This document shows, one piece after another, positions 1-38,997 of a stretch of 38,997 nucleotides of DNA; the first letter of the stretch is position 1, and every line of letters starts with the position of its first letter. The DNA lies in the NCBI GenBank assembly GCA_022823775.1, contig JAJEHI010000125.1, positions 1 to 38,997 on the forward strand, in the 5' to 3' direction. A program made the translations under genes and the position numbers. This DNA is from Defluviicoccus sp. GTDB taxonomy: Bacteria > Pseudomonadota > Alphaproteobacteria > MPNO01. The notes beneath the pieces are model-generated. The model searched no databases and was not told the DNA's origin. It was given only the letters and a program-made list of their open reading frames with translations.

Positions 1-41
1 GGCCCGTCCCGCTTTCCCCTTTCCGTCTTGGCCGGGCCTCC

Positions 42-152
42 GCCCTCCCCCGGCCCCTCCCGCGAGCGGGTGGGGAGATGGTGAGGCAAGGGGAGAGGCG
101 CCGCCGCGTGTCTCCCCCTCTCCCCTGCGGGGAGAGGGTCGGGGTGAGGGGG
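42..152. repeat. Compound GC-rich palindromic repeat, copy 1
   Basis: Two adjacent modules can be seen. Module A (about 42-80) is a C-rich run, a short CGCGAGCG-type turn and a G-rich run. Module B (111-152) is a C-rich arm, then GGGGAGAGGG, then GGGGTGAGGG. Each folds on itself. The same two-module arrangement recurs at 10452-10543, and module B recurs at 1091-1129. It resembles the REP-like intergenic palindromes scattered through many proteobacterial genomes. Here it lies just past the stop of the cyclase gene, where it could stabilise or terminate that transcript. Positions 1-41 show nothing else I can name. Confidence 0.7.
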
Positions 153-175
153 ACCGTCCGAACGAACGCCGCCGC

Positions 176-970
176 TCATGCTTCCACCAGCGCGAGCGCG
201 CGGACCGGACTGCCGGAGCCCCGGCGGATCTTGAGGGGGGCGGCGATCACCACCGATCCCCTCGGCGGCAGCTTGTCGAGGTTGGTGAGCGCCGGCAGGC
301 CGAACCGCCCGTTGCCGTGCATCATGTGGTGGCAGGGAAAGGGCACCGCGAAATGCTGCGCCTGCCCGGCGTCGGTCCCGACCGCCTCGCAGCCGAAGCC
401 CACCACGTCGCGCTCCTCGATCAGCCAGGACACCAGCTCGGCGTCGGGGCCGGGGGTGTGGGAGCCGGTCTCGTCCATGTTGAGATAGCGGACCGGATCC
501 AGCCTGAGCGACCAGTCGGTCCGCATCAGCACCCAGGAGCGCGGCGGGATTTCGCCGTGCTCGGCCTCCCACTCCTCCACCCTCTCCACGGTGAGCAGGT
601 AGTCGGGATCGGCGTCGGCCTCTTCCGAGCAGTCGATCACGCAGGCATGCGCGACGAAGAGCGCGGGCGGGATGGTGTCGGTCGCGTTCTCCGGCAGGTC
701 CTTGCCGGAGATCCAGTGGATCGGCGCGTCGAAATGGGTGCCGGTGTGCTCGCCGCAGGAGAAGTTGTTCCAGTAGGTCGCGGGGCCGCGACGGTCGTAG
801 CGCGAGATCTCCTCCATCCGGAACGGCCAGGACTGGCCGAGCTCGGGCGGCAGCACGATGGTCGGCACGTGCCGGTCGAGCGTCATCGTAAGGTCGACGA
901 CACGGATCCCGCCCCCCGCGATGCCGGCCAGCAGCCCCGCGAGGAGGCCGGTGTCGTTGGAGTCGTTCAT
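176..970 (-). CDS. Cyclase family protein (kynurenine-formamidase-like metal hydrolase)
   Basis: This 264-residue protein belongs to the metal-dependent 'cyclase' superfamily (KynB-like), which hydrolyses amide, ester or lactone-type bonds. The family's metal-binding signature HxGTHxDxxxH is intact at residues 75-85 (HTGTHFDAPIH). Further conserved polar blocks occur around residues 195-220, including a CHHMMHG segment. The length is normal for the family and there is no signal peptide, so it is cytosolic. The ATG at 970 follows a GGGGGAG/AGGAG purine tract. It is the last gene of a minus-strand cluster (racemase-like, thiolase-like, DUF35-SDR), separated from the preceding gene by 184 bp that contain a repeat and poly-C/poly-G tracts. 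The substrate cannot be read from sequence; a lactone, formamide or cyclic product of the cluster's pathway is an inference. Confidence 0.85.
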   Translation of the reverse strand: MNDSNDTGLLAGLLAGIAGGGIRVVDLTMTLDRHVPTIVLPPELGQSWPFRMEEISRYDRRGPATYWNNFSCGEHTGTHFDAPIHWISGKDLPENATDTIPPALFVAHACVIDCSEEADADPDYLLTVERVEEWEAEHGEIPPRSWVLMRTDWSLRLDPVRYLNMDETGSHTPGPDAELVSWLIEERDVVGFGCEAVGTDAGQAQHFAVPFPCHHMMHGNGRFGLPALTNLDKLPPRGSVVIAAPLKIRRGSGSPVRALALVEA

Positions 971-1000
971 GCTCCCCCAACTCCTACACCGTCACGGTCG

Positions 1001-1129
1001 ACCCCCCCCCGCCCCCCGCCCCCCCCCCCACCCGGGGGGGGGGAGCGATGGGGCGGGAGGGGAGAAGCTGAGGCGCGGTCGGCGAGCGAGTCCCCCTCTC
1101 CCCCACGGGGAGAGGGCCGGGGTGAGGGG
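1001..1129. repeat. Poly-C/poly-G hairpin plus GC-rich repeat, copy 2
   Basis: The gap between the DUF35-SDR and cyclase genes holds homopolymer-like C runs (1002-1033, broken by single G and A bases) directly followed by ten G (1034-1043), able to form a very stable hairpin. Module B of the dispersed repeat follows at 1091-1129 (C-rich arm, then GGGGAGAGGGCCGGGGTGAGGGG with the C arm just before). A CCGTCACGGTCG string upstream (about 988-1000) also precedes copy 3 near 10379, so the mobile or repeated unit may be longer than the two modules. The C/G runs are also places where sequencing error is likely. Confidence 0.65.
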
Positions 1130-1154
1130 CGGGCGAGGGTACGGACCGGAGTCG

Positions 1155-2396
1155 TCACAGCCCTATCCCGCGCTCGATTTCCTTGGGGTTCTCGGCCCAG
1201 CGGGCGAGGATCTCTTCCGCCACCGCGCCGATGGGGAGGTCCTCGACGCCGCGGCTCAGCCCGGCGACGATGCGGCGCGCGGCGGCGGCGGGGTCGAGCT
1301 TGGGCGGCGGGGCGAGCTGGTGCCACTCGTCCTCGATGGGGCCGAGGAAGGCGTTGACCACCCGCACCCCGCCCTCGGCGAGCTCGGCGCGGAGGCATTG
1401 CGAGAGCGAGAGCGCGGCGGCCTGCGAGGCCGAATAGGTGCCGAGCGCCGGATTGTTCACCCAGGCATAGGCCGACAGCACGTTGACCCACGCCGCCGCG
1501 CCGTGCGCCCCGTCGGCGCCGCGCGCCCGCATCACGGGCCCGAAATGGCCGGCGAGGCGCAGCAGCCCGTGATAGTGGATCGCCATCTCGTCGTGGGCGG
1601 TGTTGAGGTCCATGCGGCCGACCGCCCCGCCCATCCTCAAGTGGTAGGCGTTGTTGACCATGATCTCGACCTTGTCGCCGATCGTGGCGGCCAGCTCCTC
1701 GACCGAATCGGTGTCGGTCACGTCGAGCGGGAAGAGCGTCGCGTTGTCGATCCCGCGCGCCGCTTCCAGATCCGGGCTCTTCCGCCAGGGCTGGGCGTGG
1801 CCCACGTAAATCTGGCGCGCGCCGGCGTCGGCGAAGGCGCGGGCGAGCGCGAGGCCCAGCTCCGTCTTGCCGTCGACGATCAGCACCCGGCGGTCCTTCG
1901 GATCGAATGCCATCTCGCGCAATTGCCGGTCGTCCTCCGGGTTGGGGGCGGGCGTCTCGGGGCTCGCCGTGACCACCGCGTTGCCGGCCCGGTCGATGCC
2001 GAGCGCGAGCCGGACGCGCTCGCCGGCGACGCAATCCTCGGCGAGATGGGCCACCATCGACGGGCCCGCGTCGGCCTCGACGACGCCGAGCCGCCACGGC
2101 AGGCGGTCGCGGAAGAACAGGTCGTTCGAATGGGCGAGCGTGGTCTCCGCCAGCAGCGTGCCGCCGCGGGCCGCGTCGCGCCATTCGAGCCGGTCGCCGA
2201 GGCAGCGCCCGCAAATCTGGCGCGGCGGGTACTGGACCGCCCCGCAATCCGCGCAGGTCTGGAGCGCGAAGCGGCCCGCCGCCGCCATGGCGGTGAGCCC
2301 GTGCGCCTCGCGCGAGCGGTTGCCCGGCGGGCGCGTGGGCAGCCGGGTGCGCCGGGTCGGGTCCTTGCGGACGGGCGGCGGCAGCTTCGTCGTCAT
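1155..2396 (-). CDS. DUF35 Zn-ribbon/OB-fold protein fused to an atypical SDR domain
   Basis: This 413-residue fusion has two parts. Residues about 40-150 are a DUF35 module: a rubredoxin-like zinc ribbon with C48/C51/C62/C65 (CADCG...CGRC), then an OB-fold. Residues about 165-400 are a short-chain dehydrogenase/reductase domain with a Rossmann start (VLIVDGKTELG), VNNA (247-250) and serine S308. The SDR tyrosine Y321 is present, but the YxxxK lysine is glutamine (Y321-S-A-S-Q325), and the Gly-rich loop departs from TGxxxGxG. Redox activity is therefore doubtful; a structural or CoA-handling role is possible. DUF35 proteins usually partner thiolase-fold enzymes and help bind acyl-CoA. The ATG at 2396 overlaps the thiolase stop by four bases (ATGA), indicating translational coupling. 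A much longer open frame upstream (to 2912) is only a shadow of the thiolase gene. Confidence 0.88.
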   Translation of the reverse strand: MTTKLPPPVRKDPTRRTRLPTRPPGNRSREAHGLTAMAAAGRFALQTCADCGAVQYPPRQICGRCLGDRLEWRDAARGGTLLAETTLAHSNDLFFRDRLPWRLGVVEADAGPSMVAHLAEDCVAGERVRLALGIDRAGNAVVTASPETPAPNPEDDRQLREMAFDPKDRRVLIVDGKTELGLALARAFADAGARQIYVGHAQPWRKSPDLEAARGIDNATLFPLDVTDTDSVEELAATIGDKVEIMVNNAYHLRMGGAVGRMDLNTAHDEMAIHYHGLLRLAGHFGPVMRARGADGAHGAAAWVNVLSAYAWVNNPALGTYSASQAAALSLSQCLRAELAEGGVRVVNAFLGPIEDEWHQLAPPPKLDPAAAARRIVAGLSRGVEDLPIGAVAEEILARWAENPKEIERGIGL

Positions 2397-3568
2397 GCGT
2401 CCGCCCGTCCCAGGATCGCCGCCGAGGTGCAGAGGCCGCGGTCGTAGACGATCATCCCGAAACAGGATACCAGCCCGTGACGGGCGCCTTCGACCCGGTT
2501 TCCGTGGGTCTCGCCGGTGAGCTGGCGCAGCGTCTCGACCAGGCCGATGAAGCCGCCCCCCGCGCCCGCCTGCCCCGCCGAGAGCTGGCCGCCGGATGTG
2601 TTGAACGGGAAGTCGCCGCCAACCGTCAGGTCGCGTTCGCGCACGAAGGCGGGCGCCTCGCCCTTGGCGCAGAAGCCGAGATCCTCGATCTGCATGAAAC
2701 AGATGACCGGGTAGTCGTCGTAGGCCTGGAAGAGGTCGACGTCGTCCGGCCCGACCCCGGCCTGGCCGTAGAGCTCGTCGATGTCGAGCGCCCACCCGCC
2801 GCGATACTGGATCGGATCGTCCGGGAAGGCGTTGTGCCGTTCGACGGTCGCGAGGATCGACGCGTATGGAACGCCGAGCGTTCGCGCCCGGTCCTCGCTC
2901 GTCACCAGGCACGCCTCGGCGCCGGCGCAGGGCATCACGCAGTCGAACAGGCGGAGCGGCTCGGCGATCGGGCGCGCGTTCAGATACTGCTCCATGGTGA
3001 GCGGGCGCTTCATCATCGCGTGCGGCACGGGGAGCGCGTTCTCCCGCTGGGCGATGCAGAGGCGGCCGAAATCCTCCCGCCGCGCTCCGTATTCCCGCAT
3101 GTAGCGGTCGGTCAGGAACGCGAAGCTCGCGTTGGGACCGCCGGCGCCGTAAGGGTAGACCGCGTCGTTGGCGAACTGGCTGAAGGTCGCGATGGTGCGG
3201 CGGAACGAATCGACGTGGTTGGTGTCGGCGCCGATCAGGGCGACGATCTCCGCGTCCCCCGCCTGGACCGCCCGCGCCGCGCGCCTCAGCGCCACTGCGC
3301 CCGACGCGCCGCCCATCGGGATGTGGTCCAGCCAGCGCGGCGAGAGGCCGAGATGCTGCATCAGCCCGACCGCCGAATCGGGGTAGAGGTTGAAGCTGGA
3401 GACGCAGAACCCGTCGATGTCCTCCTTCTCCAGCCCGGCCGCCCCGATCAGCCCGGCGAGCGCCCGGCCGCAGAACCAGTGGGCGCTCCGGATCGAATAG
3501 CGCGCGTAAGGGACAGTCACCGGCGCCGCGACGACGATGCCTTCGTAGCCCCGGCGCGCGGCGGCCAC
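2393..3568 (-). CDS. Thiolase-like protein lacking the nucleophilic Cys (SCP-x/Ltp2-like)
   Basis: This 391-residue thiolase-fold protein resembles the SCP-x/lipid-transfer branch of COG0183. The segment that normally carries the acyl-accepting cysteine (CxSG) reads G-G-A-S-G at 86-90, so Cys is Gly87. The C-terminal GHPxGAxG loop reads GQAGAGG (332-338), so the active-site His is Gln333. The last CxG cysteine is kept (C369-F-G). Tyrosines Y283 and Y286 lie in the segment where SCP-x thiolases have HDxF. Ordinary thiolysis or Claisen chemistry is therefore unlikely. Cys-less thiolase folds paired with DUF35 partners, such as Ltp2-ChsH2, are retro-aldolases, which is my preferred analogy. The start is GTG at 3568, two bases after the racemase-like stop; the gene overlaps the DUF35-SDR start by four bases. 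Confidence 0.87.
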   Translation of the reverse strand: MAAARRGYEGIVVAAPVTVPYARYSIRSAHWFCGRALAGLIGAAGLEKEDIDGFCVSSFNLYPDSAVGLMQHLGLSPRWLDHIPMGGASGAVALRRAARAVQAGDAEIVALIGADTNHVDSFRRTIATFSQFANDAVYPYGAGGPNASFAFLTDRYMREYGARREDFGRLCIAQRENALPVPHAMMKRPLTMEQYLNARPIAEPLRLFDCVMPCAGAEACLVTSEDRARTLGVPYASILATVERHNAFPDDPIQYRGGWALDIDELYGQAGVGPDDVDLFQAYDDYPVICFMQIEDLGFCAKGEAPAFVRERDLTVGGDFPFNTSGGQLSAGQAGAGGGFIGLVETLRQLTGETHGNRVEGARHGLVSCFGMIVYDRGLCTSAAILGRADA

Positions 3569-3570
3569 GG

Positions 3571-4353
3571 TCAGAGGCCCTTCGGGTTGGCCATGAACTC
3601 CTCGATCACCTCGGGCGGCGGCTGCTCGAACTCGCCGGTGCGGCTCACCGAAATCCCGGTCAGCCGTTTCAGCTTGACCGCCATCTCCGTCATCTTGACC
3701 AGGATCGGGATGCCGTTGATGACCGGCGCGCCACCGATATTGTGGTTGAAGAGCCTGGAGAACAGCAGCATCGCGATCCCGCCGCCCGGGATCAGCACAT
3801 CGACGCCGCCCTTCACCAGCGGCTCGCCCTGCTCGGCGAAGCTCGCCACCGCCTCGTCGAACCGCTCCGCGTCGTCGAACCCGGCCAGGATCGAACCGGG
3901 CTCGAAGCTCATCGCGTGCACGCCGGTCACCCGCTCGCGCAGCCCGTACTTGCCGATCTGGTGGCGGAACCACGAGATGTAGCGCGGGTTGATGGTGACG
4001 ATGCCGACCTGCTGGCCGAGCTGGCAGGCATAGAGCATCGAGGCCTCGCCGAGCGAAAGCACCGGGATGTCGACGACGGCGCGCGCCTCGTAGAGCCCGG
4101 CGTCCTGGAAGTGGCCCATCGCGAAGGCGTCGTAGCCCTCGCGCTCGGCGACGACGGCGTTGCAGATGACCTCGCGCGCGCAGCGGAACTCGGACAGCGC
4201 GTGGGCGTAGGAATCGGGCGGGGTGATGCCCTTGATGTCGACGATCGTGCCCTCGTCGACGATTTCCGCGAGATATTCCCGCAGGTTTTCCCAGTAGCTG
4301 CCGGCCTGCTCCTCGTCGGTGTAGCTCTGATAGGCGATCCTGATAGGTTTCAT
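3571..4353 (-). CDS. Asp/Glu/hydantoin racemase-fold protein lacking both catalytic Cys
   Basis: This 260-residue cytosolic protein has the pseudo-symmetric Asp/Glu racemase fold of the hydantoin-racemase branch. The usual first catalytic segment, GCFxDPGL, reads G-H-F-Q-D-A-G-L (80-87), so Cys is His81. The second, GCAGM, reads G-G-G-I-A-M (190-195), so Cys is Gly191. With neither cysteine, two-base racemisation by the known mechanism is not expected. Single-Cys relatives such as arylmalonate decarboxylase and maleate isomerase show that the fold can be repurposed. The ATG at 4353 follows an AAGGGGA Shine-Dalgarno. It is the first gene of the minus-strand cluster and is divergent from aapJ, so the 238-bp gap should hold promoters for both. 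The function is unknown; the family assignment is firm. Confidence 0.85.
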   Translation of the reverse strand: MKPIRIAYQSYTDEEQAGSYWENLREYLAEIVDEGTIVDIKGITPPDSYAHALSEFRCAREVICNAVVAEREGYDAFAMGHFQDAGLYEARAVVDIPVLSLGEASMLYACQLGQQVGIVTINPRYISWFRHQIGKYGLRERVTGVHAMSFEPGSILAGFDDAERFDEAVASFAEQGEPLVKGGVDVLIPGGGIAMLLFSRLFNHNIGGAPVINGIPILVKMTEMAVKLKRLTGISVSRTGEFEQPPPEVIEEFMANPKGL

Positions 4354-4449
4354 TTCGGTATTCCCCTTACGGCCCCGGGTCCAACTTATCCGAATTCCAT
4401 CCGCCGACGGAAAAGGCGGGTCCGGGGGAGAGATAAGACGATTCTACGC

Positions 4450-4479
4450 TTGTTGCCGACCCCGGTTGCTGCATAGAGT
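4450..4479 (+). promoter_or_regulatory. Possible sigma70 promoter upstream of aapJ
   Basis: TTGTTG (4450-4455) lies 16 bases before CATAGA (4472-4477), or 18 before TAGAGT (4474-4479), in the 238-bp gap between the divergent racemase-like gene and aapJ. Both hexamers are imperfect. The position, about 110 bases before the aapJ ATG, is reasonable. This is a weak call; nothing else in the 4354-4591 gap stands out. Confidence 0.3.
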
Positions 4480-4591
4480 AACTTCATGGTGGGCGCTTGA
4501 CGGATCGGCGACCGTTTCGGGCGTCGGGCACGCCGCCGATCGCCAACGGAAGGCCTGCACGGCACCCACCGATTATAACCGGAGGACGAAC

Positions 4592-5620
4592 ATGAACCTT
4601 AAACGAATTGCCGGGGCGGCCGCTGTCGCGGCCGCGTTCGCGGTTACCGGCGGAGCGCCCGGCCAAGCGGCCACGCTCGACGACGTAAAGAAGGCCGGCA
4701 CGCTCAAATGCGGCATCAATACCGGCCTGCCGGGCTTCGCCTATACCGACGACAAGGGCAAATGGACCGGCTTCGACGTCGCCTATTGCCGGGCGCTGGC
4801 GGCGGCCGTGCTGGGCGACGCCAACAAGGTCACCTTCGTCAACCTGACCGGCAAGACCCGCTTCCCGGCGCTGGCCTCGGGCGAAATCGACGTGCTGTCG
4901 CGCAACACCACCTGGACCCTCTCGCGCGACGTCGACCTCGGCTTCACCTTCATCGGCGTCAACTACTATGACGGCCAGGGCTTCATCGGCCGCAAGTCGC
5001 TCGGCGTGAAGAGCGCCAAGGAGCTCGACGGCGCCTCGGTCTGCATCCAGACCGGCACCACGACCGAGCTCAACCTGGCGGACTTCTTCCGGGTCAACAA
5101 GATCAAGTACGAGCCGGTGCCGATCGAGAACAACGCCGAGGCCCGCGCCGCCTACGGCGCGGAGCGCTGCGACGTCTACACGACCGACGCCTCGGGCCTG
5201 GCGGCGACCCGGACCACCTTCTCCGACGCCGACAAGCACATGGTGTTCCCCGAGATCATCTCCAAGGAGCCGCTCGGGCCGCTGGTGCGCCAGGGCGACG
5301 ACCAGTGGGCGGACATCGCGCGCTGGACGCTGAACGCGCTGATCAGCGCCGAGGAGCTCGGGGTGACCCAGGCCAATGTCGCGAAGATGGCCGAGGGCAC
5401 CAACAATCCGGAGATCAACCGGATGCTGGGCAAGGAAGGCTCGATGGGCAAGATGCTCGGCCTCGACGCGCAGTGGGCGGTCCGCGCGATCGCCGCGGAA
5501 GGCAACTATGCCGAGATGTTCGAGCGCTATATCGGCTCCAAGAGCCCGCTCGGCCTGGCGCGCGGCCTCAATGCCCTCTACAAGAACGGCGGCATCCTCT
5601 ATTCGCCTCCGTTCCGGTAG
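4592..5620 (+). CDS. aapJ: General L-amino acid ABC transporter, periplasmic binding protein AapJ
   Basis: This 342-residue protein captures amino acids in the periplasm for the Aap permease. An N-terminal signal peptide (MNLKRIAG... to about GQAA, residue 27) precedes a type-2 solute-binding domain. That domain carries the family features KKAGTLKCGINTGLPGF (33-49), LSRNTTWTLSRD and a long C-terminal extension ending near ILYSPPFR, which separate AapJ/BztA from shorter polar-amino-acid binding proteins. The ATG at 4592 has a strong GGAGGA site at 4581-4586; the open frame continues upstream to 4466 but has no comparable site. It is first in the aapJQMP operon, followed by a 30-bp palindrome that probably leaves the binding-protein mRNA in excess over the permease genes. 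In Rhizobium, Aap transports a broad range of L-amino acids. Product confidence is high. Confidence 0.96.
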   Translation: MNLKRIAGAAAVAAAFAVTGGAPGQAATLDDVKKAGTLKCGINTGLPGFAYTDDKGKWTGFDVAYCRALAAAVLGDANKVTFVNLTGKTRFPALASGEIDVLSRNTTWTLSRDVDLGFTFIGVNYYDGQGFIGRKSLGVKSAKELDGASVCIQTGTTTELNLADFFRVNKIKYEPVPIENNAEARAAYGAERCDVYTTDASGLAATRTTFSDADKHMVFPEIISKEPLGPLVRQGDDQWADIARWTLNALISAEELGVTQANVAKMAEGTNNPEINRMLGKEGSMGKMLGLDAQWAVRAIAAEGNYAEMFERYIGSKSPLGLARGLNALYKNGGILYSPPFR

Positions 5621-5633
5621 AATCGATTACCCG

Positions 5634-5663
5634 CCGCCCCGCCCGGATATCCGGGCGGGGCGG
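5634..5663. terminator. Perfect 30-bp palindrome between aapJ and aapQ (mRNA stabiliser/attenuator)
   Basis: Left arm 5634-5648 and right arm 5649-5663 are exact reverse complements with no spacer, almost all G/C except a central GATATC. It begins 13 bases after the aapJ stop, and TGCCTTTTCC follows, too few T for a canonical intrinsic terminator. A stable stem at this position in binding-protein operons commonly protects the upstream message from 3' exonucleases and partly terminates transcription. That role is inferred from position and symmetry. Confidence 0.75.
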
Positions 5664-5698
5664 TGCCTTTTCCGGTACCCGATGAGAACCCCCGCGCC

Positions 5699-6886
5699 GT
5701 GACCGACAGAGCACCGTCCGTTGGCGGCGGGTTCGACATCGCCCGGGCGTGGACCGACGAGCGCGTCCGCGGCGTCATCTTCCAGATCGCGATGATTGTC
5801 GGCGTTGTGGCGGTCGCCGTATTCATCGTCCTCAACACCATCGCGAACTACGAAGAAGCCGGCCTTTCCTTCGGCTACGGCTTCCTGTTCGACACCGCCA
5901 ACTTCGACATCAACCAGCGGCTGATCGAGTACGCCTCGACCTCGACCTACGGGAAGGCGTTCGCGGTCGGCGGGATCAATACGATCCTGGTCGCCGTGAT
6001 GGGCGTCGCGACCGCCACGGTCATCGGCTTCGTGACGGGCGTTCTTAGGCTGTCGAACAACTTCCTGGTGAGCCGGATCGTGGGAATCTGGGTCGAGTTC
6101 ACCCGAAACGTCCCGGTCCTGCTGCAGATCATCTTCTGGTGGCTGTTCATGCTGGCGCTGCCGAAGGTGCGCCAGAGCCTGTCGATCGGCGACACGGTCT
6201 TTCTCAACAACCGCGGCGTTCGCCTGCCCTCCCCGATCTACGAGGACGGCTCGGCGATCGTTCTGGCGACGATCCTGGCGGGCATCGTGGCGACCGTCGC
6301 GGTCCGGATATGGGCGAAGAGGCGCCAGGACGCCACCGGCCGGATCTTCCCGGTCGGCTGGGCCGGTCTCGGGCTGATCGCGGGGCTGCCGCTGGCGGTC
6401 TATTTCGCCCTCGGTCAGCCGCTCGCCTTCGACGTGCCGGTGCAGAAGCGCTTCAACCTGCAGGGCGGCGTCAGCATCACGCCCGAGCTGGTGGCGCTGT
6501 GGCTCGCGCTTTCCACCTATACCGGCGCCTTCATCTCGGAAATCGTGCGCAGCGGGATCCTCGCGGTTTCCAGGGGACAGACCGAGGCGGCCGGCGCGCT
6601 GGGGCTGCGGCGCGGGCAGACCATGCGCCTGATCGTCCTGCCGCAGGCGCTGCGCGTGATCGTCCCGCCGATGACCAGCCAGTATCTCAACCTGACCAAG
6701 AACTCCTCGCTCGCGGTGGCGATCGGCTATCAGGACATCGTCTCGGTCGGCGATACCATTCTCAACCAGAGCGGTCAGGCGATCGAGGTGATCTCGCTCT
6801 ACATGGCCTTCTACCTGTCGCTCAGCCTGCTCACGTCCGCGTTCATGAACTGGTACAACAAGCGCATCGCGCTGGTGGAGAGATGA
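5699..6886 (+). CDS. aapQ: General L-amino acid ABC transporter, permease AapQ
   Basis: This 395-residue inner-membrane permease (His/Glu/Gln/Arg family) has a first helix near residues 25-45, a periplasmic domain, and a cluster of helices towards the C terminus. Before the final helices is the EAA loop EAAGALGLRRGQTMRL, which contacts the ATPase. It pairs with AapM to form the channel. The frame is open from a GTG at 5663, inside the end of the palindrome; I prefer the GTG at 5699 (MTDRAPSVGGG) because it leaves the stem-loop untranslated. Neither start has a clear Shine-Dalgarno, so the N terminus is uncertain by 12 residues. Its stop overlaps the aapM start by four bases (ATGA). Confidence 0.93.
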   Translation: MTDRAPSVGGGFDIARAWTDERVRGVIFQIAMIVGVVAVAVFIVLNTIANYEEAGLSFGYGFLFDTANFDINQRLIEYASTSTYGKAFAVGGINTILVAVMGVATATVIGFVTGVLRLSNNFLVSRIVGIWVEFTRNVPVLLQIIFWWLFMLALPKVRQSLSIGDTVFLNNRGVRLPSPIYEDGSAIVLATILAGIVATVAVRIWAKRRQDATGRIFPVGWAGLGLIAGLPLAVYFALGQPLAFDVPVQKRFNLQGGVSITPELVALWLALSTYTGAFISEIVRSGILAVSRGQTEAAGALGLRRGQTMRLIVLPQALRVIVPPMTSQYLNLTKNSSLAVAIGYQDIVSVGDTILNQSGQAIEVISLYMAFYLSLSLLTSAFMNWYNKRIALVER

Positions 6887-7995
6887 CGGATCGCGCCTTC
6901 CATCGCAGCCGGGCGCAGATGCTGCCGGAGCGGCCGGCGCCGATCATCAGCGTCGGCGTCATCGGCTGGATACGGACCAACCTGTTCTCCACCTGGCTGA
7001 GCGTGGCGCTGACGCTGGTCTCCGTCGGCCTGCTCGCGCTGATCCTGCCGCCGTTGATCGACTGGACGTTTCTCGAGGCCACCTATGTCGGCGCATCCGG
7101 CAAGGACTGCATCGGCGCGGGCGCGTGCTGGGCGTGGTTCGACCAGCGCATCGACCAGTTCGTCTACGGCTTCTACCCGGAGGACGCCTATTGGCGCGCC
7201 AACCTCGCCGTCATTTTGCTGGTGCCGGCGGTCGGCTATCTGCTGTTCGCCAACCTGCCCTATGCGCGCTACGGGCGGTGGTTCTCGCTCGCCTATCCGG
7301 TAATCGCGGCGATCCTTCTGGTCGGCGGGCTCGGGCTGGACATGGTCCGGACCGACCAGTTCGGCGGCTTCGTGCTCAACCTCGTCGCCGGCATTACGGG
7401 GATCGTGCTCTCGCTTCCCATCGGCATCCTGCTGGCGCTGGGCCGGCGCTCGCGCATGCCGATCGTCCGCATGTTCTCGGTCGCGTTCATCGAGTTCATC
7501 CGCGGCGTCCCCCTTATCACCCTGCTCTTCGTCGCCATCATCCTGCTGCCGATCTTCCTGCCTCGCGAGGTCTCGCTCGACCAGCTCGTCCGGGTCATGG
7601 TCATCATCACGCTGTTCGCCTCGGCCTACATGGCGGAGGTGATCCGGGGCGGGCTGCAGGCGATCCCCCAGGGACAGTACGAGGCGGGCCAGGCGATGGC
7701 CCTGGGCTACTGGCAGTCGATGCGCCTGATCGTCCTGCCGCAGGCGCTGAAGATCTCCATCCCGGGGATCGTCAACACCTTCATCGGCCTGTTCAAGGAC
7801 ACCACGCTGGTCATCATCATCGGCCTGTTCGACATCCTCGGCCAGGCGCGCCTCCTCCAGACCAACCAGGACTGGCTGGGCAAGGTGGATTACGAGACCT
7901 TCCTGCTGGCGGCGCTGTTCTTCTTCGTGATCTGCTTCGGCATGTCGCGCTACTCGATTAATCTGGAGAAGCGCCTCGACACCACGCGGCGCTGA
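6883..7995 (+). CDS. aapM: General L-amino acid ABC transporter, permease AapM
   Basis: This is the second, 370-residue permease of the Aap system. After a hydrophilic N-terminal segment come a transmembrane helix (about residues 38-58), a loop and further hydrophobic helices. The EAA-type coupling loop [17 protein letters not shown] near residues 266-282 is followed by [12 protein letters not shown], typical of amino-acid ABC permeases. The ATG at 6883 lies in an ATGA overlap with the aapQ stop, so the two channel subunits are translationally coupled. The stop at 7995 is 11 bases before aapP. The frame is open far upstream, but that part is a shadow of aapQ. Confidence 0.94.
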
Positions 7996-8006
7996 GGGAG
8001 GGCACC

Positions 8007-8777
<771 letters not shown>

Positions 8778-8846
8778 CGGGACGGGCGCGCGCGGTCGGC
8801 CGCGACGCGGGAGATTCCTCCTTCCTCCGGTCGACATGGCACGATC

Positions 8847-8876
8847 TTGACAGGGATGCCGCGGTTCCGTCATGGT
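8847..8876 (+). promoter_or_regulatory. Candidate sigma70 promoter for the M23 peptidase gene
   Basis: A perfect TTGACA -35 hexamer (8847-8852) is followed after 18 bases by CATGGT (8871-8876), a weak -10. The transcript would begin near 8883, only about 11 bases before the TTG start of the long frame and 35 before the in-frame GTG at 8918. The -35 is striking; the -10 is poor, so this is a moderate call. Confidence 0.42.
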
Positions 8877-8893
8877 TGTAGGGCGTCAGGGGG

Positions 8894-10336
8894 TTGAACG
8901 ACCAGTGCACGATTCGCGTGGATAGTGCATTCGAGGGTGGAGCCGGATCCGTCTTGCGCGGGCGACGACGCCGGGCGTGGAGGGTCGCCCTCGCGGCGGT
9001 CTCCGGAACCTGCCTGATCGCGTTGGCGGCGGTGGCGATCCACCTTCTCGAGCCGTCCCCTTCCATCGAAGATCCCGAGACGACCGTCGTCGCCAAGCCC
9101 GGCAAGGACTATCCTCCTGCCCTGATCGAGAAATGGGAGCGCGACGCCGAATCGGCGGTCGGGCTCGCCCTTCTGGCGAGCCCCGGCGCTCTCGACGCAA
9201 GCCGCGATGTCGTCGAACGGAAACTCGTCGTCGGAAGCGGCGACACGATGATGCACCTCTTCCTGCGCGCCGGCGTGCCGAGGAGGCAGGCGGCGGCGGC
9301 GATCGACGCGATACGTCCGGTCTACGACCCGCGCCGGATCGTTCCGGGTCAGGAGCTGGTCGTGCGCTACCTTGCGGGCGATCCGGCGCTCGACGACCGG
9401 CGTGTCGTGCTGCGCGAAATCGAACTCGGCACGAAACCGGGCAGGACAGTCGTCGTGAAGCGCCAGGGGAGCGGCTTCCGCGCGCGCCAGATCGAGGCGC
9501 CGACCGAGATACGCCTCGCCCGCGTCGGCGGCAAGATCTCAAGCTCGCTTTACCGCGCCGCCGAGAAGGCGGACCTGCCGCTGCCCATCCTGCTGCAACT
9601 GGTTCGGGTCTTCAGCTGGGACGTCGACTTCCAGCGGGAGATTCGGGCGGGCGACGGCTTCGACGTCGCCTGGCAGTCCCGGTACACGCGGGATGGCTTG
9701 CTCGTCGACCATGGGGAAATGCTTTACGGCTCGCTGACCCTGCGCGGCAAGAAGCTCGAACTCTACCGGTTCGAAAGCCGCCGCGGCACGGACTATTTCG
9801 ACAGGAAGGGCGCGGGAGCGCGGAAACCCCTGCTGCGCACGCCGATCGACGGGGCGCGGCTGTCCTCCAAGTTCGGGAGGCGGCGGCATCCCATCCTGGG
9901 CTACACCAAGATGCATCGCGGGGTCGATTTCGCGGCGCGGTCGGGCACGCCGATCTTTGCCGCCGGCGACGGCCGCGTCGCCTATGCGGGGCGCAAGGGC
10001 TCCTACGGGATCTACATCCGTATCCGCCACAACGAGCGCTACCAGACCGCCTATGCCCACATGCGCGCTCTCCGGCGGGGCATCCGCCGTGGCGCGCGCG
10101 TCAGTCAGGGTCAGGTCATCGGCTATGTCGGCTCGACCGGGCGGTCGACGGGGCCCCACCTCCACTACGAGATCCTGGTCAACGGGCGCCAGGTCAACCC
10201 GATGTCGATCGCCATGACACCCCAGCTGCGGCTCAAGGGGGAGGATCTGGCGGCCTTTCAGGTATTTCGCGGATCGCTCGAACAGCGGCTCGCCCAAATC
10301 GGCACCAGCGGCTTCGTGAAGGTCAGCAGCCGCTAG
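8894..10336 (+). CDS. M23-family (LytM-type) murein endopeptidase, membrane anchored
   Basis: This protein of up to 480 residues resembles MepM/NlpD-type peptidoglycan endopeptidases. An Arg-rich cytoplasmic tip is followed by one transmembrane helix (about 31-52). A LysM/OapA-like segment (VVGSGDTMMHLFLRAGV, about 116-160, ending in PGQELVVRY) comes next, then a linker. The C-terminal LytM domain has zinc ligands H341 and D345 (HRGVD) and H422/H424 (PHLHYE). All ligands are present, so it is probably an active D,D-endopeptidase acting in the periplasm. The start is uncertain: TTG 8894 gives the longest form, while GTG 8918 removes eight residues without touching the helix and fits the candidate promoter better. 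Its neighbours are unrelated to cell-wall work. Confidence 0.9.
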   Translation: MNDQCTIRVDSAFEGGAGSVLRGRRRRAWRVALAAVSGTCLIALAAVAIHLLEPSPSIEDPETTVVAKPGKDYPPALIEKWERDAESAVGLALLASPGALDASRDVVERKLVVGSGDTMMHLFLRAGVPRRQAAAAIDAIRPVYDPRRIVPGQELVVRYLAGDPALDDRRVVLREIELGTKPGRTVVVKRQGSGFRARQIEAPTEIRLARVGGKISSSLYRAAEKADLPLPILLQLVRVFSWDVDFQREIRAGDGFDVAWQSRYTRDGLLVDHGEMLYGSLTLRGKKLELYRFESRRGTDYFDRKGAGARKPLLRTPIDGARLSSKFGRRRHPILGYTKMHRGVDFAARSGTPIFAAGDGRVAYAGRKGSYGIYIRIRHNERYQTAYAHMRALRRGIRRGARVSQGQVIGYVGSTGRSTGPHLHYEILVNGRQVNPMSIAMTPQLRLKGEDLAAFQVFRGSLEQRLAQIGTSGFVKVSSR

Positions 10337-10379
10337 CGCCTGTCCGCCTTTGTCGGGACCGTTTCTCGTCCTGCCCCGA

Positions 10380-10543
10380 CCGTCACGGTCGGCGAAGGCC
10401 GACTATGACGGGGTAAGGCACGGGTGGGGTCGGTTCGTACCGCCGCGAGTCGCCCTCCCCCAACCCCTCCCGCAAGCGGGAGGAGAAGGCATGGCGGCGC
10501 CGCAAGTCTCCCTCTCCCCCCGGGAGAGGGCCGGGGTGAGGGG
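10380..10543. repeat. Imperfect hairpin plus compound GC-rich repeat, copy 3
   Basis: The 360-bp gap between the M23 peptidase and the crotonase gene begins with an imperfect stem-loop (10380-10411: CCGTCA...GTCGGC, GAAG loop, GCCGAC...TGACGG). It has no T-tract, so at most it is a weak terminator. Module A (10452-10490) and module B (10507-10543) of the dispersed repeat follow, in the same order and spacing as copy 1 at 42-152. From 10544 to about 10682 I see nothing further before the Shine-Dalgarno of the next gene. Confidence 0.68.
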
Positions 10544-10696
10544 TATCTTCAGTCGGCAGCCGCGAGCGAACGTCCCGCAATCCGAGCTTCCGCCGGACCC
10601 TTCCAACCGAAACGGACCCGCCCTAGCGGCCGGCACCTCCGCCTCGTACATTCCGTCCGCGCGACCCCTTCCGGAAACCTCCCGAGAGGCACCGAC

Positions 10697-11512
10697 ATGA
10701 TCCGCTCGCCCAATGATACCGTCGACGCCACCGTCGCGGACGGCGTGTGCACGATGACCCTCACCCGGCCCAACTCCCTCAATGCGATCGACGGCGACAT
10801 GGCGGACGCGCTTCACGTGGTGACCGAAGCGGCGGCGGCGGACGAGGAAGTCCGGTGCGTCGTCATCCGGGGCGCCGGAGACCACTTCATGGCCGGCGGC
10901 GATATCGCGGTCTTCCGGACATGGCTCGACGAGATGCCGGACGGGGAAGAAAGGCGCCGCCGTTTCGAGGCCTTCGTCCACCGCGTCCATCCCTCGATCC
11001 AGGCCATCCGCGGGATGCCGAAGCCCGTGCTCGCCGCCGTGCACGGCGCGGTGGCGGGATTCGGCATGAGCCTGATGTCCGCCTGCGACCTCGCGGTGGC
11101 GAACGAGAACGCCTTCTTCACCCTCGCCTACTGCCATATCGGCGTCAGCCCCGACGGGTCCTCGACCTACACGCTTCCGCGCACCGTGGGCCTGAAGCGC
11201 AGTTTCGAAATGGCCTATCTCGGGGAACGCTTCGGCGCGGAGGAGGCGAGGGCGATGGGGCTGGTCAACCGGGTCGTGCCGGAGGGCGAGTTCGAGGCCG
11301 CGGTCGAGGGGCTCGCGAAATGCCTCGCGGCGGGCCCGACCCGCGCCTATGCCAACGCGAAGGCGTTGCTGAACGCCTCCACCCATCGCTCGCTGGAGGA
11401 GCAGCTGGCGGCCGAAGCGGCGGCGTTCGCGGACTGCGCCGCGGGCGAGGATTTCGCCGAAGGGATCGCCGCGTTCCTGGATAAGCGGACGCCGTCCTTC
11501 GAGGGGAAGTGA
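10697..11512 (+). CDS. Enoyl-CoA hydratase/isomerase family protein, PaaG-like
   Basis: This 271-residue crotonase-fold enzyme acts on acyl-CoA in the cytosol. The oxyanion-hole segments are clear: HFMAGGDI (about 62-69) and HGAVAGFGMSLMSACD. The two glutamates of true hydratases are absent (the first position is Ser in GFGMSLMSACD, the second Tyr in FTLAYCHIG). An aspartate is present in GVSPDGSS, the position used by PaaG-type delta3-delta2 isomerases. Isomerase activity is therefore more likely than hydration. The ATG at 10697 follows GAGAGG. The gene is preceded by repeats and ends 22 bases from the convergent metallo-beta-lactamase-fold gene; no beta-oxidation partner lies beside it. Confidence 0.88.
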   Translation: MIRSPNDTVDATVADGVCTMTLTRPNSLNAIDGDMADALHVVTEAAAADEEVRCVVIRGAGDHFMAGGDIAVFRTWLDEMPDGEERRRRFEAFVHRVHPSIQAIRGMPKPVLAAVHGAVAGFGMSLMSACDLAVANENAFFTLAYCHIGVSPDGSSTYTLPRTVGLKRSFEMAYLGERFGAEEARAMGLVNRVVPEGEFEAAVEGLAKCLAAGPTRAYANAKALLNASTHRSLEEQLAAEAAAFADCAAGEDFAEGIAAFLDKRTPSFEGK

Positions 11513-11534
11513 CGCCTCGCCAGCAGACTCGCCC

Positions 11535-12488
11535 TCAATGGCCCGCCGGCCGGTCGCGGCGTACCGGCCAGGGTTTGTCGGAGACCGCGGCGGGCCTCAC
11601 CCGTATCTCGTCGGCGATGTCGATCACCATCAGGTCGTAGCCGATCTCGACCCGCCCGTCGTACCCCTCCCTCACCTGCGCGAGCGCCGGGCCGATCACG
11701 TCGTCGTTGTTGTACATGTGGTAGATCACGCCGAGCCGGGGCCGGGTTTCGGCCAGCACCTCGCCGACCTCGCGCGGCGCGGTGTGGACCTGCTCGGCGA
11801 TGATCCGGGCAAGCTCGATCGGCCGCCCCGCCTTGTCGGCATAGACCTCGACCGGGGGGAACGCCTCGTGGATCAGCAGGTCGGCGCCGCGCGCCTGCTC
11901 GATCAGCGCGTCGCACTTCTTGGTGTCGCCCGAGAACACCATCGACCGTCCGCCGTAGTCGATGCGCAGGCCGAAAGTGTTGTGCGGCGGGGTATGCACG
12001 ACCTCGAAGGCGGTGACGCGGATTCCGTCCTCTTCCCAGAGCACGCCCCCGCCGTAATCGACGGCCTCGATCTCCGATCCCTGAAGGGTTTCGAACACGC
12101 GCCGGCGGGTCTCGATGTCCCACGCATAGATCTCGCGCAGATGCCGGACGATGTCTTCCGTCCCGGGCGGCCCCCAGACCCGCAGCGTCCGGCGCCGCCC
12201 GTAGGTCCAGCCGCCGATCCAGAACTGATCGAGCCCGCCGATGTGATCGACGTGATGATGCGTGAGGAAAACCTTGTCGACCTCGTCGAAGGGGATTTCG
12301 AGCGAGGTGAAATTGGCCGGCGTGCCCGGACCCGCGTCGAGCAGCATCTTGTGCGGGCCGGCTTCGACGAACATGCCGGCCGCCGCCTGTCCGCGGCGCG
12401 GAAACGGGGTCCCGGTGCCGAGCAGGGTCACCCGGATCGCGCCGGTCTCCAGGGGTTCGCCGGGGTAGAAGACGTGCCGGTTTTCCAT
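11535..12488 (-). CDS. Metallo-beta-lactamase-fold hydrolase
   Basis: This 317-residue protein has the MBL fold. The metal motif THHHVDHIGG (76-85) gives HxHxDH, preceded by LLGTGTPFP (22-30) and DAGPGT. Later metal ligands are visible as VFSGDT and a final IYHMYNN-type histidine. It resembles the RNase Z/arylsulfatase-like group of single-domain MBL hydrolases more than true beta-lactamases, and has no signal peptide. The ATG at 12488 has a GAGGAAA site; the frame extends 12 residues upstream to 12524 without one. It is convergent with the crotonase gene (22-bp gap) and divergent from the TRAP binding-protein gene. The substrate is unknown; ester, lactone or phosphodiester hydrolysis are all possible. 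Confidence 0.86.
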   Translation of the reverse strand: MENRHVFYPGEPLETGAIRVTLLGTGTPFPRRGQAAAGMFVEAGPHKMLLDAGPGTPANFTSLEIPFDEVDKVFLTHHHVDHIGGLDQFWIGGWTYGRRRTLRVWGPPGTEDIVRHLREIYAWDIETRRRVFETLQGSEIEAVDYGGGVLWEEDGIRVTAFEVVHTPPHNTFGLRIDYGGRSMVFSGDTKKCDALIEQARGADLLIHEAFPPVEVYADKAGRPIELARIIAEQVHTAPREVGEVLAETRPRLGVIYHMYNNDDVIGPALAQVREGYDGRVEIGYDLMVIDIADEIRVRPAAVSDKPWPVRRDRPAGH

Positions 12489-12673
12489 CGGTTTCCTCGC
12501 TGCCGTTCGAAACCCGGGCATCATAGACCGGTGGCCGGCCGCGGGGAAAAAACGGCGTTGCGAGACGGGTTACAGCCCGCCGGCCGACTGATAGTATGCT
12601 CGCGGAATCGGGCCGCCGGGTCGTGCGGTCGGGCCGGAATCGTGAAGGACAAACCACAGGGAGCAGGAATCCG

Positions 12674-13687
12674 ATGAAACTGACCTATGGAGCCGTTGCC
12701 ACGGCCGGGGTCGCGGCGATTACGGCGGCGGCGATCGCGCTGCCCGCCCAGGCGGCGACCGAGCTCAAGGTGACGACCGCGCTGGGAACGAAGCACGACC
12801 AGTCGCAAGCCTTCCTCGAGACCTTCGTCAACAAGATGAAGGAGGACGAGAGCGAGGTTAAGCTGAAATATCTCGGCGGGCCGGAGGTGACACCGCCCCG
12901 CAAGCAGGGAGCGGCTCTGAAACGGGGTCTCATCGACATCATCATGTCGCCTACGACCTACTACTCGGCCGCGCAGCCCGAAGCGAAGCTGACCGGGATC
13001 GCCAACGTATCGCCGCAGGAATGGCGCAAGAACGGCGGCTACGACATCTTCGCCAAGGCATGGGCCAAGCGGTCGAACGCGATCATCCTCGGATGGGGCA
13101 ACTTCTACACGACCGAGCAGTTCTCGATCTGGCTGGTCGACAAGCCCAAGCTCAGCAAGGAGACGGGGCTCGACATCAAGGGCCTGAAGGTGCGCTCGAC
13201 GGCGCTCTACACGGCGTTCTTCAAGGCGATGGGCGCGATCCCCAAGACGATCGATCCGGCCGAGGTCTACACCGCGCTCGAACGCGGCGCCGTCCAGGGC
13301 CTCGCCTGGCCCGAGGGCGGGGTTGCCTTCCGCGGCTGGCAGCGCTTCATCAAGTACCGGATCTTCCCGGGCTTCTTCCGCTCGACGACAATGGCGACCA
13401 TGAACAAGGACAAGTTCGAAAGCCTGTCGAAGAAGGCGCAGGCGCAGATTCTCGCCGCCGGGCTCCATTACGAAAACGCTTCGGGCGCGCTCCTCAAGGC
13501 GAAGGCGAAGATCGACAACGAGAAGATCCGCAAGGCCGGCGTGCAGGATTACCACCTCCCGCCCGAATACGCCGAGGTCTACATCAAGACGATCCTCGGC
13601 GCGAAATGGGCCGAAGCGGAGCAGCAGAAATTCACGGTTCCGCTGGCGGAGCTGAAGTCGAGGCTGTACAAGGCGCCCGGGAGCTGA
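12674..13687 (+). CDS. dctP: TRAP transporter solute-binding protein (DctP family)
   Basis: This 337-residue periplasmic protein has a signal peptide (residues 1 to about 28, ending AQAA) and a DctP-type domain. It carries the usual blocks: LIDIIMSPTTYYSAAQP, the DIKGLKVRSTALY segment that includes the ligand-binding arginine, and AVQGLAWPEGG. The ATG at 12674 is preceded by AGGGAGCAGGA; the frame's upstream extension to 12596 is not needed. A strong intrinsic terminator follows. It stands alone on the plus strand, while dctM/dctQ (15086-16924) lie on the other strand beyond a Rieske oxygenase. I infer that it feeds that permease, but the second TRAP permease in this window has no binding protein and is an alternative partner. 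Confidence 0.9.
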   Translation: MKLTYGAVATAGVAAITAAAIALPAQAATELKVTTALGTKHDQSQAFLETFVNKMKEDESEVKLKYLGGPEVTPPRKQGAALKRGLIDIIMSPTTYYSAAQPEAKLTGIANVSPQEWRKNGGYDIFAKAWAKRSNAIILGWGNFYTTEQFSIWLVDKPKLSKETGLDIKGLKVRSTALYTAFFKAMGAIPKTIDPAEVYTALERGAVQGLAWPEGGVAFRGWQRFIKYRIFPGFFRSTTMATMNKDKFESLSKKAQAQILAAGLHYENASGALLKAKAKIDNEKIRKAGVQDYHLPPEYAEVYIKTILGAKWAEAEQQKFTVPLAELKSRLYKAPGS

Positions 13688-13718
13688 TCCCGGCCGGCCG
13701 ATACGCAAACATCTCCAG

Positions 13719-13746
13719 ACGCCGCCCTCGGGGCGGCGTTTTTTTT
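13719..13746 (+). terminator. Intrinsic terminator after dctP
   Basis: A 9-bp perfect stem (ACGCCGCCC, 13719-13727, with GGGCGGCGT, 13731-13739) encloses a TCG loop and runs into eight T bases ending at 13746. This is a textbook Rho-independent terminator, 31 bases after the dctP stop. Confidence 0.93.
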
Positions 13747-13775
13747 GCGGCATAGCCTGCCTTGTCGCAACCGCG

Positions 13776-13877
13776 CCCTTCGATACGCCGCTTCGCGGCT
13801 ACTCAGGGTGAGGAGGAGCGGGGAAGTTCAAGGGCTTTCCTCATCCCGAGTAGGCGCGAAGCGCCGTATCGAGGGAC
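13776..13877. repeat. Large inverted repeat, family 2, copy 1
   Basis: The left arm (13776-13813, CCCTTCGATACG...CTCAGGGTGAGGA) and the right arm (13838-13877, TCCTCATCCCGAGTAGG...CGTATCGAGGGA) are imperfect inverted repeats of nearly 40 bases around a 24-base loop. A second copy with the same arms but a different loop lies at 32328-32433. Both copies sit between convergent genes (here dctP and the Rieske oxygenase), suggesting a bidirectional terminator or a transposable palindromic repeat that settles at such sites. Confidence 0.82.
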
Positions 13878-13887
13878 GCTCGGCCCC

Positions 13888-15063
13888 CTACTCCGCCGGG
13901 GCGAGGACTTCGTTGCGCGAGGGTATCTCGACCACCCGGTCGGCCGGATCGTGGGCGACGCCGGGCGGATCCTCGCCGCGCTCCATCGCCTCGATCGCCT
14001 CGCGCAGGCGGCGGCGGAACATGACCACGCCCCGGTCGGACGTCGCCAGATGCTCCAGCCCGTGGCGCGCGATCGCGCGCTGGCTGACCTGCGCCTCCCA
14101 GTCGTCCGGCGCGCGCTGCCGATCCTCGTAGTCGCGCACGATCGCCTCGTGCGGCGGCTGGAAGATCTTCTTGTCCGGATCGATCCGTTCGACGTGGAAG
14201 CCGACCGTGTTCTCGTTGTCGACCGGGACCCACCAGCCGACCATGCGCGCGCGCTCGGTCTCCTCGGGGTCGGTACCGGTCACCTCGGGCGGCGGCACCG
14301 ACCGCGCCGTCGGCACGAAAATGGTCGAGATCCGCGTCAGCCGGTGGCCGTTGTCGAGATCGCTGGTACGGATATAGGACACATGGCGGTCGGAATTCAC
14401 GTAGTCGTAGCGCGGCGGCACCGCCATCACCTCGGAGAACTCGAACAGCCCCGGGTTCCAGCCGTGCAGGATGTTGGTGTGCACCGGGTCGGCGGCGTTC
14501 TCCTGCAGCTGCAGCCAGTTGCACGCCGCGACCTCGCCCCTGCTGTAGTTGCGGTAGGCGAGATACTCCGCGCCCTCGTCCTCCAGGATGTCGTAGCGCG
14601 GCAGGAGCGGCTTCTTCTCCGGCGGCCCCATATAGGCGAACACCAGCCCCTTGTATTCCTCGGCCGGGTACCAGGGCTGGCGGACCTCGTCCTTGTAGCG
14701 GCTGTGGGCGGGTTCTCCCGGCTGGTCGAGGCAGCGGCCCTCATGGTCGTAGAGCCAGCCGTGGTAGCAGCAGCGGATGCCGTTCTCCTCGATCCGGCCG
14801 TATTCGAGCGAGGTGCCGCGATGCGCGCAATGCGCGCCGAGCACGCCGACGCGGCCCGACCTGTCGCGGTAGGCGACCAGCTCCTCACCGAGGATCCTGA
14901 GAAACCTCGGAAGCTCGCCGAGCTCGGAAGAGAGACACACGGGCTGCCAGTAGCGCCGCATCAGTTCGCCCATCGGCGTGCCGAAGGTCACATGGGTCAG
15001 CCTCGAATCCTCGTCCGGGACGATCGCGTTCCGGCCGTAGCCCGATCCGTCCGAATTGCTCAT
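13888..15063 (-). CDS. Rieske [2Fe-2S] aromatic-ring-hydroxylating oxygenase, alpha subunit type
   Basis: This 391-residue oxygenase inserts O2 into an aromatic or related ring using a Rieske cluster and a mononuclear iron. Rieske ligands are C79-A-H81 and C98-x2-H101 (CYHGW context). The catalytic iron site is seen as N182 and D192-x2-H195-x4-H200. The layout matches the phthalate/vanillate-demethylase-like group of single-component oxygenases. The ATG at 15063 has a very strong GGAGGAGAGG site. It is downstream of TRAP dctM (gap 22 bp) on the same strand, so uptake and oxidation of one aromatic acid is a fair inference. No reductase/ferredoxin gene is nearby, so electrons must come from elsewhere. 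Confidence 0.92.
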   Translation of the reverse strand: MSNSDGSGYGRNAIVPDEDSRLTHVTFGTPMGELMRRYWQPVCLSSELGELPRFLRILGEELVAYRDRSGRVGVLGAHCAHRGTSLEYGRIEENGIRCCYHGWLYDHEGRCLDQPGEPAHSRYKDEVRQPWYPAEEYKGLVFAYMGPPEKKPLLPRYDILEDEGAEYLAYRNYSRGEVAACNWLQLQENAADPVHTNILHGWNPGLFEFSEVMAVPPRYDYVNSDRHVSYIRTSDLDNGHRLTRISTIFVPTARSVPPPEVTGTDPEETERARMVGWWVPVDNENTVGFHVERIDPDKKIFQPPHEAIVRDYEDRQRAPDDWEAQVSQRAIARHGLEHLATSDRGVVMFRRRLREAIEAMERGEDPPGVAHDPADRVVEIPSRNEVLAPAE

Positions 15064-15085
15064 GCGCCTCTCCTCCCGCCGCGCG

Positions 15086-16393
15086 TCACATCAGGCTGGG
15101 CAACCATAGCGCGACGCCCGGGAAGGCGACCAGGATCAGGATCAGGATGGTGTCGCAGACCAGGAAGGGAAACGCGGCGCCGGCGACCTGCAGGATGGTC
15201 GTGCCTTTCGGCGCGACCCCCAGCATGACGTAGAGCAATAATCCGAATGGCGGGGTGGTCCCCGCCATCTCGATGGTGATCAGCACGAACAGCCCGTACC
15301 AGATCAGGTCGAAGCCGAGCGCATGCGCCAGCGGGAAGAAGATCGGCACGGTGATCAGCATCATCGACGTCGCGTCCATGAACATGCCGAGCAGGATCAG
15401 GACGCAGAACATCATCAACAGGATGATCAGCCGGTGGAGCTCGTAGCTCGTCACCCACTCGATCAGCCCCTTGCTCGCCCCGGAGAAGGCAAGCATCTGA
15501 CTGAACACGGTCGAGTTCATCAGGATCAGGAAGACCATCGCGGCGACCCGGATGGTGGCCTCGACGGCGGTCTTCACCGATTCGAATGAGAGGGAGCGGA
15601 ACAGGGCGGCCAGGATCATCACTCCGAGCACGCCGCAGGCCGCCGCCTCGGTCGGCGTGGCGATGCCGAGAATGATAAAGCCGACCACCATGAAGACGAC
15701 CAGCCCCATCGGCAGGATGTTGGTCGACACCATCCTGATCCTGGTGCCGATGCTCATATAGGGCACGTCGTAGGCCGGCGCCGAGCCGGGGTTGCGGACG
15801 AGCTGGAGGGTGATCATCGCCGCGTAGAGCCCGGCCAGCAGGAAGCCGGGCAGGAAGCCCGCGACCAGCAGCCTGCCGACGTCGATCTCGGCGATGGCGG
15901 CGAGCAGCACGCCGAGCGCCGAAGGCGGAATGATCATCGCGAGCCCGCCGGTGCCGAGGATCGGCCCCATCGACATCTTCTTGCTGTAGCCGCGCCGGTT
16001 CATCTCCGGCACCATCAGCGAGCCGAGCATCGCCGTATTGGCCATCGACGAGCCGGTCAGCGTCGAGAAGATCGAGCCGCCCGCCACGGTCAGGTAGCAG
16101 AGCCGGCCCGGCAGACGTCCGAAGACCGCATCCAGCCCGTCGAACACCCTGATCGCAAGTCCGGTGTGAAAGAACAGCGAGCCCATCATGATGAACATCG
16201 GCACCGGGCCGAGGATGAACCGGGTAATCAGCTGGGTCGAATTATCGGCTACCTGGATGAGCCCCGAAGTGCCGGCGAAGATGATGATAGCGATGAAGTT
16301 GGTGGCTATGAACGCGAACGCGACCGGAACGCCCAGCGCCATGAAGGAAATCACCATGCCGAGCAGAAGGGCGAAGGCCCAGTACCATTCCAT
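15086..16393 (-). CDS. dctM: TRAP transporter large permease (DctM), system 1
   Basis: This 435-residue inner-membrane protein is almost entirely hydrophobic helices, as expected for the ion-coupled TRAP large subunit. Typical features include the N-terminal MEWYWAFALLLGMVISFM helix, the AGGSIFSTLTGSSMANTAMLGS re-entrant-loop region, LGTGGLAMIIPPSALGVLL and the matching C-terminal TPPFGLLLYVMLG segment. The ATG at 16393 is three bases after the dctQ stop, with an AGGGG site inside dctQ, so the two are cotranslated. The Rieske oxygenase gene follows. The substrate is not readable from sequence; the oxygenase suggests an aromatic or other organic acid. Confidence 0.94.
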   Translation of the reverse strand: MEWYWAFALLLGMVISFMALGVPVAFAFIATNFIAIIIFAGTSGLIQVADNSTQLITRFILGPVPMFIMMGSLFFHTGLAIRVFDGLDAVFGRLPGRLCYLTVAGGSIFSTLTGSSMANTAMLGSLMVPEMNRRGYSKKMSMGPILGTGGLAMIIPPSALGVLLAAIAEIDVGRLLVAGFLPGFLLAGLYAAMITLQLVRNPGSAPAYDVPYMSIGTRIRMVSTNILPMGLVVFMVVGFIILGIATPTEAAACGVLGVMILAALFRSLSFESVKTAVEATIRVAAMVFLILMNSTVFSQMLAFSGASKGLIEWVTSYELHRLIILLMMFCVLILLGMFMDATSMMLITVPIFFPLAHALGFDLIWYGLFVLITIEMAGTTPPFGLLLYVMLGVAPKGTTILQVAGAAFPFLVCDTILILILVAFPGVALWLPSLM

Positions 16394-16396
16394 GGC

Positions 16397-16924
16397 CTAC
16401 ACCCCTTCCCGCACGTCCAGACGGCTGCCGTACATGTCGTCCAGCCCGATCAGAAAGCGGAAGAACTCGATCGCCATCAACGAGAACCCGAACGGCATCG
16501 GCAAATAGAGCGTCCAGAGCGGGAAATAGGCGCCGCGATCGTCGAGCTCCTGGAAAACGAACGCTTCGTACCAGAGCTGCACGGAGAAATAGACGAAGGC
16601 GAGGCATCCGACGATCGCCACGAGGTAGGCGAACTTGGCCGTCGCCAGCTTGATCCGCGGCGGCAGGAGCTGGGTGAGGGCGTCGACGAAGACATGGCCC
16701 TTGATGCGCACGAGCCAGGGCGCGGCCAGCATCGTGAACCACAGCAGCCCGTACTCGACCAGCCCGTGGGTGCGATCCCAGGGGATCACCGGCAGGCCCC
16801 ACCCGGCGAGGATGGTCAGCCCGACATCGGCGACGATGACCACGAACACCGCGAATATGATCAGCCCGGAACCGGCCTTGAACAGGTTCAGCAGCCATAG
16901 ATGAGCCTTGGCGATCGTCTCCAC
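16397..16924 (-). CDS. dctQ: TRAP transporter small permease (DctQ), system 1
   Basis: This 175-residue membrane protein has four predicted helices, the standard size and topology of the TRAP small subunit. Landmarks are AGSGLIIFAVFVVIVADVGL near the N terminus, WFTMLAAPWLVRIKGHVFVD in the middle and a final PFGFSLMAIEFFRFLIGL helix. The frame is open to 17023, but the best start is GTG at 16924, preceded by AGAGGAGAC; it removes 33 residues that lack any DctQ-like sequence. It begins the dctQ-dctM-Rieske operon. The 164-bp gap to the tRNA gene should hold the promoter; I cannot pick one with confidence. Confidence 0.91.
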   Translation of the reverse strand: METIAKAHLWLLNLFKAGSGLIIFAVFVVIVADVGLTILAGWGLPVIPWDRTHGLVEYGLLWFTMLAAPWLVRIKGHVFVDALTQLLPPRIKLATAKFAYLVAIVGCLAFVYFSVQLWYEAFVFQELDDRGAYFPLWTLYLPMPFGFSLMAIEFFRFLIGLDDMYGSRLDVREGV

Positions 16925-17088
16925 GAAGTCTCCTCTGTTTCCGCCGCCATGGCGGGCGGCCGCACCGGGTTGTCCCGGTTGCGCTTGGGCGAACACTCTA
17001 CCCGCCGAGGCCGGCCCGTCCAACCTGCGGCGGGGTCCGGCCGCACGGGACGCTTGTCAGCGTTCCGGCGCCGTGGCAGCTTCGCTCC

Positions 17089-17165
17089 GGGCCCGTAGTT
17101 CAGCTGGTTAGAACGCGCCGCTCATAACGGCGTTGTCGCAGGTTCAAGTCCTGCCGGGCCCACCA
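17089..17165 (+). tRNA. tRNA with CAU anticodon (elongator Met, or Ile2)
   Basis: A complete 77-base cloverleaf is present: acceptor GGGCCCG/CGGGCCC, D-stem GTTC/GAAC, anticodon stem CGCCG/CGGCG around loop CTCATAA, T-stem GCAGG/CCTGC with loop TTCAAGT, discriminator A and an encoded CCA. The CAU anticodon fits elongator tRNA-Met, or tRNA-Ile2 whose C34 is converted to lysidine; sequence alone leaves this open. It is not an initiator, because the first pair is G-C. An 18-bp near-copy of its 3' end occurs at 18815-18832. Confidence 0.95.
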
Positions 17166-17320
17166 CATCCCGAAAAAATTTCTGTCCCCGGCTTCGCCAT
17201 CCCGGCCCCGAGGCAAACGAGCCCGGATTCTCTCGCGACCGGCGGACCGACTTCGGGGGCAGGCCCACCTCGTCTTTCCATAGCCCGCCGATGGGGCGGA
17301 TCTGGACGGCGAAGCGCGTG

Positions 17321-18757
17321 TCAGCGCTTGCCTCCGAATCCTGCGCTCAAGTCGTCGCGGACGAGTACGCCCCCCATCCCTTCGTGGGCGGAGCCATAGA
17401 ACGTACCTGTCACGTGCCCCGTATCGCCGCCGGTTTGGGCGAACGCATTGCCATGTACCGCGATTCGGTAGCTCAGCTCACCGTCGTTCCATACGATCCC
17501 GCTTCCCGCCGGTCCCGGCGCGGCGCCGGTGGCCCAGCGCTCAAGCCCGGAAAAGTTCAATGAGCCCGACATGGCGGGCAACCGGACGGTCAACCGGGCG
17601 GCGCCTGCGACCGTCTCCGCATTCGGCGTCAGCCCGAGCAATCGGCCGGACCAGCGGACCTCGCCGGAAAGCGCGGCGTTATCCGCGAGGTAGGAATTCG
17701 GTGTCGCCCCGACCGCCCAGGGCTGTGAGAGGCCATTCCTCGCCGCGGCGCCGAACGCAATTTCCTCGCTTCCGATTTCGAGGTCCCCTCGGACATGGAA
17801 GGATGTGCTGGACCAGGGTCCGAGCGCGTCCGCGAGGCCGTCCGGCGGGCTTGTGGAGACAAGCCGGCCGTACACGGCCAACAATGCTTCGCGGTCGAGC
17901 GGATGCAGAATGTGTGGGGTCACCTCCTCGCTTCCGCCCGCCACCATCAGGGTCTCCGGGAAACGCGCCGGGTCCACGTGACCTCGTCCAAGCAGGTGAA
18001 TCAGTTCGTGCGCGATGACGCCCAGCCGCTCCAGCCCCCCGGTTTGCGTGGGGTCCACCCAGATCCGTCCCGAGACGATCGCGATACGAAAAGGGTCCGC
18101 CGGGTCGCCCGTCGGTACTATCCCGTATCGCGGCTGCGCGAGACCGATGTCCTCCGCTATCGGCGGGACGGCTTCGGAAGGCCAATCCGCTTGCGATGCA
18201 AACGCGACCGATATCTCCCCGTCTTCGAGAGCCTGTGTATTTCCGGGCAAGGGTTCGGGGTCGAATCGGAGCTGCCACTCCCGGGGCAACGCCGCGTTGA
18301 TCGCCTGGACGACGCGAACCGTCTCGTCGATCGACTCAAGAGGCGTGCCTTCCACCACGCGAACGGTGGGCGGCGTCTCCGCGAAACGAAAGACGAGACC
18401 GTCGGGGATAAGTTGGACATCGCCGTCGCCCGTCTCGGCATCCGGGCTTCGGTATGAGAGAGCGTCCGCCCGCAGGTAGGCGATCAATTCCGCGGCCTCG
18501 ATGCCGTCGTCGATAATCCCATGGGAAACGCCGACGTCCCCGTGCGCGGCGACGGTCCGCAGGTGCCCGACCGGGGCGGCGACATCGGCCCCGATATGCG
18601 AGTTTCCGTCGCTGTGGACGACAGGCGCCCGATGCGCGGAGAGAAAGGTTTGCAACGGGAGACGGGAAGGTTCCGCGACCCGCGGGATTCCGCCTTCGCC
18701 GCATGCCGTCAGGGTTGTCGCGAGGGCAACTGCAACGTATCCCGGTAGTAATCGCAT
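17321..18757 (-). CDS. Metzincin-type zinc metalloprotease lipoprotein with TbpB-like C-terminal barrel
   Basis: This 478-residue lipoprotein has a lipobox L16-T-A-C19, so it should be lipidated and membrane anchored. A central protease domain has HExxHxxGxxH at 250-260 (HELIHLLGRGH) with a candidate Met-turn after it (TLMVAGG, 269-275), which is the matrixin/metzincin pattern. From about residue 315 the chain looks like the C-terminal beta-barrel of TbpB/fHbp-like surface lipoproteins: glycine-rich strands ending GTFYGSAHEGMGG...SAGFGGKR (451-478). Some such proteins are exported to the outer-membrane surface by Slam translocons; no Slam gene is in view. The ATG at 18757 follows AGGTGGG closely. 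It may be a cell-surface protease. It lies between tRNA(CAU) and a near-copy of that tRNA's 3' end. Confidence 0.82.
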   Translation of the reverse strand: MRLLPGYVAVALATTLTACGEGGIPRVAEPSRLPLQTFLSAHRAPVVHSDGNSHIGADVAAPVGHLRTVAAHGDVGVSHGIIDDGIEAAELIAYLRADALSYRSPDAETGDGDVQLIPDGLVFRFAETPPTVRVVEGTPLESIDETVRVVQAINAALPREWQLRFDPEPLPGNTQALEDGEISVAFASQADWPSEAVPPIAEDIGLAQPRYGIVPTGDPADPFRIAIVSGRIWVDPTQTGGLERLGVIAHELIHLLGRGHVDPARFPETLMVAGGSEEVTPHILHPLDREALLAVYGRLVSTSPPDGLADALGPWSSTSFHVRGDLEIGSEEIAFGAAARNGLSQPWAVGATPNSYLADNAALSGEVRWSGRLLGLTPNAETVAGAARLTVRLPAMSGSLNFSGLERWATGAAPGPAGSGIVWNDGELSYRIAVHGNAFAQTGGDTGHVTGTFYGSAHEGMGGVLVRDDLSAGFGGKR

Positions 18758-18779
18758 CCCACCTCACATGACCCTTTCG

Positions 18780-20252
18780 TCAATCGTACGAGTCTTGGGG
18801 CATTCCCTCACGGCTCCTGCCGGGCCCGCCACCGGCCCGGACGCTCTCCAGCCTTTCCTTGAGGCGCTCGAGGGGAGCGCGGTCGCGCATCATCCGGAGC
18901 GGCACCGAGAAGTGGCCGCGCCGCCAGATGAAGCGGTTCTTTTCCGGCACCCGCCATTCGTCGATCAGCGCCCTGCCGGTCGCGAACGGGGTGACCGTGT
19001 CGCGGCTGCCGAGCACGGTGACGATGTTCTCGGGATCCACCGCGGGAGCGGCCCCCCGGGGATCGAGCAGCGGGAGCCAGCGCAGCGCCTGTTCTTCGGT
19101 CCAGCCGCGCCTCGCGATCGCGTCCGCCACGCCCCACAGCTTCGCCATGCTGCCGCGGAGCGCCGCATCCTCGGAATGCCCGCAATGGGTGATCAGGAAC
19201 AGCACGTCGGGATGCAGCGCCGACGGCCAGCCGGCCGCCCGGACCGCGAGGAGCTGGGCGAGCAGCGCTCCCAGGCTGCTCCCCCCGACCGCGACCGGCC
19301 CGCGGCTGGTTCGCCGGCTCCAGTCGATCAGCACGGGCCATTCGAGCAGCTGGGCCGAGAACGTATCGAGCGCGCCGCGCGGCGCGCGGGCGATGAAGGC
19401 CTCCCCGCCGAAGCGCCCGTCCGGCACCCGCCTTCCGTGCCACGGCGCTTCCGGCCTGATCACGCGAATCCCCATGCGGCACAGCGCGAAGACTTCGTCG
19501 GCCAGCCCGTGCCAGTGATCGAACTCGACGCAGATACCGTGGCCGAAGACGAGGGAAGGCGGATCGGCCGCGCCGACCGGCTCGTAGACCCTCGCGAACA
19601 CCTCGTCGTTCATGATCGGGCTGGGCGAGCGAAAACGCAGCCAGTACTCCTCGCCCACCGGTCCGGGCACGCGTTGCGACTCGAACACCTCGGGAAACGG
19701 GTCGGGGGGCGCGAAGGCGGCCGCCGGGTCGGCGAGCAGCGCGCCGTAATCGGCCTCCACCTCCTCGGCGGCCGGCACCTCCCAGCGGACCGGCGGGACC
19801 GGCCGCCGGCGCCTGAGATAGGAGAAATGGCGTCTCGTCGCGTTATAGGAGTTGCGCCGGTCGCGCCTCGCCGCCTCGATCGCCACCAGGCGGTACAGCT
19901 CGGTGCCCTGCTCTCCGAAGAACACCTGGCGCCAGCGGCCCTCCGTCGCGTTTACCGCCTCTCGGGCCGTCTCGAACCGGTCCAGCGTCTTGCGGAGCCG
20001 CGCGCCGACTCCGGGGATCGGCTCCATCGGCACTTCGTCGTAGAACCGGGGGATCGACCCGTTCGCGGCCCGCGCCGCCGCCCACAGGCGCGACAGCGGG
20101 AAGAACCAGCGCCCGAGCAGCCACAGGGCGGCGTGATCGAACCAGGGCCTCGCCAGCGCGACGCCCAGCGGCGAGCGCAACCATCTTTCGGTGAAATCCT
20201 CGGCGGTAAGGCGCGGCTCCGACCCCTCCGGGACGACAGGGTCGGCGGTCAA
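18780..20252 (-). CDS. Alpha/beta-hydrolase with long N-terminal extension
   Basis: This 490-residue hydrolase has a C-terminal alpha/beta core (about 215-460) with nucleophile elbow G324-S-S326-L-G, acid D418 (GSRDTVTP) and His447 (RRGHFSV), so the triad is complete. The first 200 residues, rich in Arg and aromatics (LLGRWFFPLSRLWAAAR), are not part of the core and I do not recognise them. It starts with TTG at 20252, overlapping the acyltransferase stop (TTGA), which points to coupled translation. Paired with a glycerolipid acyltransferase, a lipase, thioesterase or lipid-remodelling role is plausible. The last 12 codons lie beyond the tRNA-3'-end-like repeat at 18815-18832, so the C-terminal tail may have been replaced by an insertion. 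Confidence 0.85.
   Translation of the reverse strand: MTADPVVPEGSEPRLTAEDFTERWLRSPLGVALARPWFDHAALWLLGRWFFPLSRLWAAARAANGSIPRFYDEVPMEPIPGVGARLRKTLDRFETAREAVNATEGRWRQVFFGEQGTELYRLVAIEAARRDRRNSYNATRRHFSYLRRRRPVPPVRWEVPAAEEVEADYGALLADPAAAFAPPDPFPEVFESQRVPGPVGEEYWLRFRSPSPIMNDEVFARVYEPVGAADPPSLVFGHGICVEFDHWHGLADEVFALCRMGIRVIRPEAPWHGRRVPDGRFGGEAFIARAPRGALDTFSAQLLEWPVLIDWSRRTSRGPVAVGGSSLGALLAQLLAVRAAGWPSALHPDVLFLITHCGHSEDAALRGSMAKLWGVADAIARRGWTEEQALRWLPLLDPRGAAPAVDPENIVTVLGSRDTVTPFATGRALIDEWRVPEKNRFIWRRGHFSVPLRMMRDRAPLERLKERLESVRAGGGPGRSREGMPQDSYD
18815..18832 (+). repeat. Near-copy of the tRNA(CAU) 3' end (possible attachment-site scar)
   Basis: TCCTGCCGGGCCCGCCAC here matches the tRNA 3' end TCCTGCCGGGCCCACCAC (17149-17166) at 17 of 18 positions, in the same orientation. 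The two copies enclose the metalloprotease lipoprotein gene and little else. This copy falls within the last codons of the alpha/beta-hydrolase gene (residues 474-479). A tRNA 3'-end duplication is what integration by a tyrosine recombinase leaves, but no recombinase gene lies between the copies, so chance similarity in GC-rich DNA remains possible. Confidence 0.4.
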
Positions 20253-21682
20253 GATGCGGCTTCCTGCCCTGGCAGCAAGTGGTTCACGGGCCTGACGTAG
20301 AAATCGAGCAATTTGCGTTCCTGCGGGTTTACCTTGTACCGGCCGGGCGGGTCTTCAAGCAGAATCCTCCGCTTCAGCAGCAGCTGCAACCCGTCGCTGA
20401 CCGCGAGGCTTTCCTCCCCGAAGGGAACGTATACGTGCGCGCCGGTGCTTTGGAACGCGCCGATCAGCCGATGCACCCGCGCCTTGAGATCGAGCTCCGA
20501 AAGCGCCCGGTCGCCGCTTTCGGCCAGCGCCGTGGCGATCAGCGAGACGGGAAGCACCGGGATCAACCTGCCCACCTCGCCCATGAGTTCGGTGACCAAC
20601 TTCATCGACACCGCATAGCGGGTCTCGCGGTCGATGCCCTCCAGCTCGACGCGGTTGTCGGCGAGCCATGCCTTGAGCGACACCGGGGACCCGAAATTGG
20701 CGCAGGCGCGGCCGAACCGCCGGCGCCGCCCGTGCAGCAGCTCGAGCGCGGTGCGGAGGAAAAAGGCGATGGTCGACCGCAGGATGAAGGACGTGCCCCG
20801 CTGGCTGATCAGCCCCTCGTCCCCGTGCAGCAGCAGCGTCCGGTCCTCCACGACCCGCTCGTAGTTCAGACCGATCGGGATGAACACGATGTCCGGCGAC
20901 GTCTCGGGATCGAAACCGCGCATCATGTAGTCGATCAATCCCGCCCTCGGCGTCCGCAACGCGCCGTCCTGCGACAACCCGGCTTCGGGGAAAATCGCCT
21001 GGGGCACGCGGCCCTCGACCGCCAGCTGCACGTAGCGCTCCACCACGCGCCGGTAAAGCGGATTCCGGGAATTGCGGCGCACGAAATAGGCGCCCATCGC
21101 GCGCAACAGGTTGGCCACCGGCCAGAACAGCGTCCATTCCCCCGCCGCATAGGACAGGGCGGCGCGGCGGGACGCCAGATAGGTCACGAGGAGGTAGTCG
21201 AAATTGCTCCGGTGGTTGATCACGAGGACCATGCTCACGTCGCTCCTCACGCCGTCGAGCGCCTTGTAGTCGGCATAGCCGAGCCGCACGCGATAGAAAA
21301 ACCGGATGAACCGGCGGGCGATCCGGTAGCCCAGACGGAAATAGAAATAGGCGTTGAACCCCGGCACGATTTCTTCGGCGTATCCCCGCACCTCCTCGAC
21401 CACGACCTGTTGCGGAACGTCGCGGTCCACGGCGGTGTCGGCGGCCGCCTGCAGCACCTTGTCGTCGTAGATCAGCCGGTCGATCAGCCGGTCGCGCTTG
21501 GTCAGCAGGAACGGCGGCAGCTCGATGTTGAGCCGGGAGTTGACGTCTTCGATGACGCGGTACACCCGGCGCCTGAGTATCCAGCGCGTCCCCGGCATCA
21601 GGAAATGTGCGAACAGGGAGAGGGCCGCCAGCAAGCCGACCAGCACGACCAGCCACAAAGGCAGAGCCACAAGTTGGCCCAA
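20249..21682 (-). CDS. Glycerol-3-phosphate O-acyltransferase-like protein (PlsB family)
   Basis: This 477-residue membrane-associated acyltransferase has an N-terminal hydrophobic helix (about 4-28). The PlsC/PlsB block follows: [11 protein letters not shown] gives HxxxxD at H157-D162, then a [14 protein letters not shown] segment and [10 protein letters not shown] (equivalent to FPEGxRS). It probably transfers an acyl group to glycerol-3-phosphate or a related acceptor at the inner membrane. It is shorter than E. coli PlsB (about 800 residues) but resembles the PlsB-type proteins common in proteobacteria. The start is uncommon: TTG at 21682 with a GGGGAGAA site eight bases before; GTG 21670 is a fallback. 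The frame stays open to 22603, but that part is antisense to the LysM gene and is rejected. It is translationally coupled to the alpha/beta-hydrolase. Confidence 0.87.
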
Positions 21683-21830
21683 ACGGGTTCTCCCCGACCC
21701 GATCCTTCCGTGCTCCGGGACCGCCGGGCGGCCCCACGGGACATATCGGCGGCCGGGCAGCGGGTGTTCGTTTGTCCCGCCGGGTCCTATATTAGCACAT
21801 CGTTCTCGGACCGATCTGGGTGACAATCCG

Positions 21831-23621
21831 TTGAAGAAGTACGCAGTTCCCATCGCCATCGGCGTCGCGGTCGTCGCGATCGCGGTCCTGCTTCTGCTGC
21901 TCGACAATGGCGGCGAACGGGAAGCCGGCAAGGAGCCGCCGGGCGCCACCGCCGTGGTTCCGGTGCCGCCGGCGGCGCCGCAAACGGGGGCTGCAAGCCC
22001 GGCTTCTCCGCCCGCGCCGCCGAGGGAGGCGCAGGCCGAAGCCCCGGCGGACGCCGCCACGACCGCAACGCCCGGAGCGCCCGCGAAGGAAAGCGGAGAG
22101 GCGCCCAGCATCGATGTCGTCCGCGTCAGCCCCGCGGGCGATTCCGTGGTCGCCGGACGCGCGGAGCCCGGCTCCGAGGTCGTCGTCTCCGACAAGGGCG
22201 AGGCGGTGGGCCGCACGAAGGCCGACAAGCGGGGCGACTGGGTGGTGATCCCCGACCGGCCGCTGCCGCCGGGCGACCACGAGTTGACGGCGAAGAGCCG
22301 CACCGATCCCGACAAGCCGGAAACCGAAGCCCAATCCACGAACAAGGTGGTCATCGTCGTTCCGGAGCCCGGAAAGGACGTCTCCGGACGCGAGACCCCC
22401 GGCAAGACGGGCGCGCTCGCATTGTCGGTGCCGCGCGAGGGCGGGGGCGGATCCGTCGTCTTGCAGAAACCGGGATTGCCCGAACCCGTGCCCGGCGCCG
22501 GCTCCGCGCCCGACGGCGCGAGCGGCGGAAGCCCGCCCCCGAGCGAGACAGGCGCCGGGCCGGACGAAGGACGGAAGGAGCGATCGGACCGGCCGCTGGG
22601 CACCGGAGCGCCCTCTCGAGGCGAGACGGCATCCAGGGATCAAGCCGCCGCTCCGGCCGCGCGCCCCTCGGCTCCCGGGAAGAGCGCGGACCGCCCGGCC
22701 GGCGAGGCCGGGAAGGCACGGCCGGTCCCGGCGCCGGGCCGCGATCCGGGCGGTTCGCAAGCAGGCGAAGAAACCCGGCGGGCCGATGTGGCGGAATCCC
22801 GGGACGCCGCCTCCGGCGAAGACCCCTCGGGAGCCGGGGTGGCGGCGGCGCGACGGGGCGAGGATCCGACCGCCGCGCCCCGGGCTCGAAAACCATCGGC
22901 CGTTGCGGAAGACACCGCGGGAGCGGACAAGACCCGGCAACCCGACGCGACCGCGCCCGAAGTCGCCGCGTCCGAACGGCGAGCCTCGCCGGGCGGGAAA
23001 AGCGTCCCGCCCCAGGCGTCCGATGGGCGAAGCACATCCGCGCGGGCGACGCCCGAAGACCCGTCGACGGAATCGCCGGCGGGACGGAAACCCGAACCGC
23101 CGACGGCCACCGCGTCGGGCACGAAACCCTCCGCCCCGGCGGAGAAAAAGGAAGACCCGTCCTCCGGACTGTCGCTCGACACGGTGGATTACGACGACAA
23201 GGGCAAGGTCGCGGTCGGCGGCCGGGCGCCGGAGGGATCGCGCGTTCAGCTCTATCTGGACAACAAGCCCGTCGGCGGGGCGGACCCGGACGTCACCGGC
23301 ATCTGGAGGGTCGAGCTGGGCGAGACGGTGAAGCCCAAGCGCTACCGGATGCGAATCGACCAGATCGGCCCGGAGGGTCGTGTGGTCGCCCGGATCGAAT
23401 CGCCCTTCTTCCCCGCGGGTCCGATCAGCGGGCTGCCGCGCGATGCCGTGGTGTTCGTCCAACCGGGCAACAGCCTGTGGCGAATCGCGCGCCGCACCTA
23501 TGGCGGCGGAGTCCAGTACACGCTGATCTACGAGGCCAACCGGGACCAGATTCGCGACCCGGACCTGATCTATCCGGGTCAGGTGTTCGTGCTGCCGAAG
23601 GGTCGGCGCAAGGTCAACTGA
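21831..23621 (+). CDS. LysM-domain envelope protein with Ig-like repeats and long disordered linker
   Basis: This 596-residue protein has one N-terminal transmembrane helix ([20 protein letters not shown]). An Ala/Pro linker follows, then an Ig-like/Big-type module ([20 protein letters not shown] ... GDHELTAKS, about residues 95-170) and roughly 270 residues of Pro/Ala/Ser/Arg-rich low complexity. A second Ig-like module comes next ([22 protein letters not shown]...[12 protein letters not shown]), and a C-terminal LysM ends the chain ([20 protein letters not shown]...[13 protein letters not shown], about 543-592). The LysM should bind peptidoglycan while the helix holds the protein in the inner membrane. 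The likely start is TTG 21831; the upstream frame has no better start and no clear Shine-Dalgarno. It is divergent from the acyltransferase gene and overlaps the convergent OYE-like gene by 8 bp at the stops. Confidence 0.85.
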
Positions 23622-25125
23622 GCGCGCTCCCGGCCGACCCCTCGCCGGACGCAAGCGCCTCGTCGATGTCCAGACCGGGCTCCCACAGCGGCGCCGTGAG
23701 CCTGCGCTTCCCGTCCGCCGTCATCCGGACCCCGGGCTCGTCGCGTCGCTTGCGGTCCCAGAGCTTGCAGGTCACGGGCACGTGTTTCTGGTCCAGCGCC
23801 TCGCAGTAGTTGGTGTATTCGCACACCACGACCTCGTCGCCCCGCCCGAGGCGCACCTTCACGAACCAGTCCGGATCGGCGAGGCTCTGTCTGGCGAAGC
23901 CGACGATATCGGCCTTGCCGTCGCGCAGCAGGGCTTCGGCCTGTCCGAAGCCGTGGATGCCCCCGGTCACGACGACAGGAGTCGCGTGCCCCTCCGCCCG
24001 TATGGCGGCGCGGATGGCGGCCGCGGGCTCGACGTTGCGGCCGAACGGGCCGCGGGCGTCGGACACATATTGCGGCATGCACTCATATCCGCTCGGACCC
24101 GTATACGGGTAGGCGGCGGCGCCGACCGCGGGCTGCTTGGCGTCCTCGAACCGCCCGCCGCGCGACAGCGACAGGAAATCGAACCCGGCTCCGGCGAAGG
24201 CGGCGCCGAACCAGGCGGAATCGTCCACCGTGTTGCCGCCGTCGACGCAATCCTCGGTCAGGTATCGGCAGCCGACGGCGAAATCGCCGCCCACCGCCTG
24301 TCGAACCCTCCCGAACACCTCGAGCGGCAGGCGGACCCGACTCTCGAGCGACCCGCCATACCCATCGTCCCGGTCGTTCAGCCGCGACAGGAACTGGGAC
24401 ATCGTATAGGCGTGCGCGTAGTGCAGCTCGACCCCGTCGAAGCCCGCTTCCCGGGCGCGCCGCGCCGCATCGGCGAACAGGTCGGGGAGAACGTCGGGCA
24501 GCGCCCGCACATGCGGAAGATGGAGATCGGTGACCCGTTCCCGGTAGCCCATCCGCAGCGCCTCGTTCTCGCGCGGCGAGAGGATTGCCGCCAGCTCCGC
24601 GTCGTCGAGCTCGGCGAGACGCGCGCGAATCCGGTCTTCGGGCCAGTCCGCCGCGCCCAGGCGGTCGCGATGATCTTGGGTGATTCGCAGGAACTCGCCG
24701 AGATAGCGATCGCGGCGCGGCCGGCGGCGGACGGCGAGAAAATCGATGATCTGGATGAGCAGCCGCGTATGCCCGCCGCTCGCCCGTGCGACGGTCTCGA
24801 CGAGGGTCTTGAGGCCCGGCACGAACCGGTCGTCGCCGATACGGAGGAGCGGCCCGCTCGGGATGTCGCGGATACCCGTGGCCTCGACCACGATGGCGCC
24901 CGGCCGGCCCCTGGCGAAGCGCTCGTACCAGCCCAGAACCTCGGGCGTGACGATCCCGTCCCCGGTCGCCCGCCAGGGCACCATCGCCGGGACCCAGGTC
25001 CGGCTCTCCAGCGAGAGCGGGCCGATATCGATCGGCTGGAAGAGGCGCGAAGCGGCCGCCTCCTCGCGGCTCGGCCAGCGTCCCGGCTCCGGCGACCATT
25101 TGATGCGTTCCGGCGGGCGCCACAT
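23614..25125 (-). CDS. Old Yellow Enzyme/NADH:flavin oxidoreductase homologue
   Basis: This 503-residue FMN-type (beta/alpha)8 oxidoreductase has the active-site and barrel motifs of the family: [16 protein letters not shown], then [18 protein letters not shown] and [17 protein letters not shown] with [14 protein letters not shown]. It probably reduces an activated alkene or acts on an unsaturated acyl substrate. Near the C terminus only C-x5-C-x10-C (VCEYTNYC...VTC) is present, one Cys short of the 4Fe-4S motif of 2,4-dienoyl-CoA reductases, and no FAD/NAD domain follows. About 80-100 extra residues lie between barrel strands early in the protein. The ATG at 25125 has a GGGAGA site. It is 63 bp downstream of TRAP dctM and may share that transcript. 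Confidence 0.88.
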
Positions 25126-25188
25126 GTCAAGGATCTCCCGGCACTGCGCCGATCATAGCGCAGGCGCGGCGTCGGCGGGACCGCCGAA

Positions 25189-26496
25189 CTATTGAACCAG
25201 GTTCGGAAGGGTCGTGACGATGCCGGGGAAGACCGACATCAGGACCATGCCGATCAGCGTCAGGATCACGAACAGCCAGGACGCGTTGAATATGTCGCTC
25301 ATCGGCACGTCCTGGGCGGCCCCTTTCACGGCGAACATGATGTAGCCGAAGGGCGGCGTGATCGCGCCGAGCGTGATGTTGAGCAGGAACAGGAGCCAGA
25401 ACCAGACCGGGTCGAATTCGAGCGCCTTGATGATCGGCAGATAGATCGGGATGACGACCAGCATCAGGCCCAGCTGGTCGATGAACATGCAGAGGATGAA
25501 CGGCAGCAGCATCATGAGGAAGAACATGAACCACGCCGGCACGGTCATTCCGGTCACGACTTCCGTCAGCGCCCGGGTGGCGCCGGTGAAGGCGAGAAGC
25601 TGGGTGAACATCACCGCGCTGGCGAGGATCAGCAGGATGACCGCCGCCAGGAGAGCGGCCTCCCCGGTCGCCTCGTAGAGCATCCGCCAGGTGAGCTTGC
25701 GGTAATAGGCGGCGGTCAGGATCGCGCCGAGCACCCCCGTCGCCGCCGATTCGGACGGGGTCGCGACACCCAGCATGATCAGCCCCATCACCATGAAGAT
25801 GATGATCGAAAACGGCAGCAGACCCGCCACCGCCTTCAGCTTGCCGACGAAGCTCACCGTTTCCACGGCCTCGTCGGTCGGCGCGAGCGCGGGATCGATG
25901 CGGACCTTGATCAGGCAGGCCGTAACGTAGAGCGCCGCGAGCAGGAGTCCGGGGACGACTCCCGCGATCAGGAGCGCGGCGATGGAAACGTCCGCGAGCG
26001 TGCCGACGATGATGGCGAGTATGCTTGGCGGGATGATCGGCGCCAGGCACGCGCCGGCGAGGATCGTCCCGATGGAAAGCTTGGTGTCGTAACCGCGCCC
26101 CCGCATCATCGGCAGCAGCGAGCGCCCGAGCATCGCGGCGACCGCGATACCGGACCCCGACAGCGCGCCGAGGACGGTCGAGAGCGAAATCGACAGCACA
26201 TAGGCGCGGCCGCGTATCTTGCCGACCAGCTTGTCGATCGAATCGAGCAGCACCTCCATGCTGCCGGACCGGAAAAGGATCTCTCCGAGGAGGACGAAGA
26301 GCGGCACGGTCCCGAGCGACGCGGTGGTGCTGGTGTCGAACATCGAGTTGACGACCATGCCGAAAGCCGCGTCGCCGAAAGTGAGCACCACGCCCGAGAT
26401 GATGATGATCAGGAAGGCGAGGAAGATCGGCGCGCCGGTGAGGAACAGCGCGACCAGGATCGCAAGCCCGATCGAAAGGATTGCCCACCATTCCAT
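25189..26496 (-). CDS. dctM: TRAP transporter large permease (DctM), system 2
   Basis: This 435-residue polytopic membrane protein is the ion-coupled subunit of a second TRAP system. Diagnostic stretches are MEWWAILSIGLAILVALFL at the N terminus, LSTVLGALSGSGIAVAAMLG, AGACLAPIIPPSILAIIVG and the C-terminal ITPPFGYIMFAVKG. It has the same length as system 1 DctM but a clearly different sequence, so the two are not recent duplicates. A GGAGGG site precedes the ATG at 26496, nine bases after the dctQ stop. No DctP gene accompanies it, so it needs a binding protein from elsewhere, possibly the plus-strand dctP at 12674. Confidence 0.94.
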   Translation of the reverse strand: MEWWAILSIGLAILVALFLTGAPIFLAFLIIIISGVVLTFGDAAFGMVVNSMFDTSTTASLGTVPLFVLLGEILFRSGSMEVLLDSIDKLVGKIRGRAYVLSISLSTVLGALSGSGIAVAAMLGRSLLPMMRGRGYDTKLSIGTILAGACLAPIIPPSILAIIVGTLADVSIAALLIAGVVPGLLLAALYVTACLIKVRIDPALAPTDEAVETVSFVGKLKAVAGLLPFSIIIFMVMGLIMLGVATPSESAATGVLGAILTAAYYRKLTWRMLYEATGEAALLAAVILLILASAVMFTQLLAFTGATRALTEVVTGMTVPAWFMFFLMMLLPFILCMFIDQLGLMLVVIPIYLPIIKALEFDPVWFWLLFLLNITLGAITPPFGYIMFAVKGAAQDVPMSDIFNASWLFVILTLIGMVLMSVFPGIVTTLPNLVQ

Positions 26497-26505
26497 GGCG
26501 CGCGG

Positions 26506-27030
26506 TCAGCCCTCCGCCGCTCGAGGCGTGATCCAGGTCCTGGTCCTCACCGCCTCGGACTTGAACAGACCGCGCAGGAAATAAAGCCCGGCGCCCACGA
26601 AACCGTAGGTGATGAACACCGACATCCACCATTGGGGCACGGGATAGTTCTGGGTGGTCACGATCTGATCGACGATTTGCCGGATGTTCTCTTCCAGGCT
26701 CATCCAGCCGGCGAACAGGCACATGAGGGTTCCGAATACGCCGGTGAAAATGGCGAGCGGCGGCCCCAGTTTCGGCACCAGCTCGCTCAACAGGGTGATC
26801 GCTATGTGCTGCCCGCGCCGCGTCGCGTGCGGCACCATCGAGAAGACCGTGACGCACAGCAGGTTGGAAAAGGTGTCGTTGGCCCAATCGGTCGCGACGC
26901 CGAGAAAGTACCGGGTCAGGACCTCCCAACAATAGATCGCGGCCATGGAGCCGAGACCGATCGTGCCGATGAGATAGCCGACATCGGAAAGCACGTCGTG
27001 TACGCGGCAAAGGGTCTGGATCGGGCGCAT
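26506..27030 (-). CDS. dctQ: TRAP transporter small permease (DctQ), system 2
   Basis: This 174-residue membrane protein has four helices. The N-terminal helix contains [21 protein letters not shown]; the typical DctQ block [19 protein letters not shown] and the loop [14 protein letters not shown] follow. The open frame reaches 27198, but ATG 27030 ([13 protein letters not shown]) starts where family resemblance starts; its Shine-Dalgarno is weak. It leads the dctQ-dctM-OYE cluster and lies 174 bp downstream of rpoD on the same strand, past a GC-rich hairpin. Confidence 0.9.
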
Positions 27031-27156
27031 CGGGACGGTACTAACGAGCCATGTTGCTACGGCCGGAACCCGGCGACGTCGGGCGCGCACGTTCCGCGGG
27101 AACCGGGCGGCGACGCCATCGATCCGCCGCGGGGGATGGTATGGGGGCGGTCGGAA

Positions 27157-27196
27157 GCGGTCAACCGTCCGCGCCCCGCGCGCGAACGGCGACCGC
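27157..27196 (-). terminator. GC-rich hairpin after rpoD (possible terminator)
   Basis: Read on the minus strand, GCGGTC, CCGT and CGCGC pair in order with GCGCG, ACGG and GACCGC, with single- or two-base bulges between, giving a long imperfect stem nine bases after the rpoD stop. There is no T-tract, so efficient intrinsic termination is not assured. Confidence 0.4.
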
Positions 27197-27204
27197 AAAT
27201 CCGC

Positions 27205-29166
27205 TCAGGTGTCGAGGAAGCTCCGGAGCAGCCGCGAGCGGCTGGGGTGCTTGAGCTTGCGCAGCGCCTTGGCCTCGATCTGTCGAATACGCTCGCGCGT
27301 GACCGAGAACTGCTGGCCGACCTCTTCCAGCGTATGGTCGGTGTTCATGCCGATGCCGAAGCGCATCCTGAGCACGCGCTCCTCGCGCGGGGTCAGGCTC
27401 GCCAGCACCCGCGTGGTCGTCTCGCGCAGATTGCCGTGGATCGCGGCGTCGAGCGGCTGCACCGCGTTCTTGTCCTCGATGAAGTCGCCGAGATGGCTGT
27501 CCTCCTCGTCGCCGATGGGCGTTTCCAGGCTGATCGGCTCCTTGGCGATCTTGAGGACCTTGCGGACCTTCTCGAGCGGCATTCCGAGACGTTCGGCGAG
27601 CTCTTCCGGCGCCGGTTCGCGTCCGATCTCATGCAGGATCTGACGCGACGCGCGGACCAGCTTGTTGATCGTCTCGATCATGTGGACCGGGATACGAATG
27701 GTGCGCGCCTGATCCGCGATGGATCGCGTGATCGCCTGCCTGATCCACCATGTCGCGTAGGTCGAGAATTTGTAGCCGCGGCGATACTCGAATTTGTCCA
27801 CCGCCTTCATCAGGCCGATATTGCCTTCCTGGATCAGGTCCAGGAACTGCAGTCCGCGGTTGGTGTATTTCTTCGCGATGGAAATCACCAGGCGGAGATT
27901 GGCCTCGACCATTTCCTTCTTCGCCCGCGCCGCGTCGCGCTCCCCGCGCTGTACCTCGCTCACGATGCGGCGGAACTCGGAGATCGGCATCTCGATCTCC
28001 TTCTCCAGCCTGGCGATATCCTTTCGGATCGGGCGGATCTGGTCCTTGTGGTTCGCTACGAAGCCCTTCCAGCCCTTTTCCGACAGGCGCGAGACCCGGT
28101 TCAGCCAGCGGGAATCCGTCTCGTGGCCGAAATACCGGTCGAAGAACTTGCTGCGCCGCACCCCCGCCCGCTCGGCGAGCCGCACCAGCCTGCTCTCCAG
28201 CGCGACCAGATTCCGGTTGTGCACGTAGAGTTCCTGCACCAGCTCGTCGATCCGGGCGTTGTGCAGCTGAACGCTCTTGACCAGCTCGACAAGGGCCGCG
28301 CGCTGCTTCCGGATGCGAGTCTCGGACCCCTTGGCGAAGGTCCTGCCCTCCTTGTGCGCCTGCTCGCGCTTCTCCTCGAGACGCCGAACCCTGCCGTAGG
28401 TCGACGCGATCGTCTTCAGGGTATCGAGAATTTGCGGCTTGAGCGCCTCTTCCATCGCGGACAGGGAGACATTGGACTCCTCGCCGTCGGCGTCGGCATG
28501 GCTCGCCGCGCCGCCGTTCGCGGCCCCGTTCAGCCCGTCCCCGTCTCCGTCGCCGTCCTCGCTCTCGCCGCCGGCCGCGGTCATGTCGTTACTGTTGAAT
28601 TCGCGGCCGTAGGTCGCATCGAGATCGATGACGTCGCGCAGCAGCATCGCCCCATCGTTGAGCGCGTCGTACCAGGCCAGAATGGAACGCAGCGTCAGCG
28701 GGCTTTCGCTGATCGCGCCGATCATGCGTTCGCGACCGGCCTCGATACGCTTGGCGATCGCGATTTCGCCCTCGCGCGACAGCAGCTCGACGCTGCCCAT
28801 CTCACGCAGATACATCCGCACCGGATCGTCCGTGCGTCCGAGGTCCTCGTCCTCGTCCGAGCTGGCCGCGAGTGTCGCGTTTCCGGCGGTTTTCTCCTCT
28901 TCGGGCGAGACGTCCTCGGAATCTTCCCCCTCGACGACGTTGATGCCGAGCTCGGACAGATTGGTCATCGTGTCTTCGATCTGCTCGGACGACACCTGGT
29001 CGGGCGGAAGCGCGGCATTCAACTCGTCGTAAGTGACGAAGCCGCGCTCCTTGCCGCGCGAGATCAGCTTCTTGACCAGCCCGCCGATCGAATCGATCAG
29101 GGGCGCATCGGTGTTTTCTTCTCTCGCGGTTCCGCTGTCCGTCGCGCTCGTGGTTTTCGTGGCCAT
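27205..29166 (-). CDS. rpoD: RNA polymerase primary sigma factor RpoD (sigma70)
   Basis: This 653-residue housekeeping sigma factor shows region 1.1 ([20 protein letters not shown]), an acidic linker, and region 1.2 ([20 protein letters not shown]). The large non-conserved region typical of proteobacteria follows. Regions 2-3 ([20 protein letters not shown]..., [36 protein letters not shown]) recognise and melt the -10, and region 4 ([20 protein letters not shown]) binds the -35. The ATG at 29166 ([10 protein letters not shown]) is preferred over a GTG at 29190; a GGGG tract precedes it. It is last of yqeY-dnaG-rpoD, 54 bp after dnaG, the alphaproteobacterial form of the macromolecular-synthesis operon. 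Confidence 0.98.
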
Positions 29167-29220
29167 CGCCGCCCCTGTCGATAGTTGCACCGCGCGGCCG
29201 CAGGCCCGGCCGCGCCACGG

Positions 29221-31062
29221 TCAGGATTGTCGCCCGAGTTGTCCGAACGCCGGGCCGGAAGCCGGGTCCTCGGCGAGCAATTCGTCCTCGCCCTGGAGGC
29301 GTTCGAGTTGCGCCAGCTTCAATTTGGTGAAGCGCTCCACGTTCTCCGGGCTGGGATCGTTAGCCAGTGCCATTTCCGCCGCCGCCAAATCCGCTTTTAC
29401 ACCGGTCGATCCGAGGCCGTCGAGCGCATGGGAAACGCCTTTTCGTGCCGCCTCGATTGTAGCGTCCGGGCCGGCAAAACGCCATTGCGCATAGATGTCG
29501 GCGCCGAGCAGCGATTCGGCCAGCTCCGCATCCGTCCCGCTCAAGTGGCCCTTGAGACCGGCTTCGTCAAGTCCCGGCGCGTCGTGAACGAGCGACAGGA
29601 TGCTCCTCATGAGCGCGTCGACCCCGCCGTCTCCGATTTCCAGGTCGGCGAGGCGCTCGCAGAACTCCTCGATCAACGGGGGGTGGCGCAACAGCGTCGC
29701 CACGACGTGGCGGACGGCACTGCCCGGCAGCGCCTCGGGCGGCGTACCGGACGGAATCCGTATCCCGTCGGTATCGTTCCGACGGCGCCCGTGCCACCGC
29801 GGACCGAAACGGCGGAGGACGCGTTGCCGGAAGTGCGTGCGGTACTGATGCTGGACCTTCCGGTTGTCGATCCGGTCGACCAGGCGCTCCATCGTCTGCT
29901 CGAGGCCGGCGACGCGTTCCGGCGTATCGAAGCGCCGGCCCTCGGTGTACATCTCCCAGACCAGATCGAAGAGATCCCTCCTGCCCTCCAGGCAGGACTC
30001 GACCGCCTCCACGCCGCCGTCGGCGAGCAGGCTGTCCGGATCCTGCCCGGCGGGGAGCGTGACGAACTGCAGCGAGCGTCCCGGCTCCAGCAGGGGCACC
30101 GCCCGCTCGGCCGCCCGGTAGGCCGCGCGCTTGCCGGCCGCGTCCCCGTCGAAGCAGAGAACCGGTTCGGGCGCCATGCGCCAGAGCGCATGCAGGTGGC
30201 TCTCGGTCAGCGCGGTGCCGAGGGGCGCGACCGATTCGGAAAAGCCCGCCCGGTTGAGGGCAATCACGTCGGTATAGCCCTCGGTGACGATAACCCTGCC
30301 GTTGCGGTGCGCCGCCTCGCGCGCCGTCGCCATGCCGTAGAGCACGCGACCCTTGCTGAACAGCGGCGTATCCGGGGAGTTGAGGTATTTCGGCTTCCCG
30401 TCGCCGAGGAGCCTGCCGCCGAACGCGATGACACGGCCGCGGCGGTCGGCGATGGGGAAGATCACCCGGCCGCGAAACCGGTCGTAGGGCGTGCCGTTAT
30501 CGGGGCGGATGAGAAGCCCGGCCTCGACGAGCAGCGCCTCGGGATGCGATCCATCCATGACCGCGTTTCTCAACCCCGTCTTCGAGTCCGGAGCGTAGCC
30601 CAGCCGGAACCGGGCGCGCGTCTCCTCGTCGATCCCGCGCCGGGCGAGGTAGGAGCGCGCGTCCGCTCCCCTCGGACCCTGGAGCTCGCCCTCGAAGAAC
30701 CTGCAGGCACGTTCCATGACTTCGTGGAGGGTCGCGGCCCGTTTGGCCGCCTCGCGCTCTTCCGGAGTGGCCCTGGGCACTTCGAGCCCGGCTTCGCCGG
30801 CCAGGCGTTCCACGGCTTCCGGGAACGACAGCCCCTCCTGGCGCATCACGAAGCCGATCACGTCGCCATGGGCGCCGCAGCCGAAGCAATGAAAGAACCC
30901 CTTTTCCTCGCTGACCGTGAAAGAGGGGGTCTTCTCGTTGTGAAATGGGCAGAGACCGGTGAGCTCGCGCCCGGCGCGCCTGAGCGACACGTGGCGCGCG
31001 ATGACATCGCCGAGTCCGACGCGCGCGCGGATCTCGTCCAGGAAATCGGGTGCTATCGCCAT
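29221..31062 (-). CDS. dnaG: DNA primase DnaG
   Basis: This 613-residue replicative primase makes RNA primers at the fork. The N-terminal CHC2 zinc finger has C38, H41, C59 and C62 (CPFH...CFGC). The catalytic core and TOPRIM fold show VTEGYTDVIAL and the acidic metal-binding block CFDGDAAGKRA. The C-terminal part, a helicase-binding domain, is divergent as usual. Length and order match bacterial DnaG. ATG 31062 (MAIAPDFLDEIRARV) begins with the usual DnaG opening. It lies between yqeY (49 bp upstream) and rpoD. Confidence 0.98.
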   Translation of the reverse strand: MAIAPDFLDEIRARVGLGDVIARHVSLRRAGRELTGLCPFHNEKTPSFTVSEEKGFFHCFGCGAHGDVIGFVMRQEGLSFPEAVERLAGEAGLEVPRATPEEREAAKRAATLHEVMERACRFFEGELQGPRGADARSYLARRGIDEETRARFRLGYAPDSKTGLRNAVMDGSHPEALLVEAGLLIRPDNGTPYDRFRGRVIFPIADRRGRVIAFGGRLLGDGKPKYLNSPDTPLFSKGRVLYGMATAREAAHRNGRVIVTEGYTDVIALNRAGFSESVAPLGTALTESHLHALWRMAPEPVLCFDGDAAGKRAAYRAAERAVPLLEPGRSLQFVTLPAGQDPDSLLADGGVEAVESCLEGRRDLFDLVWEMYTEGRRFDTPERVAGLEQTMERLVDRIDNRKVQHQYRTHFRQRVLRRFGPRWHGRRRNDTDGIRIPSGTPPEALPGSAVRHVVATLLRHPPLIEEFCERLADLEIGDGGVDALMRSILSLVHDAPGLDEAGLKGHLSGTDAELAESLLGADIYAQWRFAGPDATIEAARKGVSHALDGLGSTGVKADLAAAEMALANDPSPENVERFTKLKLAQLERLQGEDELLAEDPASGPAFGQLGRQS

Positions 31063-31111
31063 TCCGGCCCGGTTCTCCTCTCGGGAGCGGCGAAGCGGGC
31101 GCCGCGGCTGC

Positions 31112-31573
31112 CTAGCGGCTCGTCAGCTCGGACTTCACCACCGCGCTCGCGCGGCCGAAATTCATCCGCCCCGCGTAACGCTCCTTCAGCAACGCCATCG
31201 TCCGGCCCATGTCCTTGATGCCCCGGGCGCCGATCTCCGCGATCGTCGCGTGAACCGCGCTCGCGGTCTCGTCGTCCGACATCTGTTCGGGCAGAAAGCC
31301 CTTGATGACCCGGATCTCCTCGGCTTCCTGCCGAGCGAGCTCCTCCCGCCCTCCCTGCTCGTAGAGCACGATCGCTTCCTCGCGCTGGCGCACCATCATC
31401 TGCAGGACGCCCAGGATATCCTGGTCGCTGACCTCTTCTCCGCCTCCCTTCGTGCGCGACGCGATATCGCGGTCCTTGACGGCGGCCAGTATCAAACGGA
31501 CGGTGGACACCACACGGGCGTCCTTGTCCTTCATCCCCTTTTTCAGCCGGTCGGCCAAACGCCTTCGAAGCAT
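31112..31573 (-). CDS. GatB/YqeY domain-containing protein
   Basis: This 153-residue YqeY-family protein resembles the C-terminal tRNA-binding tail domain of GatB. Family landmarks are VRLILAAVKDRDI near the N terminus, the heptad-rich MMVRQREEAIVLYEQGGREEL helix, EEIRVIKGFLPEQMSDDE and a C-terminal KDMGRTMALLKERYAGRMNFGRAS. The start is ATG 31573 with AGGGAG upstream; the frame could extend to 31618 but the family length fits 31573. Its exact role is unsettled, with a link to tRNA amidation machinery often proposed. It commonly precedes dnaG in alphaproteobacteria, as here, and is divergent from greA across 238 bp. Confidence 0.93.
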   Translation of the reverse strand: MLRRRLADRLKKGMKDKDARVVSTVRLILAAVKDRDIASRTKGGGEEVSDQDILGVLQMMVRQREEAIVLYEQGGREELARQEAEEIRVIKGFLPEQMSDDETASAVHATIAEIGARGIKDMGRTMALLKERYAGRMNFGRASAVVKSELTSR

Positions 31574-31696
31574 CTCGGCTCCCTGCCAGATCGTTCGCGT
31601 TCGGGCCGCGGTCGGCAAAGGCTACCCGAATTCGGCCGCCGGAGACCATAGCGGCGATGCCCCGGACGCAGGCCGCGCCCGGGGAAAGGGCGATGC

Positions 31697-31725
31697 TTGA
31701 ACTTGGTATTCCACGATCCTACATT
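31697..31725 (+). promoter_or_regulatory. Predicted sigma70 promoter for greA
   Basis: TTGAAC (31697-31702) and TACATT (31720-31725) are separated by exactly 17 bases, giving a predicted start near 31732 and a leader of about 80 bases to the greA ATG. CTTGAA/TTCAAG sequences at both ends form an interrupted inverted repeat over the promoter. It is the best-matched promoter I can see in the window. Confidence 0.6.
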
Positions 31726-31811
31726 CAAGTGTCTGGCATGTCCCTTTGCATCGGTGTCGAGCTGACACGGCCCGCCTTGCGTCGGGACGGATTCGTTATG
31801 GTGATCGGATC

Positions 31812-32285
31812 ATGGACAGGGTTCCCATGACCGCCGAGGGGTTTTCCCACCTCGAAGCGGAACTCAAGCGGCTCAAGTCGGTCGAGAGGCCGGAGATCAT
31901 TCGCGCCATCGCGGCCGCGCGCGAGCATGGCGATCTGTCCGAGAACGCCGAGTACCACGCGGCGCGCGAACGCCAGGCCTTCGTCGAAGGGCGCGTGGCG
32001 GATATCGAGGACGTGATGCGGCGCGCCGAGGTGATCGACGTGGCCAAGCTGTCGGGCAAGGAGATCAAGTTCGGCGCGACGGTCACGCTCACCGACGAGG
32101 ATACCGAGCAGGAACGCACGTTCCAGATCGTGGGGGAGCACGAGTCCGACGTGGACGCCGGCCGGCTCTCGGTCACGTCTCCCCTGGCGCGCGCCGTGAT
32201 CGGGCGCACGATCGGGGACTCGGTGGAGGTGACGACCCCCAAGGGCACCAAGTCCTACGAGGTCATGAAGGTCAAGTTCCGCTGA
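31812..32285 (+). CDS. greA: Transcription elongation factor GreA
   Basis: This 157-residue protein enters the secondary channel of backtracked RNA polymerase and stimulates transcript cleavage. It has the N-terminal antiparallel coiled coil ([20 protein letters not shown], then [20 protein letters not shown] with the acidic tip D-x-x-E-N-A-E-Y). A C-terminal FKBP-like domain follows, with [18 protein letters not shown] and a final [15 protein letters not shown]. The length is exactly as expected. ATG 31812 ([11 protein letters not shown]) matches GreA starts in alphaproteobacteria although its Shine-Dalgarno is weak; the frame is open to 31746. It is divergent from yqeY-dnaG-rpoD. The carAB genes often found next to greA or yqeY in alphaproteobacteria are not here. 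Confidence 0.97.
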
Positions 32286-32291
32286 CCGGGG

Positions 32292-32307
32292 CGGGAGTTC
32301 GCTCCCG
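32292..32307 (+). terminator. Short UUCG hairpin after greA
   Basis: CGGGAG and CTCCCG form a perfect 6-bp stem closed by TTCG, seven bases past the greA stop. No T-run follows, so alone it is a weak terminator; the family 2 inverted repeat just downstream could complete the job. Confidence 0.4.
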
Positions 32308-32327
32308 GCCGCCAAAGCCAAGAGCCG

Positions 32328-32433
32328 CCCTTCGATACGGCGCTGGCGCGCCTGCTCAGGGTGAGGGTATTGTTGAATTCCGAAAGGGAAATCCCTCATC
32401 CCGAGTAGGCGCGCCAGCGCCGTATCGAGGGAC
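32328..32433. repeat. Large inverted repeat, family 2, copy 2
   Basis: The left arm 32328-32366 (CCCTTCGATACGGCGC...CTCAGGGTGAGGG) is complementary to the right arm 32393-32433 (CCCTCATCCCGAGTAGG...CGTATCGAGGGA), with a 26-base AT-richer loop. The outer parts of the arms match copy 1 (13776-13877) almost base for base; the loops are unrelated and the mid-arm bases have changed together so pairing is kept (TTCGCG in copy 1, TGGCGCG in copy 2). It lies between convergent greA and SDR genes. The rest of the 32286-32482 gap holds nothing else I can identify. Confidence 0.83.
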
Positions 32434-32482
32434 GCGCCACGGGCGCGCCATGCGCTACGCTTCCAACCAGGACAGACCCGCG

Positions 32483-33250
32483 CTAAAGCGCCGACTTTCC
32501 GCCGTCGACCATGAGCGCCGCGGCGGTAACGAACGACGCCTCGGGCGAAGCGAGCCAGAGAATCGGCCAGGCGATCTCCCGAGCGTCCGCCCAGCGGCCC
32601 ATCAGGGGGACCGCCTTCTGCTCCTCTTCGAGCTGCTCGCGGGAAACGCCCTGCGCCGCATAGCGCCTCAGGTGGTAGGGCGTCAGCACCCCGCCGGGGC
32701 AGACCGCGTTGGCACGGACTCGGTTCCCGGCCTCTTCGCAGGCCACCGTCCTGGTCATCGACACGATCGCGGCCTTGGTCGCGTCGTACTGGCCCATCCC
32801 CGTGCGCGCGATCACGCCGAAGGTCGACGACACGTTGACGATGTTGCCGTCCGGCGCGCGGCGCAGATGGGGAAGCGCGGCCCGGGTGCAGTTCGCGGTG
32901 CCTATCACGTTCACCGCGATGATCCGCTCCCACGACTCGGCGGGCCGGTCCGCGAGCGGGCCGTATTCGCGGACGCCGGCGTTGTTGACCAGGATGTCCA
33001 GGCTTCCCAGGCCTCGTACGGCCTCGTCGACGGCCCGGAACGCCTCGTCCTCGCGCGCGATGTCGGCGGCTATGCCAACGACCTCGCCGGCGTCCGCGAT
33101 ATCCTCGGCGACGCTCCGGAGCGCGTCGGCATGGAGGTCGACGATGGCGACTTTCGCGCCTTCCGCCACGAAGACCGCCGCCGTCGCCGAGCCGATACCC
33201 CCGGCGCCTCCGGTGATCATCGCCGTCTTGCCTTGCAGCCGTCCCGGCAC
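32483..33250 (-). CDS. SDR family NAD(P)-dependent oxidoreductase
   Basis: This 255-residue classical short-chain dehydrogenase has all motifs present: cofactor loop TGGAGGIG (14-21), an aspartate after beta-2 (IVDLHAD) favouring NAD over NADP, NNAG, the catalytic Ser in VNVSSTFG, and Y-D-A-T-K for YxxxK. It should oxidise a hydroxy compound or reduce a ketone. It starts with GTG at 33250 behind an AGGGCG tract. It follows the isochorismatase-like gene by 31 bp in an amidase - hydrolase - SDR minus-strand set, so it may finish breakdown of the acid released by those enzymes. The substrate is unknown. It contrasts with the defective SDR domain at 1155-2396. Confidence 0.92.
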   Translation of the reverse strand: MPGRLQGKTAMITGGAGGIGSATAAVFVAEGAKVAIVDLHADALRSVAEDIADAGEVVGIAADIAREDEAFRAVDEAVRGLGSLDILVNNAGVREYGPLADRPAESWERIIAVNVIGTANCTRAALPHLRRAPDGNIVNVSSTFGVIARTGMGQYDATKAAIVSMTRTVACEEAGNRVRANAVCPGGVLTPYHLRRYAAQGVSREQLEEEQKAVPLMGRWADAREIAWPILWLASPEASFVTAAALMVDGGKSAL

Positions 33251-33281
33251 TCCGGTCGCCCTTCCCGCGCGGCCCGACCGG

Positions 33282-33983
33282 CTATTCCGCCGCTTCGGCG
33301 CCCTCGGCGGGCGCCAGCAGCCGGTCGATGCATTCGTCGACGCCGCGCACGTCGCCGAAGCTCTGCCAGACCGACGTCAGCCCGACCAGATGGTCCTCGT
33401 CGTAGCGTGCCGCATTGGCGTCGGAGACCATCACCACCCGGTAGCCGATCATCATCGCGTCCCTGGCGCTGGTCTCGCAGCAGAAATTGGTCGCCGTGCC
33501 CGCGATCAGCAGGTTCTCGATGCCGCGCGCGCGCAGCCTTTCGTCGAGATCCGACGATCCCTGGATGAAGGTCGAGAAGCGCGACTTGCGGGCGATCAGG
33601 TCCTCGTCCCAAACCTCGAGGGTCTCGTACAGGCGGTGGCCCTCGCTCCCTTCCGTCAGCCCGTCCTTGTGGGCCTTCATCTTGGCGGGGGTGAAGAAAT
33701 AGTCGTGATAGATCGGCCACAGGCTGGGGCCGTCCGTCTCCTCGGCTACGGTGAGCAATACCCAGGCGACCGTACCGCCGCGCGCCCTCACGGCGGCGGC
33801 CAGGCGGTTGATGTTGGGGCATATGCTCTTCGCGGTCTCGACTTCCGCGACGAAGAAGTTCTGCATGTCGATGACGACGAGGGCGGTCTTCGAAGGGTCG
33901 AACCGGTCGAAGACGTGGAGCCGTCCGCGCTTCGCCATGATGCGTTCGATCACGTAGTCGGGAATCTCGAGTTCGTGGGGCAT
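33282..33983 (-). CDS. Isochorismatase-like cysteine hydrolase
   Basis: This 233-residue protein of the cysteine-hydrolase (isochorismatase/nicotinamidase) superfamily has the triad D39 (VVIDMQN), K133 (ARKSRFSTF) and C168 (ATNFCCETSARDA), the last following the expected cis-peptide region. The superfamily hydrolyses amides, carbamates (N-carbamoyl compounds), nicotinamide or vinyl ethers; which applies here is not visible. The ATG at 33983 has an AGGGAGAGA site. It is 17 bp downstream of an amidase and 31 bp upstream of an SDR, so an amide or ureido compound as pathway substrate is a fair inference. Confidence 0.92.
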   Translation of the reverse strand: MPHELEIPDYVIERIMAKRGRLHVFDRFDPSKTALVVIDMQNFFVAEVETAKSICPNINRLAAAVRARGGTVAWVLLTVAEETDGPSLWPIYHDYFFTPAKMKAHKDGLTEGSEGHRLYETLEVWDEDLIARKSRFSTFIQGSSDLDERLRARGIENLLIAGTATNFCCETSARDAMMIGYRVVMVSDANAARYDEDHLVGLTSVWQSFGDVRGVDECIDRLLAPAEGAEAAE

Positions 33984-34000
33984 CGGCTCTCTCCCTGAAT

Positions 34001-35185
34001 TCAGGCGGTCAGTTTACGGGCGAGCGCCAGCAATTGCATATCCGCGCCGCGCGGTCCGACGAGCGAGAGTCCGAGCGGCAGACCGTCGATTTCCGACAAC
34101 GGAAGGCTGATCTGGGGCAGCCCCCCGAGACCGGCGATACACAGGAGATGCATCGCCTGGTTACGGAACCGGATCTCGATATCGTCGATCGGCGTGTTCT
34201 TGAGCGGCGCTCCCCTGGGCGAGGTCGGGATGACGAGAACGTCGCCTTCCCCGAGCACCGATTCGATGCGCCGCCGGATCGCCGCGTGATCTTCACGGGC
34301 GGCGGCGACGGCGCGCTCGTCCAGCCCGGCGGCCCAGTCGAGCCGCATCTTCGCTCCGGGCCCGAGCCGCGGGCGCGTTGCCGTCACCCATTCGCCGAGA
34401 TTCGACCAGATAGACGCGCCCTGAACGATCCGGAAGGTCTCGAACCAATGGCCCAGCCCGCCATCCGCCAGCGCGATATCGATGGCGGGCCCCACCGCGT
34501 CCTCTACCCGGGCGACGGCGCCCTCGAGCGCCGCGGCGATGCGGTCCTCGACGGCATCGAACGCATCGACACAGCGCAGCAGGCGGCGCGGCTCTGGCGG
34601 GAGCCGGGTCTCGTCGAGCAGCACCCGACCGACGGTCTCCAGGAGTTCGGCGTCGCGCGCGAACCAGCCGGCGACATCGAAAGGCGGGCCGAAGGGGATC
34701 ACGCCGTCCAGCGGCACCCGGTCGACCGTCGGGCGGATCCCGAGAATCCCGCAATAGCTGGCCGGGAGCCGCACCGAGCCGCCGCAATCGGTGCCGAGGG
34801 CGAAGTCGACGGCGGCGCCGGCGACCGCCGACGCGGAGCCGTTCGACGACCCGCCGGGAACCCGGTCGGGGGCCGCCGGGTTGACCGGCGTTCCGTAATG
34901 CACGTTCTCCCCGGTGAGGCTGTAGGCGAGCTCGTCGGTCAGCGTCTTGCCCACCATCCGCGCGCCGGCGTCGAGCAGGCGCTGGACCGCCGACGCGGTA
35001 ACCGCGGCCGGTTGGTGGGTTTCGAGCCATTCCGGGCTGCCGAACCCGGTCGGGTAACCGGCGATGTGGAAGACGTCCTTGACGGCGAAGGTGCGGCCTT
35101 CGAGCGGCCCCTCGCCGCTGCCGGGCAGCATGGGACGGCTGTGGGCGCAAAACGCTCCGAGCGGATCCTCGATCCGGCTGGCCAT
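34001..35185 (-). CDS. Amidase-signature-family amidohydrolase
   Basis: This 394-residue amidase carries the Ser-cisSer-Lys triad: K36 (FAVKD), the GGSS block with cis-Ser at 113/114 (PGGSSNGSASAVAGA) and nucleophile S137 (GTDCGGSVRLPA). It hydrolyses a carboxamide to acid and ammonia. At 394 residues it is shorter than GatA (about 485), and the gatC/gatB partners are absent, so it is a catabolic amidase rather than the tRNA-dependent amidotransferase. The ATG at 35185 follows GGGGAG. It leads the amidase - cysteine hydrolase - SDR operon and is divergent from the UbiD-type gene (83 bp), sharing the regulatory gap. Confidence 0.92.
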   Translation of the reverse strand: MASRIEDPLGAFCAHSRPMLPGSGEGPLEGRTFAVKDVFHIAGYPTGFGSPEWLETHQPAAVTASAVQRLLDAGARMVGKTLTDELAYSLTGENVHYGTPVNPAAPDRVPGGSSNGSASAVAGAAVDFALGTDCGGSVRLPASYCGILGIRPTVDRVPLDGVIPFGPPFDVAGWFARDAELLETVGRVLLDETRLPPEPRRLLRCVDAFDAVEDRIAAALEGAVARVEDAVGPAIDIALADGGLGHWFETFRIVQGASIWSNLGEWVTATRPRLGPGAKMRLDWAAGLDERAVAAAREDHAAIRRRIESVLGEGDVLVIPTSPRGAPLKNTPIDDIEIRFRNQAMHLLCIAGLGGLPQISLPLSEIDGLPLGLSLVGPRGADMQLLALARKLTA

Positions 35186-35268
35186 GCCGCTTGCTCCCCG
35201 GAATGGTAGATTGGCGGAACCGTTCCTTACCGGGCCGGCCGGCCCGGATCAATCCGCCGGAGGTGTGC

Positions 35269-36672
35269 GTGCCCGATCAGTCCATTCGCGGCTATCTCGA
35301 TGCGCTGGAGTCGAAGGGCGAGCTGATCCGCTTCGACAAGCCCGTGGATCCGCTGGAAAACCTCACGGCCATCGGCTGGAAAACATACGACCGGCTGGGG
35401 AAGGCGAGCCTGTTCGCGAACCCCGTGGGGTTTCCGGGATGGCGGGTCGCGAACCAGATCATCGCGGATCGGCGCAAATGGGGAATAGCGCTCGGCGTCG
35501 AGGAGCGGGACGTCGTCGCGAGCTTCAACGAACGCGTCCGCGACCCGTTGCCGACCATCGATGTCCCGAGCCGGGACGCGCCGGTCAAGCAGGCGATCGC
35601 GCTCGGTCCGGAGGTGGACCTGACCCGCATCCCCGCCGTCTGGACCTCGGAGGCGGATCCCGGCCCGTACATCGCCGCGGGCATGGCGATTATCAAGGAC
35701 CCGGATACCGGGGTCCGCAACATGTCGATCCACCGGATGCAGGTGCTCGGCCCGAACCGGACGGGCTATCTGATCTGTCCCCGCCAGGCGCTCCGGATCT
35801 ACCAGAAATACCAGGCGCGCAACGAACCCATGCCGGTCGCGGTGGCCATCGGGGCGCATCCGGCGATCTATTTCGCCTCGTCCTACACCGCGCCCTACGG
35901 AACCGACGAGCTCACCGTCGCCGGTGCGCTGCTGGGCGAACCGGTGCGCATGGTGCGCTGCGAGACCGTCGATCTGGAAGTACCGGCGGAGGCGGAGCTT
36001 GTGCTGGAGGGCGAGATCCCGCCCGACGAGACCACGCCCGAGGGACCTTTCGGAGAAGGCTCGGGGGGATACGCGATGGAAGGCCGTACCCAGGTCTTGA
36101 AGGTCAACGCGCTGACCCGGCGCGCCGATCCCATCTTTTACGCGATGCAGTGCGGCGCGCCGATGACCGACACCCAGGCCCTGGTCGCGAGCGCGATCGA
36201 CATGCTGCTGTGGCAGCACCTGGACCGTGTCGAGGGCGGGCTCGACCTGATCGACCTTCGCTGTCTCGGGATCGCCGGGCTGATGGCGGTGGTCGTCAAG
36301 CTGAGGCCGCGGGTCGCGGGTCAGGCCAAGACGGCGCTTCTGGCCGCACTCTCCGGACCCCAGATGCACCCGAAGCTCGCCATCGCGGTGGACGAGGACA
36401 TCGATTGCACCGATTTGCGCCAGATTTTCTGGTCGCTGACCACGCGGGTCGATGCCGGGCGCGACATCGTGAAAATCCCCAACGCGCGGACCTGGTCGCT
36501 CGACAACATTTCCGACATCGTGCCGGGCCAGGGCCCGATGTACCGGATCGGCACCAAGTGGCTCATCGACGCGACCCGGCCGGTGGGAGCGGACCCGGCG
36601 GTCCGCGAGCGGTTCGAGCCCGCCATGCCGCTGAACCTGGACCGCATCGACCTGGCCGAATTCCTGCCCTGA
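35269..36672 (+). CDS. UbiD-family prenylated-FMN (de)carboxylase
   Basis: This 467-residue enzyme of the UbiD superfamily reversibly decarboxylates aromatic or alpha,beta-unsaturated acids using prenylated FMN. The signature E-G-P-F-G-E lies at 258-263 (TTPEGPFGEGSGGY); other conserved parts are RIPAVWTSEADPGPYI, MSIHRMQVLGPNRTGY and an IDCTDLRQIFWSLTTR segment before the C-terminal domain. The start is GTG 35269 with GGAGG five bases before; the frame opens at 35191. No UbiX flavin prenyltransferase gene is in the window, so cofactor must come from elsewhere in the genome. It is followed after 16 bp by an MDR oxidoreductase, suggesting a shared catabolic operon. Ubiquinone synthesis is less likely given this context. 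Confidence 0.93.
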   Translation: MPDQSIRGYLDALESKGELIRFDKPVDPLENLTAIGWKTYDRLGKASLFANPVGFPGWRVANQIIADRRKWGIALGVEERDVVASFNERVRDPLPTIDVPSRDAPVKQAIALGPEVDLTRIPAVWTSEADPGPYIAAGMAIIKDPDTGVRNMSIHRMQVLGPNRTGYLICPRQALRIYQKYQARNEPMPVAVAIGAHPAIYFASSYTAPYGTDELTVAGALLGEPVRMVRCETVDLEVPAEAELVLEGEIPPDETTPEGPFGEGSGGYAMEGRTQVLKVNALTRRADPIFYAMQCGAPMTDTQALVASAIDMLLWQHLDRVEGGLDLIDLRCLGIAGLMAVVVKLRPRVAGQAKTALLAALSGPQMHPKLAIAVDEDIDCTDLRQIFWSLTTRVDAGRDIVKIPNARTWSLDNISDIVPGQGPMYRIGTKWLIDATRPVGADPAVRERFEPAMPLNLDRIDLAEFLP

Positions 36673-36688
36673 ACCCGGAGAGAAGCCC

Positions 36689-37672
36689 ATGCGCGCGGCG
36701 ACGATCGTCGAGAACAACGGAAGACGCCGGCTCGAAGTCGTCGACAACCTGCCGGAACCGGTGCCCGGCGAGGGCGAGCTGCTGGTTCGCGTGGGCGCGG
36801 GTGGGCTTAACCGCGCCGATTTGGCGATGCCGCTCAGGCACCGGCACGGCACGGACGCGTCCGGCCCTGCAATCGCCGGCAACGAGTTCGCGGGCACGGT
36901 CGAGGCCCGCGGTCCGGGCGCGGACCGGTTCGAGGTCGGCGACCGGGTGATGGGGTTCGGCGCTTCGACCTTCGCCGAGCTGACCGCGGTCGATCACCGC
37001 CACGTCTTTCCGGTTCCCGAAGGGATGGAACTGGAAACGGCGACGACCTACCCCGTCGCGGTCGAGACCATGCACGATGCGATCGTCACCAACGGCCGCC
37101 TCGCCGCGGGCGAAAGCGTCCTGTTCCTCGGCGCCGGATCGGGCGTCGGCATCCTGGGTATCCAGATCGCCAAGGCGAAGGGAGCCTCCCTCGTGCTCGG
37201 CGCCTCGCGCTCGCGGGACCGCCTCTCGCGGCTGGCCGCCTTCGGCATGGACGACGGCATCGACGTCACCGACCCCGGCTGGCCCGACCGGGTCCGTTCG
37301 CTGACGGGCGGCAAGGGCGTCGACCTCATCGTCGACATGGTGTCGGCGGGGACGATCGACGCCGGCATGAAGGCGGCGGCGATCCGGGGGCGCATCGTCA
37401 ACGTCGGACGGCTCGGCGGCAAGACGGGCGAGTTCGATTTCGACCTGCACGCGCTCAAGCGGCTCGATTATATCGGGGTGACCTTCCGCACCCGGTCGGA
37501 CGCCGAGATCGCCGACATCGTGGACCGCGCATGGGCGGATATCGGACCGTCGATCGAATCGGGCGCGCTGTCGCTTCCCGTCCACGCCGTCTTCCCGCTG
37601 GATGCGGTCGCGGACGCCTACGCCGAGATGCGGCGCGACACCCATCTCGGGAAGATCGTCATCGTTCCCTGA
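36689..37672 (+). CDS. MDR-family NADPH:quinone reductase-like oxidoreductase
   Basis: This 327-residue medium-chain dehydrogenase/reductase of the zinc-free quinone-reductase type has an N-terminal GroES-like domain with LNRADLAMPL and AGNEFAGTVEARG, then a Rossmann domain with FLGAGSGVGILGIQIAKAKG. The Cys/His/Glu zinc ligands of alcohol dehydrogenases are not apparent. It probably reduces a quinone or an enone with NADPH. The ATG at 36689 follows CGGAGAGAAG. It sits between the UbiD-type gene (16 bp) and bioD (10 bp), so it is probably cotranscribed with both. Its substrate may be the decarboxylation product of the UbiD enzyme, which is an inference. Confidence 0.92.
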   Translation: MRAATIVENNGRRRLEVVDNLPEPVPGEGELLVRVGAGGLNRADLAMPLRHRHGTDASGPAIAGNEFAGTVEARGPGADRFEVGDRVMGFGASTFAELTAVDHRHVFPVPEGMELETATTYPVAVETMHDAIVTNGRLAAGESVLFLGAGSGVGILGIQIAKAKGASLVLGASRSRDRLSRLAAFGMDDGIDVTDPGWPDRVRSLTGGKGVDLIVDMVSAGTIDAGMKAAAIRGRIVNVGRLGGKTGEFDFDLHALKRLDYIGVTFRTRSDAEIADIVDRAWADIGPSIESGALSLPVHAVFPLDAVADAYAEMRRDTHLGKIVIVP

Positions 37673-37682
37673 CGGCCGCCGA

Positions 37683-38399
37683 ATGAAACCCGATCCCGAC
37701 GCCCGCGCCTTCTTCGTCACCGCCGCCGGCACCGAAATCGGCAAGACGCTGGTGACCGCCGCTCTGGGCCGCCAACTCGTGGATGCGGGCCGGCCGGCAC
37801 GCGCGCTCAAGCCGGTGATCAGCGGTCTCGACGAGGTTGCGCCCGAGGAATCGGACAGCGGCCAGCTGCTCGCCGCGCTGGGCCGCCCGGTGGACGAGGC
37901 GACCATGGCGGAAATATCGCCCTGGCGGTTCGGAGCGCCGCTCTCGCCCCACATGGCCGCGGCGGCGGAGGGGCGGGAGATCGACTTCGGCGCGCTCGTC
38001 GGGTTCTGCCGGTCGGCGGTGGAGGAAAGCGCCGCCGCCGGCGAGCATCTCCTTATCGAAGGCGTCGGCGGCGTCATGGTGCCCGTTACCGCGCGCGAGA
38101 CGGTGCTCGACTGGATCGCCGCGCTCGGGCTTCCGGCCGTTCTGGTGGGCGGCAGCTATCTCGGGGCGCTGAGCCATACCCTGACCGCCGCCCGTACCCT
38201 GGAGGCGGAGGGCGTGGAGATCGCCGCCGTCGTGATCAGCGAATCGGCCGAAAATAGCGTGGGCCTCGCCCCGACGGCGGAGACGATCCGGGCTTTTCTG
38301 CCGGGAAACCCCGTGGTGCCGCTGCCCCGTATCGCCGCCGCCGCCGAGCCCTGGCGCGTTGCCCCCCCGCTGATCGAGTCCGTCCTGCAAACGAAATGA
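37683..38399 (+). CDS. bioD: Dethiobiotin synthase BioD
   Basis: This 238-residue ATP-dependent enzyme closes the ureido ring of dethiobiotin from 7,8-diaminopelargonate and CO2. The P-loop is FVTAAGTEIGKTLVTAAL (GTEIGKT), followed by the KPVISG substrate/metal block, a SPHMAA motif, LLIEGVGGVMVPV and a GGSYLGALSHTL stretch before the nucleotide-binding C terminus. Length and motif order fit BioD. The ATG at 37683 is ten bases after the MDR stop. bioA, bioB, bioC and bioF are not adjacent, so this is an orphan bio gene riding with catabolic genes. Confidence in the family is high; a different diamino-acid-like substrate cannot be excluded. Confidence 0.9.
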   Translation: MKPDPDARAFFVTAAGTEIGKTLVTAALGRQLVDAGRPARALKPVISGLDEVAPEESDSGQLLAALGRPVDEATMAEISPWRFGAPLSPHMAAAAEGREIDFGALVGFCRSAVEESAAAGEHLLIEGVGGVMVPVTARETVLDWIAALGLPAVLVGGSYLGALSHTLTAARTLEAEGVEIAAVVISESAENSVGLAPTAETIRAFLPGNPVVPLPRIAAAAEPWRVAPPLIESVLQTK

Positions 38400-38469
38400 G
38401 GAAGGTGTTACATTGGCGTCCGCTCATTTGCGCTCTTGAACGGTCGAGACCGGAACACGGGAGGTAATC

Positions 38470-38997
38470 ATGAATAGGATTTTCCTGACCATCGCGGCTT
38501 GCGCCTTGTGGCTGGGGATGTCGTCCGGCGCCCTCGCGGCCTGCGGCGCGGTTACGATTGCAAGCATGAATTGGGCCTCGGCGGAGCTGATGGCCAGCGT
38601 GGACAAGATCATCCTGGACAAGGGCTATGGCTGCGACGTTTCGGTGGTTCCGGGCGACACCATGCCGACCTTCACCTCGATGAACGAAAAGGGCCGGCCG
38701 GACGTCGCGCCCGAGCTCTGGGTCAACGCGGTGCGCAACCCGCTCGCGAAAGCCATGAAGGAGGGCCGGCTGCATTCGCTCAACGACGGGCCGATCACCG
38801 GCCTCGGCGAAGGCTGGTGGATTCCGCCGCACACGGCGAAGAAGCACCCGGAGCTGAAGACGGTCCTGGACATACTCAAGCGTCCCGACCTCTTCCCCTA
38901 TCAGGAAGACAAGTCGAAGGGCGCGTTCGTCGGCTGTCCGGCGGGCTGGGGTTGCCAGCTGACCAACGCCAACCTCTTCCGCGCGTTCGAGATGGAG
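38470..38997 (+). CDS. ABC substrate-binding protein, glycine betaine/choline (OpuAC/ProX) type, truncated by window edge
   Basis: The frame is open from ATG 38470 to the last base (176 codons, no stop), so only the N-terminal part is seen. A signal peptide (MNRIFLTIAACALWLGMSSGALA) precedes the mature start at about ACGAVTIAS. The mature part reads IASMNWASAELMASVDKIIL, then GYGCDVSVVPGDTMPTFTSM and DVAPELWVN, the pattern of quaternary-amine binding proteins (OpuAC/ProX/ChoX family). Residues such as EGWWIPPHTAKKHPELKTVLD further support this. The gene is preceded by GAGGT at 38461-38465 and lies 70 bp after bioD. Its permease and ATPase should lie beyond the window. Confidence 0.85.
   Translation, partial: MNRIFLTIAACALWLGMSSGALAACGAVTIASMNWASAELMASVDKIILDKGYGCDVSVVPGDTMPTFTSMNEKGRPDVAPELWVNAVRNPLAKAMKEGRLHSLNDGPITGLGEGWWIPPHTAKKHPELKTVLDILKRPDLFPYQEDKSKGAFVGCPAGWGCQLTNANLFRAFEME

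Follow-up and report, generated by a model that had tools for sequence, protein, structure and literature searches.

The window, a stretch of 38,997 nucleotides from Defluviicoccus sp. that makes up an entire contig (JAJEHI010000125.1), encodes a thiolase-fold protein of 391 residues that is assigned, from its sequence and its gene neighborhood, to IadG of the auxin-degradation (iad) operon family. IadG is very likely a retro-aldolase of the type represented by Ltp2 and Sal, one that would convert dioxindole-3-acetyl-CoA to isatin and acetyl-CoA with the DUF35 domain of IadH as its partner. It is a known gene that carries a misleading label: the loss of the thiolase Cys and His is already known from Ltp2 and Sal, and what is new is an invariant aspartate, Asp285. 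No proposal of an aldolase for the iad pathway was found among the open-access papers searched. The features of the locus are listed in Table 1.

Table 1. Genes and active-site codons of the iadG locus (positions within the window)
Feature	Position	Strand	Description
iadG-family ORF	2393..3568	minus	391 aa, GTG start; thiolase-fold protein, proposed retro-aldolase
G87-A-S-G90 codons	3299..3310	minus	CxSG nucleophile position of thiolases
Y283-D-D-Y286 codons	2711..2722	minus	aligned with YDCY (CtSal) and YDHF (TcLtp2)
Gln333 codon	2570..2572	minus	column of the His of GHPxG thiolases, CtSal Gln352 and TcLtp2 Tyr344
Asp/Glu/hydantoin racemase-family gene	3571..4353	minus	first operon gene in this genus and its relatives
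IadH-family protein	1155..2396	minus	DUF35 (rubredoxin-like C4 zinc ribbon and OB fold) fused with a degenerate SDR
IadI-family isatin hydrolase (PF04199)	176..970	minus	best PDB match isatin hydrolase 5nmp, E 1.7e-101

The key segments of the protein read G86-G87-A-S-G90, Y283-D-D-Y286, G332-Q333-A-G-A and C369-F-G371, and both the nucleophilic Cys (CxSG) and the active-site His (GHPxG) of the thiolase signature are absent. The first-pass annotation had placed Gly87 and Gln333 at these two positions, as can be read directly from the sequence, and its view that standard Claisen or thiolytic chemistry is excluded is upheld because both groups are missing. The loss is real but is not peculiar to this protein: it corresponds to a known hallmark of the Ltp2/Sal aldolase group, the single real difference being an Asp at the Cys/His position. 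The protein belongs to Pfam family Thiolase_C_1, and its NCBIfam matches, to models named "lipid-transfer protein" and "acetyl-CoA acetyltransferase," are all far under the cut-off.

A scan restricted to a single genome for each species yielded at least 80 close iadG loci with 65–94% identity, and these were combined with loci from genome relatives and plasmid records in an alignment of 90 close homologues. Gly87 is kept in 89 of the 90, and in 89 of 89 with an intact frame at that spot; the sole exception, from Azospirillum thermophilum (L008), has a frameshift exactly there. This plasmid-borne iadG (positions 1740–2866 of L008) is split by the frameshift and unannotated; downstream of it are a match to DUF35-SDR and a gene for a cyclase. 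Orthologues with the Cys and His, or with an aligned Cys at the nucleophile position, were sought and none was present among the intact close homologues. Residues Y283, D284, D285, Y286, N323, Q328 and Q333 are invariant (90/90), including both of the tyrosines that had been suggested as alternative catalytic residues, and polar, aromatic or Cys residues are invariant at 42 positions in all. The dN/dS ratio is 0.15–0.23 between the window iadG and four close homologues from Defluviicoccus and nearby. By these comparisons the reading frame encodes a constrained protein sequence that reflects neither chance nor decay. The Cys of C369-F-G, earlier regarded as a retained thiolase Cys, did not withstand the alignment, in which 69 of 89 close homologues have Gly at this position and 20 have Cys; a leftover catalytic Cys is ruled out there, given the Gly in most homologues.

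The best PDB matches by sequence are 4u4e (a putative thiolase), 9myr (CtSal, a bile-acid C5 side-chain aldolase) and 6ok1 (TcLtp2, a steroid C3 side-chain aldolase). An AlphaFold2 model of IadG, built with 39 family sequences, has a mean pLDDT of 87.5 and a pTM of 0.90. In a Foldseek search with this model, CtSal ranked first and TcLtp2 took ranks 2 and 3, and the top match in VIA-align was again CtSal, with a Z score of 49.9 over 377 residues and an rmsd of 2.6 Å. True thiolases of the DUF35 and SCP2 groups rank only a few Z units under CtSal, and it is therefore the active site, and not the fold alone, that decides the kind of enzyme. In a tree of 53 sequences, all proteins with a YDDY or YDDF motif form one clade (SH-aLRT 98), and CtSal is the next branch beside it (SH-aLRT 91). 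The window genome also contains a paralogue with YDDF, a Gln at the His position and a DUF35-like stretch nearby (L002/L129, contig C82), which is followed by an acyl-CoA ligase gene and preceded by SsuA-type ABC transporter genes; it is an apparent sister aldolase.

In the alignment, Gly87 of IadG shares its column with CtSal Gly89 and a Gly of TcLtp2, Tyr283 with CtSal Tyr302 and TcLtp2 Tyr294, Gln328 and Gln333 with CtSal Gln347 and Gln352, and Asp285 with CtSal Cys304 and TcLtp2 His296. The catalytic bases of the two known enzymes are Tyr302 in CtSal and Tyr294 in TcLtp2, the acid is the essential Cys304 in Sal and Tyr344 in Ltp2, and a Gly at the thiolase Cys position precludes thiolysis (Rolfe et al., PMC12329534). 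The two tyrosines proposed as alternative catalytic residues thus fare differently. Tyr283 aligns with tyrosines of proven catalytic function, which supports its candidacy, whereas Tyr286 is probably not catalytic, and is unlikely to be the acid, because the equivalent Tyr305 of CtSal can be changed to Phe at a cost of only 7.6-fold in kcat (PMC12329534). The likely second catalytic residue is Asp285, which had been overlooked. Replacement of CtSal Cys304 by Ser, Ala or His abolishes activity (PMC12329534); with an Asp at that site, Asp285 must therefore work differently from the residue it replaces.

CtSal resembles IadG in its fold, the Gly at the nucleophile site, the catalytic Tyr, both Gln residues, the YDxY motif and the presence of a DUF35 partner, but it has only 28% identity, its essential Cys304 is replaced by an Asp that is found in 90 of 90 IadG homologues, and its DUF35 domain has a Cys3His1 zinc site and is attached to a MaoC-type hydratase, as compared with the C4 site and SDR domain of IadH. 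TcLtp2 shares the fold, the Gly, the catalytic Tyr294 and a C4-type DUF35 partner, and differs in having YDHF with the general acid Tyr344 in place of YDDY with Gln333. The T. brucei SLP protein (5ab4–5ab7), for which an aldolase role has been proposed (PMC12329534), also has a thiolase fold and a YDCF motif, but lacks a DUF35 partner and has Cys at the Asp285 position. The benzoylsuccinyl-CoA thiolase BbsAB pairs a thiolase with a DUF35 subunit, and its pathway includes a partly inactive SDR pair, BbsCD, with pseudoenzyme subunits according to work cited in PMC10818641; in contrast to IadG, BbsB has both the Cys and the His, and the SDR and DUF35 parts are separate proteins. The absence from IadG of both Ltp2 Tyr344 and the essential Sal Cys304 counts against an aldolase. 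There is nonetheless strong indirect evidence that IadG acts like the Ltp2/Sal aldolases, yet it is neither Ltp2 nor Sal because the second catalytic residues of both are replaced.

Among 92 loci with a close IadG homologue, a DUF35-SDR gene is present in 89 and a cyclase gene in 81. The full order, found in Achromobacter, Bordetella, Aromatoleum, Azoarcus and Roseibium, is reductase, oxygenase α, oxygenase β, CoA ligase, iadG, DUF35-SDR, cyclase and SDR; most of these loci have an iorB-like gene upstream and many have ABC transporter genes downstream. The published order of the iad genes is iadC-D-E-F-G-H-I-J, with iadC labeled as a reductase, iadDE as an oxygenase, iadF as an acyl-CoA synthetase, iadG as an "acetyl-CoA acetyltransferase" (ketothiolase), iadH as an "alcohol dehydrogenase," iadI as a "kynurenine formamidase" and iadJ as a dehydrogenase (PMC12633357), and Achromobacter and Bradyrhizobium have been named as iad-like (PMC9613470). 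For the Roseibium oxygenase, the match to the solved structure of Variovorax IadD (9o71) scores 580 bits, against 154 bits for the next other enzyme. IadG of the family loci occupies the same slot in the gene order as Variovorax IadG, with IadH and IadI at its flanks and an IadD-type oxygenase nearby, and the kinship is drawn from this order and these neighbors rather than from the Variovorax IadG sequence itself. The window copy differs from the Variovorax operon in being preceded by a racemase gene and in having no adjoining iadCDE or iadJ.

The gene behind the DUF35-SDR gene in Roseibium aggregatum is that of LaIHA (5nnb, 582 bits, 257 residues). To our knowledge, from a search that was not exhaustive, no paper links LaIHA to the iad operon. 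In the window IadI, residues H75, H79, D81, H85, D200 and H214 are kept, which preserves the HxG[T/A]HxDxPxH motif and the Asp-His-His proton shuttle, and Gln219 of LaIHA is replaced by Pro226. Both the isatin hydrolase activity of LaIHA and its complex with isatinate have been published (PMC6117287). Because the gene next to DUF35-SDR in Roseibium encodes a proven isatin hydrolase, the product handed on by the preceding step should be isatin. Between iadH and iadI of the window (about 971–1154) there is a GC-rich, repeat-like stretch with long G/C runs.

The start codon of iadH overlaps the stop codon of iadG (ATGA). All 86 IadH homologues carry the four zinc Cys residues of the DUF35 domain; this domain is assigned from Pfam and the Cys pattern, as the structural search listed only SDR matches. 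The model of IadH (pLDDT 81.9) has an intact SDR fold, with 5u4s as its best match (Z 30.7), but of the three TGxxxGxG glycines only one is left and the catalytic Tyr and Lys of YxxxK occur together in only 3 of 86 sequences, and the SDR domain is probably a non-catalytic partner, or pseudoenzyme. Close to the genes of remote IadG relatives a DUF35 stretch was seen but nothing that matched the SDR part, and the SDR fusion is therefore a mark of the IadG/IadH family.

C3 of dioxindole-3-acetic acid bears the hydroxyl, the C2 carbonyl, the aryl ring and the CH2COOH side chain, and no hydrogen. A 3-ketoacyl-CoA therefore cannot be formed and thiolysis is hence impossible, so that the label "ketothiolase" is unsuited. 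Retro-aldol cleavage of a tertiary β-alcohol to a ketone is the reaction of Ltp2, and it is the one proposed for IadG. In this scheme the CoA ligase of the operon would make dioxindole-3-acetyl-CoA, a β-hydroxyacyl-CoA with its hydroxyl on a fully substituted carbon. Tyr283 would serve as the base and remove the proton of this hydroxyl, and the bond to the acetyl-CoA part would be cleaved to give isatin, the ketone, and acetyl-CoA as its enolate. Asp285, with the help of Gln328 and Gln333, would reprotonate the enolate for release as acetyl-CoA. The Gly87 that replaces the thiolase Cys is expected to provide space and a backbone amide directed to the hydroxyl, and the DUF35 domain of IadH would clasp IadG in the manner seen for Ltp2 and Sal with their partners. 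The ring of isatin would then be opened by IadI. In Variovorax, deletion of iadF, iadG, iadH or iadI leads to the accumulation of dioxindole-3-acetic acid (C10H9NO4) (PMC12633357). The main datum against the scheme comes from the iadI deletion, in which a compound of formula C8H7NO2, that of dioxindole, was reported rather than isatin and a "reductive removal" of the side chain was inferred (Jiang et al., PMC12633357); a retro-aldol reaction predicts isatin (C8H5NO2) first. Reduction of isatin by other enzymes of the cell when IadI is absent could explain C8H7NO2, and isatin itself has been found in Variovorax cultures (PMC9613470).

The published interpretation treats IadG as an acetyl-CoA acetyltransferase of the ketothiolase type and IadH as an alcohol dehydrogenase, the two together removing the side chain reductively to give dioxindole. 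It was proposed from annotation and draws on the C8H7NO2 of the iadI deletion (Jiang et al., PMC12633357). We regard it as improbable: no intact close homologue has the nucleophilic Cys or the GHPxG His, the β carbon of the substrate is quaternary, IadH has lost the SDR residues described above, and the enzyme that follows is of proven isatin hydrolase activity. It is less probable still that IadG is an acyltransferase or hydrolase with another nucleophile, such as Cys214, Cys210 or Cys300. All three are invariant in the 90 homologues, but Ltp2, Sal and BbsB also have Cys300, and most of them have Cys210, so these two are not specific, and none of the three lies within a motif known to be catalytic in this fold. 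A decayed or purely structural pseudo-thiolase without catalysis is suggested by the absence of both classic groups. The residue invariance and the dN/dS values given above lead decay to be rejected, however, and Variovorax requires iadG for the formation of anthranilate (PMC12633357); a protein of this kind is extremely unlikely.

A rival that concerns only the Rhodospirillales operon, including that of Defluviicoccus, retains the family and the retro-aldol reaction but replaces the auxin intermediate with another oxindole or another acid from which isatin arises. We consider this possible, if somewhat doubtful. The named loci closest to the window copy, among the matches listed, are from Defluviicoccus. 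Neither iadCDE nor iadJ was found beside the operon in the window genome or its Rhodospirillales relatives, which leaves some doubt about the substrate in the window genome. In these oxygenase-less loci only the racemase gene, iadG, iadH, iadI and a CoA ligase recur, the racemase and a more distant CoA ligase taking the place of the missing genes, and the full-length oxygenase homologues elsewhere in the window genome have no more than 39% identity to Roseibium IadD. In the other direction, iadG, iadH and the isatin hydrolase gene stay together and the active-site columns are identical, which is consistent with the same substrate for the Defluviicoccus copy. Entry in this genome may be from auxin, through an oxygenase that is not linked to the operon, or from a different acid that yields isatin. 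On the window contig, iadG-iadH-iadI are the only genes of the iad set found together, and the operon reaches the contig end; contig C55 opens with the final part of a CoA ligase that is 91% identical to the ligase after iadI in a relative. The racemase-family gene, whose best PDB match is a hydantoin racemase (50 bits), is the first gene of the operon in Rhodospirillales and is found close to it in Bradyrhizobium, and we know of no role for it in auxin breakdown. Just past the operon in one Defluviicoccus genome (L042, 13824–16571, plus strand) is a large-subunit gene of a molybdenum hydroxylase like xanthine dehydrogenase; it was considered as a possible indole-ring hydroxylase and was set aside because it does not recur in other loci. 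A divergent ABC operon read from the ORFs of the window (4466–8777, plus strand) encodes an amino-acid-type binding protein, two permeases and an ATPase, and ABC transporter genes are likewise near the iad genes in another Defluviicoccus-type genome (L131).

The removal of the side chain in bacterial auxin degradation via isatin has so far rested on annotation, and for this step the analysis proposes a chemistry, catalytic residues and a partner domain. The proposal predicts that isatin and acetyl-CoA are formed directly, that NAD(P)H is not required and that Y283 and D285 mutants are inactive. If the proposal is true, the published iad scheme, with its ketothiolase, reductive removal and dioxindole as main intermediate, is to be revised, and the misleading labels "ketothiolase" and "alcohol dehydrogenase" would be corrected across many proteobacterial genomes. 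We think it reasonably likely that the Tyr-Asp pair of the YDDY and YDDF proteins represents a third design of DUF35-dependent thiolase-fold aldolase, used in auxin degradation and, by a sister group, in other pathways, with IadH as a pseudo-SDR scaffold that completes the aldolase through its DUF35 domain. The steroid side-chain aldolases would thereby gain a further substrate class, and an already known position would hold a catalytic residue that is new.
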